Shown here: in pieces, positions 1 to 64,000 of the stretch | Position numbering within the stretch: position 1 is the first letter of the stretch | How the letters are laid out: every line of letters starts with the position of its first letter | Assembly: GCA_022844205.1 (NCBI GenBank) | Contig: JALHMF010000010.1 | Coordinates: forward strand, 1-64,000 | Reading direction: 5' to 3' | DNA length: 64,000 bases | Source of the DNA: Xanthobacteraceae bacterium | GTDB lineage: Bacteria > Pseudomonadota > Alphaproteobacteria > Rhizobiales > Xanthobacteraceae | The notes under the pieces: generated by a model | What the model saw: the letters and a program-made list of their open reading frames with translations, nothing else | The model's database searches: none | What the model was told of the DNA's origin: nothing | Position numbers and translations under genes: made by a program

Positions 1-573
1 CGCTGGTCGCTCGACTTCGTGCACGATCAGTTCGCCTTCGGTCGGCGTTTCCGCATTCTCAACATCGTGGATGACGTCACGCGCGAATGCCTGGCGGCGA
101 TCCCCGACACCTCGATCTCCGGCAAACGGATCGCACGCGAGCTGACGATGCTCATCAGCAGCCGCGGCAAGCCTCGGATGATCGTTTCCGACAACGGCAC
201 CGAGTTCACCTCGAACGCTATCCTGGGCTGGGCGAAGGATCACGGCGTAGAGTGGCATTACATCGCGCCAGGCAGGCCAATGCAGAACGGTTACATCGAG
301 TCCTTCAACGGCCGGATGCGCGACGAGCTTCTCAACGAGAGCCTGTTCATCGATCTCGATCAGGCTCGCGAACTCATCGGCGCCTGGGCAACGGATTACA
401 ACACCGCGAGGCCACACTCCTCGCTCGGATACAAGACGCCGGCGGCCTATGCTGACCATCTCACCGCAACCGGCCATCACGCTGCGCTACCCAAAGGCTA
501 CGCGCGCTGGCCGGTTGCTCGCATCGCGCCGAAAGGCGTATCTTCAGCCGAGGCTCTAATCGCCACTGGATGA
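1..573 (+). CDS. IS3-family transposase (OrfB), C-terminal part
   Basis: This is the catalytic rve/integrase-core part of an IS3 OrfB transposase, which cuts and joins the element ends. The frame is open from base 1, so the N-terminus is off the window. Counting from base 1, the DDE residues are visible: D5 in WSLDF, D64 in SDNGTEF and E100 in [12 protein letters not shown], with 35 residues between the last two as expected of a DD(35)E enzyme. The downstream N-x-x-R-P-H-S-S-L-G motif typical of the family is also present. No frameshift is seen in the visible part, so the copy may still be active. It faces toward the truncated nucleotidyltransferase gene. Confidence 0.93.
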
Positions 574-591
574 AATTTCAGTGGCAGGTCA
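1..591 (+). mobile_element. IS3-family insertion sequence, right-hand part
   Basis: The window opens inside an insertion sequence. The transposase frame ends at 573 and is followed by a short tail ending in CA at 590-591. Read inward from the right, the tail begins TGACCTGCCACTGAAATT, in keeping with IS3 ends that start TG and finish CA. The interrupted gene resumes directly at 592, which fixes the right boundary at about 591. The left end lies outside the window, so the full terminal repeat and the target duplication cannot be checked. Family call from the transposase; the boundary is inference. Confidence 0.75.
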
Positions 592-1017
592 GGGTTTACC
601 TAAGGTACCAATCAAATCACTAACTGAATAATGAATTAAATATTTTCCATCACCAGAAAATTCTTGAATTTTCAATTTACGAATTGTTTGGATCAGTTCT
701 GCCTTGACAAGTATTTCATCGAGGCGAGTCAATAATCTCTCTTCTCTTTTTCCCCCAGTGGCTTGGTCTGGCTCTATTTTTATTTTTCCAAGAATGAAGA
801 GGTCAAGATCACTGTAATTGCTGGCTTCGCATCTTCCATATGATCCTGTGGCGTACACGCAGGCCTTGCCGGCAACGATTTTTTCGGCGCTTCTTAGTTG
901 TTCTTGTAAGCCTTTAATTCGCTTTTCTGTTTGTGATTTTCTTTCAGAACTGGCCCCCACGAATCCCCTCCCACTCAAATATATTCGCAAATATTTCTGC
1001 TTGTTCGATTGCATCAT
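589..1017 (-). pseudogene. Nucleotidyltransferase gene truncated by the IS
   Basis: The first 140 or so residues belong to a MNT/Pol-beta-type nucleotidyltransferase. The signature GSYGR (residues 58-62) followed by SDLDLF (D70 and D72) forms the metal-binding G-S-x-G-R...D-x-D core. The C-terminal part is missing: host sequence ends at 592 and the stop codon TGA (589-591) is the last three bases of the insertion sequence. Such proteins are normally much longer than 142 residues, so this is a truncation and not a natural end. The start overlaps the preceding exonuclease gene by 74 bases and no clear ribosome site is seen, so translation may be coupled. Substrate (NTP transfer to protein, RNA or antibiotic) cannot be told. 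The region is AT-richer than the rest of the window, which suggests transfer. Confidence 0.8.
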
Positions 1018-1603
1018 CTATAGCGTGGTGAGTGTGCTGGTGACGGGAACGAAGTAGCGGCTCCAGCTTTGATCGTCCCGATTCCGATATTGGAAGGCGA
1101 GCTTTCACTGCAAGCGCAGTCTTTATGTCAAAGCATCGTGAATAGTCGAAGGGAGACCCTTCAGAGCAAAATTTTATGAAATACCAATATAACCAGGTCC
1201 AGTCGAAACTTAGCGGATATGCTACGAGCACTGGCTTTGCCTCTCCCGCGCAAAGTCGTATCCAGCGCGATGCTTCGATCATCGCTAATTCGGGTGGATC
1301 TCCTTCTTTCTTCAGTCTCTCTCGATCAAGGCCATTTATTCTTAGGGCTTCCTCCTGAAAATCCTCAGAAATAGGTTTCACCTCTTTGTAGAAAACGCGC
1401 TGGTAATTTGCGGGTCTTTTAAAATTTATGCCATCAAATGTTCCCGCAAAAACTATGGCGAAAGAAAGCATAGAGAAGGGACCCGGTATGGGTCCGTCAG
1501 TTTCGACGTCTGCTGAGAAATAAGCGTCCACTTTTCGCTTTTTCAACTCCTTGCCTGCATTTTCATTTTCAGAAACGTCGATGTGCCCCCCAAATTCAAG
1601 CAT
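944..1603 (-). CDS. DEDDh-type 3'-5' exonuclease (DnaQ fold)
   Basis: This 219-residue protein carries the three exonuclease motifs of the DnaQ/RNase T superfamily: ExoI as DVETDG (D32, E34), ExoII as SFDW (D134) and ExoIII as HHAIDDA (H192, D197). It should therefore cut DNA or RNA from the 3' end using two metal ions. There is no polymerase domain, so it is a stand-alone nuclease. An AGAGGA Shine-Dalgarno sequence sits five bases before the ATG. The start overlaps the end of an upstream reading frame by 8 bases, and the 3' end overlaps the nucleotidyltransferase by 74 bases, so the three look like one translationally coupled unit. Lower GC and uneven codon use point to horizontal origin. 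The role (defence, RNA processing or repair) is unknown. Confidence 0.82.
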   Translation of the reverse strand: MLEFGGHIDVSENENAGKELKKRKVDAYFSADVETDGPIPGPFSMLSFAIVFAGTFDGINFKRPANYQRVFYKEVKPISEDFQEEALRINGLDRERLKKEGDPPELAMIEASRWIRLCAGEAKPVLVAYPLSFDWTWLYWYFIKFCSEGSPFDYSRCFDIKTALAVKARLPISESGRSKLEPLLRSRHQHTHHAIDDAIEQAEIFANIFEWEGIRGGQF

Positions 1604-1751
1604 CCATTCTTCCTCTGCATTTTAGCTCTTGAATCTTTGAAAACAGCATGCGGTGAACAAGCCCATTCAAGAACGAAAAATTGCTTTCGGCAATCTTTGC
1701 GAGTTCTCGAATCTCGCCGTATTCAAGAGAATGCCAGCTTGCGTCTAGACA
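1596..1751 (-). pseudogene. 3' end of an unrecognised reading frame upstream of the exonuclease
   Basis: An open frame of about 51 codons ends in TGA at 1596-1598, overlapping the exonuclease start by 8 bases (ATGCTTGA arrangement). The translation contains a plausible amphipathic stretch (EYGEIRELAKIAESNF) and reads like protein, but the frame has no convincing start codon and is closed by TGA at 1752-1754. An ATG in another frame at 1749-1751 would join it after a single-base shift. It may be a small gene broken by a frameshift, or the remnant of a longer one. Product not recognised. Confidence 0.35.
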
Positions 1752-1845
1752 TCAATACATAGAAGAATAGCGCAGTGCTGGAATGGGTTAGGCAATGCCC
1801 GTTGTCTGTTTCACGTCGCATCCTTGAAAAAAAATTTTCAAAAAA

Positions 1846-1878
1846 GCCCGCCCGGATCTGATCCGGGCGGGTTTTTTT
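1846..1878 (-). terminator. Bidirectional Rho-independent terminator
   Basis: A near-perfect inverted repeat has the arm CCCGCCCGGATC (1847-1858) and its complement at 1860-1871. It is flanked by A-runs on the left and T-runs on the right, so it can stop transcription in both directions. It lies 20 bases past the end of the small acidic protein gene on the minus strand and also separates the accessory patch from the core region. Confidence 0.9.
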
Positions 1879-1898
1879 AGATTTACCCGGCGTAACCG

Positions 1899-2099
1899 TT
1901 ATTTATCGTCCTCTTCCTCGTCGGCATCCTCGTCTTCGGCCGCGAAGGCATCCTCGAGAAATTCGACGATCTGCTCTTCGCCGTCTTCCTGGGTTTCCAC
2001 TTCCCAGCCGCCAAGCTCGGTCTCGCCCTGCCTGAACACCACCTTGAACGGCAGTTCGCCGCCGGGATTGGCCACCACGTCTCCGGTCACATACGCCAT
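1899..2099 (-). CDS. Small acidic protein, function unknown
   Basis: A 66-residue protein starting MAYVTGD and ending in a strongly acidic tail rich in Glu and Asp (residues about 48-66). No signal peptide or membrane segment is seen, so it is probably cytoplasmic. The start was chosen because a clear AGGAG precedes this ATG by about six bases; the same frame stays open further upstream but without ribosome site or sensible composition. It stands alone, with a strong terminator just after it. No family was recognised. The acidic tail is compatible with a protein- or cation-binding role, but that is a guess. Confidence 0.7.
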   Translation of the reverse strand: MAYVTGDVVANPGGELPFKVVFRQGETELGGWEVETQEDGEEQIVEFLEDAFAAEDEDADEEEDDK

Positions 2100-2244
2100 G
2101 TCAGTCTCCTGTCCGTTCTTCTGAATTTCGGAATGGCGAAGACCTAGCGCGGCATCGCGGAGCGATTGTGACGGAAGGGTGTGGGCCTGCATTTTTTGTA
2201 ATCTCGCGCCGGGCCCTCGCTTCGCTCGGCGGCGCTCGGGAACG

Positions 2245-2601
2245 CTATTTGCCGCGCCAGACGTTGTCCTTGAAGTAGAGCTGGAACGGTGTGGTGCCTG
2301 TCGCTCCACCCTCGAAGGCCTTCCACTTGCCGTCCTTGCAGAGTGTTCCGCCCGCGGCCGCCACCGCGTCGAACTCGATGTAGTTCGGATAGGCGGCCTT
2401 GTTGCCGTCTTCCACCGCCATGAAGGTGGTGACGCATTTCGCGCCCACGATGACCGGGTCATAGCCCTTGATGGTGATGCCGCCGCCGCCCGTGCTCGGA
2501 AATGTGCTCTTCAGCACAGGCCAGGCCGCGTAATCCTCGGTCTGCGCGCGGGCGGCTGTTGCGAGCAGCAGGGCCGCGAGCGCGAGTGTGATGGCTTTCA
2601 T
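2245..2601 (-). CDS. Small secreted protein, function unknown
   Basis: 118 residues with a typical Sec signal peptide (hydrophobic MKAITLALAALLLATAARA, cleavage after ARA). The mature part has two cysteines, in KCVTTF and LCKDGK, that could form a disulphide in the periplasm, and ends in DNVWRGK. No domain family was recognised. It is transcribed away from a repeat cluster (2620-2913) and ends 145 bases before the start of the small acidic gene on the same strand. Confidence 0.7.
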   Translation of the reverse strand: MKAITLALAALLLATAARAQTEDYAAWPVLKSTFPSTGGGGITIKGYDPVIVGAKCVTTFMAVEDGNKAAYPNYIEFDAVAAAGGTLCKDGKWKAFEGGATGTTPFQLYFKDNVWRGK

Positions 2602-2619
2602 GGCTTTCCTCCCGGGGCG

Positions 2620-2913
2620 CCCCTCCTTCGAGACGCGATGCTCCGCATCGCTCCTCAGGATGAGGCGTCTGATCAGGGTACACGCGGGCAGGGCGATTGG
2701 ATGCAGTGCTCTGCGCTAAATCGGCCTCATCCTGAGGAGCGCCACTGATGTCGGGTTCACCCGACATCAGATTTTTAAGCGGCAAGTCGGCAACAGCCGA
2801 CTTGCGGGGGCGCGTCTCGAAGGAGAGGCCGCCTCGCCCTTCGAGACGGACGCTTCGCGTCCTCCTCAGGGGGAGGCGCCTGATCAGGGTACACGCGGGG
2901 ACACCGAGCCGGA
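2620..2913. repeat. Cluster of composite palindromic repeats (CTCCTCAGGATGAGG type)
   Basis: Two copies of an intergenic element lie back to back. Each has the outer motif CTTCGAGACG...CTCCTCAGGATGAGGCG followed by CTGATCAGGGTACACGCGGG (about 2672-2691 and 2880-2899). Between them lie two perfect small hairpins, one on ATGTCGGG/CCCGACAT (about 2748-2767) and one on GCAAGTCGG/CCGACTTGC (about 2780-2803). The same parts recur at 5156, 15188, 39335 and 50868. This resembles the REP/BIME-like repeats common in Bradyrhizobium-type genomes. Confidence 0.85.
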
Positions 2914-2919
2914 GCGGCG

Positions 2920-3717
2920 TTAGCGCGAAAGCTGCTGCGCGAAATAGACCAGCGTCTTGCGATAGACCTCGGAGCGGTTCCACTCGCGCATCACCTGGAA
3001 ATTCTCGGTGCCTTCGGTGAAGGGCGCGCCCTGCCGCCAGCCGTTGGTCTTCAGAAGATTCGCGGTGGATGCCAGCACATCCGGCACGCTGCGGCGCAGA
3101 TCGACATGGCCGTTGCCGTCGAAATCGACGCCGTATTTGATGTAGGAGCTGGGCAGGAACTGGGTCTGGCCGATCTCGCCGGCATAGGCGCCGAGCAGTT
3201 CCTTCTGCGAGAGATCGCCGCGCTGGAGGATTTGCAGGGCCGCGAGCAGTTCTTTCTGAAACAAATCCGTGCGGCGGCAATCGTGCGCGAGCGTCGCCAG
3301 CGTGCGTACCACCGGCAGCTTGCCCATGTCGGCGCCGTTGTCGGTCTCCATGGTCCAGATCGCCATGATCAGTTCGCGCGGCACGCCGAAGCGCTGCTCG
3401 ACGCGGCCGAGCAATGCGGCGTGCTTCTGCATCAAGGATTTTGCGCGCTTCACGCGCGGCGGCGTCACGCGGGTGGCGGCGTATTCCTCGAAGGTTTTCC
3501 GGAACGTGCCGCGCTGGCGGCGGTCGAAGGACATGACTTTCGCATCGTACGTGACCTCGCCGAGCGCGCTGCTGATGACGCCGCGCGAGATTCCCGCCGC
3601 GGCCGCTTCGCGGGAGATTTCCGCGATGAAGGTGTTGAACTCGCCGCCGCATTTGGCGGCCTGGGCCGCCGTTGCCAGCGTCAGAGCGAGAATAGCCGTG
3701 AGCATGCGCGCGATCAT
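2920..3717 (-). CDS. Lytic murein transglycosylase, MltB family
   Basis: 265 residues with a signal peptide ending AQA and a single SLT_2 (MltB-type) catalytic domain. The catalytic glutamate is E124 in AIWTMETDNG, and the family signatures AGEIGQTQFLPS and YGVDFDGNGHVDL follow. The enzyme cleaves peptidoglycan glycan strands to 1,6-anhydro ends in the periplasm. No C-terminal peptidoglycan-binding domain is present, so this is the short form; a longer paralogue with that domain sits at 51605-52828. The gene is monocistronic, with the repeat cluster immediately downstream. The cysteine near the signal peptide does not sit in a lipobox, so a soluble periplasmic protein is likely. Confidence 0.92.
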   Translation of the reverse strand: MIARMLTAILALTLATAAQAAKCGGEFNTFIAEISREAAAAGISRGVISSALGEVTYDAKVMSFDRRQRGTFRKTFEEYAATRVTPPRVKRAKSLMQKHAALLGRVEQRFGVPRELIMAIWTMETDNGADMGKLPVVRTLATLAHDCRRTDLFQKELLAALQILQRGDLSQKELLGAYAGEIGQTQFLPSSYIKYGVDFDGNGHVDLRRSVPDVLASTANLLKTNGWRQGAPFTEGTENFQVMREWNRSEVYRKTLVYFAQQLSR

Positions 3718-3766
3718 GGCGGCGGTGTATCACACGGATTGAATCGCGTCAGGGCTGCGGCCATCG

Positions 3767-4276
3767 CTAGCGGCTGACCGTTTCGAGCAGCACCTTCGGC
3801 CCCGCCATGTGGCCCTCCGGGGGATCCTTCTGGACGATTACATTGGTGTTGCCGGGGAAGCTCGCCTTGCTCACGCCCGGCGATCCGACCACGACGATTG
3901 TGCGGATGTGCCGGCGCTCGCCGGGACTCAACTGGTTCCAGATCGACTTTGCGTTGTAGCCGCCGCCGGAAAAGCCATAGATCGCCGTTACATTTTTATC
4001 GCGGCGGATGCGCTTCACCGCCATGCTAACCTGCGGGCTGCCGGTGTTGCCGGAGACATCGAGCACCTCGCCCGCATAGCCAACCAGGCGCGCGTATTCG
4101 ATCGCGGCCGGATCGTCGAGCTGTCCGCGCGGCGCTTCATCACTCGCGATGCCGCGCAGGATCAGCATGGTCTCTTTCCGAGAGGGGCTGGAGGTGAATG
4201 CCGTCAGGGTCGTGGCCACAAAGGCCGCGGCCACGATAAGGCCAACGGCTTCGGCGGGGGTTTTGTGCCAGTTCAT
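3767..4276 (-). CDS. Membrane-anchored GFSGGG protein, tandem copy 1
   Basis: 169 residues: one N-terminal membrane segment (about 8-28), then a periplasmic domain containing LRGIASDEAPRGQLDD, a nucleophile-elbow-like GFSGGGYN and VVVGSPG, and ending in DPPEGHMAGPKVLLETVSR. The Ser-centred elbow and late His suggest an alpha/beta-hydrolase-like fold, but a full catalytic triad cannot be assigned. A close paralogue with the same motifs lies just upstream on the same strand (4565-5077). A GAGG ribosome site precedes the ATG. No characterised family was recognised. Confidence 0.75.
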   Translation of the reverse strand: MNWHKTPAEAVGLIVAAAFVATTLTAFTSSPSRKETMLILRGIASDEAPRGQLDDPAAIEYARLVGYAGEVLDVSGNTGSPQVSMAVKRIRRDKNVTAIYGFSGGGYNAKSIWNQLSPGERRHIRTIVVVGSPGVSKASFPGNTNVIVQKDPPEGHMAGPKVLLETVSR

Positions 4277-4407
4277 AATTCCTCATGCGCTGATTATTCC
4301 GTGCGTTGCCCGTATTGGCTAACGCGGCTACATGAACGAATTGACAGGAAACTTGTTCGCTTCAGGGCCCTTGTGGGATAATGCGGGGGTTTTGTTGGAA
4401 CTTTGCC

Positions 4408-4443
4408 GCAAAAAACGAAATGGCCGGGACAAGCCCAGCCATT
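4408..4443 (-). terminator. Rho-independent terminator
   Basis: Arms AATGGCCGGG (4419-4428) and CCCAGCCATT (4434-4443), with one mismatch and a five-base loop, are followed on the minus strand by a T-run. It lies 120 bases beyond the 4565-5077 gene and separates the two tandem paralogues into different transcripts. Confidence 0.7.
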
Positions 4444-4564
4444 ATCGCGGCCTCATCCCGAGAAGGAGGCCTTCGAAGAATCTTGGAACCCGGATCGATT
4501 TTGAATTCGCCGTCTCAAGGGATCGGTTTTCTCGATGTCATCGCCCGCGAGGACGATCCAGCGA

Positions 4565-5077
4565 TTACCGGCTGACTGTTCGCAGCAATGCCTTCGGCCC
4601 GGCCATATGTCCTTCCGGCGGGTCTTCCTGCACGACGACATCCTTGGCTTGGGGAAAAGCGGCCGGTGTGATGCCGGGCGATCCGACCACAACGATCTTG
4701 CCGATCCGTTCGCGTTCTTCCGGGCGCAGCTGGCTCCAGATGATCTGCGCGTTGTAGCCGCCGCCGGAAAATCCATAGATCGCCTTCACGCGCTTGTTCT
4801 GGCGAATGCGGTCGAGCGCGACCTTGATCTGCGACTGCTCGGCAAGCGTGTCAGCCGCAATGTCCAAGACCTCGCCGGTGTAACCTTGCTTGCGCGCATA
4901 GGCGAGGGCGGCGTCGTCATCGAGTTGGCCCCTGGGAGCTTCAGGACTGGCGATGCCGCGCAGGATCAGCATGTCGCCTTGCGACGGGCGGTAAGCGAGC
5001 GCGATCACGCCGAGCAGCAGCAAGGCGGCCACGAGCGCGAATTTCGGTATGCCGTTGCGGGTATTTATTTCCTTCAT
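4565..5077 (-). CDS. Membrane-anchored GFSGGG protein, tandem copy 2
   Basis: 170 residues, paralogous to the 3767-4276 product: an N-terminal membrane anchor (about 10-28), LILRGIASPEAPRGQLDD, GFSGGGYNAQIIW, VVVGSPG and the shared C-terminus PPEGHMAGPK. The frame stays open upstream to 5164 but that part overlaps the rpoD terminator, so the ATG at 5075-5077 is preferred. The two copies are well diverged outside the motifs, so the duplication is not recent. A hydrolase-like fold is inferred only from the GFSGGG elbow. Confidence 0.75.
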   Translation of the reverse strand: MKEINTRNGIPKFALVAALLLLGVIALAYRPSQGDMLILRGIASPEAPRGQLDDDAALAYARKQGYTGEVLDIAADTLAEQSQIKVALDRIRQNKRVKAIYGFSGGGYNAQIIWSQLRPEERERIGKIVVVGSPGITPAAFPQAKDVVVQEDPPEGHMAGPKALLRTVSR

Positions 5078-5107
5078 GCATTTAAGAACTACGTTTTGAG
5101 AAAGTGG

Positions 5108-5146
5108 TTCCCAAAAATAAAATCGCCGGGTAAAGGCCCGGCGATT
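5108..5146 (-). terminator. Terminator of the dnaG-rpoD transcript
   Basis: A perfect hairpin, AATCGCCGGG (5121-5130) and CCCGGCGATT (5137-5146) with a six-base loop, is followed on the minus strand by a T-rich run. It lies about 150 bases after the rpoD stop codon, with a palindromic repeat between. Confidence 0.85.
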
Positions 5147-5155
5147 ATACTTTCT

Positions 5156-5292
5156 CAGCCTCATCCTGAGGAGCGCGAAGCGCGTCTCGAAGGATGGGCC
5201 GCCTCTCCCTTCGAGACGCGGTGCTCATTAATGTCGCGCCGGACTCTCGCTTCGCTCGCGGCGCGACAGCACCGCTCCTCAGGGTGAGGCGG
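5156..5292. repeat. Palindromic repeat of the CTCATCCTGAGGAG family
   Basis: Inverted outer motifs (CCTCATCCTGAGGAGCGCG and GCTCCTCAGGGTGAGGCGG) enclose CGTCTCGAAGG...CCTTCGAGACG. The centre differs from the larger copies: it carries GCGCCGGACTCTCGCTTCGCTC in place of the two small hairpins. It sits between rpoD and its terminator, so it is transcribed as part of the rpoD mRNA. Confidence 0.85.
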
Positions 5293-5298
5293 ATTGAA

Positions 5299-7965
<2,667 letters not shown>

Positions 7966-8031
7966 GTGGTGCTCTGCCTGGCTCTCATAAGGGTGCGAAT
8001 CAATCGCCGATTTGCATTAACAACCGGTGGC

Positions 8032-9936
8032 CTACATCGTCCGAACGGGTCGCCCCGACAGAGCCCCGAAGCCGTCGATCAAAGCTTCCGTACCGTCGAG
8101 CACGGCGAGACGTTCCTGAACGTCCTTGAGCTTTGCGAAATTTGCTTCGGTTGGTTCGGCTCCAAGCGCGCGCTCGGCCTCTTTCAACTCTCTAGATAGC
8201 GTGCGTTTCCTACGATGCAAGCTCACGATCTGGTGCCACCACGCGATGACATCCTCGCGCGCCGCCTCCGGCCGCACCGCCCAGTCGCCTTTGTGCGAAA
8301 TGGCACGATCCATGCGTGTCTTGAGTTCCTCGGTACCGGCCGCCGACAGCCGCTCGGCGAGTGTCTCGCGATCGTCCGCGGCCTCGTCGGAAACGGCGTC
8401 CAATATGGCCCGGCGGAGCGAATCCGCATCCCTGTGCGCAAATTCCAGGTCGGCCAGTTCCTCGGCGTAATCCTTGAGCAGCCAGGGGTGGTTACAGACC
8501 GCGAGTAGAATCAGCGCCTCGCGGGTGGGAATGGCGGACAGATTGCCGCGCACCAGCGGGCTCGATGCGAGCCCCGATGAGCGGGTTGCGAGGTTCTCGC
8601 GGGGAGCGGGAAACGGGCGTCCGCCGCCCCGGCCACGGTTCTCGAAGCTGCGCACGGATGCCGGCATCGACGGCGCGAACAGCCGCGAAAGCCGCTCGCG
8701 AAGATCGTCGCGGTAGTGACGGCGCACCGTCTCGTCCTGAATCACGCGCAGGATTTCACCGATCCTTGCTTCAAGGGCCGCACGCCGCTCGGGCGTATCG
8801 AGCCGCGCATCGGCGGTTTCGCGCAGCCAGAGCATCTCGGCGAGCGGGCGTACGCCGTCGAGCACTTCCTTGATCGCAGCGGCGCCTGATGAGCGGATGA
8901 GATCGTCGGGATCCTGGCCTTCGGGCAGGATCGCGAAGCGCAAACTTTTTCCGGGGGCGAGCAGCGGCATTGCGAGATCGAGCGCACGGTTTGCTGCGCG
9001 CTGTCCGGCTTTGTCCCCATCAAAGCAAAGCACCGGCTCGTCATTCATGCGCCAGATGAGATTGAGCTGATCCTCGGTGAGGGCAGTGCCGAGCGGGGCA
9101 ACGGTGGCCTCGAAACCGGCGGCCGCCATCGCGATCGCATCCATGTAGCCTTCGACGACCACAAGCTGCGCTCCCTTTTGGGTGGCGGCGCGCGCGTTCT
9201 GTCCGTTGTAGAGCAGCCAGCCTTTATGAAAGAGCGGCGTCTCCGGCGAGTTCAGGTATTTCGGCTCCACGTCGCCGAGCGCCCGCCCGCCGAAGCCGAC
9301 GATGCGGCCCTTAAAGTCGTGGATCGGGAACATCACGCGGTCGCGGAAGCGGTCATAGGGGACGGGAATGTCGTCGCCCGCGATCAGCATGCCGGATTCG
9401 ATCATGTCCTCGACGGGGATTTTCTGCGCGCCGAGATACTCCTTCAGCGCGAAGCGTTCCGCGGGCGCATAGCCGAGGCGAAACCTGGCGATCGTCGCAA
9501 GCGCGAGGCCCCGGTCGGCGAGATAGCCGCGCGCCTTGGCGCCGGTGCGGGCCTGCAAATTCTCTTCATAGAACTTGGCGGCGAGTTCCATCACCTCATA
9601 GAGCGTCTTGCGGCGCGCCTCGCGGCGCTCGTCCTCGGCACTGACCTTGGGCAGCGGCAAACCGGCCATCTGCGCCAGGCGCTCGACCGCTTCCGGAAAG
9701 GAAACACCTTCCGTCAGCATCACGAAGTCGAAGATCGAGCCATTCTTGCCGGAGGAAAAGTCGAACCAGGCCTGTTTCTGGTCGTTCACGAAGAAAGAAG
9801 GGGTCTTTTCCGGGTTGAACGGGGAGAGTCCCTTCCACTCGCGGCCGGCCTTTTTGAGCTGGACGCGCCGCCGCACCACCTCCGAGACCGGCAGGCGGTT
9901 CTTGATCTCGTCGATGAACGAGGGCGGAAAGCGCAT
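8032..9936 (-). CDS. dnaG: DNA primase DnaG
   Basis: 634 residues; makes RNA primers for DNA replication. Order: N-terminal zinc-ribbon-like domain (1-100), catalytic core, Toprim domain with VVEGYMDAIAM and CFDGDKAGQRA supplying the metal-binding Glu and Asp residues, then a C-terminal helicase-interaction region. The CHC2 zinc ligands are absent: where most primases have C-x2-H and C-x2-C, this one reads GLSPFN (S38, N41) and FDFSSG (59-62). As I recall, related Rhizobiales primases also lack them, so this is probably a lineage trait and not damage. GGAGT precedes the ATG. It is co-transcribed with rpoD. Confidence 0.96.
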   Translation of the reverse strand: MRFPPSFIDEIKNRLPVSEVVRRRVQLKKAGREWKGLSPFNPEKTPSFFVNDQKQAWFDFSSGKNGSIFDFVMLTEGVSFPEAVERLAQMAGLPLPKVSAEDERREARRKTLYEVMELAAKFYEENLQARTGAKARGYLADRGLALATIARFRLGYAPAERFALKEYLGAQKIPVEDMIESGMLIAGDDIPVPYDRFRDRVMFPIHDFKGRIVGFGGRALGDVEPKYLNSPETPLFHKGWLLYNGQNARAATQKGAQLVVVEGYMDAIAMAAAGFEATVAPLGTALTEDQLNLIWRMNDEPVLCFDGDKAGQRAANRALDLAMPLLAPGKSLRFAILPEGQDPDDLIRSSGAAAIKEVLDGVRPLAEMLWLRETADARLDTPERRAALEARIGEILRVIQDETVRRHYRDDLRERLSRLFAPSMPASVRSFENRGRGGGRPFPAPRENLATRSSGLASSPLVRGNLSAIPTREALILLAVCNHPWLLKDYAEELADLEFAHRDADSLRRAILDAVSDEAADDRETLAERLSAAGTEELKTRMDRAISHKGDWAVRPEAAREDVIAWWHQIVSLHRRKRTLSRELKEAERALGAEPTEANFAKLKDVQERLAVLDGTEALIDGFGALSGRPVRTM

Positions 9937-10167
9937 TCAGACTCCGGGCAGGGAGAGAATCCCCCCCCCTCTATATAAGGGGAGGAGTCTCGGAGTCGGA
10001 CCGGGCAGCAGCCGCCGAGGCCGGATATGGCGATATCCGCCGCTTCTCCCCTCTATCCACAGCGAAGCAGCGGAGTTTTCTGGGCCAAGGTCGAAGTGTT
10101 CACCGGCTGCAACCCTGCGATCCAGACCTTATAGGATACAAATAGGATCCAGGGGGTCTAAAGGCCC
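9937..10167. other. Intergenic region upstream of dnaG
   Basis: It contains a C-run and AAGGGGAGGAG stretch near 9961-9990 that looks like a fragment of the CCCTCCCC repeat family, and a short inverted GGATATGGCGATATCC (10022-10037). No gene is supported. The dnaG promoter should lie here but no clear hexamers stand out. Confidence 0.4.
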
Positions 10168-10329
10168 ATGCGCTGTATTCCCTGTTTCCGTGCTCGCCGC
10201 CTGCTTGCCACCGCGACTGGCGTTACGATGGCGTCGCTCCATCCATCGATTGCCGATGCAACTGCGACCAGCGGTGTCCGCCTCGATCATCAGGAGCGCT
10301 TCGACTGGTACGGGCGAGAGCCTGGCTGA
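10168..10329 (+). CDS. Possible small exported protein
   Basis: A 53-codon frame, MRCIPCFRARRLL..., with a basic start, a moderately hydrophobic stretch and SIADA that could be a signal-peptide cleavage site. It lies 36 bases before the lysR start on the same strand. No strong ribosome site and no recognised homology. It could equally be a chance frame in GC-rich sequence. Confidence 0.3.
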   Translation: MRCIPCFRARRLLATATGVTMASLHPSIADATATSGVRLDHQERFDWYGREPG

Positions 10330-10365
10330 CAAGATTTTCCGTCCACGGGCCGCTAAAATGGTTCC

Positions 10366-11235
10366 GTGGCCCGGGCTGACAATCTCGACTGGAACGATCT
10401 GTGCTATTTCCTCGCGGCTGTGCGGGCGCATTCGCTTGCGGCTGCAGCACGTGAGCTGGGCGTCAAACATACGACGGTGGGACGGCGGCTGACCGAACTG
10501 GAGCGCGCGCTGGGAGGGGCCCTGTTTTTCCGCGGTGCCGACGGGCTGAAGCTGACGGCGCTCGGCAAGAAGCTCGTGCCCGCCGCCGAACAGATCGAGC
10601 GCAACGTGCAATCAATCCGCACGCAGGCGAGCGCGCATGTCGCCAGCGTACGCATTGCGGTGCCGTCGGGCTTCGTGAACCTGTTCACGCCGCATCTGCC
10701 GAAATTCCGCAAGAGCCATCCGGGCGTCGTTCTGGATTTTCTGAGCGGCAGCAAAAAAGTCGATCTGCTCAAGGGCGACGCCGAACTGGCGCTGCGCGCG
10801 GGCGCGCCCGGCGAGGACGCGTTGATGACGCGCAAGGCGGGTGAGATCGAATGGTCGCTCTATGCCTCGCCGAAATATCTCGCGCGCAATCCGTTGCGAA
10901 ACGGACGCAATCTCTCCGGGCATCAGCTTATCGGGTTCGATGCGAGTCTGTCGGGCACGCCCGCCGCGCGGTGGCTCGCGGACAACGGGAAGGATGCCAG
11001 CGTTGAAATCCGGCATCGCGAAGTGGTGGACATGGTGGCGTCGGCGGCAGGCGGGCTTGGCGTTGCGATCCTGCCTTGCGCCTACGGAGACAATGACGTG
11101 CGGCTGAAGCGGCTTACCGACGAAGTTATGGCGCGGACGCCGCTTTCGCTCGTGTACCGGCGCGATGCGACGCTTGCGGGGCCGGTGCGCGCGGCCATGA
11201 ATTTCATCATTGAAGTGATGCGCGCTGCGAAGTGA
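10366..11235 (+). CDS. LysR-family transcriptional regulator
   Basis: 289 residues. An N-terminal winged helix-turn-helix (about 8-66, AARELGVKHTTVGRRLTELERALG) is followed by a periplasmic-binding-protein-like effector domain (about 90-289). LysR proteins bind as tetramers at promoters and respond to a small molecule. Start taken at GTG 10366. No divergent target gene is adjacent: upstream is dnaG on the other strand, so the regulated gene may be elsewhere. Effector unknown. Confidence 0.88.
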   Translation: MARADNLDWNDLCYFLAAVRAHSLAAAARELGVKHTTVGRRLTELERALGGALFFRGADGLKLTALGKKLVPAAEQIERNVQSIRTQASAHVASVRIAVPSGFVNLFTPHLPKFRKSHPGVVLDFLSGSKKVDLLKGDAELALRAGAPGEDALMTRKAGEIEWSLYASPKYLARNPLRNGRNLSGHQLIGFDASLSGTPAARWLADNGKDASVEIRHREVVDMVASAAGGLGVAILPCAYGDNDVRLKRLTDEVMARTPLSLVYRRDATLAGPVRAAMNFIIEVMRAAK

Positions 11236-11238
11236 ATC

Positions 11239-11263
11239 GCGCGCGGAGGGATGCTCCGCGCGC
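11239..11263. terminator. Strong hairpin between convergent genes
   Basis: Perfect 10-bp arms GCGCGCGGAG and CTCCGCGCGC with a five-base loop lie between the lysR stop and the stop of the 11280-11582 gene. There is little T-run on either side, so termination strength is uncertain, but position suggests a shared terminator. Confidence 0.55.
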
Positions 11264-11279
11264 AGGTGTTTCACGCCGA

Positions 11280-11582
11280 TCAGTTGCGCGACGGGTGCTG
11301 CTGCTGGCCGTTGGTCTTGAAGGTGGTCGCCTGGCCGCGCGGGGGCGTCGGCAGATGCACCTTTTTCTTGTGCTCGCTCTCACACTGGCTGGCGCCGTTG
11401 TCGAAGCAGGCGGAGATGGCGTCGTCGCTCTTCTTCTTGTTGCAGGCCGCGACAACGGAGTCGATGCACTTGCTGAGAGCGGTTTCGCCGGCGGCGGCCC
11501 GCACTGTCGACGGCTGCATCGCAGTGTAACCGGCGACAAGCGCGAGGGCGGCGGCAAACACAAAGGCGTAGTTCTTCTTCAT
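11280..11582 (-). CDS. Small secreted cysteine-containing protein
   Basis: 100 residues with a Sec signal peptide (MKKNYAFVFAAALALVAGY..., cleavage near VRAAA). The mature part has four cysteines (KCID, AACNKK, ACFD, QCES), likely paired in the periplasm, then a Lys/Pro/Gln-rich tail. AGGAG lies eight bases before the ATG, which decides this start over longer ones. No family recognised. Single gene, convergent with lysR. Confidence 0.72.
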   Translation of the reverse strand: MKKNYAFVFAAALALVAGYTAMQPSTVRAAAGETALSKCIDSVVAACNKKKSDDAISACFDNGASQCESEHKKKVHLPTPPRGQATTFKTNGQQQHPSRN

Positions 11583-11714
11583 GGCTTCACTCCTGTTCTG
11601 CGGAGTTTGAGGGGATAGGGGTCCGCATCGACGCGGATATGATCCCGCCGCCCGTTGCCGTCGATTGGCGATCTGCGTGCAGGGTTGTGCAAATTTGCAC
11701 ATTAAAAATAAGAA

Positions 11715-11749
11715 TTGACTTAATTAAGTAACAACTTATATTACTGCCC
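11715..11749 (+). promoter_or_regulatory. Promoter and likely ArsR operator; near-leaderless transcript
   Basis: TTGACT (11715-11720), a 16-base spacer and TATATT (11737-11742) form a good sigma-70 promoter. The predicted transcript start falls at or within a few bases of the ATG at 11750, leaving no room for a ribosome site. AAGTaacaACTT inside the spacer is a dyad that the encoded ArsR repressor could bind to control itself. Confidence 0.6.
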
Positions 11750-12073
11750 ATGTACGCCCTGACCGCCCTTGCCGACCCGACCCGCCAGCGCATCGTGGAG
11801 ATGCTCGCCTCGCACGAATTGCCGATGGGCGAGATCGCCTCGAAATTCGACATGAGCCCGCCCGCGATCTCGCAGCATCTGAAAGTGCTGCGCGACGCCA
11901 AGCTCGTGACCGTGCGGGCGGATGCGCAAAAGCGGCTCTATTCGCTGAACAAGGATGGCTTCGAGGAAATGGACGAGTGGCTCCAGCGCATCCGCCGTTA
12001 CTGGAACAAGCGTCTCGATGCGCTGGAAAAACTTCTCCGTGAAGATGACAAAGCAGCAGGAAGGAAAAAGTGA
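11750..12073 (+). CDS. ArsR-family winged-helix repressor
   Basis: 107 residues; begins MYALTALADPTRQRIVEML, only a few residues ahead of the usual ALADPTR start of this family. Helix-turn-helix at about 27-60 (GEIASKFDMSPPAISQHLKVL) and wing around VRADAQKRLYSL. No Cys metal site, so it belongs to the SdpR-like/AHSA1-associated group, not the metal sensors. Its stop overlaps the start of the SRPBCC gene by one base, the common pairing in which the regulator controls its START-fold neighbour. Probably autoregulated through the dyad in its promoter. Confidence 0.9.
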   Translation: MYALTALADPTRQRIVEMLASHELPMGEIASKFDMSPPAISQHLKVLRDAKLVTVRADAQKRLYSLNKDGFEEMDEWLQRIRRYWNKRLDALEKLLREDDKAAGRKK

Positions 12074-12612
12074 TGAGTAAACTTCTGGAAAAAGACGGCG
12101 TTCTGCTCGACGCTAGCACGATCCGCTTCGAGCGGTTGCTTCCCGGCCCGATCGAACGGGTGTGGGCCTATCTGACGGAATCCGACAAACGCAAACAATG
12201 GTTTGCCGCCGGCGACTACGAGCTGAAGAAGGGCGGCAAGGCGCACTTGTTCTTTCAGCACAGGAACATTTCCAAACCCGGAACGCAGGCGCCGGAGCAA
12301 TACAGAAAGATGCACGAGGAAGGCCACAGCTGGGACGGCAAGATCCTCGACATCGATCCGCCGCGCATGCTCAGCATGACCTTCGGCGAGCATTCCGAGG
12401 TTACCTACGAACTCACCGGACAATCCAACGGCGAAGTGCTGCTTACGCTGACGCATCGGAAGCTTACCGCGGGCGACCTGAAGAACGTCTCGCCCGGCTG
12501 GCATGCGCATCTGGCGATTCTCAGCGATGTGCTCAACAACCGCCGCGACACGGATTTCTGGGCGCTGTGGCAGGAATTGCACAAGCATTACGGCGAGAAG
12601 TTCGCGAAGTGA
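12073..12612 (+). CDS. SRPBCC/AHSA1-family protein
   Basis: 179 residues from the ATG at 12073 (a GTG one codon earlier is possible), with AGGAAGG eight bases upstream. It has the Aha1-C-terminal/START-like fold: RLLPGPIERVWAYLTESDKRKQWF at the front, a beta-sheet core, and a long final helix. Members bind hydrophobic ligands in a cavity; none here is known. Overlapping stop/start with the ArsR gene shows translational coupling. Confidence 0.85.
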   Translation: MSKLLEKDGVLLDASTIRFERLLPGPIERVWAYLTESDKRKQWFAAGDYELKKGGKAHLFFQHRNISKPGTQAPEQYRKMHEEGHSWDGKILDIDPPRMLSMTFGEHSEVTYELTGQSNGEVLLTLTHRKLTAGDLKNVSPGWHAHLAILSDVLNNRRDTDFWALWQELHKHYGEKFAK

Positions 12613-12712
12613 CCCTCGCAATGACGCAAATTCCGGGCTGAAATGCCCGGAACCTTGCGCTATTTACGTCATGTTTCGCCGTTATGAATCCGGCAAACAA
12701 AAGGAGACGGCC

Positions 12713-13246
12713 ATGATCAAGAAAATCCTGATTGGCATTGCTGCCGTCATCGTGCTCTTTGCCGCCTATATCGCGCTGCTGGCGCCGGACGTTTATTTCG
12801 AGCGGACGGTGACCATCGCCGCACCCGCACCCGTTGTGTTCGAGCAGGTCAACGATTTCCGCAAATGGGAGGCGTGGTCGCCTTGGGCGAAGCTCGATCC
12901 AAATTCGAAGGCGGAATTTTCCGGTCCGCCCGCGGGCGTGGGAACGGCGATGAAATGGTCCGGCAACGACAAAGTCGGCGAGGGAAAAATGACCCTCATT
13001 GAAAGCAAACCGGCCGAGCGCATCAACATCCGCGTCGATTTCGTCAAGCCGTTTGAAGGCACGAGCAATTCGCAATTTTTCTTCAAGCCTGCGGGCAATC
13101 AGACGCAGGTGACATGGGCGATCACCGGCGAGAATAATTTCATCGGCCGCGCCATGTGCCTTGTCTTCAACATGCAGAAGGAAATGCAGGAGACAATGGA
13201 CAAGGGCCTGTCTTCGATGAAGCAGGTGGCGGAAAAGGCGAAGTGA
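12713..13246 (+). CDS. Membrane-anchored SRPBCC-family protein
   Basis: 177 residues: an N-terminal membrane segment (about 4-24), then a START/polyketide-cyclase-like domain (FERTVTIAAPAPVVFEQVNDFRKWEAWSPW). AAAAGGAGA lies just before the ATG, which decides the start. It follows the other SRPBCC gene by 100 bases and may share its transcript. The domain would face the periplasm. Ligand unknown. Confidence 0.85.
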   Translation: MIKKILIGIAAVIVLFAAYIALLAPDVYFERTVTIAAPAPVVFEQVNDFRKWEAWSPWAKLDPNSKAEFSGPPAGVGTAMKWSGNDKVGEGKMTLIESKPAERINIRVDFVKPFEGTSNSQFFFKPAGNQTQVTWAITGENNFIGRAMCLVFNMQKEMQETMDKGLSSMKQVAEKAK

Positions 13247-13256
13247 GCGAAGCCGA

Positions 13257-13452
13257 ATTCGTCATCGTCCGCCAACGGGTCCGCGCGAAGCGCGGCCCGA
13301 TGACAGGCTCCAGCGGACGATCCGGTAAACGCAAAGGCCAATTATTTTGCGCGGTGCTTATTGGATTCCCCGCTTTCGCGGGGGATGACAGGTACTTCGT
13401 GACGAAGAAATTAAATGCAGTTTACTGGATCCCCGCTTTGCGGGGATGACCT
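13257..13452. repeat. Palindromic repeats of the GTCATCCCCGCGAAAGCGGGG family
   Basis: Three partial copies in a row: CGTCATCGTCCG...GGACGATCC at 13262-13322, GGATTCCCCGCTTTCGCGGGGGATGACAG (about 13362-13391) and GGATCCCCGCTTTGCGGGGATGACC (about 13428-13452). Family B in this annotation; other copies near 16202, 27144, 30131, 31289, 32912, 43976 and 58919. Confidence 0.8.
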
Positions 13453-13464
13453 CGCTACGCTCGG

Positions 13465-13917
13465 TTATTTCGACAGCGCCGCCTTCACCATGCCGCTGGC
13501 CTTGCCGAAATCCATCTGGCCCGCGTATTTGCCCTTTAGCGCGGCGATGACCTTGCCCATGTCCTTCATGCCGGCGGCGCTTGTCTCGGAAATCGCGGCG
13601 GCGATGGCGGCGTTCACGTCGGCATCGGACATCTGCGCGGGGAGAAACTCCTGGATGATCGCGATCTCGCCGCGCTCCTGATCCGCGAGTTCCTTGCGGC
13701 CGCCCTTGTCGTACAGCTCGACCGATTCCTGCCGCTGCTTGATCATCTTCTGCATGAGGCCCATCAGCGCCTCGTCGTCGATCGTCTTGTTCGAGGTGCG
13801 GGCCTCGATCTCGGCGTTCTTGATCGCCGCGTTGATGAGACGCACCGTCGAAAGCCGCAGCTTGTCGCCCGACTTCATCGCTTCCTTCATCGAGTTGTTG
13901 ATCTTTTCCCGGAGCAC
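13465..13917 (-). CDS. GatB/YqeY domain protein
   Basis: 150 residues matching the length and features of the YqeY family: MLREKINNSMKEAMKSGDKLRLSTVRLI at the N-terminus and LPAQMSD...DMGKVIAALKGKYAGQMDFGKAS at the C-terminus, the helical tail domain also found in GatB amidotransferase. Thought to bind tRNA or aminoacyl-tRNA, but its cellular role is not settled. Divergent from carA with 48 bases between, so their promoters must overlap. Confidence 0.93.
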   Translation of the reverse strand: MLREKINNSMKEAMKSGDKLRLSTVRLINAAIKNAEIEARTSNKTIDDEALMGLMQKMIKQRQESVELYDKGGRKELADQERGEIAIIQEFLPAQMSDADVNAAIAAAISETSAAGMKDMGKVIAALKGKYAGQMDFGKASGMVKAALSK

Positions 13918-13965
13918 GGCACGGCCTCTTTGACGGCGGTATGACTCGCGCTATGTAAGCCGCTT

Positions 13966-15153
13966 ATGACCACCAAACAAGACGATTCCGGCTGGGCGGA
14001 GCACGCCCCCACGGCCCTGCTCGTGCTCGCCGACGGCACGGTGCTGGAAGGCTTCGGCCTCGGTGCCCCCGGCCAAGCGGTGGGCGAGGTCTGCTTCAAC
14101 ACAGCGATGACTGGCTATCAGGAAATCCTGACCGACCCGTCCTATGCCGGGCAGATCATCACCTTCACGTTTCCGCACATCGGAAACGTCGGCACCAACG
14201 ACGAAGACATCGAGATGGTGAACATGGCCGCGGCCACCGGCGCGCGCGGCGTGGTGCTGCACACCGACATCACCGACCCGTCCAATTACAGATCGACCCG
14301 GCATCTCGATGCCTGGCTGAAGGCACGCGGCATCATCGGGCTTGCGGGCATCGATACGCGGGCGCTGACCGCGATGATCCGCGACAAGGGCATGCCGAAC
14401 GCGGTAATCGCGTTCGCGCCGGACGGCAACTTCGATCTGGCGGCCCTCAAGAAGGAAGCGGCGGCGTGGCCGGGCCTCGTCGGCATGGATCTCGTGCCGA
14501 TGGTGACGACCGGCCAGCGCTACACCTGGGACGAACTGCCGTGGGAATGGGAAAAGGGTTACCAGCGCGCGACCGACGGCAAATATAATGTGGTCGCGAT
14601 CGACTACGGCGTGAAGCGGAACATTCTCCGGTTGCTCGCGGGCAATGGCTGCAAGGTGACGGTCGTTCCCGCGACGACTTCCGCCGAGGACATTCTCGCG
14701 CTGAAGCCGGATGGCGTGTTTCTCTCGAACGGCCCCGGCGATCCGGCGGAGACGGGGAAATATGCGGTGCCGGTGATCCGGAAGCTGATCGATTCCGGCA
14801 CGCCTACTTTCGGCATTTGTCTCGGACACCAGATGCTGGGGATCGCGCTTGGAGCCAAGACGATGAAGATGCATCAGGGCCATCACGGTGCCAATCACCC
14901 CGTCAAAGATCTCACAACTGGCAAGGTGGAAATCACCTCGATGAACCACGGCTTTGCCGTGGATCGCGACTCGCTGCCGAAGGATGCCGAGGAAACGCAT
15001 GTCTCGTTGTTCGACGGTTCGAACGCGGGCTTGCAGCTCAAGGGCAAGCCGGTGTTCTCGGTGCAGTATCATCCGGAAGCCTCACCCGGCCCGCGCGACT
15101 CGCGGTATCTGTTCGAGCGCTTTGTCGGGCTGATGGAGAAGCGGAAGGGTTAG
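13966..15153 (+). CDS. carA: Carbamoyl-phosphate synthase small subunit
   Basis: 395 residues; hydrolyses glutamine and passes ammonia to CarB for arginine and pyrimidine synthesis. N-terminal CPSase small-chain domain (about 10-160) and class I glutamine amidotransferase domain (about 200-395) with nucleophile C285 in GICLGHQ and catalytic H369/E371 in YHPEASPGP. Unusually for textbook carAB, carB lies 5 kb further on, with four unrelated genes in between on the same strand. Confidence 0.97.
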
Positions 15154-15187
15154 TATCCCCCGACAGCAGCAGGAATTTCATGCGCAT

Positions 15188-15350
15188 ACTCCGCCTCATC
15201 CTGAGGAGCCGCGCCCATGTCGGGTTTACCCGACATGGGTTTTTAACATTCGCAAGTCGGCTAGAGCCGACTTGCGTGTGCGGCGTCTCGAAGGATGGGC
15301 GGCCCATGCTTCGAGACGCGCAGCTTTGCTGCGCTCCTCAGCATGAGGCC
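15188..15350. repeat. Full composite palindromic element between carA and the hydrolase gene
   Basis: The best-preserved copy of family A: outer CCGCCTCATCCTGAGGAG and CTCCTCAGCATGAGG, inner hairpin ATGTCGGG-ttta-CCCGACAT, a GGTTTTTAA spacer, hairpin GCAAGTCGG/CCGACTTGC, then CTCGAAGGATGGGC...CCCATGCTTCGAG. It overlaps the proposed start of the next gene. Confidence 0.88.
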
Positions 15351-16199
15351 GGTTTGGCGCTTTTGCTTGCCTTGCTGTTTTGTTTTCTTTCGTATCCCGC
15401 TCTGGCCCAACGTGCACTCGAACTTCCTACGCATGCCACACCGCTTCCCGATCTGCCGCGCATGGGCCTGCACAAGCCGGACGGACCGGGGCCGTTTCCG
15501 GCGCTCATCCTGCATCATCAATGCTACGGCCTCGTCTCGCCGAACTGGAGCAACCGCTCCATCGTGCGCGCCGCGAGGGATGCGCTGGCGCGCGGCTATG
15601 CGGTGCTGATCCTCGACAGCCTGCGGCCGCGCGGCGCGCAATCGGTTTGCGCGGGTTCCAAGGGCGGGGTGAATTTCGCGCAAGGCATTGCCGACATCGC
15701 GCAGGCAGCAAAGCATCTTCAGACATTCCCGTTCATCGATTCAAAACGCATCGCGCATGTGGGATTCTCATGGGGCGCGATGGTCGGGTTGCTGTCGGCG
15801 AGCAAGTCGGCATCCGCGCAGCCGGAGAATCCGGTCGCGGCCTATGTCGCCCTCTATCCGGGCTGCTACACGATCCGCACGCTGTCGGGCGACGGATACG
15901 AGATCGTGCGCCCCGACATTGCGCGACCTGCGCTGGTTTTGATGGGCGGCGAGGACACCGAAACGCCGGCGAGCGATTGTCTGCCGAAACTAGAAGCCGC
16001 CAAGGCCAAAGGCGCGCCGTTCGAATGGCATCTCTTTTCCCGCGCCACGCATTGCTGGGACTGTTCGCAGGCGGATGGTTTGCGTAAAGAACCGGTGCGT
16101 GGCGGCGTCAGCGTCTATCGCTACGACCCGGCGGTGACGAAAGAAGCCGGCGAGCGGATGTTTGATTTTCTGGAAAGTGTTTGGGCAAAACGCCAATAA
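15306..16199 (+). CDS. Secreted dienelactone-hydrolase-like alpha/beta hydrolase
   Basis: 297 residues from ATG 15306; signal peptide core LALLLALLFCFLSYPALA. Hydrolase features: S155 in GFSWGAM, D217 in GGEDTETP, H249 in SRATHC. DLH enzymes proper have Cys at the elbow; here it is Ser, so an esterase is more likely. The ATG and first 16 codons come from the palindromic repeat that runs to 15350. A TTG at 15354, with GAGG (repeat-derived) before it, gives a cleaner signal peptide and may be the true start. Either way the start signals are supplied by the repeat. Confidence 0.8.
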   Translation: MLRDAQLCCAPQHEAGLALLLALLFCFLSYPALAQRALELPTHATPLPDLPRMGLHKPDGPGPFPALILHHQCYGLVSPNWSNRSIVRAARDALARGYAVLILDSLRPRGAQSVCAGSKGGVNFAQGIADIAQAAKHLQTFPFIDSKRIAHVGFSWGAMVGLLSASKSASAQPENPVAAYVALYPGCYTIRTLSGDGYEIVRPDIARPALVLMGGEDTETPASDCLPKLEAAKAKGAPFEWHLFSRATHCWDCSQADGLRKEPVRGGVSVYRYDPAVTKEAGERMFDFLESVWAKRQ

Positions 16200-16201
16200 C
16201 G

Positions 16202-16296
16202 CCGTCATCGTCCGCGAAAGTGGACGATCCAGTACGCACGGCGCCAATGGTTGATTCATTGAGTACTGGATTCCCCGCTTTCGCGGGGAATGACAG
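16202..16296. repeat. Family B palindromic repeat
   Basis: GTCATCGTCCGCGAAAGTGG...GGACGATCCAGTAC at the left and GTACTGGATTCCCCGCTTTC...GGGGAATGACAG at the right, forming a long imperfect inverted repeat between the hydrolase and the membrane protein gene. Confidence 0.8.
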
Positions 16297-16351
16297 ATCG
16301 GGGTGTTTCGCTCGGCTCGCCCGGGGAGCGTCGCCTTGGTAGGATGCCGGG

Positions 16352-16864
16352 ATGCTCGACCGCTTCCTCGATTTTCTCGTATCCGCGATGAACATGACCC
16401 AGAAGAACTGGGAGCGTCATGCCAATCCGTGGAGCGTGTGGACGCGGGTGGCGACGTTTCCGTTTTTATTGCTGGCGCTCTGGAGCATTCACTGGATCGG
16501 CTGGTGGTCGCTCGCCCCGATCGGAATCATCGCGATCTGGCTCTGGCTCAACCCGCGCGTGTTCCCGCCGCCGGCAAGCACGAAAAGCTGGGCGGCGCGC
16601 GCGGTGATGGGCGAACGCATCTACATTATGCGCGTGATCCGGCCGATCCCGGTCTATCATTCCAACGCCGCGCAGATTCTTTCCATTGGTTCGGCGGTTG
16701 GTGCCCTGTTGATAGGGGCGGGTCTGATTGCGGCCGACGTGACCGCGTTTCTGCTCGGGGGCGTAACTGCATTCCTCTGCAAAATGTGGTTTGTTGACCG
16801 GATGGTCTGGCTGTTCGACGATATGGCCCGCGAACATCCCGAATACGAGAAATGGCTGCGTTGA
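16352..16864 (+). CDS. Small integral membrane protein (DUF6653-like)
   Basis: 170 residues with about four hydrophobic segments (around 35-50, 52-68, 108-125, 128-145). The motif ERHANPWSVWTR and the C-terminal DRMVWLFDDM resemble the uncharacterised DUF6653 family, from memory and not from a search. The stop codon touches the next start (TGA then ATG), so it is co-transcribed with the transketolase-like gene. Function unknown. Confidence 0.75.
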   Translation: MLDRFLDFLVSAMNMTQKNWERHANPWSVWTRVATFPFLLLALWSIHWIGWWSLAPIGIIAIWLWLNPRVFPPPASTKSWAARAVMGERIYIMRVIRPIPVYHSNAAQILSIGSAVGALLIGAGLIAADVTAFLLGGVTAFLCKMWFVDRMVWLFDDMAREHPEYEKWLR

Positions 16865-19261
16865 ATGAACCGCGCTGAAGAACTGAACCTCCTCGCCGAA
16901 CTCGAGAAGAAAGTCCTCTGGCTCGCGAGCTGGACTATTCACAACGCGAACCATCTGCGCGAGAGCACGGACGGGCTGAAGGTCGGCGGGCATCAGGCAT
17001 CGAGTGCCTCGCTCGCGACGATCATGACCGCGCTCTATTTCCATACGCTGCGTCCGCAGGACCGGGTGGCCGTGAAGCCGCATGCGAGCCCGATCTTTCA
17101 CGCCATCCAATATCTCTTCGGTCGGCAGACAAGGGAAAAGCTCGAAAACTTTCGCGGCTACAAGGGCGCGCAAAGCTACCCGTCGCGTACCAAGGATATC
17201 GACGACGTGGATTTTTCCACGGGCTCGGTCGGTCTCGGCGTGGCGCAGACTTTGTTTGCGAGCCTGGTGCAGGATTACGTGCACGCGCACGGTATGAGCG
17301 GCGGGCAGCCCGAGGGCCGCATGATCGCGCTCGTCGGCGACGCCGAACTCGACGAAGGCAATGTGTTCGAGGCGCTGCTGGAAGGCTGGAAGCACGGGCT
17401 GCGCAACACCTGGTGGATCATCGATTACAACCGCCAGAGTCTCGATGCGGTGGTGCGCGAAGGATTGTACGAGCGCTTTGTCGAAATCTTCCGCTCGATG
17501 GGATGGGATGTGGTGATCCTGAAATACGGATCGCTGCAGCAGGCGGCGTTCAAGGAGCCCGGCGGCGACAAGCTGCGCGACTGGATCGACCGGTGCCCCA
17601 ACAACGATTACTCCGCGCTCGTGTTTCAGGGCGGTGCCGCCTGGCGCAGGCGGCTGACGGACGATCTTGGCGATCAGGGCGATGTGTCGGCGCTGATCGG
17701 CCGGCGCTCGGACGAAGAACTCGCAAAACTCATGAACAATCTCGGCGGGCATGACATTCCGACGATCGCCGATGCGTTCGACGCGGTGGACCACGACCGG
17801 CCGGTCTGTTTCCTCTGCTACACGATCAAGGGCTTCGGGCTGCCGATCGCGGGGCACAAGGACAATCACGCCGGGCTGATGACGCCGACGCAGGTGGAAG
17901 CATTGCGTGCGTCGATGAAAATCCGCGAAGGGCAGGAGTGGGAGCTGTTCGAAGGCCTCGATATCGACGCCGCCAGATTGCGTGCGTTCATCGACGGTGT
18001 GCCGTTCGGTTCGAAGAAAAACCGCCGTTTCGTTTCGCCTGCCGTACAGGTGCCGGATATTACGCCACCCGCGCAGGCTACGATCTCCACGCAGATGAGC
18101 TTCGGCCACATCCTGCATGAAATCGCGAAGGGCAGCAGCGAACTTGCGAAACACATCGTGACGACTTCGCCCGATGTGACGGTCTCGACCAATCTCGGGC
18201 CGTGGGTGAACCGGCGCGGACTGTTCGCCAAGGAGAAGATGGTGGACGTCTTCAAGCGCGAGCGAATTCCTTCCACCTTCGCGTGGGAGTACTCTCCGAA
18301 GGGCCAGCACTTCGAGCTGGGCATCGCGGAGATGAATCTCTTTCTTATTCTTTCGGCGCTCGGCCTCTCGCATTCTATCTTTGGCGTGCGGCTCATTCCG
18401 GTAGGCACGCTTTACGATCCATTCATTCAGCGCGGTCTCGATGCGCTAAATTACGCCTGCTATCAGGATGCCCGTTTCATTCTGACGGCCACACCTTCCG
18501 GCGTAACGCTCGCCCCGGAAGGGGGCGCGCACCAATCCATCGGAACGCCGCTCATTGGCATCGCGCAGGACGGGCTCGCTGCGTTCGAGCCGGCGTTCGC
18601 CGATGAACTCGCCGTCATCATGCGCTGGGCCTTCGATTACGTGCAGAAGGACGGCGAATTTGAACCCGACGAGCGCAACTGGCTGCGCGACGAGACGGGT
18701 GGTTCGGTTTACCTGCGTCTTTCGACGCGCACGGTGGAGCAGCCGCAGCGGAAGATGGATGAAGAACTGCGCCGCGAAATCGTCGACGGTGCTTACTGGA
18801 TGCGGAAGCCCGGTCCCAATGCGCAAGTGATCGTCGCCTATCAGGGCGCGATTGCGCCGGAAGCAATCCAGGCTGTCGGCATGATGGGCGAGGACCGTCG
18901 CGATGTCGGGCTGCTTGCGATCACTTCGGCGGATCGCCTGAATGCCGGGTGGACCGCGGCGCAGCGCGCCCGCGAGCGCGGGCTTGTGCATGCGCGCTCG
19001 CATATCGAGCGATTGCTTGACGAACTGCCGCCGCATTGTTGCATCGTGACGGTAATGGACGGCCATCCGGCCACGCTTGCCTGGATCGGTTCGGTGCGCG
19101 GGCATCGCGTGCGCGGACTCGGCATCGAACACTTTGGGCAAACAGGCACGCTGGCCGATGTCTATCGCCACTATGGCATCGATGCGAACGCGATTGTCGC
19201 GGCCGCGCAAAGCATCGCGCCCGGCCGGCCGATCCGTTACCTGCGCGCGCTCGGCTCATGA
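16865..19261 (+). CDS. AceE-like transketolase/pyruvate dehydrogenase E1 homologue
   Basis: 798 residues of a thiamine-diphosphate enzyme. N-terminal cofactor domain with GDAELDEGN (158-166) and DYNRQS, middle pyrimidine-binding domain with GIAEMNLF (E as cofactor base) and a C-terminal transketolase-like domain. Overall arrangement is that of homodimeric pyruvate dehydrogenase E1 (AceE), but shorter than the usual ~890 residues and without neighbouring AceF or Lpd. It may be a stand-alone transketolase or 2-oxo-acid enzyme; substrate not assignable. It directly abuts the membrane protein upstream and overlaps the methyltransferase downstream by four bases. Confidence 0.85.
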   Translation: MNRAEELNLLAELEKKVLWLASWTIHNANHLRESTDGLKVGGHQASSASLATIMTALYFHTLRPQDRVAVKPHASPIFHAIQYLFGRQTREKLENFRGYKGAQSYPSRTKDIDDVDFSTGSVGLGVAQTLFASLVQDYVHAHGMSGGQPEGRMIALVGDAELDEGNVFEALLEGWKHGLRNTWWIIDYNRQSLDAVVREGLYERFVEIFRSMGWDVVILKYGSLQQAAFKEPGGDKLRDWIDRCPNNDYSALVFQGGAAWRRRLTDDLGDQGDVSALIGRRSDEELAKLMNNLGGHDIPTIADAFDAVDHDRPVCFLCYTIKGFGLPIAGHKDNHAGLMTPTQVEALRASMKIREGQEWELFEGLDIDAARLRAFIDGVPFGSKKNRRFVSPAVQVPDITPPAQATISTQMSFGHILHEIAKGSSELAKHIVTTSPDVTVSTNLGPWVNRRGLFAKEKMVDVFKRERIPSTFAWEYSPKGQHFELGIAEMNLFLILSALGLSHSIFGVRLIPVGTLYDPFIQRGLDALNYACYQDARFILTATPSGVTLAPEGGAHQSIGTPLIGIAQDGLAAFEPAFADELAVIMRWAFDYVQKDGEFEPDERNWLRDETGGSVYLRLSTRTVEQPQRKMDEELRREIVDGAYWMRKPGPNAQVIVAYQGAIAPEAIQAVGMMGEDRRDVGLLAITSADRLNAGWTAAQRARERGLVHARSHIERLLDELPPHCCIVTVMDGHPATLAWIGSVRGHRVRGLGIEHFGQTGTLADVYRHYGIDANAIVAAAQSIAPGRPIRYLRALGS

Positions 19262-19956
19262 CCGTGCGCGACTGGATTTCGTTCTGGGATTCGGATCATC
19301 CGATCTATGTAAATGCCCGTCATTTCGACGTGCATTATCGTGAGATCGCCAGCGACATTATTCGTTTGATCGCTTCGCCCGGTGCGAAGTTGCTTGACCA
19401 CGGCTGCGGCGAAGCCCTTCACGCGGATCGGATCGCTGCAAAATGCGGTGGACTGTTCCTGTGCGAGGCGGCGCCCGCGGTGCGGGCGCGGGTGGCGGAG
19501 CGCTTTCGCAGCGAGGATAAAATCCGCGTGCTGTCCCCGGAGGACGTGGAGAAACTGCCCGATGCCTGTCTCGATCTCGTGGTCGCGAATTCTCTCGCGC
19601 AATATCTGAAACAGGATCAGCTCAAGGCATTGTTGCAAACCTGGAAGCGTGTACTGAAGCCGAAAGGTTCGATTGTGATCGCCGATGTGATCGGGCATGA
19701 GCAGAGCGCCGCCGCCGATGCATTCGCCCTGCTTCGCTTCGCCGCGCGAAACGGGTTTCTGATCGCGGCCTTCTTTGGTCTGGTGCGAACGGTATTTTCG
19801 GATTACAGAAAAATCCGCGCGCAGCTTGGCTTCACACAATACTCCGAGGATGAAATGCTTTCGCTGCTGCATGCCGCCGGTTTTATTGGGATGCGGATGC
19901 CGCGCAATTTCGGGCACAATCAGAACCGCATGGCGTTTCTGGCGGAAAAATCCTGA
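19258..19956 (+). CDS. Class I SAM-dependent methyltransferase
   Basis: 232 residues; start ATG overlaps the upstream stop (ATGA). SAM-binding motif I is LLDHGCGEALH (about 46-56), followed by a DLVVANSLAQYL motif and the strand GSIVIADVIGHEQ. It probably methylates a small molecule or lipid. Translational coupling to the AceE-like enzyme suggests a shared pathway. Substrate unknown. Confidence 0.85.
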   Translation: MTVRDWISFWDSDHPIYVNARHFDVHYREIASDIIRLIASPGAKLLDHGCGEALHADRIAAKCGGLFLCEAAPAVRARVAERFRSEDKIRVLSPEDVEKLPDACLDLVVANSLAQYLKQDQLKALLQTWKRVLKPKGSIVIADVIGHEQSAAADAFALLRFAARNGFLIAAFFGLVRTVFSDYRKIRAQLGFTQYSEDEMLSLLHAAGFIGMRMPRNFGHNQNRMAFLAEKS

Positions 19957-20061
19957 GCCGGGATCGGGGCCGTTTCGCCGCAGGCTAAGTCCCTCTGCGG
20001 GCATAGAAATAGTTGTCCCAAGGGCGGGGTTGCTTGGCCCGCCCAATCTCCGCTAAGACCA

Positions 20062-20135
20062 CGCGACCGCGGCGGGCTTGCTTTTGTCTTCTGTCCGCGC
20101 CGGGCAGGTCGCGCGATAAGGCGCGTCCTTTTTTT
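20062..20135 (+). promoter_or_regulatory. Terminator with alternative pairing in the carB leader
   Basis: A terminator-like hairpin, GGTCGCGC (20107-20114) with GCGCGTCC (20121-20128), is followed by a run of T and ends about 20 bases before the carB start. An upstream segment CGCGACC (20062-20068) is exactly complementary to GGTCGCG (20107-20113) and would compete with the 5' arm. This could be an attenuator, or simply the terminator of the preceding operon. Confidence 0.5.
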
Positions 20136-20155
20136 ATGTGGCTTATCGAGTTCGA

Positions 20156-23425
<3,270 letters not shown>

Positions 23426-23469
23426 CTGTACCGCTTGCCCCGGCGGCGACGGGGGTGTTCGTTTTTGTT

Positions 23470-23514
23470 CCGCAGTCGCCGCACCGGATGGACCGGAGCG
23501 AGACTGCGGTTTTT
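23470..23514 (+). terminator. Terminator of carB
   Basis: Arms CCGCAGTC (23470-23477) and GACTGCGG (23502-23509) are followed by five T. A CCGG/CCGG pair lies inside the loop. A second hairpin, CTCGTCCGGG/CCCGGCGAG, lies just beyond (about 23520-23545) in the greA leader. Confidence 0.8.
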
Positions 23515-23560
23515 GAGTCTCTCGTCCGGGGTTTTTCCCGGCGAGCCTGGAGAGAAGAAG

Positions 23561-24034
23561 ATGGAAAAGATCCCGATGACGGCGTCCGGTTTTGCCGCCC
23601 TCGAGGCCGAATTGCGCGAACGGCAGACCGTCGAGCGCCCGCGCATCATTCAGCAGATCACCGAGGCCCGCGGCCACGGCGACCTGTCGGAGAACGCCGA
23701 ATATCATGCCGCGAAGGAATCGCAGTCGCTCAACGAAGGCCGCATCGCGGAGCTTGAGGACAAGATTTCGCGCGCCGAAGTGATCGACGTGTCCAAGCTC
23801 TCGGGCGACACCATCACGTTTGGCGCGAGCGTAACACTCATGGACGAAGATACCGACGAGAAAAAAGCCTGGCATATCGTCGGCGAAACGGAAGCCGACG
23901 CCAAGGCCGGACGTATTTCCATTACTTCGCCATTGGGCCGCGCGCTGATCGGCAAGAAGAAGGGCGCATCGGTCGAAGTGAACACGCCGAAGGGCGCCAA
24001 GGGCTACAAGGTACTCAAGATCGACTGGCTCTGA
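23561..24034 (+). CDS. greA: Transcription elongation factor GreA
   Basis: 157 residues. N-terminal coiled-coil that inserts into the RNA polymerase secondary channel, with the acidic tip motif [18 protein letters not shown], and a C-terminal FKBP-like domain ([18 protein letters not shown]). It rescues backtracked polymerase by stimulating RNA cleavage. GAGAGAAG precedes the ATG. It lies downstream of carB but behind a terminator, so it likely has its own promoter. Confidence 0.97.
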
Positions 24035-24056
24035 TTGGCTCGATCCAAAGGAATGG

Positions 24057-24090
24057 AAATTGGCTGGGTACTGACCTGGCCAATTTTTTT
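24057..24090 (+). terminator. Terminator of greA
   Basis: Arms AAATTGGC (24057-24064) and GCCAATTT (24079-24086), an inner GGT/ACC pair and a T-run to 24090. It just reaches the stop codon of the convergent gene. Confidence 0.85.
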
Positions 24091-24835
24091 AGCGAGAGAT
24101 GCAACCGCCCAGCGCTTCGCATTTGAAACCGCGGGCGGCGCAGCCCGCGATGGCCTCCCGCGCGCTGGAGCCTATATAATAACCTTGCTGATCTTGGTCA
24201 TTCATGCCGCTAGCGATGTAGGCGCAGCCGCGATTGAACACGTGGACAACCTGGCAAGGGTATCTCGCGCCATAAAGCTCAAGCACGGATTCCATGCAGT
24301 TTGCATTGGCGACGCGTCTCGCTTCAGCTTCGGAAGGCTGATTGATGGAGCGTCCCAAGGCAATTCCCAATTCTCCCCATGTCCACGCCAATGCTCCCCA
24401 GCGCTCGCCTCCCTTCGGCGAATCCGGAGATTGCGATTGCGCGCCGGACGGAGCTCCTTTCCCCGCAACGGCCGGTCCTCCACCGGAGCGCGTCACGCTG
24501 AGCGGAAAGCCGAGACTGTTGCGGCCTGTCATCGAGTTCCCGTCTCCGGACAGGCTGAGTGTGTCGGTCATTCGCAGATTGATGGTCCAGTCCACCTGAA
24601 TGCGGCCGGCTACGGGATCGATGCAGCGCCAAGTGCCCCCCTGCTTTTTTTCGGGAGCCGAGACTTGTCCGTTGGCGGTGAAGATCGTGCGATTGCCCGG
24701 AAAATAGACCCACGTTCCCGCGATCTGGCTGCAACGGCTCGCGGCGCTCAGGGATTTTCGGGGACAGGCAACGACTGAGATCACCATCATGAAGGCAAGA
24801 ATAACGAACAGGTATCGCTTTTTCACAGGCTGCAA
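24089..24835 (-). CDS. Secreted DUF4189-type protein
   Basis: 248 residues. The N-terminal signal sequence (about 1-23) ends near VVAC, which could be a lipobox-like site though no clear -3/-1 pattern fits. The middle part (about 35-100) resembles a lipocalin-like ligand region (AGTWVYFPGN...GGTWRCIDP). The C-terminal 100 residues have the spaced cysteines and alanines of DUF4189 (ALAWTWGELGIALG... CMESV... CQVVHVF... CAYIA... CAARGFKCE). The gene is 8 bases after the TPR gene on the same strand, so the two exported proteins probably work together. Confidence 0.72.
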   Translation of the reverse strand: MQPVKKRYLFVILAFMMVISVVACPRKSLSAASRCSQIAGTWVYFPGNRTIFTANGQVSAPEKKQGGTWRCIDPVAGRIQVDWTINLRMTDTLSLSGDGNSMTGRNSLGFPLSVTRSGGGPAVAGKGAPSGAQSQSPDSPKGGERWGALAWTWGELGIALGRSINQPSEAEARRVANANCMESVLELYGARYPCQVVHVFNRGCAYIASGMNDQDQQGYYIGSSAREAIAGCAARGFKCEALGGCISR

Positions 24836-24843
24836 CTCCGCGC

Positions 24844-26562
24844 TTAGTTTTCTCGTACCGGCGGCTTCTCGAGCTGTTCCAGCCCGTAAAAGGCAACGAT
24901 TGTACGGGCATTTGCATCAATGACCTTGGCGGCGGAAAAATCCGCCTGCGCCTTTGCCGTGTCTCCGAGTTGCTGCCACGCCAGCCCGCGTGCGTAGAGC
25001 AAGCCGGCATTCGTAAAGCCGTTGAGCAGCTCGTTAAAATCCGCAATCGCTTTGTGGAATTGCCCCAGCTTTAAAAAAGCGAACGGGCGGTGATACGGGA
25101 TGCCGGGGAACACACTGAATTTCGCAGACTCTTCGCAGTCTTGCAAAGCCGCTTCCGCCTGGTTGGCCTGAAGCCGGACAAGGCAGCGGTCAAGCAATAC
25201 GCGCTGCTTGCCTATTTTGGCTTTTACATCGTCCGCAGGCTTTGGAGACAGAATTTCGAGGGCGCGGTCCAGATCTGCAATCGCGAGATCGAATTTTCGT
25301 TCGCTTCTGTAAATGGCGCTCCGCGCCGTCAGCCCGTCTATACCGTCCGGTTCAAGCCTGATGGCTTCGCCGTAATCCTGCAGGGCTCGCTCGAATTTCT
25401 GCTGCCATGCATAAGTAATGCCGCGCCCGATATGGGCTTTGGCGAGTTTCGGGTTGAGGTCGATCGCGCTATCAAAGCGCTCGATCGATTCATCCAGTTT
25501 CTTCTTCAACCGCAGCCGCTCGCCTTCCCGAACGTAGTAATCGGGCGCGTCCGCATCGAGCTTCACCGTCTCCGCAAAGTCGGCGAGCGCCCGCTCATTA
25601 TTGCCTTTGGCCTTGTAGGCCTTGCCGCGGTAAAAATAGGCATATGCGTATTTCGGTTCGAGAAAAATATGATCGGTCATATCCGCAATGGTTTTGTCGA
25701 AATCCCCCTTGCCGTAATGAGCCCGGCCACGATTGTAGATTGAGTCCGTATCAGTTGGATCGAGGCGAAGCGCTTCACTGTAATCGCGGATGGCGGCGTC
25801 GAACATTCCCTTCAAGCGAAAGGCTTGTGCCCGGTGGTAAAATGCCGAAGCGGATTTTGAATTCAGCCGAATTGATTGATCGAAATCGCGGATCGCAAGA
25901 TCAAATTCTTCACGATTTGCATAGATGCGTCCCCGATTGTTGTAATAAAGTGCGTCATTCGGTGACAGTTTGATCGCTTGATTTATATCCTTGAGCGCAA
26001 GCTCATCCTTGTCCATTCGCCAATGCAATAACGAGCGGTCGTTGTAATAGGTCGATTTGTTGGGGGCGAGGCGGATCGCGGAATCGATGTCGGCTAGCGC
26101 CTTATCCATCTCCTTTTTTTCATAGTTCAAGCGAGAACGGCTTGCGAGTGAAATTGGATCACGCGGGTTCATGCGGATCGCCTGATTTAGATCCTCAAGC
26201 GCTGAATCGTATTCCTTCTTCTCCATGTACGCGTAGCCGCGTGCCGCATAATGATCGCTGCTGGAGGGGTCGAGCCTGATCGCGTCATCGAAATCCGAGA
26301 TGGCTGCATCGTATGCGCCGGTCTTGTTGTATTCGAGGCCGCGATTATAGTAGGCGACCGCCATATTGTGGTCGTCTTCCCTGCCACGATCGATGATGGC
26401 CGTGCATCCCTTTATTATTTGCTCAGGCGAGGTCGGATTTTTCGGGGCGCAGAGGGACCAGTCGCGGCTTTGCGCCGCCGCCGGCTCCAAGGGGGCCCCC
26501 AGAACAGCGAACAAACCCGTCACGAGAATCGCTTTTTGGAGGCGCGGCCAACCAATGCTCAT
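24844..26562 (-). CDS. Exported tetratricopeptide-repeat protein
   Basis: 572 residues: signal peptide ending EPAAAQ, then about a dozen consecutive TPR units from residue 65 on (for example AYYNRGLEYNKTGAYDAAIS and HYAARGYAYMEKKEYDSAL), a periplasmic scaffold for protein contacts. Repeats are regular with the W/Y-G-A-P pattern and there is no enzymatic domain. Codon use is less GC-biased in places than in neighbours. First gene of a two-gene operon with the DUF4189 protein. Confidence 0.88.
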   Translation of the reverse strand: MSIGWPRLQKAILVTGLFAVLGAPLEPAAAQSRDWSLCAPKNPTSPEQIIKGCTAIIDRGREDDHNMAVAYYNRGLEYNKTGAYDAAISDFDDAIRLDPSSSDHYAARGYAYMEKKEYDSALEDLNQAIRMNPRDPISLASRSRLNYEKKEMDKALADIDSAIRLAPNKSTYYNDRSLLHWRMDKDELALKDINQAIKLSPNDALYYNNRGRIYANREEFDLAIRDFDQSIRLNSKSASAFYHRAQAFRLKGMFDAAIRDYSEALRLDPTDTDSIYNRGRAHYGKGDFDKTIADMTDHIFLEPKYAYAYFYRGKAYKAKGNNERALADFAETVKLDADAPDYYVREGERLRLKKKLDESIERFDSAIDLNPKLAKAHIGRGITYAWQQKFERALQDYGEAIRLEPDGIDGLTARSAIYRSERKFDLAIADLDRALEILSPKPADDVKAKIGKQRVLLDRCLVRLQANQAEAALQDCEESAKFSVFPGIPYHRPFAFLKLGQFHKAIADFNELLNGFTNAGLLYARGLAWQQLGDTAKAQADFSAAKVIDANARTIVAFYGLEQLEKPPVREN

Positions 26563-26689
26563 ATTGTAGAATAGGACTTGAGTGCGGCGCGGCCTTGATG
26601 CACGTCAACCGGGCGTGGTTTTCCTCCCTTACTTCCAGTGTTAAAAAGTGCCTGATCAGCAAAAAATGCTGTTTAAAAGGAGGTCTGTG

Positions 26690-27136
26690 ATGACCCGCCG
26701 CGAATTCGTATTTGGATTGTCCGTCAGTGCGACTGCGCTCGCCGTGGCGATGTCACCGGACGCGGCATTCGCGCAGAGGCGTCCGGCGATCACTGTCGAT
26801 GTGCGTCCGATCGAGTCTCGTTACGGCCGCGGCCCACAAAGCATCCTGCTGCAGCAGCGTTTGCAACAGAGCATGGCGCAGGCTTTCGCCGGCCGCTCCG
26901 TGCCGCCGATGACGGTGCGCATCTATCGGATGACCCTGGCGATCGGCGTTTACAGCCGCGGCGGCAGTGGCACCGATTATCTGGACGGCGAGATCATCGT
27001 GGGCGGCCGCTCGATTCCGATTCTCGTCACGCAAAATTCGGACTCTGCCGGCTACTGGCGTTCGCCGAATTTTGACGAATTGCGCGTGATCAGCCTCGCC
27101 GATGCCTTCGCCGGATGGGCGAAGCGGAAGGTGTAA
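26690..27136 (+). CDS. Tat-exported protein, function unknown
   Basis: 148 residues starting MTRREFVFGLSVSATALAV, a twin-arginine signal (RRxF with hydrophobic core) cleaved near AFA. The perfect AAAGGAGGT five to six bases ahead of ATG 26690 decides the start over a longer frame. The mature domain (about 27-148) is beta-rich with no recognised motifs. It is divergent from the TPR gene. Confidence 0.75.
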   Translation: MTRREFVFGLSVSATALAVAMSPDAAFAQRRPAITVDVRPIESRYGRGPQSILLQQRLQQSMAQAFAGRSVPPMTVRIYRMTLAIGVYSRGGSGTDYLDGEIIVGGRSIPILVTQNSDSAGYWRSPNFDELRVISLADAFAGWAKRKV

Positions 27137-27143
27137 GGTTTCC

Positions 27144-27262
27144 GTCATTCCGCAGGCCGAGCACAGCGATGCAGTCCGGAATCCATAATCCCATAGAAAA
27201 TAATTAAGGAATGTGTTTATGGATTCCGGGTTCGCGCGCTGCGCACGCGCCCCGGAATGACG
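27144..27262. repeat. Family B-type palindromic repeat
   Basis: The ends CGTCATTCCGC and CCCCGGAATGACGG and the inner pair GGAATCCATAA (27178-27188) and TTATGGATTCCGGG (about 27219-27232) form a long imperfect hairpin between two convergent genes, with an AT-rich loop. Confidence 0.8.
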
Positions 27263-27263
27263 G

Positions 27264-27728
27264 CTACTCCAGCGGGACGCTCGCTTCGTCCTTGGAGCGG
27301 CGGAGCGTGAGGGCGGTCTTCACGTTGCGTACATTGGGTGCGGCGGTCAGTTCCGACACGAATGCCTGAAACGCCGCAAGATCGGGCGCCACGCATTTCA
27401 GGATGAAATCGGTTTCGCCCGACAGCATCCAGCATTCGCGCACGAACGGCATCTTGCGGATACGCTCCTCGAAAGCGTTGAGGTCGTTCTCGGCCTGGCT
27501 GCCAAGATTGACCATTGCGAAGGCGGTCAGCTCAAAGCCGAGCAATTTTTCGTCGAGCAGCGCGCGGTAGCCGCGAACGATCCCGGCCTCTTCCAGCGCG
27601 CGCATGCGGCGCAGGCAAGGGGGCGCTGAAATGCCGACCCGGCGTGACAGTTCGACATTGGTAATGCGCCCGTCGCGCTGCAATTCGCTCAGGATTTTCC
27701 AGTCGATGGAATCAAGCCGGTCGCGCAT
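27264..27728 (-). CDS. Lrp/AsnC-family transcriptional regulator
   Basis: 154 residues beginning MRDRLDSIDWKILSELQRDGRITNVELSRRVGIS, a textbook Lrp helix-turn-helix, followed by the RAM effector-binding domain (FELTAFAMVNL...GETDFILKCVAPDL). Binds an amino acid and folds DNA around octamers. Divergent from trxB with about 200 bases between, an arrangement seen in many alphaproteobacteria, so it may regulate trxB or itself. Start set at the ATG at the conserved N-terminus; the frame is open for 55 more codons upstream. Confidence 0.93.
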   Translation of the reverse strand: MRDRLDSIDWKILSELQRDGRITNVELSRRVGISAPPCLRRMRALEEAGIVRGYRALLDEKLLGFELTAFAMVNLGSQAENDLNAFEERIRKMPFVRECWMLSGETDFILKCVAPDLAAFQAFVSELTAAPNVRNVKTALTLRRSKDEASVPLE

Positions 27729-27934
27729 GGGATTTCCCGTTTCCCCGCTGGGGAATAGGCGCAGGGTGTATGCGCGGGGGCGTTCGCGCGCAAGCACCGT
27801 GCAGCCGAGTCGCGCCCATCGCGAGGCCGTGAACGGCAAATCCGGGTTTATCCAAAGGTACTTGCAAGCGGTTTGCACCTTCGGGCCGGACACGCCATAT
27901 CTAGCCTCGACAGTTTTCGTTCGAGGGTATGGAA

Positions 27935-28903
27935 ATGGCGAGCGAGCATGTGCGTCTCGTGATCATCGGGTCGGGTCCGGCGGGCTATACGGCGGCGATC
28001 TATGCCGCGCGGGCTATGCTGGCGCCCGTATTGATCACGGGCCAGCAGCCCGGCGGCCAGCTCACCATCACCACCGACGTCGAGAACTATCCGGGCTTCG
28101 CCAAGGTCGTGCAGGGGCCGTGGCTGATGGAAGAAATGCGCCAGCAGGCCGAGCATGTTGGCACGCGCATCGTCAGCGATCATGTTTCCAAGCTCGATCT
28201 CTCCAAGCGGCCGTTCCGGATGGAACTGGAATCCGGTGATGTATTCGTCGCCGACAGTGTCATCGTCTCGACCGGCGCGCAGGCGAAGTGGCTCGATCTG
28301 CCTTCCGAGCAGAAATTCCGCGGGGCGGGGGTTTCCGCCTGCGCCACCTGCGACGGCTTCTTCTTCCGCAACAAGGAAGTGCTGGTGGTGGGCGGCGGCA
28401 ATACCGCGGTGGAGGAGGCGCTGTTCCTGACCAACTTTGCCACCAAGGTGACGATCGTGCACCGGCGCGATCATTTCCGCGCGGAACGCATCCTGCAGGA
28501 TCGTCTGTTCAAGAATCCGAAGATCGAGGTGGTCTGGGACACGCAGGTCGATGAAATCCTCGGCGAGCAGTCGCCGCTGAAAGTGAATCGCGTGCGGCTG
28601 AAGAACGTGAAGACCGGCGCTACCACCGAGAAAAATTTTGACGGCGTATTCATCGCCATCGGCCATCAGCCGGCGACCGAACTCGTGAAGGATCAGTTGA
28701 AGATGAAGCCGAACGGCTATGTCTGGACCGCGCCCGACTCCACCGCGACATCGGTGCCGGGCGTGTACGCGGCCGGCGACATCACGGACGAAACCTACCG
28801 GCAGGCGGTGACGGCGGCTGGCATGGGCTGCATGGCCGCCCTCGAAGCGGAGCGTTTTCTCGCGGTGGAAGAAGCGGACCACGGCAAGCAGGCGGCGGAA
28901 TAA
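27935..28903 (+). CDS. trxB: Thioredoxin reductase
   Basis: 322 residues; reduces thioredoxin with NADPH through FAD. FAD-binding GSGPAGYTAAIYAARA at the front, NADPH-binding GGGNTAVEEA in the middle, redox-active C136-A-T-C139 and C-terminal GVYAAGDITDETYRQAVTAAGMGC. GAGGGT is seven bases before ATG 27935, which is preferred to ATG 27929 because that one is too close to the ribosome site. It is followed after 32 bases by a LysR gene on the same strand. Confidence 0.96.
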   Translation: MASEHVRLVIIGSGPAGYTAAIYAARAMLAPVLITGQQPGGQLTITTDVENYPGFAKVVQGPWLMEEMRQQAEHVGTRIVSDHVSKLDLSKRPFRMELESGDVFVADSVIVSTGAQAKWLDLPSEQKFRGAGVSACATCDGFFFRNKEVLVVGGGNTAVEEALFLTNFATKVTIVHRRDHFRAERILQDRLFKNPKIEVVWDTQVDEILGEQSPLKVNRVRLKNVKTGATTEKNFDGVFIAIGHQPATELVKDQLKMKPNGYVWTAPDSTATSVPGVYAAGDITDETYRQAVTAAGMGCMAALEAERFLAVEEADHGKQAAE

Positions 28904-28935
28904 GAATGCCTCTTTCCGGGGAAAAGCGGGGCGGG

Positions 28936-29826
28936 ATGGACTGGGACAAGCTGAAGATTTTTCACGTCGTCGCCGACGCCGGCAGTTTCACGCATGCCGG
29001 CGAAACGCTCGGGCTGTCGCAGTCGGCGGTGAGCCGCCAGATTTCCACGCTCGAACAGGAACTGAACGTGCCGCTGTTTCACCGGCACGCGCGCGGCCTG
29101 ATCCTGACCGAACAAGGCGAGCTTCTGTTCCGCACGGCGCATGAAGTGTTCATGAAGCTAGAAGCGGCGAAGACGATGCTCTCCGACAGCCGAGAGAAAC
29201 CGAACGGCGAGTTGCGGGTAACGACGGCGCTCGGGCTAGGAAGCTATTGGTTATCTGCGAGACTTGGCGAGTTTCTCGATCTCTATCCGGACATCCGCAT
29301 TCAGCTCATTCTCGCGGACGAGGAACTCGATCTCGGCATGCGCGAGGCCGATGTTGCCATTCGCCTGTGGCTGCCGGTGCAGCCCGATCTCGTGCAGCGG
29401 AAACTGTTCACCGTGCATTACCATGCTTATGCCTCGCCGGAGTACCTGAAGAAGCACGGCCATCCGCGCTCGCCGGAGGAACTCGATGGCCACCGGATTC
29501 TCGCGATCGGCGGCCATGTGCCGCAATATTACGAGCGCTTGAACTGGCTTCGGGAAGCGGGCCGCAAGCCGGGCGATCCGCGCATGCCGGCACTCGTGGT
29601 GGATAACGTGGTGGCGCTGAAGGTTGCCTCCGAGCGCGGTGTCGGCATCGCGACGCTGCCGGATTTTCTGACGGAAAGCTCGAACGGACTGGTGCGGCTG
29701 TTTTCCGATTCGGAAGCGCCGACGCTGGATGCCTATTTCGTCTACCCCGAAGAACTGCGATCCGTGGCGCGCGTGCAGGTCTTCCGCGATTTCCTGGTCG
29801 CGAAAGCGCAGCGCTGGAATTATTGA
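28936..29826 (+). CDS. LysR-family transcriptional regulator downstream of trxB
   Basis: 296 residues from MDWDKLKIFHVVADAGSFTHAGETLGLSQSAVSRQ (helix-turn-helix about 20-40), then a type 2 periplasmic-binding effector domain. The sequence is close to a set of Rhizobiales regulators that sit beside trxB. A start at 28906 would add ten residues; the ATG at 28936 matches the conserved N-terminus. Likely co-transcribed with trxB. Effector unknown. Confidence 0.88.
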   Translation: MDWDKLKIFHVVADAGSFTHAGETLGLSQSAVSRQISTLEQELNVPLFHRHARGLILTEQGELLFRTAHEVFMKLEAAKTMLSDSREKPNGELRVTTALGLGSYWLSARLGEFLDLYPDIRIQLILADEELDLGMREADVAIRLWLPVQPDLVQRKLFTVHYHAYASPEYLKKHGHPRSPEELDGHRILAIGGHVPQYYERLNWLREAGRKPGDPRMPALVVDNVVALKVASERGVGIATLPDFLTESSNGLVRLFSDSEAPTLDAYFVYPEELRSVARVQVFRDFLVAKAQRWNY

Positions 29827-30050
29827 TAAACTTTTTCGTGAGGCGCGTTCCTGCGCCGCATCATGCACAATCGTTGTCTGGTTTTTGCAGCCTTGCGCGC
29901 ATGGCATGGCGGCTATGCGGTCTGCCCGCTAACTCGCACGCCATATAGGGTAGATACTTCAGTCGTGTCTAAACGTCGCGCGCCACCTCCCCCCACTAAG
30001 CGCGACCGCCCGGATCTCCCTGGCAGACACCCGTCGAATGGCGGAACTCA
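29827..30050 (+). other. Untranslated region before a strong terminator
   Basis: No convincing gene. Short frames exist (one of about 28 codons from ATG 29863) without clear ribosome sites. The stretch ends in a strong terminator at 30051-30080. It could be the 3' UTR of the lysR gene or a small RNA gene; an internal promoter cannot be placed with confidence. Confidence 0.35.
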
Positions 30051-30080
30051 AGCCGGGCCCTTGTGGCCCGGCTTTTATTT
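30051..30080 (+). terminator. Strong Rho-independent terminator
   Basis: Perfect arms AGCCGGGCC (30051-30059) and GGCCCGGCT (30065-30073) with a five-base loop, then TTTTATTTT. It lies 225 bases after the lysR stop codon. Confidence 0.9.
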
Positions 30081-30084
30081 TGGG

Positions 30085-30230
30085 TTGACCCTCTCATCTT
30101 GTGGGAGAGGGTGGCTCAATGACCCTCACAGAGTCATTCCCCGCGAAAGCGGGGAATCCAGTAATCACTGAATCGAATTATAATTGACGCCTGTGTTTAC
30201 TGGATCGTCCGCTTTCGCGGACGATGACAA
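30085..30230. repeat. Two palindromic repeats in tandem
   Basis: Left part: ACCCTCTC...GAGAGGGT (about 30089-30112), a short relative of the CCCTCCCC family. Right part (about 30135-30229): TCATTCCCCGCGAAAGCGGGG...ATCCAGTAATCAC and TTTACTGGATCGTCCGC...GGACGATGACAA, a family B inverted pair with an AT-rich centre. Confidence 0.75.
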
Positions 30231-30255
30231 AGTGTGCGCCCGCACTGGTCATGGC

Positions 30256-31212
30256 TTAAATATACAGCTTCTCTTTTTCCATGCCCTTGTAGAGATCGGC
30301 GACGAATTCGCCGTAACCGTTGAAGAGCAATGTCGGCACGCGATCGCCCTTGCCGATGACTTCTTCCGTCGCCTGGCTCCAGCGCGGATGCGCGACGGCG
30401 GGATTGACGTTCGCCCAGAAGCCGTATTCGCGTGCCTGCAAGGCTTCCCAGAATCCTTTCGGGCGCTGGTCGGTGAAGGTGACGCGCGTGATCGATTTCA
30501 GGCTCTTGAAGCCGTACTTCCACGGCAACAAAAGGCGGATCGGCGCGCCGAATTGTTTCGGCAGCGGCTTGCCGTAGATGCCGGTCGCGATGAAGGCGAG
30601 TTCGTTATTTGCTTCCTCGACGGTGACGCCTTCGACATAGGGCCACGGATAGAAGAACGAACTGCGCTGGCCGGGCGCCATTGCGGTGTCGAGAAAGGTC
30701 TCCATGCGGACATACTTCGCCTTGGAGAGGGGCTTTGCGAATGCCACGACTTTCGACATCGGGAAGCCGGTCCATGGCAGCGCCATCGACCACGCCTCGA
30801 CGCAGCGCAGGCGAAGCAGGCGCTCTTCGAGCGGCATCGCCTTGATCAGGTCGTCGATGCCGACGGTGGTTTCCTTTTCAACCATGCCGTCGATTTTGAT
30901 GGTCCAGGGCCGCGTCTTCAGCATCTGCGCGCGGCTCGCGATCTGCTTGTCGCCGCCAAACTCATAAAAGTTATTGTAGTTGGACGAAATGTTTTCCGGC
31001 GTCAGCGGGCGATCGAGCGCGAACTTCTCGTTGCGCTTGGCGGGATAAAGCCCGGCGGTCGGGTCTTCCTGCGCATTTGCCTTGCGGGGCAGGGAGGCGG
31101 CCGCCGTCATTGCCGCGGCACCGGCCAGCAGCGTGCGGCGGTTCAGGAAAATATGTTCCGGCGTGGCCTGCGACTCGGGCATTTCCCAGCCGCGGCGGCG
31201 AATGATGTGCAT
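30256..31212 (-). CDS. msrP: Protein-methionine-sulfoxide reductase catalytic subunit MsrP
   Basis: 318 residues of the periplasmic molybdopterin enzyme YedY/MsrP, which repairs oxidised methionines in envelope proteins. Twin-arginine signal NRRTLLAG (about 24-31) and cleavage near KANA; C137 in LRCVEAW ligates molybdenum; other family blocks include FYEFGGDK, FFYPWPYVEG and FGAPIRLLLPWKYGFKS. Its usual heme partner MsrQ is not in this window, so electron delivery is from elsewhere or MsrQ is unlinked. Repeats lie on both sides. Confidence 0.95.
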   Translation of the reverse strand: MHIIRRRGWEMPESQATPEHIFLNRRTLLAGAAAMTAAASLPRKANAQEDPTAGLYPAKRNEKFALDRPLTPENISSNYNNFYEFGGDKQIASRAQMLKTRPWTIKIDGMVEKETTVGIDDLIKAMPLEERLLRLRCVEAWSMALPWTGFPMSKVVAFAKPLSKAKYVRMETFLDTAMAPGQRSSFFYPWPYVEGVTVEEANNELAFIATGIYGKPLPKQFGAPIRLLLPWKYGFKSLKSITRVTFTDQRPKGFWEALQAREYGFWANVNPAVAHPRWSQATEEVIGKGDRVPTLLFNGYGEFVADLYKGMEKEKLYI

Positions 31213-31288
31213 GGGACCTCTCCCGTTTTGTCAGCGCAGGGCTACCGCGCACCTGCATCACGGGCAAGTCAACAGGTTGTGGGTTCAT

Positions 31289-31375
31289 TCCTGTCATGCC
31301 CCGCGCAAGCGGGGCATCCAGTAAACGCAAGCGTGTCAGCGATTACTGGATCGTCCGCTTTCGCGGACGATGACA
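31289..31375. repeat. Family B palindromic repeat
   Basis: TGTCATGCCCCGCGCAAGCGGGG...ATCCAGTAAACGC and ATTACTGGATCGTCCGCTTT...GGACGATGACAA form an inverted pair ending two bases before the tetR stop codon. Confidence 0.82.
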
Positions 31376-31376
31376 A

Positions 31377-31988
31377 TTAATGGTCGTTTTGCGCCCCGAT
31401 CAACGCCTCGCCCATGCGGACGAAACGGCAGGCGGGGCCTTCATGGCCGATGCTCTGCATGCTGACGCGGGCGCCTTCGAGCAGCAGGAACAGTTCGTCG
31501 GCGAGCATGTCCGGCTGAGAAAGGCCGGCGGCCTTGCAGAGTGCCGCGAGACGCTTGCGCTGGCTCTGCTTGAATTGCTCGATCACCGGCCGGGCGGGAT
31601 GATTTTTCTCGGGCAGCTCCACCGAGGCATTGGCAAGTGCGCAGCCGCGTCCCTTGTTGGAGGCAAGGTGCTCGCCCATCAGATTCAGCCAGCCGCGAAG
31701 CTGGGCTTTGGGATTGCTGGGGTTTGCCGTTTCCAGCTCGTCCCACAGCGAGTTGCTGCCGGCGGCGAGTTTCTTCAGATATTCCGCGACGAGTTCGTCC
31801 TTGGAATTGAAGTGGCGGTAGAGCGTCATCTTGTTGGTGCCGGCGGCTTCGGCCACCGCCTCGACGCCGACCGCGCGAATGCCATGGCGGTAAAACAAAT
31901 CCGCCGCCGCCGCGAGGATGCGCTCGCGCGGGGGCAAGGCTTTGGAATCCGGTGACTTCGCCGGGAGATGGGTGGGGGCTCTTGACAT
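31377..31988 (-). CDS. TetR/AcrR-family repressor
   Basis: 203 residues: N-terminal helix-turn-helix (about 20-65, RILAAAADLFYRHGIRAVGVEAVAEAAG...YRHF) and a C-terminal ligand-binding domain. Divergent from the azoreductase gene with two matching operator palindromes between them, so it almost certainly represses azoR and itself until a quinone or other electrophile binds. Start at ATG 31986-31988, one codon after a TTG. Confidence 0.92.
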   Translation of the reverse strand: MSRAPTHLPAKSPDSKALPPRERILAAAADLFYRHGIRAVGVEAVAEAAGTNKMTLYRHFNSKDELVAEYLKKLAAGSNSLWDELETANPSNPKAQLRGWLNLMGEHLASNKGRGCALANASVELPEKNHPARPVIEQFKQSQRKRLAALCKAAGLSQPDMLADELFLLLEGARVSMQSIGHEGPACRFVRMGEALIGAQNDH

Positions 31989-32028
31989 CAATGTTACCGA
32001 TCAGTACCTATATGTTACCGAACGGTAC
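31983..32028. promoter_or_regulatory. Twin TetR operators over the azoR promoter
   Basis: GTTACCGATCAGTAC (31993-32007) and GTTACCGAACGGTAC (32014-32028) are near-palindromic copies of one site, 21 bp apart, i.e. two helical turns, so two repressor dimers would bind the same face. TTGACA (31983-31988) and a TACCTAT around 32005-32011 make a sigma-70 promoter lying under the first site. Confidence 0.75.
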
Positions 32029-32093
32029 AAAAGCAAGGGCATCGCCATCGGCGGCGAAAAGCCAGCTTGCCGGCTGTATGCAGGAGAACCGCC

Positions 32094-32726
32094 ATGACCC
32101 AGCTATTATACCTCAGCAGCAGCCCGCGCGGCAGCGCTTCCTACTCGAACAAGATCGCAGCGCGCGTACTCGATGCATTGCGCGAAGCGCATCCCGGCGC
32201 AAGCGTGATCGAGCGCGATCTTTCGCGTGAACCTTTACAACATCTGAACGAGGACTTCACCGCGGCCCTCGCCACGCCGGAAGAACACCGCTCGCCCGCG
32301 CAAAAAATGTGGATTGCCAAGGCGGATGCTTTGATCGATGAGCTGTTCGCCGCCGATATCGTGGTGATCGGTGTCGCGATGATCAATTTTTCGATCCCGT
32401 CCACCCTGAAGACCTGGATCGATCACATTTCGCGCGCGGGCCGTACATTTCGATACAATTCCGAAGGAAAACCGCAAGGTTTGCTCAACGGAAAGCGTGT
32501 GATCGTCGTGCACGCCAAGGGCGGTGTTTATTCGGAGGAGCAGTCGCGCCCGTTTGACTTCGTGACGCCCTATCTCCGTCATGTTCTTGGCTTCTTGGGC
32601 ATGCAGGATGTCCAGGTGATCGATGTGGAGGGCACTGTTCTCGGCGAGGAGGCCGTGGCGAAGGCGCTCCATCGTGGAAATGAATGCGCGCATGCGGTCG
32701 TTGCTCAATTTGAGAACGCCGCCTGA
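32094..32726 (+). CDS. azoR: FMN-dependent NADH-azoreductase
   Basis: 210 residues of the flavodoxin-like AzoR/AcpD family: N-terminal FMN phosphate loop LSSSPRGSASYSN, MINFSIPSTLKTWIDHISRAGRTFRYN, and the HAKGGVYS loop. Reduces azo bonds and quinones by two-electron transfer, protecting against quinone stress. AGGAG precedes ATG 32094. Under control of the divergent TetR gene. A 53-residue gene follows 19 bases later. Confidence 0.94.
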   Translation: MTQLLYLSSSPRGSASYSNKIAARVLDALREAHPGASVIERDLSREPLQHLNEDFTAALATPEEHRSPAQKMWIAKADALIDELFAADIVVIGVAMINFSIPSTLKTWIDHISRAGRTFRYNSEGKPQGLLNGKRVIVVHAKGGVYSEEQSRPFDFVTPYLRHVLGFLGMQDVQVIDVEGTVLGEEAVAKALHRGNECAHAVVAQFENAA

Positions 32727-32745
32727 GGCGAGAAAGGACACCGCC

Positions 32746-32907
32746 ATGTTTTGCAACCGCAATGAACTCACGCTCGACGACATGATCGCCGATCCGATCG
32801 TGCAGGCGCTGATGGCCGCGGATGGCGTCGATGTCGACCGCTTCGTCGAGGAGATGAACCGCATGGCGAAGGTCGTGCGCGAGCGGGATGTGGAGACGGC
32901 GGAGTAA
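32746..32907 (+). CDS. Small protein downstream of azoR
   Basis: 53 residues, MFCNRNELTLDDMIADPIVQALMAADGVDVDRFVEEMNRMAKVV..., helical and acidic, no signal peptide. AAAGGA lies eight or nine bases before the ATG. Short spacing to azoR suggests the same transcript. The LDDMIADPIVQALMAADGVD stretch looks like a conserved small Rhizobiales protein, but I cannot name a family or function. Confidence 0.65.
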   Translation: MFCNRNELTLDDMIADPIVQALMAADGVDVDRFVEEMNRMAKVVRERDVETAE

Positions 32908-32911
32908 AATT

Positions 32912-32972
32912 CCTGCCGTCATTCCGGACTGGCGGGCGAAAGCCCGCCAGTCCGGAATCCATAACCCCGGTA
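32912..32972. repeat. Family B repeat, left flank of the GIY-YIG gene
   Basis: GCCGTCATTCCGGACTGGCG and CGCCAGTCCGGAATCCATAA form a nearly perfect hairpin around GGCGAAAGCC. It ends where the GIY-YIG coding sequence ends. Confidence 0.82.
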
Positions 32973-33260
32973 TTAACGGGTTATCATCGGATACAAATCA
33001 GCCCAGTCGAGATTTTGTTCTTCAATTAGCCGAATCTTCCACGCGCGTTTCCATTTCTTGATTTCCTTTTCTCGCCCGATCGCTGTTGCCGGATCGTCGT
33101 AGGTTTCAAACCACACCAGCCGATTCACACCATAACGTGCGCTGAATCCGGCTGCAGATTTTGATCTATGCTGATGAGGCCGGCGGATCAAATCATTCGT
33201 GACGCCGAGATACAGCGTGCCATGTTTCTTGCTGGCCAGTAGGTACACGTGAAACGGCAA
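32973..33260 (-). CDS. Small GIY-YIG domain nuclease
   Basis: 95 residues from TTG 33260: one GIY-YIG domain with HVYLLASKKHGTLYLGVTNDLIRR (the VYLLA and LYLGVT strands standing for GIY and YIG), catalytic-type Arg in the following helix, and FETYDDPATAIGREKEIKKWKR at the end. Such single-domain proteins are widespread and poorly characterised; they are expected to nick or cut DNA. The frame stays open to 33335, overlapping the EF-G-like stop, but the extra part is repeat-derived. The gene is framed on both sides by family B repeat halves, suggesting it moves as, or with, a repeat unit. Confidence 0.82.
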   Translation of the reverse strand: MPFHVYLLASKKHGTLYLGVTNDLIRRPHQHRSKSAAGFSARYGVNRLVWFETYDDPATAIGREKEIKKWKRAWKIRLIEEQNLDWADLYPMITR

Positions 33261-33282
33261 GACGATTAGCTCTGGGGATATG

Positions 33283-33310
33283 GCTGCCGGGTGACGTGCC
33301 CCGGAATGAC
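33283..33310. repeat. Family B repeat half, right flank of the GIY-YIG gene
   Basis: GCCGGGTGACGTGCCCCGGAATGACTC ends in the same GGAATGAC terminus as other family B copies and mirrors the left flank at 32912. Confidence 0.65.
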
Positions 33311-33331
33311 TCTTTATCTTACACCTGCTTG

Positions 33332-35383
33332 TCACGCCGCCTTCTTCGCTGCGATGACCTGATCGGCCTGCTTGCCGGTCAATTCCTGCAAGTGATCGAA
33401 CCGGAACGACAGCGAGCCGACGCCGGCGGTAGCGGAGCGGACCTCGATGATGAGGCTGCCGATCTCCGACTCCGGTAGCATCGATTTCACCACGTCCCAG
33501 CCCGGCCAGTCCTCACGGGCGTCGAAGCCCAAAATCTGTCCGCGCCGCTGTGAGAGGATTGCGTTGATCTTCGCGGTGCAGTCGCTCGGGCAGGCGATCT
33601 CGACCGTATGGATCGGCTCCAGCAACACAGGCCCGCAGTTCGGCAGTCCCTCGCTCATCGCGAGACGACCGGCGAGCTGGAACGCCATGTCGGAGGAATC
33701 CACGTCGTGATAGGAGCCGTCGGTCAGCGTCACGCCGACATCGACGACGGGAAATCCGAGCGGTCCTATCTTCAGGAAGTCCCGGACGCCATTCTCGACT
33801 GACGAGAAATACTGCCGCGGCACGGCGCCGCCCGTAACCGTTTCCTTGAACTGGAAGCCGGAGCCGCGTGGCAGCGGCTTGATCTCCAGCACCACGTCGC
33901 CGAACTGGCCGTGTCCGCCGGTCTGCTTCTTGTGGCGGCCGCGCTGGGTGACGGTCTTCCTGATCGTCTCGCGATAGCCGATCGTGGGCGGGCGTGTCGT
34001 GACGGCGACACCGTAGCGGTCGGAAAGCCGCTCGACCGCGACGCGCAGATGCATTTCGCCCTGGCCCCAGAGGATTACTTCCGCCTGTTCGGAATTGTGA
34101 ACGACGACCAGCGAAGGGTCTTCTTCCACCAGCTTTGTCAAAGCAGTGCCGAGCTTCACGTCGTCCTTGCGATCCTTGGCGGCGATGGCGACAGCCATCA
34201 CCGGAGTCACCGGTTTCATAGCCGCGATCGGTTTCGGCGCTGATTTGCCGGTGCCGATCGTTTCGCCCGTTTGCACGGGATCCAGTTTGCCGAGCGCGCC
34301 GGTTTCGCCGGCCGCGAGTGGCCCGCGTTTTTCGGTGGCGGCTCCCTGCACCTTGAAGACGCCGGACACGCGCGCCGCTTCGCCCTTGCTTCCCGTGACG
34401 GAAGCACCTTCGGCGAATTCGCCGCCGAGTACCCGCGAGATCGAAAGCTTCCCGCCATGCGCGGTGTGGACGGTTTTTACGACATAGGCGGTGGGTTCGC
34501 CCGGCTTTACGTTGAGGCGTTTGGCCGTGTCATTTGCAGAAGGCACTTCGTGGCGCAGCGCCTTCATCAGCCGCAACACACCGTTGGTGCGCGTCGCCGA
34601 ACCGATCAGCACCGGGCAGATGGTGCCGTCGCGCAGTTCCTTGGCCAGATCGTCGAACACCTTGTCGCGCGGCGGCTCGATGTCTTCGAGCAACTGCTCC
34701 ATCAACTGATCGTCGTGATCGGCGAGCCGCTCCAGCATCGAGAAGCGAGCATCCTTCTTGCGCGAGTTGCTTTCCGGATCGAGCGGCACGACTTTGCTTT
34801 CCGCGTGCTCGCGATAGATGAAGGCGCGCTCAAGCGCCAGATCGACAAAGCCCTGCACGATGCCTTCCCTCCAGATCGGGATCTGGCGCAGCACCAGCGG
34901 CACACGCGAGGAGGGCTGCAAGATGGAAAGCGTCTCACGCACGCGCTTGTCGGCCTTGTCGATTTTATTGATAAACAGAAAATGCGGAATGTTGCGGTCT
35001 TCCAGCTCGCGCAACACGAGTTGTAGTTGCGGCGCCTTGCGTTCGTCCGCTTCGCAGACAACGACGGCGGCATCGACCGGTGGCAGGGCCGCACGCATGT
35101 CATGGGCGAATTCGATCGAGCCGGGACAATCGAAAAACGTATAGGTGTCGCCGAGGAAGTTCGTGCTCGCGACGGAGAGTTCGACGCTCATCTTGTGGGC
35201 GCGGGCCTCATTGCTCGCATCGCCGACCGTGTTGCCCGCTTCCACGCTGCCGGGGCGCTGGAGCGCGCCGGTTCGGGCAAGGATTGCTTCGAGCAGCGTA
35301 GTCTTTCCGGATTGAAAGGGGCCAACCAACGCGATACAGCGCGGGCCCCTTGCTGCTCTGCCGTTTGGTACTGCATCAGGCAT
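33332..35383 (-). CDS. EF-G-like translational GTPase paralogue
   Basis: 683 residues with the five-domain plan of elongation factor G. GTPase motifs are non-standard: P-loop GPFQSGKTT (about 21-29) in place of GHVDAGKTT, DCPGS for DTPGH, and a normal NKID. It therefore belongs to the divergent EF-G-like group found alongside true EF-G, with an unknown role in ribosome recycling or stress. Start chosen at ATG 35383 because GGGAGG precedes it; the frame is open 39 codons further. Single gene; no tuf, rpsL or rpsG nearby, which supports a secondary paralogue. Confidence 0.9.
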   Translation of the reverse strand: MPDAVPNGRAARGPRCIALVGPFQSGKTTLLEAILARTGALQRPGSVEAGNTVGDASNEARAHKMSVELSVASTNFLGDTYTFFDCPGSIEFAHDMRAALPPVDAAVVVCEADERKAPQLQLVLRELEDRNIPHFLFINKIDKADKRVRETLSILQPSSRVPLVLRQIPIWREGIVQGFVDLALERAFIYREHAESKVVPLDPESNSRKKDARFSMLERLADHDDQLMEQLLEDIEPPRDKVFDDLAKELRDGTICPVLIGSATRTNGVLRLMKALRHEVPSANDTAKRLNVKPGEPTAYVVKTVHTAHGGKLSISRVLGGEFAEGASVTGSKGEAARVSGVFKVQGAATEKRGPLAAGETGALGKLDPVQTGETIGTGKSAPKPIAAMKPVTPVMAVAIAAKDRKDDVKLGTALTKLVEEDPSLVVVHNSEQAEVILWGQGEMHLRVAVERLSDRYGVAVTTRPPTIGYRETIRKTVTQRGRHKKQTGGHGQFGDVVLEIKPLPRGSGFQFKETVTGGAVPRQYFSSVENGVRDFLKIGPLGFPVVDVGVTLTDGSYHDVDSSDMAFQLAGRLAMSEGLPNCGPVLLEPIHTVEIACPSDCTAKINAILSQRRGQILGFDAREDWPGWDVVKSMLPESEIGSLIIEVRSATAGVGSLSFRFDHLQELTGKQADQVIAAKKAA

Positions 35384-35499
35384 CGACGCCTCCCGGTGGT
35401 TACGGTCCCCGGCGTCGCGCTCCGCGCGCGTGTCGAAATTTCCGGCGCCGCGCGCGGACGGCCGGGCGATCATCGTTTCAGCGAATATGGGCGAGTGCA

Positions 35500-35533
35500 A
35501 GAAAAAACCGGCGTCCTGTTTAGAACGCCGGTT
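35500..35533 (-). terminator. Terminator of the DUF992 gene
   Basis: Arms AACCGGCGT (35506-35514) and ACGCCGGTT (35525-35533), followed on the minus strand by a T-run. Confidence 0.88.
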
Positions 35534-35585
35534 GCATTCTGGGATGCCAGCGGCGGCATATGCCGCCGCTGAAACATTTTAGTGG

Positions 35586-36044
35586 CTAGTGGATCGTGAA
35601 GCCCGCCGCGGAGATGCCAGCGGAAAGGCCGGTGCGGCCTTCAACCGAAACCGGCTGCAGCGAGATGGTGCGGCCCGAGCCGCCAACCAGCACGTTGGCA
35701 CCGACGCCGGCGCCGATGGTGGCGTTGGCATGCGCGCCGATATAGGTGCCGCGCAGCGCGTTGTGATCGACCCTCGAAGTGGGCGCGAACACGCCCCAGA
35801 CGAGGGTTTCGCGGCCGGTGATGCCGGCTTCGTAGCCGATGCGGCCGACGCTCGCACGGTACTGATAGGCGCGGCCATTCTTGGAGAAGAAGCGGCAATC
35901 ATACTGATTCAGCGTCACGATGAACGAAATCGTGCCGGGAGAGCGGCATTCGAGCGTGCCGATCGCGACGCGCGCGTCCGCGGTGAGGGTGGAAGCGGCG
36001 AAAGCCGCGACGGCGGCGGCAGCGAGAATTAGGCGACGGATCAT
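35586..36044 (-). CDS. DUF992 family secreted protein
   Basis: 152 residues: signal peptide MIRRLILAAAAVAAFAASTLTADA, then a single DUF992 domain with GTLECRSPGTISFIV, LVWGVFAPT, GTYIGAHANATIGAGVGANVLVGG and SISLQPVSVEG-like repeats of glycine-rich strands. The family is typical of Hyphomicrobiales and predicted periplasmic or outer-membrane associated; function unknown. GGGGAG precedes the ATG, and a good terminator follows the gene. Confidence 0.93.
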   Translation of the reverse strand: MIRRLILAAAAVAAFAASTLTADARVAIGTLECRSPGTISFIVTLNQYDCRFFSKNGRAYQYRASVGRIGYEAGITGRETLVWGVFAPTSRVDHNALRGTYIGAHANATIGAGVGANVLVGGSGRTISLQPVSVEGRTGLSAGISAAGFTIH

Positions 36045-36281
36045 GGAAAATCTCCCCATTGAAGTAAGCCCGCGGCAACCATGCCTGCGCACGATTGCCA
36101 GATTGTGAATCCAAACACGCAGGAGGGTATTTGGCTCCATGGGCGTGGCAAAAAGCGGGCGGAACGGGGCGGGGTTTATGTATTTCCCGCCAGTTGCGCG
36201 GTTTTTTATGTGCGGTGCAGCAAAACTCTTAATTCCAACGACTGCAAAGCACCAGCCCTGTGCAAAACCTTACCACGGTGT

Positions 36282-36335
36282 CTATGGAGTCCGGGTTGCC
36301 TCGCTTCGCTCGGCCCCCGGAAGGACGGGAGTCTT
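36282..36335. repeat. Palindromic repeat at the end of the methyltransferase gene
   Basis: TGGAGTCCGGGTTGCCTCGCTTCG...GGCCCCCGGAAGGACGGGA carries the TCCGGG...CCCGGA inverted ends and a CGCTTCGCTCGG core, similar to the repeats near 42690 and 46405. Here it lies within coding sequence. Confidence 0.65.
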
Positions 36336-37394
36336 ATCGAACACCATCACCTTGGACACGAAGGCCTGCGTCCAGGAGGTGAGGCGCAGGCCGCTTTCAG
36401 GCGCGATCGCGCTGAAGTCTTCCTCGATGTAGCTCGAGTAATAGGGCTCGTGAAAATTCTGCGGAAACATCTCCAGGAGACCGTCGTAATCCGGCCGGTC
36501 GCCGCGCTGGAGTGAATCCACCAAAACAAAACGCCCGCCTGGTTTCAGCACGCGCGCGATCTCCGTGAACACCATGCGGCGGACTTTCGGGGGCAGTTCA
36601 TGAAAGAGGAAGATGCTGGTGACGGCATCCTGACTTTCATCGGCTAGCGGGATCTGTTCGCCATTCGCGACCATGAGATCGAGTTTTGCGCGATGCCGCA
36701 GGTGGCGCTTCGCCTCGCATAGATAGGCTTCTGAAAGATCGAGGCCGAGAACGGGCAGGCGAGGCCAAGCCTGCTTGACGAAATCGAGGAAGCGCGCGGT
36801 TCCAGACGCAATATCCAGCAGCCGAAGCGTGCGCTGGTCACGATTCCGAAAAATTTCATGCAGCGGCGGGATCGCCTGACGGCGGATCGCGTTCGCGGTG
36901 CCGTTGAAGAGCACTTCCACCTGCGTGTCGTAACGCTCGGCGGAATCTTCCGTCATCCAGCCGCCGGTCTGGTAGTGGAAATTTTGCAGGAAATAGCGCG
37001 GACGCTTTTCGCGGGTTTCTTCCGTCAGCACCTCGCTGTGCGCGTTCTCGTTGCGGCGCCTGTGGATCGCGGGCAGATCCTCGAAGAACATGCGCGAGCG
37101 GCGGATCAGTTTTGCCAAAGAACCGTCGCGGTCGTTCGGCATCGGATAGATGGCGCGCTCAACGTTGGCGAGATCGTCGCGAAAGAGCTTCGCCATGTCG
37201 GCATAGAGCGCATTGCGGTCCGGTACCGGGGCGTCGGTGCCGGCGCGGGGACGGGTGTTTTCGCCATCTTGCCTGCGCGCCTGATTTTGCAATGCGCGCA
37301 TCGCGACGCCATGCGCGACATACCATCCGACGCGCGGCAGTTGCGTGGCGCCGTAACCGATGCGGGTGGCGAGGCGTTCGAGGGGATTTGCCAT
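36282..37394 (-). CDS. Class I SAM-dependent methyltransferase
   Basis: 370 residues starting MANPLERLATRIGYG. The N-terminal 170 residues are a helical region (with ALYADMAKLFRDDLANVERAIYPMP), followed by a Rossmann methyltransferase domain: motif I LLDIASGTARFL, then LDLSEAYL, and GRFVLVDSL. Similar proteins methylate small molecules or quinone/lipid precursors; substrate unknown. The last dozen codons (LPGAERSEATRTP) are read from a palindromic repeat at 36282-36335, which also supplies the stop codon, so the native C-terminus has been replaced. A TetR gene ends 41 bases upstream. Confidence 0.85.
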   Translation of the reverse strand: MANPLERLATRIGYGATQLPRVGWYVAHGVAMRALQNQARRQDGENTRPRAGTDAPVPDRNALYADMAKLFRDDLANVERAIYPMPNDRDGSLAKLIRRSRMFFEDLPAIHRRRNENAHSEVLTEETREKRPRYFLQNFHYQTGGWMTEDSAERYDTQVEVLFNGTANAIRRQAIPPLHEIFRNRDQRTLRLLDIASGTARFLDFVKQAWPRLPVLGLDLSEAYLCEAKRHLRHRAKLDLMVANGEQIPLADESQDAVTSIFLFHELPPKVRRMVFTEIARVLKPGGRFVLVDSLQRGDRPDYDGLLEMFPQNFHEPYYSSYIEEDFSAIAPESGLRLTSWTQAFVSKVMVFDKTPVLPGAERSEATRTP

Positions 37395-37435
37395 GTCCGT
37401 AAGATGGGACGTGGAAGTGGCGTTGTCGAGGCGGC

Positions 37436-38005
37436 CTATTTCGCTCCAATCAGGCGTTTGGCCGCATCGGCGGCTGCGGCGGCGTATTGGCGGTCGCCGC
37501 TGATCAGAATCAGGGAGATGGCCCCCTCCGACAACAGCCAAATTTCGCGCGCCCGCTCGCTCGCGGCGGGGACCTTCGCCCTCGCCAGCAGATCCGCGAG
37601 GGATTCTTCCAGGATCGATTTGTGCCGTTTGGCGATGGCGCGAGCCGGATGGCCGGGAAGATCGGCAAGCTCCATCGCGATGCGGGTGAAACCGGATCCG
37701 GCCCATTTCGGCTTCAAGGTCCAGTCGGCGAGGTCTGAAAAGAGCGCGTCCACAATCTGCGCCGGGCTGCCTTTCAGCCTGTCGCCGAAGGTTTGAAACG
37801 CCTGCAGCGCGAGTTCGTGATGAGATTCGAACATGGCGGCGAAGAGCGCGTCCTTGCTCTTGAAATGATAATAGAGCGTTTTCTTCGTGATGCGCGCCGA
37901 GGCGGCGATTTCATCCATGCTGACGCGCGTGAAGCCCTTGCGGCGGAACAGGGCATAGGCCGCTTTCAAAATCTGCCCGCGCGTGTCTCCCGCGTTCTTC
38001 GGCAT
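37436..38005 (-). CDS. TetR/AcrR-family repressor
   Basis: 189 residues; helix-turn-helix at about 10-55 (QILKAAYALFRRKGFTRVSMDEIAASARITKKTLYYHF) and a C-terminal TetR_C domain. Divergent from a 39-residue membrane peptide and an enolase-superfamily enzyme, with a palindrome between them. It may regulate both sides; the methyltransferase gene follows 41 bases later on its own strand. Confidence 0.92.
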   Translation of the reverse strand: MPKNAGDTRGQILKAAYALFRRKGFTRVSMDEIAASARITKKTLYYHFKSKDALFAAMFESHHELALQAFQTFGDRLKGSPAQIVDALFSDLADWTLKPKWAGSGFTRIAMELADLPGHPARAIAKRHKSILEESLADLLARAKVPAASERAREIWLLSEGAISLILISGDRQYAAAAADAAKRLIGAK

Positions 38006-38014
38006 GGCGCCCCG

Positions 38015-38042
38015 TTTGTATACTGACCAGTGAGTTTACAAA
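38015..38042. promoter_or_regulatory. Palindromic TetR operator
   Basis: TTTGTA at 38015-38020 and TTACAAA at 38036-38042 are mirror ends of a dyad with ACTG-AC-CAGT at its centre, placed ten bases upstream of the tetR start and 45 before the divergent gene. Confidence 0.7.
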
Positions 38043-38086
38043 CAGGCTAACGCATCCTGTGATGCAGGGGAACGGGAGAAGACGCC

Positions 38087-38206
38087 ATGGATTTCGGTCA
38101 ACTGCACCCGGCTGTCCGGTTCGCGGCGGGTGCCGCCGTGCTCGCCGCGCTGGGCGCGATGATCGCCTATGCATTCGTGCATGAAATCGCGGGAAGTCCG
38201 TTCTGA
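38087..38206 (+). CDS. Single-span membrane micropeptide (39 aa)
   Basis: MDFGQLHPAVRF, then the hydrophobic span AAGAAVLAALGAMIAYAFV, then a short tail HEIAGSPF. GGGAG lies nine bases before the ATG. It is followed after seven bases by the enolase-superfamily gene, so it is the first gene of that operon, and the repressor dyad controls both. No family known to me. Confidence 0.6.
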   Translation: MDFGQLHPAVRFAAGAAVLAALGAMIAYAFVHEIAGSPF

Positions 38207-38213
38207 GAGGAGC

Positions 38214-39311
38214 ATGCGGATGCAGGCGCTTACCTTGAAGGGAATTCGCGCGCGGCCGGTGGTCGTGAAGCTGAAACGGCCGATCACCGTGCGGATCGCC
38301 ACCATCACGGACTGGCCGCTGGTGCTGATCGACCTCTACACGGAAGAGGGCATCACCGGCCGCAGCTATGTCGGCCCCTATGTTGCGAACTCGATGCGCT
38401 ATCTTGTGCCGGCGCTGCACGATCTGGGCGAACTGCTGAAGGGGCGGCGGATCGCGCCGTTCGAGTTGCATGATGCCGCGCGCAAGTCGCTGCATTTTGT
38501 CGGCTATGAGGGCATGTCGATGATCGCTGTTTCCGGTCTCGATATGGCGGCGTGGGACGCGCTGGCGAAGGCGGCGAACATTCCGCTCTGCACGATACTC
38601 GGCGGCACGGTCGGCCCGGTGAAAGCCTACAACAGTAATGGGCTGTGGCTGGTTGAACCCGCAAAACTGCCAGAAGAAGCGCTACGGTTGAGGGACGAGG
38701 GCAAATTCGGTGGACTGAAAATTCGGCTCGGGCGTGATCGCCCGCGCGACGATATGGCGGCGATTGAAGGAGTTCGGAAAGCTGTAGGCGACGAAGTGCG
38801 GCTGATGGCGGATTACAATCAGGGTCTGACTTTCAACGAGGCGCTGGAACGCTGTCCCATGCTCGACGATCTAGGCCTGAGCTGGATCGAGGAGCCGGTC
38901 GTCTATGACAACTACGACGGCTGCGCGCGGCTGGCGGACCAGCTCAAGACGCCGATCCAGATCGGCGAGAATTTCTACGGCCCGCGCGAAATGCACAAGG
39001 CGCTTCAATCTAAAGCCTGCGACTACGTGATGCCGGATTTCATGCGGATCGGCGGGGTGACCGGCTGGCTGCGGGCGGCGGCGATCGCGGGCGCGGCGGG
39101 CGTGCCGATGTCCACCCATCTCTATCCGGAAGTCGGCGCGCATGTGATGCGCGTCACCGAGACCGCGCACTGGCTCGAATGGCAGGACTGGACCGACGTG
39201 CTGTTGGAGGAACCGTACAAGGTGAAAGACGGCATGATCCAGATTCCGGACCGGCCGGGAGCGGGGATCGCATGGGATGAAGCGGCGGTGAAACTTTATT
39301 CGCTGAATTAG
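38214..39311 (+). CDS. Mandelate racemase/enolase-superfamily enzyme
   Basis: 365 residues: N-terminal capping domain (1-130) and a barrel with the metal ligands D200 (MADYNQ), E226 (WIEEP) and E252 (IGENF), plus H302 in STHLYPE, which matches the His-Asp dyad of the mandelate-racemase group. At the K-x-K position it has K169-I-R171, so the second lysine, the S-face base in mandelate racemase, is arginine. Dehydratase or racemase of an acid sugar or hydroxyacid is likely, exact substrate unknown. Repressed by the divergent TetR protein by inference. Confidence 0.88.
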   Translation: MRMQALTLKGIRARPVVVKLKRPITVRIATITDWPLVLIDLYTEEGITGRSYVGPYVANSMRYLVPALHDLGELLKGRRIAPFELHDAARKSLHFVGYEGMSMIAVSGLDMAAWDALAKAANIPLCTILGGTVGPVKAYNSNGLWLVEPAKLPEEALRLRDEGKFGGLKIRLGRDRPRDDMAAIEGVRKAVGDEVRLMADYNQGLTFNEALERCPMLDDLGLSWIEEPVVYDNYDGCARLADQLKTPIQIGENFYGPREMHKALQSKACDYVMPDFMRIGGVTGWLRAAAIAGAAGVPMSTHLYPEVGAHVMRVTETAHWLEWQDWTDVLLEEPYKVKDGMIQIPDRPGAGIAWDEAAVKLYSLN

Positions 39312-39334
39312 CCGGCGGCGAAGGCTTCGATTTC

Positions 39335-39482
39335 AGCGCCTCCGATCTCGGGTTTTCCCGAGATCGGCGTTTTTAAATCAGAAAGTCGGCAATAACCGCC
39401 TTGCTACGCGCGTCTCGAAGCATGAGGCCGCTCCACCCTTCGAGACGCCGCGCTAACGCGCGGCTCCTCAGGATGAGGCGGG
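39335..39482. repeat. Degenerate composite palindromic element
   Basis: A family A copy with changed hairpins: GATCTCGGG-tttt-CCCGAGATC, a GTTTTTAAA spacer, GAAAGTCGGCAATAACCG, then GTCTCGAAGCATGAGG and CTTCGAGACG...GGCTCCTCAGGATGAGG. The first hairpin has compensatory changes relative to 15188, which suggests selection on structure. Confidence 0.8.
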
Positions 39483-39486
39483 TCGA

Positions 39487-42224
<2,738 letters not shown>

Positions 42225-42274
42225 GCTAGGCTTCCTCACCGTTTCAAAAACCAAGAACGAAACCGGAGGAAGTC

Positions 42275-42682
42275 ATGTTGAAGTCCGCCATCGCCGCCGC
42301 CATCGTATTCGCACTCGCGCTGCCCGCCGCAGCCCAGCAGCCCCCGGCTGCCGCCACCACCGCGCCCACGATCAAGCGCACGCCGCTGCAAAAATTCGAT
42401 GTGCCCAATACAAACCTGGAAACCGTGATCGGCATCGCCGAGGTCGTGCCGAATGTGTTCATCGGCAAGCACACCCATCCCGGTCCGGAGTCGGGCTATA
42501 TCCTCGACGGCGAGCTGACGCTGCTGATCGACGGACAGCCGGAGAGAGTGCTGAAGATCGGCGACAGCTACCAGATTCCGTCCGGCGCCGTGCATGACGG
42601 AAAGTCCGGGGCAAACGGCGCCAAGGTGATCGCCACCTATGTGGTGGAGAAGGGCAAGCCGCTCGCGACACCTGTGAAATAA
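42275..42682 (+). CDS. Secreted cupin-domain protein
   Basis: 135 residues: signal peptide MLKSAIAAAIVFALALPAAAQ and one cupin_2 barrel with the metal-binding GKHTHPGPESGYILDGE and IPSGAVHDG histidines. Small periplasmic cupins of this type are common and mostly uncharacterised; metal- or ligand-binding is likely. A GGAGGAAG ribosome site precedes the ATG. Stands alone. Confidence 0.88.
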   Translation: MLKSAIAAAIVFALALPAAAQQPPAAATTAPTIKRTPLQKFDVPNTNLETVIGIAEVVPNVFIGKHTHPGPESGYILDGELTLLIDGQPERVLKIGDSYQIPSGAVHDGKSGANGAKVIATYVVEKGKPLATPVK

Positions 42683-42689
42683 AGGGCGG

Positions 42690-42810
42690 GTTCCAGGCGA
42701 GCGTAAGCGAGACCGGGGGCCCAGGAATCGCTTACGCTAATTTTTTGAATTCAGACTGGATCCCGGCTCGGCTGCTTCGCAGCCGTCCGGGGAACGTCGT
42801 GTCATTCCAT
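42690..42810. repeat. Palindromic repeat with CCGGGG/CCCCGG ends
   Basis: GGTTCCAGGCGAGCGTAAGCGAGACC...GGGCCCAGGAATCGC at the left and CTGGATCCCGGCTCGGCTGC...GCAGCCGTCCGGGGAACG at the right, with an AT-rich centre. Related to the repeats at 36282 and 46405. Confidence 0.65.
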
Positions 42811-42875
42811 TCGGGAATGCCAGCGTCGCGTTCTATTTGTTGCACGTGCGCGCCGGCCTCTGTAAGCGGACGGTC

Positions 42876-43517
42876 ATGTTCACGCTCTACTCAATGCAGC
42901 TTTCGGGAAATTCCTACAAGGTACGTCTGTTATTGGCGCGCCTCGGGGTTCCGTATCGCCTCGTGGAAGTGGACATCCTGAAAGGCGAAACGCGCACGCC
43001 GGAGTTTCTTGCGAAAAATCCCGACGGCCATGTGCCGCTGCTGGAGCTTGAGGGCGGCCATTTGCTCGCGGAATCGAATGCGATCCTCGTCTACCTCGCC
43101 GAGGGCACGCGCTACATGCCCGCCGACAAGCTCGCCCGCGCCGAGGTGCTGCGCTGGATGTTTTTCGAGCAGCATAGCCACGAGCCGGCCATCGCGGCCG
43201 CACGCTTCTGGCTGCATCTCGTGAATGGACGCGAGTTGCGCATAAACGAGATCGACCAGTGGATGGAGCAGGGCTACGCCGCACTCGCGCTGATGGAACG
43301 CCATTTGTCCGCGCACGACTATTTCGTCGGCGATCAGGCAACGGTTGCCGACTTCGCCCTTTATGCCCACACGCATGTCGCGCCCGAGGGTGATTTCGAT
43401 CTCTCCGGGTTCCCGGCGGTTAACGATTGGTTAACGCGTGTTGCAGGAGAGCCGGGGCATGTCGCGATGAATGCAATATCCGGCGCAACGACGCGAATTT
43501 CGCTCTCGCAGGCGTGA
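42876..43517 (+). CDS. Glutathione S-transferase family protein
   Basis: 213 residues: N-terminal thioredoxin-like domain (1-80) with LSGNSYKVRLLLARLGV and HVPLLELEGGHLLAESNAIL (glutathione-binding cis-Pro and ESNAI), and a helical C-terminal domain (85-205) with DYFVGDQATVADFAL. Conjugates or exchanges glutathione; substrate unknown. Start set at ATG 42876 (MFTLYSMQLSGN) in preference to the 13-codon longer frame. Confidence 0.92.
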   Translation: MFTLYSMQLSGNSYKVRLLLARLGVPYRLVEVDILKGETRTPEFLAKNPDGHVPLLELEGGHLLAESNAILVYLAEGTRYMPADKLARAEVLRWMFFEQHSHEPAIAAARFWLHLVNGRELRINEIDQWMEQGYAALALMERHLSAHDYFVGDQATVADFALYAHTHVAPEGDFDLSGFPAVNDWLTRVAGEPGHVAMNAISGATTRISLSQA

Positions 43518-43595
43518 TTCCGACGCCACTTTTCCGTCACAACCCCCGCAAGCGCGCCACGATCCCGTCAAAGCGCCGTCGTCATCACAGGCAAA

Positions 43596-43952
43596 ATGGC
43601 GAACCGCCGGGGGGAAGATTCGGTGACTTGCATGAACGATTTTTCTTCACGGGAACGGAGCACGATCCGCTCCGCCGTTCGCCACAGGATGCTCGGCTCG
43701 GCCTATGCCGAAGCGATGGTGGTGGTCGCACTGGTGTTCTCGATCTGCGTGATCCTTTTTATCATGACGGCCGACGCCGCCTTCGCTGACGCATTCACGC
43801 AGACCGCGCGGCCCGTGCTCGACAACAATGCGCGCAACATCATCGGCGCCTGGGGCATCGCGATCCTTGCCTTCATGTGCGTGCTGACGATGCGGATGCT
43901 CTGGGGCTTTGACCCGCGCCGCACCGCGATGCGCGTGCGCAGACGGCGGTAG
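43596..43952 (+). CDS. Small two-span membrane protein
   Basis: 118 residues with two hydrophobic segments (about 38-60 and 82-102) and a basic C-terminus RRTAMRVRRRR. An alternative start at ATG 43632 gives 106 residues; neither has a strong ribosome site. No family recognised. Isolated gene. Confidence 0.6.
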   Translation: MANRRGEDSVTCMNDFSSRERSTIRSAVRHRMLGSAYAEAMVVVALVFSICVILFIMTADAAFADAFTQTARPVLDNNARNIIGAWGIAILAFMCVLTMRMLWGFDPRRTAMRVRRRR

Positions 43953-43975
43953 AGCCTGACTCTTCCTCTAAAATT

Positions 43976-44059
43976 TGTCATGCCCCGCGGAAGCGGGCAT
44001 CCAGTAATCACCTTGTTCGCTGTGGTTACTGGATCGTCCGCCTTCGCGGATGATGACAT
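43976..44059. repeat. Family B palindromic repeat
   Basis: TGTCATGCCCCGCGGAAGCGGGCATCCAGTAATCAC and GGTTACTGGATCGTCCGCCTTC...GGATGATGACA form an inverted pair upstream of the sugar dehydrogenase gene. Confidence 0.8.
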
Positions 44060-44151
44060 CGATATTCTAAACGCATATTTGATCCGCCGTTCTATGCGGA
44101 ATATGCTAGCGTTTGCTGCGTTGATTTTCCCAGCAGCAAGCGAGAATCATT

Positions 44152-45291
44152 TTGAGAACGCTCATTGGCATTCTGGTGGCGGCATACGCCCTGACCGCGC
44201 CCGCATCGGCCCAGCCAAAATCCGAAGTCATCGCGAGCGGCAAGGCGAAGTTTCGCGCCGACGTCATCGTCAGGGGATTGAGCAATCCGTGGGCGCTGGC
44301 CTTTCTTCCCGAGGGCCGCCTGCTCGTCACCGAGCGAAATGGCAAGATGAGCGTATTCGGGGCGGACGGAAAACCAATCGGTGCTGTCAGCGGCGTGCCG
44401 GAGGTGGCAGCGGCGGGGCAGGGCGGACTGCTCGATGTCGTGCTCGCCCCGGACTACGCAAAATCGCAGCGCATCTATTTTACCTATGCGGAGCCGCGCA
44501 ACGACCGCAAGAACGGAACGGCGGTGGCGAGCGCGAAGCTCGTGGATGAAAAATCGAAACCGCGGCTCGACGATCTTAGAATCATTTTCCGGCAGGAGCC
44601 TTCCTACGGAGGCGGTTTCCATTTCGGCTCGCGCATTGCGATCGCGCGCGACGGAAATTTGTTCGTTACACTCGGCGAGCGGAATCAGAAAACTCCCGCG
44701 CAGGATCTGAGCGAGCATCTCGGCAAGGTCGTCCGCATCGCGCCGGACGGCTCGGTGCCAAAGGACAATCCGTTCATCGGCAAGGCGAACGCCAAGCCGG
44801 AAATCTGGTCCTATGGACACCGCAATCCGCAGTCGGCCGCAATCAATCCTGCCTCCGGAAAACTGTGGATCGTCGAACACGGCGCGCGCGGCGGCGACGA
44901 AATCAACGTGCCGGAAGCGGGCAAGAATTACGGCTGGCCGGTGATCACCTACGGCCGCGATTATTCCGGTATACGGATCGGCGAGGGCACGGCCAAGGAA
45001 GGCATGGAGCAGCCGATTCATTACTGGGACCCGTCGATCGCGCCGTCCGGGATGGCGTTCTATACCGGTGATGCGTTTCCCGGCTGGAAGGGTAATCTCT
45101 TTGTCGGCGCGCTGGTGCTGCAGCACCTTAACCGGCTCGAACTGAACGGCGACAAGATCGTAGGCGAAGAGCGGCTGCTCATCGACATGCGGGAGCGTAT
45201 CCGCGACGTGCGGCAGGCGCCGGACGGCACACTCTGGCTGGTCACCGACAGCCGCGACGGCAAGATCATCAAACTCTCTCCCGCGAAATAA
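44152..45291 (+). CDS. Periplasmic PQQ-dependent sugar dehydrogenase (soluble GDH type)
   Basis: 379 residues: signal peptide MRTLIGILVAAYALTAPASAQ and a six-bladed propeller of the GSDH family, with LSNPWALAFLPEGRLLVTERNGK, GQGGLLDVVLAPDY, YGHRNPQS, EHGARGGDEINV and GKNYGWPVITYG. Oxidises aldose sugars in the periplasm using PQQ; bacterial homologues (Asd/YliI) have broad or unclear specificity. The start is read as TTG 44152 since no ATG fits the signal peptide. Next downstream is a tRNA gene. Confidence 0.9.
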   Translation: MRTLIGILVAAYALTAPASAQPKSEVIASGKAKFRADVIVRGLSNPWALAFLPEGRLLVTERNGKMSVFGADGKPIGAVSGVPEVAAAGQGGLLDVVLAPDYAKSQRIYFTYAEPRNDRKNGTAVASAKLVDEKSKPRLDDLRIIFRQEPSYGGGFHFGSRIAIARDGNLFVTLGERNQKTPAQDLSEHLGKVVRIAPDGSVPKDNPFIGKANAKPEIWSYGHRNPQSAAINPASGKLWIVEHGARGGDEINVPEAGKNYGWPVITYGRDYSGIRIGEGTAKEGMEQPIHYWDPSIAPSGMAFYTGDAFPGWKGNLFVGALVLQHLNRLELNGDKIVGEERLLIDMRERIRDVRQAPDGTLWLVTDSRDGKIIKLSPAK

Positions 45292-45323
45292 TCGGCATAT
45301 TAGGATTTTCCGCGCTCGCCACG

Positions 45324-45352
45324 TTGTCGCTGTCATTTCCGCTTGCTACTTT
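45324..45352 (+). promoter_or_regulatory. Promoter of the tRNA gene
   Basis: TTGTCG (45324-45329), a 17-base spacer and TACTTT (45347-45352) place the transcript start around 45359, a few bases before the mature tRNA end at 45364. Confidence 0.6.
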
Positions 45353-45363
45353 GTAAGTCCGGA

Positions 45364-45439
45364 GGGCCCGTAGCTCAATGGTTAGAGCCGACCGCTCATA
45401 ACGGTCTGGTTGGAGGTTCGAGTCCTCCCGGGCCCACCA
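45364..45439 (+). tRNA. tRNA with CAU anticodon (probably tRNA-Ile2, possibly Met)
   Basis: A complete 76-base cloverleaf with encoded CCA: acceptor GGGCCCG/CGGGCCC, D-arm GCTC...GAGC with an eight-base loop, anticodon arm GACCG-CTCATAA-CGGTC, T-arm GGAGG-TTCGAGT-CCTCC. The anticodon is CAT. The short D-loop is like E. coli tRNA-Ile2, whose C34 is changed to lysidine to read AUA; elongator tRNA-Met is the alternative and cannot be excluded from sequence alone. Confidence 0.95.
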
Positions 45440-45458
45440 ATCGATGGGGAGGCGAACA

Positions 45459-46385
45459 ATGGGACGGAAACTCATTCTCAAGGCCGGCGACGGCCATCAG
45501 CTCGGCGCCTATCGCGCCGATGCCGCGGGAACGGCAAAGGGCCGCGTTGTCGTCATCCAGGAAATTTTCGGCGTTAATCATCATATCCGGAATGTCTGCG
45601 ATCAGATGGCGGCCGCCGGCTACACCGCCATCGCTCCGCAAATCTTCGACCGTATGAACCGCGATTTCGAGAGCGGCTATTCGCAGCCCGAGATCGATCA
45701 TGCGATGGGCTATATCGGCAAACTCGACTGGGTAAAGGTGATGGTGGACATCGAGGCCGCCATCAACAGCCTCAAGGGCGAGGGGCCGGTTGCCGTGATG
45801 GGCTTCTGCCTCGGCGGCACGCTGTCGTTTCTCGCATCGACGAAGTTCAACGGCCTTGCTGGCGCTGTTTGTTATTACGGCGGCGCGATCGCGAAATATG
45901 CCGACAACAAGCCGCGCTGCCCGGTGCTGATGCATTTCGGTGAACTCGACGGCCATATCCCGATGTCGGATGTGAACCTCATTCGCCAGAAGCAGTCGCA
46001 GGCGGAAATCCACGTCTATGGCGGGGCCGGTCATGGCTTCAACTGCGACGAGCGCGGCAGTTTCGAGCCGCAAAGCCAGAAAATTGCCTGGGAGCGCACG
46101 CTCGCCTTCCTCGCCAAGGTATTCGGCAAGCAGGCGCAGCTCATGGATGCGCCGCTGAAAGCCGGTGCCGCCGCGATGCCGGGCGAAGCGAAGAAGTCCG
46201 CGCCGAAATCGGGCCGGATCAAGCGCACCAAAAAAGATGCGAAGGTGGAAAAGAGGGCGCGCAAGAAAGGCGCGAAGAAGGATCATCTCGCTGAGAAGAA
46301 GCGCGTGCAGAAACTCCGCCGCCGCAAATTGAAAGTGAAACGCCGCACCAAGGCGCGGCGGCAGGGGCGGAAAAAGAAGAAGTAG
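45459..46385 (+). CDS. Dienelactone hydrolase with lysine/arginine-rich C-terminal tail
   Basis: 308 residues. Residues 1-225 are a cytoplasmic dienelactone hydrolase: E35 in QEIFG, nucleophile C117 in GFCLGG, D164 in GELDGH and H192 in GAGHGF. Residues about 244-308 form a strongly basic tail of Lys and Arg (for example KSGRIKRTKKDAKVEKRARK), absent from ordinary DLH enzymes of about 220-240 residues and resembling an RNA- or DNA-binding tail. No frameshift is evident. GGGGAGG precedes the ATG, only 19 bases after the tRNA, so the two are probably on one transcript. Confidence 0.88.
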   Translation: MGRKLILKAGDGHQLGAYRADAAGTAKGRVVVIQEIFGVNHHIRNVCDQMAAAGYTAIAPQIFDRMNRDFESGYSQPEIDHAMGYIGKLDWVKVMVDIEAAINSLKGEGPVAVMGFCLGGTLSFLASTKFNGLAGAVCYYGGAIAKYADNKPRCPVLMHFGELDGHIPMSDVNLIRQKQSQAEIHVYGGAGHGFNCDERGSFEPQSQKIAWERTLAFLAKVFGKQAQLMDAPLKAGAAAMPGEAKKSAPKSGRIKRTKKDAKVEKRARKKGAKKDHLAEKKRVQKLRRRKLKVKRRTKARRQGRKKKK

Positions 46386-46404
46386 GTTTTTGGTTGGGGC
46401 TACG

Positions 46405-46535
46405 CTAAAATGACGTTCCCCGGACGGTTGCGAAGTAGCCAAGCCGGGGTCTAGTCCTAATTAACATAAAACGCATTCGAATCCTGGACCCCGGGTCTTC
46501 GCGTGAAGCATTCGCGCCCGCTCGGACCCGTCGTC
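46405..46535. repeat. Palindromic repeat with CCGGGG/CCCCGG ends
   Basis: CGTTCCCCGGACGGTTGCG...AGCCGGGGTCTAGTCC at left, GAATCCTGGACCCCGGGTC...GCTCGGACCCG at right, AT-rich centre; inverted relative of 42690. Confidence 0.65.
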
Positions 46536-46544
46536 TGAGGCCGA

Positions 46545-47684
46545 TTATTTTTTTCGAATAATGGGCGCCGCCTTCTTCAGCGAAGCGATGTCCGTGTAGC
46601 CGATCTGCCCCATGCACTGATGCAGTTCGGTGTTGAGCATATCGAGCGTGAATTTCGGCCCCTTCAGGCCGAGTGCCGCCACCGAATACATCATCGCGCG
46701 GCCGATCAGGCAGAAGTCCGCGCCCGAGGCCAGCGCCTTCACGATGTGCTCGCCGGAGCGGATGCCGCTGTCGAGGATCAGCGGATACTCCGGGCCGACG
46801 GCTTTTCGGATATCTCCGATCACGTCAATCGACGGCGGCAGCGCGCCGAGCTGGCGGCCGCCGTGATTGGAGACGACCACGCCATCGCAGCCGATCTCCT
46901 TCGCTTTCACGCAGTCTTCCACCGACAGTAAACCCTTCGGCAGGATTTTTCCCTTCCAGCGGTCGCGGAGTTTTTTCAGTTCATTCCAGTCGAACCGTCC
47001 CGTCACTTGCGAGGACATGTAGCGCGCCACCGGCATAAAGCCGGTGTTCTTGGAATAGCGCTCCATATTGGCGAAGCGGGGCACGCCCACGCGCAGCGTC
47101 TGGATCGACCAGAGCGGGTGCTTCATCAATTCCCACACAACGCCGGGCGACCAGCGAAAAGGCATGCCGAAATTGTTTCTGATGTCGCGCTGACGGCGTG
47201 GCGGGATCGGTACGTCCACGGTGACGAGCAACGTGTCGTAGCCCGCGGTCTCCGCCCGCGTCACGAGATCGGCGACCATCTCCTCCGCGCGGCCCACATA
47301 GAGCTGGAACCAGGCGTTGTTGGGTGCAATTTGCTTGATCGTTTCCAGCGACGTGCAGGCCGGCGTCGAGATCGTATACGGAATGCCGGCTTCGACGCAG
47401 GCCTTGGCGATCGTTTCCTCCGCGCGCGGCCACATCAGGTTGCCAAGCCCGATGGGCGCGGTCGCGAAGGGCATCGCCCACTTCTTGCCGAACAGGGTGG
47501 TGGAGAGATCGCGGTTCTCGACGTTCACCAGCATCCGCGGCATCAGCATCAGGTCCTCGAACGCCTGCTCGTTCCGCGATACGCCGATCTCGGTGCCGGC
47601 CCCGCCATCGAGATAGTCGAATGCGAATTTAGGCAGCCGCTTCTTGGCGAGCGGGCGGTAGTCGTTGATCGACGCGATGGCCAT
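46545..47684 (-). CDS. FMN-dependent alpha-hydroxyacid oxidase/dehydrogenase
   Basis: 379 residues, full length for the LldD/glycolate-oxidase family. Y24 (FDYLDGGAG), FMN-contacting ATAPIGLGNLMWP and QLYV, catalytic H274 and R277 in SNHGGRQL, and phosphate-binding DSGIRSGEHIVKALASGADFCLIGR. Oxidises L-lactate or another 2-hydroxyacid; electron acceptor (quinone, cytochrome or oxygen) not evident. Start at ATG 47684. It is preceded by a divergent glycosyltransferase gene. Confidence 0.94.
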   Translation of the reverse strand: MAIASINDYRPLAKKRLPKFAFDYLDGGAGTEIGVSRNEQAFEDLMLMPRMLVNVENRDLSTTLFGKKWAMPFATAPIGLGNLMWPRAEETIAKACVEAGIPYTISTPACTSLETIKQIAPNNAWFQLYVGRAEEMVADLVTRAETAGYDTLLVTVDVPIPPRRQRDIRNNFGMPFRWSPGVVWELMKHPLWSIQTLRVGVPRFANMERYSKNTGFMPVARYMSSQVTGRFDWNELKKLRDRWKGKILPKGLLSVEDCVKAKEIGCDGVVVSNHGGRQLGALPPSIDVIGDIRKAVGPEYPLILDSGIRSGEHIVKALASGADFCLIGRAMMYSVAALGLKGPKFTLDMLNTELHQCMGQIGYTDIASLKKAAPIIRKK

Positions 47685-47958
47685 TCTTGAAATCCTGATT
47701 GCGGGGGACGCTTTGAACCTAGCTGGGCGAAAACTCGATAGCGGTTTTTTCAAGCACGCGGAATAGCGGCGGCGGCGCTGCCTTTAATGAGTCAAGGCAT
47801 GCCAAATTTCCTGGCCTTCACCGATTGTTTGCCGCGACTTGCCGGGCGGCGGCCGATTTCACGCGGAAAAAAGAATCTTCATGATGCGGTGAACTTTTTG
47901 CATGGAAAACGATTGATCTTGCAGCGCACAAATAGACCGCCAAAGGAAGAGTACGTCC

Positions 47959-49059
47959 ATGAGAATTGCCCAGATCAGTCCGCTCATGGAGAGCGTTCCT
48001 CCGAAACTCTATGGCGGTACCGAACGGGTGGTCTCTTGGCTCACCGAGGAACTCGTGGCCCTCGGCCACGACGTGACGCTGTTCGCCAGCGGAGACTCGA
48101 TCACCAGCGCTGAACTGGTCAGCTGCACCGATGGGGCGCTGCGCCTGGACCCGAATTGCAAGGATCCGTTCCCGCATCTGATGAAGTCGCTCGACGTGGT
48201 GCGGACAGGGGCTTACGAATTCGACCTACTGCATTTTCACATCGACATTTTCCACTTTCCGGTGTTTCGCCAGATGGCCGCGCGCACGGTGACGACACTG
48301 CACGGGCGGCAGGACTCGACCGATATGGAAGCGCTTTACAGGGCGTTCCCGCAGATGCCGCTTGCGACGATCTCCAACGCGCAGGCGGACTTCATTCCCT
48401 ACGCAAATACGGTGGGCACCGTCTATCACGGGCTGCCGGAAAACATGTTCCGCCCGAATTACCGGCCTCGGGGAAACTATCTTGCCTTCCTTGGACGCAT
48501 TTCCCCGGAAAAACGGCCGGACCGCGCCATCGCGATTGCGCGTGCGGTGGGACTGCCGTTGAAGATCGCGGCCAAGATAGACAAGGTGGACGCGGCCTAT
48601 TTCCGTGACGAAATCGAGCCGCTGCTCGCTGGCGGGGGCGTGGAGTTCATCGGCGAAGTGAACGAGCGCGAGAAACAGGAATTTCTAGGCGAGGCGACGG
48701 CCCTCCTGTTTCCAATCGACTGGCCGGAGCCCTTCGGTCTTGTGATGATCGAGGCGATGGCTTGCGGCACGCCGGTACTGGCATTCAGGAACGGCTCGGT
48801 GCCGGAAATCGTCGATCCCGGCTATACCGGTGAGATCGTCGAGACCGTCGAGGAAGCGGTAAAGGCATTTCCGAAGATCGCCGCCCTCGACCGCCGGATT
48901 GTCCGGCGCACGTTCGAGCAGCGTTTCACATCGGCCCGCATGGCGGAGGACTATGTGAAGCTCTACCGCAAGCTTCTCGCCCGCGACCGCGAGGGCATGC
49001 ACAAGTCGAACGGCCACGCATTGCCGGCCGACAGCGAATTCAGCCTCGTGCAGGTCTGA
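47959..49059 (+). CDS. GT4-family glycosyltransferase
   Basis: 366 residues: GT-B fold with N-terminal AQISPLMESVPPKLYGGTERVVSWLTEEL (acceptor domain) and C-terminal donor domain with FLGRISPEKRPD and the EX7E motif EPFGLVMIEAMACGTPVLA. Transfers a sugar from a nucleotide donor to an unknown acceptor, possibly an exopolysaccharide or stress glycan; no other polysaccharide genes adjoin it. It ends in a good terminator at 49085. Confidence 0.93.
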   Translation: MRIAQISPLMESVPPKLYGGTERVVSWLTEELVALGHDVTLFASGDSITSAELVSCTDGALRLDPNCKDPFPHLMKSLDVVRTGAYEFDLLHFHIDIFHFPVFRQMAARTVTTLHGRQDSTDMEALYRAFPQMPLATISNAQADFIPYANTVGTVYHGLPENMFRPNYRPRGNYLAFLGRISPEKRPDRAIAIARAVGLPLKIAAKIDKVDAAYFRDEIEPLLAGGGVEFIGEVNEREKQEFLGEATALLFPIDWPEPFGLVMIEAMACGTPVLAFRNGSVPEIVDPGYTGEIVETVEEAVKAFPKIAALDRRIVRRTFEQRFTSARMAEDYVKLYRKLLARDREGMHKSNGHALPADSEFSLVQV

Positions 49060-49084
49060 TCCGATCTTTCCAGACTAAATAGAG

Positions 49085-49112
49085 GCGCCGGCGGGCAACT
49101 GTCGGCGCTTTT
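49085..49112 (+). terminator. Terminator of the glycosyltransferase gene
   Basis: Arms GCGCCG (49085-49090) and CGGCGC (49103-49108), then TTTT. Confidence 0.7.
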
Positions 49113-49185
49113 GCTTGCCCAACCTGTCCCGCATCGCTACATAGCGCGAACCAATCCCTCAAGTTTTGATTTGGAGCACGTGGCG

Positions 49186-50841
49186 ATGTCGGCCGGGCAA
49201 TATGCATATCAGATGATCGGTCTGTCCAAGTCCTATCCCGGCGGGAAAAAGGTTCTGGACGGGATTCATCTCTCCTTTTATCGCGACGCCAAGATCGGCG
49301 TGCTGGGCGTCAACGGCTCCGGCAAGTCGACGCTCATGCGCGTCATGGCCGGGCAGGACACCGAATTCATCGGCGAGGCCTTTGCCGCGCCCGGCACGAC
49401 GGTCGGTTATCTACCGCAGGAACCGGCGCTCGATGAAACCAAGAACGTGCGCGAGAACGTAGTGCTGGGCGTCGCCGACAAGCAGGCGCTGCTCGACCGT
49501 TACAACGAAGTCGCCGCCAATTACTCCGACGAGACCGCCGACGAGATGGCGAAGCTGCAGGACCAGATCGAGGCGGAAGGACTGTGGGACCTCGACTCCA
49601 AGGTCGATCAGGCGATGGAAGCACTGCGCTGTCCGCCCGACGACGCCAAGGTGGAAACACTTTCAGGCGGCGAACGGCGCCGCGTCGCGCTCTGCCGTCT
49701 GCTGCTGGAACAGCCGGACCTCCTGTTACTCGACGAGCCGACCAACCATCTCGACGCGGAAACGACCGCGTGGCTTGAAGGCCATCTGCGGCAATATCCG
49801 GGTGCCGTGCTGATCGTCACCCATGACCGTTATTTCTTGGACAATGTGACGAGTTGGATTTTGGAGCTCGATCGCGGCCGCGGGATTCCCTATCAGGGGA
49901 ATTATTCCAGCTGGCTCGTGCAGAAGCAGAAGCGGCTGGAGCAGGAAGGCCGCGAGGAAGAAGCGCGCCAGCGCGCGGTCGAGCGCGAGCGCGAATGGAT
50001 TCAGGCCTCGCCGAAAGCGCGGCAGGCCAAGAACAAGGCGCGCTTCCAGCGCTACGAGGAGCTCGTCAAGAAATCGAACGAGAAGGCGCCACAGACGTCG
50101 CAGATCGTCATTCCATCTGGCGAGCGTCTCGGCCAGAACGTTATCGACGCCGAAGGCCTCGGCAAGAGCTTCGGCGACAAGGTGCTGTTCGAAGACCTCA
50201 CCTTCAAGCTACCGCCGGGAGGCATTGTCGGCGTGATCGGGCCGAACGGTGCGGGCAAGACCACGCTGTTCCGGCTTATCACCGGACAGGAGCAACCGGA
50301 CAAGGGCGAGATCAAGATCGGCGAGTCGGTGAATCTCGGTTACGTCGACCAGAGCCGCGACAGCCTCGACGGTAAGAAGAACGTTTGGGAAGAAATTTCC
50401 GGCGGGCACGACATGGTGATGCTCGGCAAGAAGGAAGTGCCGAGCCGAGGCTATGTCTCCGCGTTCAACTTCAAGGGCGGCGATCAGCAGAAGAAGGTCG
50501 GCTCGCTTTCGGGCGGTGAACGCAACCGCGTGCATCTCGCCAAGATGCTGAAGACGGGCGCCAATGTATTGCTGCTCGACGAGCCGACCAACGATCTTGA
50601 CGTAGATACGCTGCGCGCGCTGGAAGAAGGACTGGAAGATTTCGCCGGCTGCGCCGTGATCATCAGCCATGATCGCTTCTTTCTCGACCGCATCGCGACG
50701 CATATCCTCGCCTTTGAAGGCGATTCACACGTCGAATGGTTCGAAGGAAACTTCGAGGACTACGAGAAGGACAAGATGCGCCGTCTCGGCACCGACTCCG
50801 TGATTCCGAAGCGGATCAAGTACAAGAAGCTGATGCGGTAA
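49186..50841 (+). CDS. ettA: Energy-dependent translational throttle protein EttA
   Basis: 551 residues of an ABC-F protein with two ATPase domains: [20 protein letters not shown] and DEPTNHLD in the first; [20 protein letters not shown] and DEPTNDLD in the second, joined by the PtIM linker ([19 protein letters not shown]...). It binds the ribosomal E site and couples first peptide bond formation to the ATP/ADP ratio. There are no membrane segments. Start at ATG 49186 ([15 protein letters not shown]), as in homologues. Confidence 0.96.
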
Positions 50842-50867
50842 ACGCTAAGGCGAAGGTGCTTTCGCTA

Positions 50868-50968
50868 TTCCTCATGCTGAGGAGCGCCGATAGGCGCGTC
50901 TCGAAGCATGAGGCCGCCTTCATCCTTCGAGACGCCGCGCTATCGCGCGGCTCCTCAGGATGAGGCGG
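50868..50968. repeat. Palindromic repeat of the CTCCTCAGGATGAGG family
   Basis: CCTCATGCTGAGGAGCGCC...GTCTCGAAGCATGAGG and CCTTCGAGACGCCGCG...GGCTCCTCAGGATGAGG, the reduced form without the two small hairpins. Confidence 0.85.
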
Positions 50969-50982
50969 CTTTCAGCGAATCT

Positions 50983-51540
50983 TTAAACCGTATGACTGAT
51001 CGCCGCGTAATAGGCGCGGGCGTAACCGGCAATCAGGTTCGCCTTGTCCATGCCGTTCACGATGCGCCGGGCCTGCGACCAGTCCTCGGCACGCGCATTG
51101 AAGTAATCGGCGAGTTTCTTGCCGGTGAACATGCCCTTGACCATCCCGGCCAGCAGAATCTTCGCAGCGGTCTTGATCTCCAATGCCTTTTCTGGCCGGT
51201 TCACAAGATCGATGCCGAGGAACTTGCCCATCCTGTCGTAATTCGTGCGCCAAGTGAGTTGCACGAAGCCGCGCCCGAAATAGGTCTGGCCGGTCTGCGG
51301 ATCAGCCACGCCATAGGTTCGCCCGCGCCCGCGCCCATATTCCTCGATGCCTCTGAAGGTGCGGTCGGTTTCGTGATGTGCGGTTCCCAATGCATAAGCG
51401 AGCCAGCGGTCGTCTTGCTTGGAATATTCGCTTTCCCACAAGTCGAGAATGGCGTTGAGGCCATCGACCTGGGTCTGTTTCAAACTGCCGCCAAAAAGAT
51501 GGTTGCGTATATAGTCGTAAAAGAATCGGCGATTGATCAA
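50983..51540 (-). CDS. Lysozyme/GH19-like peptidoglycan hydrolase
   Basis: 185 residues from TTG 51540 (INRRFFYDYIRNHLFGG). It contains HHETDRTFRGIEEYG with the likely catalytic Glu pair and YFGRGFVQLTWRTNYDRMG, the signature of chitinase-19-like phage endolysins. No signal peptide, as in endolysins. It may be a domesticated phage lysin or a cytoplasmic enzyme with other export. AAAGGACAG before the TTG supports this start; the frame is open a further 100 codons but overlaps the divergent transglycosylase gene. Confidence 0.78.
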   Translation of the reverse strand: MINRRFFYDYIRNHLFGGSLKQTQVDGLNAILDLWESEYSKQDDRWLAYALGTAHHETDRTFRGIEEYGRGRGRTYGVADPQTGQTYFGRGFVQLTWRTNYDRMGKFLGIDLVNRPEKALEIKTAAKILLAGMVKGMFTGKKLADYFNARAEDWSQARRIVNGMDKANLIAGYARAYYAAISHTV

Positions 51541-51604
51541 TGTCTGTCCTTTCCGGTTTTGGAAAAGGACAATTCTAGGTTCGCCGCAAACGACGGGGAT
51601 AAGA

Positions 51605-52828
51605 GTGGCTAGCTTGTTGCGTGCTTTCGTAATTTTCCTGTTCGCGCTGTTCGCGGGCACGGAGGCGCGCGCCGATGCGGACTTTGACCGTTTCATCCAG
51701 TCGCTCTGGCCGCGGGCGCAAGAACTCGGAATTTCCCGCCGCACATTCGACGCCAATACGCGCGGGTTGGAGCCGGATCTGTCGCTGCCCGATCTGGAAT
51801 TGCCCGGACGTAAGGTCGATCCGTCGAAAGGGCAAGCTGAGTTCATCCAGTCGCCGGAAGTCTATGTCTCGGAAAAGGCAATTTCGAATCTTGCCGCGCG
51901 CGGCAGGAAACTGCGCGACGAACATGCGGCCACCCTGAAAGCCATTGAGCAGAAGATCGGCGTGCCGGGGCCGGTGATCCTCGCTATTTGGGGTCGCGAG
52001 ACGGCATTCGGCGGGCATACACTCACGCTCGACGGAATCCGCACACTGGCGACGCAGGCTTATCTCGGCCGCCGCAAGGACCAATTCCGCGAGGAGCTTC
52101 TGTATGCGCTGAAAATGCTGGAAGACGGTCACGCGAAACGCGCCGACATGAAAAGCTCATGGGCGGGTGCCATGGGCCACACGCAATTCCTGCCGTCTGA
52201 TTTTTATCGTCACGGCGTCGATTTTGACGGCGACGGAAAAATCGACGTGTTCAATTCCATTCCCGATGCGCTGGCCTCCGCCGCGCGCCAGCTCGCCGAG
52301 AAGGGATGGAAACGCGGCGTGCGCTGGGCCCTGGAGGTGCATGTGCCGGACAATGTGGACTGCACCATCGCCGAGCCAAGATTCACGCTGCCACTGGGAG
52401 AATGGGAAAAGCGTGGATACAAGCTTGCTTACGGCAGGAAACATTCCGGTGGCGAGGCGGGCGAGAGCGCTTCCCTCTTGATGCCCGCGGGCCTTTATGG
52501 TCCGGCGTTCCTCACCACGAAAAACTATTTCGTGCTGAAGGATTATAATTTCTCCGACCTTTACGTGCTGTTCGTTGGCCACCTCGCCGACAGGATCGCG
52601 GGCGGCAAGCCGTTCGAGCGCGCGTGGGACAAGGTCACGCAATTGCAGAGCGGGCAGGTGGAAGAGATGCAGAAAATTCTCAGCACGCGCGGTATTTATG
52701 CCGACAAGCTCGACGGGAAGGCGGGGATGCTCACCCGTTCCGCGCTCGGCAAATATCAGAAGACGAACGGCCTGAAGCTCGACTGCTGGCCGACAGCGGC
52801 GGTGCTCAATCACATGCGCGGCCGTTAA
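51605..52828 (+). CDS. Lytic murein transglycosylase with peptidoglycan-binding domain
   Basis: 407 residues. Signal peptide ends near EARA; SLT_2/MltB domain with catalytic E132 in AIWGRETAFGG, GAMGHTQFLPSDFYRHGVDFDGDGK; C-terminal PG_binding_1 domain (ILSTRGIYADKLDGKAGMLTRSALGKYQ). Longer paralogue of the 2920-3717 enzyme. The frame opens at 51533, but GTG 51605 gives a proper signal peptide. Divergent from the lysozyme-like gene, so a cell-wall-remodelling pair may share this promoter region. Confidence 0.92.
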   Translation: MASLLRAFVIFLFALFAGTEARADADFDRFIQSLWPRAQELGISRRTFDANTRGLEPDLSLPDLELPGRKVDPSKGQAEFIQSPEVYVSEKAISNLAARGRKLRDEHAATLKAIEQKIGVPGPVILAIWGRETAFGGHTLTLDGIRTLATQAYLGRRKDQFREELLYALKMLEDGHAKRADMKSSWAGAMGHTQFLPSDFYRHGVDFDGDGKIDVFNSIPDALASAARQLAEKGWKRGVRWALEVHVPDNVDCTIAEPRFTLPLGEWEKRGYKLAYGRKHSGGEAGESASLLMPAGLYGPAFLTTKNYFVLKDYNFSDLYVLFVGHLADRIAGGKPFERAWDKVTQLQSGQVEEMQKILSTRGIYADKLDGKAGMLTRSALGKYQKTNGLKLDCWPTAAVLNHMRGR

Positions 52829-52843
52829 GGGAGCCACAAACTC

Positions 52844-52870
52844 AAACGGCCGCCCGAGGGCGGCCGTTTT
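52844..52870. terminator. Bidirectional terminator between convergent genes
   Basis: AAACGGCCGCCC (52844-52855) and GGGCGGCCGTTTT (52858-52870) form a very stable hairpin; T-runs on the plus strand and A-runs on the other side serve both genes. Confidence 0.88.
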
Positions 52871-52889
52871 ATCTCAAGCCAGTGAACGA

Positions 52890-53276
52890 TCAGCGGCGAT
52901 AGTAATAGTGGGTGTAGTTCGCGCCATAAGGCGGGCAGGTCCAGCGTGGCTTGCCATAGTACGGATTGCCCCACTGGTCGTAGCCGCGGATGCGCGCCGC
53001 CCAGAAACCGTTCGGGCAATCTGAGTCCGGACGACCCTGATAGCCCTGATAATAATAATAGCCTTCTTGCGGCGCCCAAGAATGATAGCGCGGCTCGACG
53101 TTGGCGCGGGCGGCGGCGCCGAACAGCGCGAGGCCGACGCCTACACCGACACCGACACCAAGTGCGTTAAAGAAACGGCGTTCAGCACGGCCCTGTGCGT
53201 CCGCGGACGTCGCCGCGGCGAAAGCCGTGACGATCAGCGCCGCGATCATCGTCAGGGCGATCAAGGTCTTCTTCAT
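52890..53276 (-). CDS. Secreted Tyr/Gly-rich protein
   Basis: 128 residues: signal peptide MKKTLIALTMIAALIVTAFAAATSADA, a glycine-valine repeat (GVGVGVGVGLALFGAAA) that may span or insert into membrane, then a Tyr-rich C-terminus (GYYYYQGYQGRPD, HYYYRR) with two cysteines. AGGAG before ATG 53276 fixes the start. Common type of small envelope protein in Rhizobiales, function unknown. Confidence 0.75.
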   Translation of the reverse strand: MKKTLIALTMIAALIVTAFAAATSADAQGRAERRFFNALGVGVGVGVGLALFGAAARANVEPRYHSWAPQEGYYYYQGYQGRPDSDCPNGFWAARIRGYDQWGNPYYGKPRWTCPPYGANYTHYYYRR

Positions 53277-53717
53277 GAGGTTTCTCCTGGGACGCATCGG
53301 CCTTGGGCCGGATGCTCGAATCAAACTGGGACAGAGTGCGCGCAAGTGGAAGCCCGGATCAACTGATGGCGGATTTTGGCTGAAATTTGTTTTTGCCCTA
53401 TACCGCACTGCGCCATAGTCTGAACGGGCGTTCAGGAAGCGGCGGAATGCAATAGGTTTTGTCGCATTCGTGCCAACGGCAACCAGACATGGAGCCCGGC
53501 TTGACCCAAGCGAGACGGATGGCTGCCGCGTGCAGTCGATGCTGCCCGCGGACCCGCCCGATCAGCCACAACAGCCGTGTGCTCCGTGCGGAAGGCAGGA
53601 TCGTCCCTTCCGGATCAAGAAGCGCCACAGCGGAAGGAAGGCTCGCCGATGCCGCCGGAAAAATCCACGCGAGCACAACCTGCATTGTGATGGCAGCACT
53701 GTACTGAAGGTGATTGC
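53277..53717. other. Intergenic region with only doubtful frames
   Basis: It holds the promoter side of the 52890-53276 gene and two overlapping open frames of 80 to 95 codons on opposite strands (about 53398-53685 minus, 53459-53707 plus). Neither has a ribosome site, recognisable motif or neighbour support, so neither is called a gene. Confidence 0.4.
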
Positions 53718-54545
53718 TTAGCGGGCAGGCGCGGGTTGTGCCGCAGCCGACTGGGTCGCCGGCGTGGACGGAGCATCGGCCATGTTCGGGGCCGGCGCCG
53801 TCATCGAAAGCGCAAGCGCGCTTGCGATGTTCTCGGCGATGCAGCCGTAGCTCCAGTCGTTCATATGGAAGAGATCGGAAGACAGGAATTCGGAGAAGGA
53901 GATGTCGCGCGTCTCGTGCCAGTATTCCATGATGGCAAAACGCTTGAATACGGGCACGCCCGCTTCGGCCGCGACTTTCGCCAGCAGACGCACCATCGGC
54001 TTGGCGTCGGCATCGATAAGAACTTTCGGCGCATATTGCGGATCGATGATCACGGCATCGGCGCCGGTCGCGCGGATGCGCTGCAGTCCGTCGCGGATCA
54101 GCGGCGCTTCGGCATCGACGCCGTTCGCGCGCAGGAGGGCATTGGTACCGACCTGCCAGAGCACGAGGTCGGGGCGTTCCTGTTTCAACTCGTCGTCGAG
54201 GCGGTGGAGCATTTCCAGCGCGTCTTCGCCGCTAACGCCACGGTTGAGGACGTTGATCGTCGCCTTGGGGAACAACGTGCGCAGCTTCAGTTCCAGGCGG
54301 TGCGGATAACTCATGTCTTCCGAAGTCGCGCCGACACCGGCGGTGGAGGACGAACCGAGGGCGAGAATGGTGACGCGTTCGTTGCGCGCAGCGCGGGCGG
54401 CGAGCCGGTAGAGCGGCTCATTCAATCGGACGAGTTCGGCGGGGGCGGCGCAGTCGTGATGGTGGCCTCTGGAATCGCTCGCGAGCGCCGGGGTTACGAG
54501 TACCCCAGCCGCCAGAACACAAGCGGCGAACTTCCGGAAAGCCAT
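53718..54545 (-). CDS. SGNH/GDSL hydrolase, exported
   Basis: 275 residues with a signal peptide (to LASD). SGNH blocks: LGSSSTAG (block I serine), GVSGEDALEML, VGTNALL (block III) and DLFHMND near the C-terminus (block V His). Likely an O-acetyl or acyl esterase acting on periplasmic glycans. Its ATG shares a base with the stop of the upstream SGNH-like gene, so the two are translationally coupled, and both follow an OpgC gene: a three-gene operon for modifying an envelope glucan. Confidence 0.86.
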   Translation of the reverse strand: MAFRKFAACVLAAGVLVTPALASDSRGHHHDCAAPAELVRLNEPLYRLAARAARNERVTILALGSSSTAGVGATSEDMSYPHRLELKLRTLFPKATINVLNRGVSGEDALEMLHRLDDELKQERPDLVLWQVGTNALLRANGVDAEAPLIRDGLQRIRATGADAVIIDPQYAPKVLIDADAKPMVRLLAKVAAEAGVPVFKRFAIMEYWHETRDISFSEFLSSDLFHMNDWSYGCIAENIASALALSMTAPAPNMADAPSTPATQSAAAQPAPAR

Positions 54546-55312
54546 TATTTGGAGGTGCCTTTGTAGTTGGTCAGAGAAGCCCCACGGACAACGAAGTCGG
54601 CCAGCAGCCGCCCGAGACATAAGTGAATACTTTCGAATAATCCATCGTTTTTGGTTGAACTCAAATCAAAGGCTCCCGTCTCGTTCCAGTGGCGCATGAT
54701 CTCGAAGCGATCGAACATCGATATATCAAGGGTTTCCGCCACCCATCGCATGTTCTGGGTATAGTTAGCGGTGTCCATGATGGCAGCCATGCGCGGGCTG
54801 TACTGCATGTTGAGAAGCACCACATCTGAACCGGCTTGGAGGATCAAGGCCGATCCTTTTTGCAGTGCAAGACCAAGATCCTCAGGCGGCAACCCACGCA
54901 GCGATTCCACGGTACCAGCCTGCCAGATTACAAGTGCCGGCTTTAGCTCGGCCAGCATGTCCGGCAGCAGCGGCAGGAATTCGCTCGCCGACCGGCGCGG
55001 CGCGGCGCGCACGGTCAGGCGGATTTCCACGCCGGGCAACAGTTCGTGCAGGGCCTGCTCGGAATAGGACGGATAGCTTTTCAGTCCCTTCACGGCTCCG
55101 GTCTGCGAGGGCGTGCCGGACAGCAGCAGGATGTCCAGCCGCTGCGAACGTTTCACCGCTAACGAAGCATGCGGTAGCGACGATTGCGGTATGGTCAGCG
55201 CATCCGGCACGCTACACCGCCGGTCAGTGACCGCCTCCGCTTTCGCGGTGACGGCAAACAGCGCGGCCAGCAAGGCCAGCATTGCGATTGAATATCGTCC
55301 CACGTTCAGCAT
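54545..55312 (-). CDS. SGNH-like protein with degenerate active site
   Basis: 255 residues, signal peptide to AKAEA. The overall layout follows the downstream SGNH hydrolase, but block I reads LSGTPSQTG and block III QAGTVESL, where the Asn of GTN is replaced. Block V keeps a His in ESIHLCLG. Possibly inactive or a binding partner. Middle gene of the opgC-SGNH-SGNH operon, three bases after opgC. Confidence 0.7.
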   Translation of the reverse strand: MLNVGRYSIAMLALLAALFAVTAKAEAVTDRRCSVPDALTIPQSSLPHASLAVKRSQRLDILLLSGTPSQTGAVKGLKSYPSYSEQALHELLPGVEIRLTVRAAPRRSASEFLPLLPDMLAELKPALVIWQAGTVESLRGLPPEDLGLALQKGSALILQAGSDVVLLNMQYSPRMAAIMDTANYTQNMRWVAETLDISMFDRFEIMRHWNETGAFDLSSTKNDGLFESIHLCLGRLLADFVVRGASLTNYKGTSK

Positions 55313-55315
55313 CCC

Positions 55316-56449
55316 CTAGGCCGCCGCTTTTTGGGTGCGCCGGTCCAGCCCCTGATACCAGCTCATTAAAGCGGCGAGTCCGACCATCAGCAATACGCCG
55401 AATAGGCTCACGGTCACCTGCATCCAGACCCTGGCGGAGACCTCCGTCAGCAGGAAATGGGCGGTGAACGAAAGGAATACGCCGAGGCAGAACACCTCCA
55501 GCGAATGCTTGCCGCAGAGGATGACGGGTTGCGCCCATGCCGATTGCAGAAAGGTTGCATCGCGCGGAATGAAACGCACCACCAAAATGGCCAGCGCCAG
55601 AAAGTGGGCGAGCCGCAAAGGGGACAGCCCGGTCTTATTGAGCGGGAAAATATAGAGCCAGCCCGGCAGGCTGGCGGCGAGTTTCGGAAACAGCCAGATC
55701 GTCGATAGCCACGCGGCGAAGACGAGATAGGCGATGCAGGCCGCGATCACGATATTCGACCTGATAATCTTCGTGATCCACTCCGCGCGTCCGACCGCGC
55801 ACCATGCGCCGATCATGAACAGCAACTGCCACGCCACGGGATTGAAATACCAGTTTCGCTCGGTCGGATAGAGCTTCAGATTCCAGCCGGTCCATTTGGC
55901 GACCAGATAGACCGTAATGGAAGCGAGGATCGCCGCCGTCGGCGCCCGCAACATGAACCAGAGCATCAGCGGGAAAAACAGCATCAGCACGATGTAGAGC
56001 GGCAGCACGTCTAGGTTCGCGAGCAGGAAGCGCAGCCGCAATACTTCCAGCAAAATTACGTCCGGCCGCTCAAAGAACTGGACGATGTTCATTTCCTCGA
56101 CGAACAGCGGGTTCTCGAAGCGTCCCGCGACATAGCCGATCTGCGCGATGTAGATCACCGACAGAAACACGAACGCGACATAGAGCTGCCAGGTGCGCTT
56201 GAAAATGCGCGCCGCGCCGACCACGAAGCCGCGCTCGTGGATGATGCGGCCGTAGACGAAGGCGGCGGTGAAGCCCGAAATGAAAACGAAGATTTCGGCG
56301 GCATCGCTGAAGCCGAAATTCGCGATGGTGATCCAGCTGATGCTGTTCGACGGCACATGGTCGAGGAAGATAAACCACAGCGACAGCCCGCGAAAAAAAT
56401 CGAGCCGCAGGTCGCGGACGGTTGCGGGCGGCGGTGCCGGTTTGGACAT
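55316..56449 (-). CDS. opgC: OpgC-family membrane acyltransferase
   Basis: 377 residues from ATG 56449 (a TTG ten codons earlier is possible). Starts MSKPAPPPATVRDLRLDFFRG, the OpgC hallmark, with about ten membrane spans. OpgC proteins add succinyl groups to osmoregulated periplasmic glucans. It is first in an operon with two SGNH proteins, a combination that may add and remove acyl groups on the same glucan. No opgG/opgH or cyclic glucan synthase is in the window. Confidence 0.88.
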   Translation of the reverse strand: MSKPAPPPATVRDLRLDFFRGLSLWFIFLDHVPSNSISWITIANFGFSDAAEIFVFISGFTAAFVYGRIIHERGFVVGAARIFKRTWQLYVAFVFLSVIYIAQIGYVAGRFENPLFVEEMNIVQFFERPDVILLEVLRLRFLLANLDVLPLYIVLMLFFPLMLWFMLRAPTAAILASITVYLVAKWTGWNLKLYPTERNWYFNPVAWQLLFMIGAWCAVGRAEWITKIIRSNIVIAACIAYLVFAAWLSTIWLFPKLAASLPGWLYIFPLNKTGLSPLRLAHFLALAILVVRFIPRDATFLQSAWAQPVILCGKHSLEVFCLGVFLSFTAHFLLTEVSARVWMQVTVSLFGVLLMVGLAALMSWYQGLDRRTQKAAA

Positions 56450-56524
56450 CGAGTGCTGTGTTTCTTTCGATTCTGCCAAATTCTAGGCCATGCACACCGG
56501 CTTGAGAACGGCGCGGCGCGCGCC

Positions 56525-57004
56525 TTATGTCCGTTGTAACGGGCTGCCGTCCACCGTCTCGTAGTGAGGCTTGAGATCGAGAAGCGGCGTGCCGTCCAGG
56601 CAGTCGATGCCGATCACGCTGAGCCGGTTGCCCTCAATGCCGACCAATTCCACCACCGAGAGTGCGATCGGGTTCGGCCGAACCGGCGATCTCAGCGCGA
56701 AGGTGCCGCGCGTCTCACCGAGATGCCGCGGTACTTGCCGGACGAGATCGCGGCGTGCCTGGTCCATGAAATAGACCACGACCATGCGCGGGAATTTCTC
56801 GACCCCCTCAAGGGCGGCCGCATAACGCGGATCGACTTCGATGGTACAAATTTCACGGGTGAGCCGGCCGTTCTTCGGGCATTCGGCGCGGGTCTTCCAT
56901 GGCGTGCGGATGCGCCCGATGAAATAGAGGCCGGCATCGAAATCCGCGGGCAATTCGACGGGTATCTCGCCGGGGCGCATGTCCGAATTTTCCGTCTCGC
57001 TCAT
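56525..57004 (-). CDS. trmO: tRNA (N6-threonylcarbamoyladenosine37-N6)-methyltransferase TrmO
   Basis: 159 residues of the TsaA/TrmO family: IGRIRTPWKTRAECPKNG, GTFALRSPVRPNPIALSVVELVGI and DCLDGTPLLDLKPH, the beta-barrel that binds SAM and methylates t6A37 in tRNA-Thr. Slightly longer N-terminus than the E. coli core. Single gene on the minus strand with an AT-rich stretch upstream. Confidence 0.92.
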   Translation of the reverse strand: MSETENSDMRPGEIPVELPADFDAGLYFIGRIRTPWKTRAECPKNGRLTREICTIEVDPRYAAALEGVEKFPRMVVVYFMDQARRDLVRQVPRHLGETRGTFALRSPVRPNPIALSVVELVGIEGNRLSVIGIDCLDGTPLLDLKPHYETVDGSPLQRT

Positions 57005-57239
57005 GGCCGCTGACTATAGGCACAGCGGACTTCGAGCGATCCCCACCTGCCGTTCAGAGTAGGCCGCGTCCCAGGGTGGGGCGGCTTCTGGAGGATTGCG
57101 CATCCACCGGGAGGGACGCGAGAAAAACCTTGAATACAATCATAGAGTTTATTTATTTTTAACATATATCTTTGATTGTATACCCTCTTGCTGTCCCTTC
57201 TGTCTGTTGGCGAGGGCCTTTTACCGAGGGCCAATCCCA
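57005..57239. other. Intergenic region with AT-rich inverted repeat
   Basis: Positions 57130-57185 are strikingly AT-rich for this genome and carry ATACAATCA (57134-57142) and TGATTGTAT (57173-57181) as inverted arms 30 bases apart. It is upstream of trmO on the minus strand, so a promoter with a regulator site is possible. No gene is supported here. Confidence 0.5.
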
Positions 57240-57274
57240 AACGAAAAGCGCCGGGGAAATTTTCCCCGGCGCTT
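57240..57274 (-). terminator. Terminator of the 27-residue gene
   Basis: AAGCGCCGGGGAAA (57246-57259) and TTTCCCCGGCGCTT (57261-57274), a near-perfect hairpin followed on the minus strand by TTTTCGTTT. Confidence 0.88.
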
Positions 57275-57332
57275 GATCGTTTCGTCCTTCGGCCCGGATC
57301 GGATGAACCGGCGCCGGAGCAAGGCAAGAAGC

Positions 57333-57416
57333 TCAGAACATGCCGAGCAGGATGGCCCCCACAAATGCGAAGGCCACGCAGATCGCGAGCACATTGATCC
57401 GTTGGGCTAGTTCCAA
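57333..57416 (-). CDS. 27-residue single-span membrane protein
   Basis: TTG-initiated frame reading MELAQRINVLAICVAFAF followed by VGAILLGMF and TGA. One membrane span after a short charged N-terminus. GGGAGACAG sits just upstream of the TTG, and a strong terminator lies 60 bases after the stop, so this is a complete small transcription unit. From memory, similar micropeptides occur in related Bradyrhizobiaceae, but function is unknown. Confidence 0.65.
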   Translation of the reverse strand: MELAQRINVLAICVAFAFVGAILLGMF

Positions 57417-57745
57417 AGGTCTGTCTCCCTGGCCATTTGACCTGTATCGAACCTAAGCCCGGAAGCCCCGTCCGCAAGCAGCAATTTTTGTGCAGTGCGG
57501 CACGAATTTATTGCTTTGAGGCGGCAATGACCAGATTTTGGGCCTGCGACAGCCGGGGACGCTGGATGGGCGAACGCAAGGAAATTCTCCGGTATTCAGA
57601 AACCGCAAAATTTTGTGGACCGATTGGGCCGAATTCACGGCAACGGTAGTTTGGTAAGCCCCATGGCCGGATACGGGCCGCGTTGAGCATCCATTAACGA
57701 GCTTCCTTGAGCCGGTCTTAAGCCCATTCCTCGCATTTTCCGCAA
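57417..57745. other. Intergenic region, nothing convincing
   Basis: The stretch between the micropeptide and the extensin-family gene should hold both divergent promoters. It contains an A/T-containing stretch around 57590-57660 but no clear hexamers, hairpins or coding frames beyond short chance ones. Confidence 0.4.
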
Positions 57746-58918
57746 ATGGCGCGGGGATCAGCCTGGTATTTCGTCGCCCCGTTGGTGGCGCTTTCGGTCG
57801 CTGGATGCCGCTTCTCGGATTTCGAGGAGCGCGATCCCTGGCGCGCGCAGGCCGAGGAAGAATGCCTCGCCAGGCAGGCGTTCCAGCCATCGGCTTTCGT
57901 GGAAGAAGGCTCGGAGCTGAACGGCCCCGGCCGCTGCGGCATGATCAAGCCGCTGAAGGTGGTAGCGCTCAGCCAGGGCTTCGTCACCGTGCATCCGACG
58001 GCGCAGCTTGGCTGTCCGATCGTCGCCAGCGTCGAATACTGGTTCGAGAAAGTGGTGCAGCCACAGGCCGAAGCCTGGTTCGGCGAGCCGGTGGTCGAAA
58101 TCCGGCAAATCTCCGCCTACTCCTGCCGCACCATGAACGGCCAGCGCGGCGCGTCAATTTCCGAACATTCCTTCGGCAATGCGCTGGATATCTCGACGTT
58201 CAAGCTGCAAAGCGGGCGCGAAGTGAAGGTCAAGGACGGCTGGAAGGGGCGGCCGGACGAAAGCGGCTTCCTCCGCAACATCCATGCGCAAGCGTGCGAT
58301 TATTTTTCCACCGTGCTCGGACCGGGCGCCGATGCGTTTCACTACGATCACCTGCATGTCGATCTTTCGCGGCGAGCTTCGGGAAGAAACGTATGCAATC
58401 CGGCGCCGCAAAATATTCCGCAGCCGCCACGCATGTCCCGCGGCGTGCCGATGGCGCGCGCGCCGGTAATGCAGGCACCGCAGCCAATGCCGGGTGCTTC
58501 ACCGGCGGAGCGGCTGGCAGGCCGCGGCGATTCACCCTTTGCGCTGCGCGCAGCGCCGCCGCGCGGGCCGAATGTGATCGCGCGCGACGGCAGCGTGCGT
58601 GATGTGGGTGCGCCGATGGTGCTCGGCCAGCAACCGCCGCCGCACAGTTCATTCAATGCGCCAATGGCAGTGGACCAGCGCGCACTCCGGACATTCGGCG
58701 CGCCGGCCGGAATGCAGCGGCCCATGCCGCCGGCGGGGGTCGGACCGAACGCGCGCAAGAGCGATCCGATGGTGACGGGTTCGCTAAAAGCGGCTTCCGT
58801 TGCGAAACCGGGCAAGCCCGCCGCGAGTCGTTTAAGTCCGAAACCGATCGGGGAAGATCACGAAGGTCCGGCGGAAACGCTGACGGTGTTCAATCTGCCG
58901 AAGGGAAAGAAAGAATAA
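57746..58918 (+). CDS. Extensin-family lipoprotein
   Basis: 390 residues. Lipobox LSVAGC with C21 as lipid-bearing residue; extensin-like C-terminal domain (about 40-225) with SCRTMNGQRGASISEHSFGNALDIS and HYDHLHVDL, whose His/Asp pattern matches zinc D-Ala-D-Ala carboxypeptidase-like peptidases. The last 165 residues are a Pro/Met/Ala-rich low-complexity tail. Likely a cell-wall-associated, outer-membrane or periplasmic peptidase-fold protein. Monocistronic. Confidence 0.85.
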   Translation: MARGSAWYFVAPLVALSVAGCRFSDFEERDPWRAQAEEECLARQAFQPSAFVEEGSELNGPGRCGMIKPLKVVALSQGFVTVHPTAQLGCPIVASVEYWFEKVVQPQAEAWFGEPVVEIRQISAYSCRTMNGQRGASISEHSFGNALDISTFKLQSGREVKVKDGWKGRPDESGFLRNIHAQACDYFSTVLGPGADAFHYDHLHVDLSRRASGRNVCNPAPQNIPQPPRMSRGVPMARAPVMQAPQPMPGASPAERLAGRGDSPFALRAAPPRGPNVIARDGSVRDVGAPMVLGQQPPPHSSFNAPMAVDQRALRTFGAPAGMQRPMPPAGVGPNARKSDPMVTGSLKAASVAKPGKPAASRLSPKPIGEDHEGPAETLTVFNLPKGKKE

Positions 58919-59024
58919 TCGTCATCCCGGGCGCAGCGCAGCACGTTGTGATACCTGCAGACCCGGGATCGCAATCAATTAGACGATCCCGGCTCTCGCG
59001 ATGCTCGGCCGGGATGACGGCTAC
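58919..59024. repeat. Family B-type palindromic repeat
   Basis: TCGTCATCCCGGGCGCAGCG...GCAGACCCGGGATCGCAATC and AGACGATCCCGGCTCTCGCG...CTCGGCCGGGATGACGG form an inverted pair between two convergent genes. Confidence 0.8.
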
Positions 59025-62000
59025 TTGCGATCCTTCGGCTCGCCATACCCGCCCGCCGTCGGCGTTCGGATGATGACCGCTTCGCCCGCTTCCAGCACGG
59101 TCTGATCGCAGCCTTGCAATCTCTCGATGCGGCCGTCCTTGCGGCGGACGGAATTCTCGCCGACCTCGCCATTGCCGCCACCCGCCAGACCGAATGGAGG
59201 AACGCGGCGGTGACCGGAGAGAATCGCGCAGTCCATTCTTTCGAGAAAACGGATACGGCGCAAAATGCCATCGCCCGCTTTCCATTTTCCGCGTCCGCCG
59301 GAACCTTTGCGGATATGAAAATCCTCTAGCAGCACCGGGAAGCGGAACTCCAAAATTTCCGGGTCTGTCAGGCGTGTGTTGGTCATATGCGTGTGCACGG
59401 CATCGGTGCCGTCGAAATCCGGACCGGCGGGCGAGCCGGAGCAGATCGTTTCGTAATACTGGTAGCGGTCGTTTCCGAAGGTGAGGTTGTTCATGGTGCC
59501 CTGCGCGGCGGCGAGCGCGTTGAGGGCGCCGAACAGCGTGTCGGTGACGGCCTGCGAGGTTTCGACATTGCCCGCGACGACGGCGGCCGGATATTCCGGC
59601 GATAGCAGGGACTTCTTTGGAAGGACAATGTGTATCGGCCGCAGGCAGCCCGCATTCATCGGGATGTCATCGTCCACCATCATGCGGAACACATAGAGCA
59701 CCGCGGCACGGGTAACGGGTGCGGGCGCGTTGAAATTGGTCGGCTGCTGCGGGCTGGTGCCGGTGAAATCGACGGTGGCTTCACGCTTCTTTTTATTGAC
59801 CGAGATTTTGACTTGGATCCGGGTGCCCTGATCCATCTCGTAGGAAAATTCCGCGTCGTGCAAACGATCCAGGACGCGGCGCACGGATTCCGCGGCGTTG
59901 TCCTGCACATGATTCATGTAGGCGCGCACGACCTTCAGGCCAAAACCGGAAAGCATCTTGCGAAGTTCAAGCACGCCCTTCTCGTTGGCGGCGATCTGGG
60001 CCTTCAGGTCGTTCACGTTCTGCGTGAGATTGCGGACGGGATATTTGCCGCCGGTCAGCAGCGCGCTCAATTCCGGTTCGCGAAATTTACCGCGATCGAC
60101 CAATTTGAAATTATCGATATAGACGCCTTCCTGCTCGATGTGGGTCGCGTGCGGCGACATGGAGCCGGGCGAAATGCCGCCGATATCTGCGTGGTGACCG
60201 CGCGAGGCGACCCAGAAGAGAATTTGCGAATTGTTGTTCTTGCGCCCCCTCCCTTTCCCTCCCCCGCGAGCGGGGGAGGGCAGGGTGAGGGAAGCGAACA
60301 CGGGCGTGCAGACTGTAATATCGGGAAGATGCGTGCCGCCGTTATAGGGAGCGTTCAGCGCATAGACGTCGCCGGGTTTAATTTTCCCTTTGTTTTCCCG
60401 CAGCACGGTCTCGACGGACTTGTCCATCGAGCCGAGATGCACCGGCATGTGCGGCGCGTTGGCAACGAGGTTGCCGTCCGCGTCGAACACGGCGCAGGAG
60501 AAGTCGAGCCGCTCCTTGATGTTCACCGAATAGGCGGTGTTCTGCAGGGTGACCCCCATCTGCTCGGCGATCGACATGAAGAGATTGTTGAAGACCTCGA
60601 GCATCACCGGGTCGGCCTTGGTGCCGACGGCACGCTTGCGGGCGAGCGTCTTGTAGCGCGTGAGCGCCAGATGATTTTTGGGCGTCACCTTCGCGCGCCA
60701 GCCATTTTCGATCACGACCGTCTGGTTCGGCTCGATCAGCAGGGCTGGGCCGGTGACCGTATGGCCAGGCTTCAACTGGTCGCGGGTGAAGACGGGGGCG
60801 GCGTGGAATTTTCCGCTGGAAAAAAATCTCGTCCTGCGGCGCGGCTTCGGCGGCTTCGATGTTCCCGAAGGGAATTTCTTTTCTTCAAATTTCGCCCCGC
60901 CGCCGATGGCTTCGACGGAGAGGGCTTCCAGTGTGACGCCGCGTTCCTTGTCGGAGAAACCAAACCGCTCGCGGTGGTTGGCGTGAAACCAGAGTTTGAT
61001 GTTGCTGGCCCCCCTGAAGTGGCCGAAAATCCTGCCGCCCACCCGCAGCGGATTTGACGGAGGAAAGTCCTGATGGCCGGCTTTGCGGGCCGCTTTCAGT
61101 TTTTCGTAACGGCGGACGGATTCCTCGTAATCGAAACCCGGTGCGTATTCCGCGGCATCGACCGGTAGCGTGGTGTCGGTGCCGCTGTAGCGGGTATGCG
61201 CTTTCACGATGAAGCGGATATCGTTCGTGTCGACGCCTTGCCGCAGCAATTCAGCCTGCGCTTCCTGCGCAAGCTCCTCGACCATCTTCACGAGCAGCGC
61301 GTCTTTCTCACGCTCCTGGGCGACTTCCGGCAATGTCATCTCGACCGCGCGCTGGCGCGTGGCGCTGATGTCGGCGAGGCCCATGCCATAAGCGGAAAGA
61401 AGCCCCGAAAGTGGATGGATCAGCACGCTCTTCATGCCGAGCGCGTCAGCGACCAGACATGCGTGCTGGCCGCCGGCGCCGCCGAAACAGTTCAGCGCAT
61501 AGCGCGTCACGTCATAGCCGCGCGCGACGGAGATTTTCTTGATCGCATTCGCCATGTTCTCCACGGCGATGTGGATGAAGCCGTCGGCGACTTGCTCCGG
61601 CCGCTTGCCGATCTTTTTTGCGAGGGCCGCGAAAGCGGTGTGGACTGCTTTCGCGTCGATTGGCTGGTTTTGCTTGGAGCCGAAAATCTTCGGGAAGAAA
61701 TCCGGGATCAGCTTTCCCGCCATCACGTTCGCATCGGTCACGGTCAGCGGCCCGTTGCGGCGGTAGCATTTGGGACCGGGATCGGCGCCCGCCGAGTCCG
61801 GCCCGACGCGGAAACGAGAACCGTCGAAATGCAGGATCGATCCGCCGCCGGCCGCGACCGTGTGAATGAGCATCATCGGTGCGTGCATGCGGACACCCGC
61901 GACTTCGGTTTCGAACGCGCGCTCATACTCGCCGTTGAAGTGTGCGACATCGGTGGACGTGCCGCCCATATCGAAGCCGATGATCCTGTCGAACCCGGCT

Positions 62001-63058
62001 TCGCTCCCGGTCTGCACCATGCCCACGACGCCACCGGCGGGGCCGGAGAGGATCGCGTCCTTGCCTTGAAAAAAATCGGCGGAGGTGAGGCCGCCGGAGG
62101 ACATCATGAACATCAGCCGCGCAGCAGATTGAATTTTATCTTCACCTCCCCCTGCAAGGGGGAGGTCGGCGCGTAGCGCCGGGTGGGGGTCATTTTCATT
62201 GCCTGATGAATTCTCGGATGCTTTTGCCCCCCTCCCTCCTCCCCCTGCAAGGGGGAGGTCGGCGCGTAGCGCCGGGTGGGGGTCATTTTCATTGCCTGAT
62301 GAATTCTCGGATGCTTTTGCCCCCCTCCCTCCTCCCCCTTGCAGGGGGAGGGAGGAAGAAATTGCGAGTTCTTCCCCCACCTGCGCCACATAACGCCGCA
62401 GGATTGGCGACAGATACGCGTCCACAACGGTCGTGTCGCCGCGGCCGACAAGCTTGATCAGCGGCGAGACTTCATGGCTGACGGAAACCTGCGCGAAGTG
62501 CATCTCGCGCGCGAGCTTCGCGACCTGCTGCTCATGCGCGGGATAGCGATAGCCGTGCATGAACAGGATCGCGATTGCCTCGATGCCGTCCTGCTTCAGC
62601 GTTTCCAGTTCGCGGGCAACCGCCGCGAGATCGGGGGCCTGCTCGACGGTGCCGTCGGCGCGCACGCGCTCATCGATTTCAACCGCGCGCTCATAGAGCA
62701 TTTCCGGTTTGATGATCTGCTTCGCAAAAATCTTCGGGCGCGCCTGATAGCCGATCTTGAGTGCGTCGCGGAAGCCCTTGGTGACGAGGAGGGCGGTGCG
62801 TTCGCCTTTTCGTTCGAGTAGCGCGTTGGTGGCGACGGTGGTGCCCATTTTCACAGCACCAATTTTGTTTTCAGGGATGCGAGCGCCGGGCGCGAGGCCG
62901 AGACATTCGCGGATGCCGGCGATGGCGGCATCGCGGTAGGCGCCGGGATTTTCCGACAATAATTTGCGCGCGATCAGTTCGCCATCCGGTTTGCGCGCGA
63001 TCACGTCGGTGAACGTGCCGCCGCGGTCGATCCAGAAATCCCAGCGATCCTTGCCCAT
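59021..63058 (-). CDS. Fused hydantoinase/5-oxoprolinase (HyuA-HyuB), with in-frame repeat insertions
   Basis: 1345 residues, versus about 1200-1290 for ATP-dependent 5-oxoprolinases. HyuA half (1 to about 760) starts [13 protein letters not shown] and has [39 protein letters not shown] and [16 protein letters not shown]; HyuB half (about 790-1345) has [18 protein letters not shown] and [18 protein letters not shown]. Opens 5-oxoproline or hydantoins using ATP. Residues about 235-305 and 918-940 are translated palindromic repeats; the frame survives both. Divergent from a MarR-like gene and TRAP transporter that probably import its substrate. Activity with these insertions is uncertain. Confidence 0.9.
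60240..60303. repeat. CCCTCCCC-type element inside the HyuB half
   Basis: Hairpin CCCTCCCCC (60257-60265) and GGGGGAGGG (60272-60280) with CCCTCCCTTTC and CAGGGTGAGGG flanks. In the protein it inserts a stretch reading [16 protein letters not shown] between conserved VCTPVF and [11 protein letters not shown]. Confidence 0.88.
62143..62352. repeat. Two identical 93-bp tandem units inside the HyuA half
   Basis: Units 62151-62243 and 62244-62336 read identical. Each carries CCTGCAAGGGGGAGG, a GGCGCGTAGCGCC hairpin, GGTGGGGGTCATTTTC and a run of CCCCCCTCCCTCC. A partial inverted piece (CTTGCAGGGGGAGGGAGG) follows. 93 is 31 codons, so the frame is kept; flanks are conserved HyuA sequence ending near ISSS and resuming at LMFMMSSGG. 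Confidence 0.93.
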
Positions 63059-63091
63059 GCCGCATCCTGTACGCCCATCAAATAAATCGTC

Positions 63092-63129
63092 AATGATTTG
63101 TTGACAAATTATTTGTGGGTCGTAGGCTT
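63092..63129 (+). promoter_or_regulatory. Palindromic operator and promoter between hyuAB and marR-like gene
   Basis: AATGATTTG (63092-63100) and CAAATTATT (63105-63113) form a near-perfect dyad with a TTGA centre. TTGACA (63101-63106) and TAGGCT (63123-63128), 16 bases apart, give a promoter for the regulator and transporter. A MarR-type dimer would fit this site. Confidence 0.65.
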
Positions 63130-63162
63130 ATCCGTCGGCATTGTCTGGCAGGGACGTCACGG

Positions 63163-63717
63163 ATGCCAAGGGTGGGGCGGCTAGCGAGGGAGAGCGCGGG
63201 CAGAACCGATGCCGCGCTGGGCCCGATCGTTTCATCCGAACACCTTGCGCGGGGTGCCATGCCTTCGCTGTCCGAACTCGAATTCGGCCTCATCCTGCTC
63301 GGCCACGCTTTCGAGCGCTGGATGGTGCGCTGTGTGGCGGCGGCAGGACTGCCTGACGTCAATCCGATGGAAGTGCTGGTGCTGCATGCGGTTGCGCATC
63401 GCGGCCGTCCGAAGCGCATCGCTGACATTTGCCTCGTGCTCTCGATTGAGGACACGCATCTCGTAACCTATGCGGTGAAGAAACTCGACGCCGCGGGATT
63501 GCTGACCACCGGCCGCAAGGGCAGCGAAAAGACCGTTTCGCTTTCTTCCAAAGGCGAGGCGGTCGTAAAACGATACGGCAAGATCAGGGAGCAGCTGCTG
63601 GTCGCGCCGGTGAAAGCAACCGGTGCCGACGAAAAGCGTCTGAGTGAAATCGCAAGTTTGATGCGCGCGCTTTCGGGTCATTACGATCAGGCCGCTCGCG
63701 CGGCTGCGAGTCTGTAG
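63163..63717 (+). CDS. MarR-like winged-helix transcriptional regulator
   Basis: 184 residues from ATG 63163. Winged helix at about 75-150 (PMEVLVLHAVAHRGRPKRIADICLVLSIEDTHLVTYAVKKLDAAGLL, wing GRKGSEKTVSLS). Members of this group sit beside hydantoinase and TRAP transporter genes and are expected to respond to the transported substrate. A start at 63115 would overlap the promoter. It ends two bases before the TRAP gene, so they form an operon; the shared dyad suggests control of hyuAB as well. Confidence 0.85.
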   Translation: MPRVGRLARESAGRTDAALGPIVSSEHLARGAMPSLSELEFGLILLGHAFERWMVRCVAAAGLPDVNPMEVLVLHAVAHRGRPKRIADICLVLSIEDTHLVTYAVKKLDAAGLLTTGRKGSEKTVSLSSKGEAVVKRYGKIREQLLVAPVKATGADEKRLSEIASLMRALSGHYDQAARAAASL

Positions 63718-63719
63718 CC

Positions 63720-64000
63720 ATGAAAATCATTCGAGGAACGCTCGATCGCCTCTATCTTTATTCGGGATATCTCGCGGGTTTTTTCCTGCTATCGATCTTC
63801 GTTCTGATGTTGCTCCTATCCGCCGGAAGGCCGGTTGGGCTGAACGTGCGCTCGGGCGACGACTTTATCGGCTGGTGCATGGTGGCGATGTCGTTCCTTG
63901 GCCTCGCGCATACATTCCGTTCGGCCGAGATGATTCGCGTGGGACTGGTGGTGGACCGGCTCGGGCCCCGAGTGCGGTATTGGTTCGAGATGTTCGCGCT
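63720..64000 (+). CDS. TRAP transporter small permease (DctQ), truncated by window end
   Basis: 93 codons visible, MKIIRGTLDRLYLYSGYLAGFFLLSIFVLMLLL..., with the first membrane helix (about 15-35), a loop GDDFIGWCMVAMSFLGLAHTFRSAEMIRVGLV typical of DctQ small permeases and the start of a further helix. TRAP systems take up organic acids with a periplasmic binding protein and a large permease, expected beyond 64000. Two bases after the regulator stop. Confidence 0.88.
   Translation, partial: MKIIRGTLDRLYLYSGYLAGFFLLSIFVLMLLLSAGRPVGLNVRSGDDFIGWCMVAMSFLGLAHTFRSAEMIRVGLVVDRLGPRVRYWFEMFA

Follow-up and report, generated by a model that had tools for sequence, protein, structure and literature searches.

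The Rickettsia palindromic elements (RPEs), repeats of 100-150 bp that lie in frame in unrelated genes (PMC3767692), are, with the coding palindromes of Wolbachia, described as typically occupying non-structured segments (PMC2996958). Different RPE groups occur near one another in one gene, for which either insertion hotspots or a common origin has been offered, and an ATGAC motif belongs to RPE-4/6/7 (PMC3767692). A second body of work concerns the GTAG and CGTC REPs, short palindromes found mostly as inverted dimers; the CGTC type is common in alphaproteobacteria and is described by a terminal CGTC (or TGTC, CCTC) tag, an 8-9 bp stem starting from AT, a 4-5 nt loop and a CCA tail (PMC3733652). 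Intragenic REPs were catalogued in 2013, including CGTC cases in R. conorii, E. litoralis and S. alaskensis; some genes are hit twice, two species of Xanthomonas have recB hit at approximately one site, and flexible loops or linkers were suggested as neutral places for REPs (PMC3733652). The view taken in the earlier note, that protein-coding palindromic insertions are known from Rickettsia and have not been described for the present group, was too narrow, since these intragenic CGTC REPs are from alphaproteobacteria (PMC3733652).

REPINs are inverted doublets with a spacer that can be folded as one hairpin and that occasionally form near-identical tandem arrays (PMC3116915), Br-REP1 and Br-REP2 are repetitive palindromes of Bradyrhizobium described from intergenic regions (PMC5082802), and PARCELs are palindromic DNA coding for tandem protein repeats, with amphipathic domains and often in membrane proteins (PMC2996958).

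The repeat studied here, which we call the CCTCCCC element, resembles the RPEs in behaviour and the REPINs in layout. As with the RPEs, its palindromes lie in frame in unrelated conserved genes (for HyuAB, GlyS, a DUF255 protein and a GT87 glycosyltransferase) and are absent from homologues; the hosts, however, are Hyphomicrobiales rather than intracellular Rickettsiales, and here one loop is occupied in several genera by two superfamilies that are unrelated. With the REPINs it shares the layout of two inverted palindromes around a spacer, dispersed in many copies, but it is not a REPIN by the transposase test: PF01797 (Y1_Tnp, the RAYT domain), present in 10 of the 41 genomes searched, has no match in this genome (98% complete), so that no cognate RAYT gene or other mover was identified there, and the central stretch of the spacer has no significant further copy in the genome. 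Nor does it agree with the description of the CGTC REPs, CCTCCCCCTGCAAGGGGGAGG having on inspection neither the AT start of the stem nor the CCA tail. The Br-REP1 and Br-REP2 consensus sequences likewise differ from it by inspection, and PARCELs are not presented as insertions into loops of conserved enzymes. Intragenic REPs and the RPEs of Rickettsia are already known; the re-use of loops by unrelated repeats in Hyphomicrobiales may be new. Searches of open-licence PMC papers yielded no mention of the CCTCCCC family or its doublets, nor any description of the same enzyme loops being used by unrelated repeats in Hyphomicrobiales, which hints weakly at novelty.

The repeat array in a fused hyuA-hyuB gene

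The window (the whole stretch of 64,000 nucleotides analysed here) contains a hyuA-hyuB fusion whose single frame is open from end to end in the list of open reading frames (Table 1). Hydant_A_N, Hydantoinase_A, Hydant_A_C and Hydantoinase_B all score above the Pfam cut-offs in its product, which therefore has the domains that mark a HyuA/HyuB oxoprolinase-hydantoinase (Hydant_A_N, Hydantoinase_A and Hydantoinase_B). Between Hydant_A_N (residues 8-186) and Hydantoinase_A (310-566) lies an in-frame array of the layout P-S-P-S-P', where P is the palindrome CCTCCCCCTGCAAGGGGGAGG and S a 72-nt spacer. The two 93-nt copies, 62145-62237 and 62238-62330, are 100% identical, the exact repeat at a distance of 93 is 102 nt long, and TRF gives 62145-62351 with a period of 93 and 2.2 copies as the top score among five rows for the window; the perfect tandem that the earlier note had placed at 62143-62352 in the HyuA half was right to within 2 bases. 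Folded as single-stranded DNA, the array reaches -75.2 kcal/mol; its shuffles average -38.9 (z = -10.9), and none of 200 is as stable.

Table 1. Coordinates of the hyuAB gene, its repeat array and filled sites, and two further host genes (window positions unless a contig is named)
Feature	Location	Strand	Remarks
hyuA-hyuB fusion, 5-oxoprolinase/hydantoinase type	59021..63058	-	1345 aa; ORF list and Pfam
Palindrome P, copy 1 (CCTCCCCCTGCAAGGGGGAGG)	62145..62165	.	repeat and motif search
Spacer S (72 nt), copy 1	62166..62237	.	inner hairpin, GGGTGGGGGTC, central stretch, CCCCTCCCT
Palindrome P, copy 2	62238..62258	.	identical to copy 1; repeat search, TRF
Spacer S, copy 2	62259..62330	.	identical to copy 1; repeat search, TRF
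Inverse palindrome P'	62331..62351	.	closes the doublet; 18/21 bases like P
Site A linker, residues 232-314, 83 aa	62117..62365	-	114-sequence alignment, window included
Site B, 53-residue segment	61001..61159	-	7-9 residues in most of 113 sequences; alignment
Site C, second CCTCCCC-type insert, HyuB half, residues 922-945, 24 aa	60224..60295	-	alignment
GT87 glycosyltransferase gene, in-frame CCTCCCC doublet	40878..42221	+	palindromes 41310-41328, 41416-41434
glyS gene (L208)	G000:C1:497408-499759		CCTCCCC element and second insert

The insertion at site A is clean. In an alignment of HyuAB comprising 114 distinct sequences (that of the window, 37 taken from other genomes and 76 from named records, after four duplicate loci were dropped and a fragment, L116 of G034, was omitted), the segment between RRYVAxVxEEL and LMFMMSSGG is 83 residues long in the window, where L083/G027, L132 and L141, its sisters in the tree, have only the eight residues DAKNSGAR; the same-genus genome G002 also has eight. 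The clean, in-frame insertion of some 70 residues proposed from the DNA is thus borne out by the homologues, with a net gain of 75 codons. The next rows of the tree, G003 and L118, carry a TCATCC-type insert at the same site. The possibility that the segment is conserved domain sequence was rejected on the eight residues of the near relatives, and an intein was rejected by eye on size and content.

In an AlphaFold2 model of the HyuA part, made with 55 sequences over 810 residues and with a mean pLDDT of 77, residues 238-309 have a pLDDT below 50 and lie between a helix at 213-230 and a strand at 314-318. The insert is accordingly predicted to be disordered, and its site is plausibly a surface loop. 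The nearest solved folds of this part are chains of acetone and acetophenone carboxylase, N-methylhydantoinase and caprolactamase, among them 6yra, which is titled caprolactamase and has a chain named 5-oxoprolinase.

Two further sites of the same gene are enlarged. The stem of the site B segment is not above those of same-gene controls, and no second copy of the segment was found in this genome. The site C insert, of which the item in the earlier note makes no mention, contains a palindrome at 60258-60279, most of the 114 sequences having six residues at this place, and its peptide resembles those of L132, G016 and L119 there. Among the 50 of 82 palindrome sites listed, a variant palindrome, CCTCCCCCGCGAGCGGGGGAGG, occurs at G000:C2:306516-306537 and at 60258-60279 of the window, both intragenic (in the DUF255 protein and HyuAB, respectively).

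That three sites of one gene are enlarged together could mean relaxed constraint, and hence a hyuAB that is decaying as a pseudogene in this lineage, with inserts that are open by chance; the filled homologues of G016 and G025 each have one stop within the listed match, though their reported frames are of 1308 and 1310 aa. We regard such decay as very unlikely in view of the 1345 open codons, the four Pfam domains that pass their cut-offs, and the open frames of 1318 and 1313 aa in the filled homologues of G036 and G014. The invariant HyuA columns show merely that there is no change in the window, because its row is included in the alignment by construction.

The CCTCCCC element and the origin of the array

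The palindrome CCTCCCC N0-14 GGGGAGG has seven matches in the window (in 100 shuffles, mean 0 and largest 0) and 82 sites in the whole genome (3.17 Mb in 17 contigs), where the reversed-pattern control has none. It is present in 50 of 61 genomes, namely this one and 60 relatives, with up to 147 sites in each; the reversed control gives 0-6 matches across the 61, and G022 and G053 have more control than real matches. Partial copies of the 93-bp unit lie at other places in the genome, and many CCTCCCC copies are inverted doublets in which the palindrome is followed by an inner hairpin with GGGTGGGGGTC at its end, then by a variable middle, GACCCCC... and the inverse palindrome. With the strict pattern 22 doublets are measurable: the window array, at 207 bp, has the form of such a doublet plus an additional P-S unit, and the other 21 measure 99-155 bp.

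These elements bear no sign of adaptation to coding. On average 2.7 of six frames are open in them, against 3.2 in neighbourhood segments, much of which is coding DNA; only three of the 22 palindrome-to-palindrome spans are divisible by three. Having fewer open frames than the control, the elements are not coding-adapted, and insertion is thus probably blind to frame. The merged elements referred to below number 54, a part of the total that was drawn from 50 fetched stretches (50 of the 82 palindrome sites were listed, and further elements were taken from matches to the 93-bp unit) and three parts of the window.

At one locus (L230:1191-1388), a perfect direct repeat of 25 bp, GGAGCAGGCGGCATGAGGGCTCCAT, lies on either side of a doublet and somewhat away from it, with the copies 173 bp apart; this may be a target duplication, an older duplication or an artefact. 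The window also has one copy of the TCATCC-type repeat, at 50912-50965.

We consider it very probable that a doublet inserted into the HyuA loop with the frame kept and the enzyme probably not destroyed. A non-autonomous, hairpin-forming CCTCCCC repeat, as an inverted doublet P-S-P' of about 114 bp, would have entered the loop that runs from the end helix of the HyuA N-terminal part to the first strand of Hydantoinase_A. With an open frame and residues predicted to be disordered, the enzyme would probably have escaped destruction and the copy would have survived. One P-S unit would then have been gained, most likely by slippage or unequal exchange between P and P', and this duplication would have kept the frame because P and P' lie 93 bp, that is 31 codons, apart. 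More generally, blind insertion combined with a survival filter, whereby only in-frame, stop-free copies within tolerant loops would persist, fits best, because there is no open-frame bias among the elements and the HyuA insert is predicted to be disordered.

The gain of a unit presupposes that both units exist in the organism, towards which we lean somewhat; the insertion itself holds with one unit or with two. It is quite conceivable, if less so, that the doublet insertion is real and the second 93-bp unit an assembly artefact, produced when contig ends overlapping in the hairpin were joined unmerged, as such an overlap at 62145-62330 would mimic a perfect tandem. The assembly has poly-G/poly-C junk in mid-doublet at two other places (C1 at about 521,040 and C9 at about 111,720); L209:2980-3270 shows junk with an N10 gap and L238:1100-1400 junk flanked by a duplicated copy of a 29-bp spacer, and among the 54 merged elements looked at the window array is the only perfect tandem. 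The array itself, however, is free of junk and N across 62145-62351, P and P' are good slippage partners, and REPIN arrays of near-identical tandem units have been described in Pseudomonas fluorescens SBW25 (PMC3116915). The frame cannot discriminate here, because a change of 93 bp keeps it in either case. Of the recent amplification that the earlier note read from the identity of the units, the identity stands (100%); the perfect doubling may be a real amplification or an assembly slip.

Filling of three HyuAB sites across Hyphomicrobiales

Extra segments of at least 10 residues are found almost only at sites A, B and C of the HyuAB alignment, with seven rows having them elsewhere (at window residues 484, 578, 717 and 721). 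With the window included, site A has at least 20 residues in 41 of the 108 sequences with data and only 5-13 in about half of them, site B at least 32 in 10 of 113, and site C at least 14 in 20 of 114. When the longest perfect stem of the insert DNA was compared with those of 40 control segments from the same gene, it exceeded all 40 in 12 of 41 inserts at A, four of 10 at B and nine of 20 at C, so that 29 of the 41 long site-A inserts do not beat all of their controls. By motif, 13 inserts at site A are CCTCCCC-type, eight ATCTCCCC-type and three TCATCC-type, with 17 fitting none; site B has five CCTCCCC, three TCATCC and two fitting none; and site C has six CCTCCCC, four ATCTCCCC, one mixed, one CACCCTGAGGAG and eight fitting none, all of these classes being coarse, in that some Mesorhizobium inserts are counted as CCTCCCC and inserts that are likely to be related, for example that of L119, stay unclassed.

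The kinship of the inserts was assessed by blastn of 16 insert sequences, all against each other. The ATCTCCCC-type is weakly similar to the CCTCCCC-type (L138 against L126, G016 and the GlyS insert, E 0.0003-0.001) and may be a branch of it; the TCATCC repeats are linked to the CACCC repeats at E 0.001; and among the 16 inserts no link between the C-rich and TCATCC groups falls below E 0.2. Judged from these similarities, the site A loop is filled by at least two unrelated palindrome superfamilies in many Hyphomicrobiales, a count we put at two because blastn joins ATCTCCCC to CCTCCCC and TCATCC to CACCC. Sites B and C are also palindrome-filled in this order, and the hosts include several named isolates, for example of Mesorhizobium and Aminobacter. 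On a FastTree phylogeny of 106 of the 114 sequences, with insert columns excluded, a three-state label (short, palindromic or other) changes 23, 9 and 17 times at A, B and C, gains and losses being indistinguishable in these counts.

The fillers are themselves dispersed repeats. Each of 10 genomes gives 107-151 matches to the insert of Mesorhizobium helmanticense (L138), and the TCATCC-type insert of G035 has 12-73 in six of seven genomes and none in G004; these are matches on both strands and not copies, since the queries are near-palindromic and one copy may match twice. CCTCCCC palindromes are more numerous in the six genomes whose hyuAB has an insert of this type (65-115) than in the 32 without one (0-134; one-sided Mann-Whitney, p = 0.0005, kinship ignored); element-rich genomes without such an insert include G046 (134 palindromes), G017 (93) and G058 (89).

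Repeated filling of the same sites, which Methanosarcina and Bauldia enlarge with unrelated sequence, might be taken to mean that the inserts are selected as a functional disordered linker or interaction segment. We think this very improbable: the sequence, length and family of the insert vary between near relatives, about half of the 108 sequences are short at site A, and the filled genomes are the element-rich ones. The loops also grow by other routes, as indicated by the hairpin-free Methanosarcina and Bauldia inserts together with the 17 unclassed inserts and the 29 that fail the stem test; in Bauldia the stem test finds no hairpin at either site A or site C.

Coding tandem repeats of the RSAEGATGKQ type, with no hairpin in the stem test, occupy site C in Bauldia and a relative (L185 and L114 of G051), and HyuAB of the Methanosarcina type (L177, L179 and L196) enlarges site A with Glu/Lys-rich sequence that has no hairpins.

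Other host genes and the persistence of inserts

A Pfam scan of 20 chosen frames that cross an element (HyuAB apart, and long frames only) gave 16 with no Pfam family and one, chorismate synthase, whose domain begins only downstream of the element. The remaining three are real hosts, namely the beta subunit of glycyl-tRNA synthetase (GlyS), a protein with DUF255 and a glycosyltransferase of family GT87. The suggestion that the element can enter genes is thereby supported beyond HyuAB, and intragenic position with homologue support applies to five of the 54 merged elements, counting HyuAB twice and with the scan covering chosen longer frames.

Glycyl-tRNA synthetase is essential in bacteria. 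In GlyS the CCTCCCC element sits between QKCFVLR and LANKF; the protein has matches in all 41 genomes searched, most of which end near query residue 325 or start near 364. This first site is filled in three of 30 aligned sequences (L250 being partial), by CCTCCCC in this genome, by a TCATCC-type repeat in G019 and by a repeat like the CACCC type in G051. A second insert (residues 576-609, VIAGLDPAIH...MDARVKPGHD) has DNA with TGTCAT and ATCCA as in CGTC REPs, and G021 (L249) has a similar one. In the DUF255 protein there are 24 extra residues at the element; two of 23 other aligned sequences show an excess of 8-9 residues there, and the others no notable one. The GT87 place holds C-rich inserts in this genome and the same-genus G001 and TCGTCAT-type inserts in G016 and G006, the remaining seven of 11 sequences being shorter there. 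By inspection, the second GlyS insert (TGTCAT...ATCCA) and the GT87 inserts of G016 and G006 (TCGTCAT...) look CGTC REP-like, and the GT87 insert of G016 matches the second GlyS insert (blastn, E 1e-5). The GlyS and GT87 places, too, hold unrelated repeats in relatives.

A chance open frame as the sole explanation for the four genes was considered and rejected. The very stable predicted hairpin of the array also raises the thought that the insert is absent from the final protein, through ribosome skipping or removal at the RNA or protein level. This is highly improbable in our estimate, because the inserts are stop-free and in frame in HyuAB, GlyS, DUF255 and GT87 and skipping needs neither property, though the choice of long frames biases that test. 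On our main reading the HyuA insert would be translated and the activity of the enzyme tolerated.

We regard the re-use of loops as a stronger finding than the doubling in the window. On balance we favour the view that a few conserved-enzyme loops, including one in glycyl-tRNA synthetase, are standing landing places that would be filled, lost and refilled by unrelated hairpin superfamilies in Hyphomicrobiales. If true, this would be a multi-family counterpart, outside intracellular bacteria, of what is seen with the RPEs, and the tolerance of protein loops, not the kinship of the elements, would decide where coding palindromes persist. If confirmed, a partly cultivable order would offer a system for an old question from Rickettsia, the way in which working proteins gain peptide from selfish palindromes; with natural empty and filled states and unrelated fillers in close relatives, one could measure on natural orthologues how a filler affects folding and activity. 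It would also follow that Gly/Pro/Arg-rich linkers annotated in Hyphomicrobiales may represent repeats that are translated, and that hairpin doublets are exactly where assemblies can fail.

The peptide of the second GlyS insert also matches other places in G001, G003, G019 and G052.
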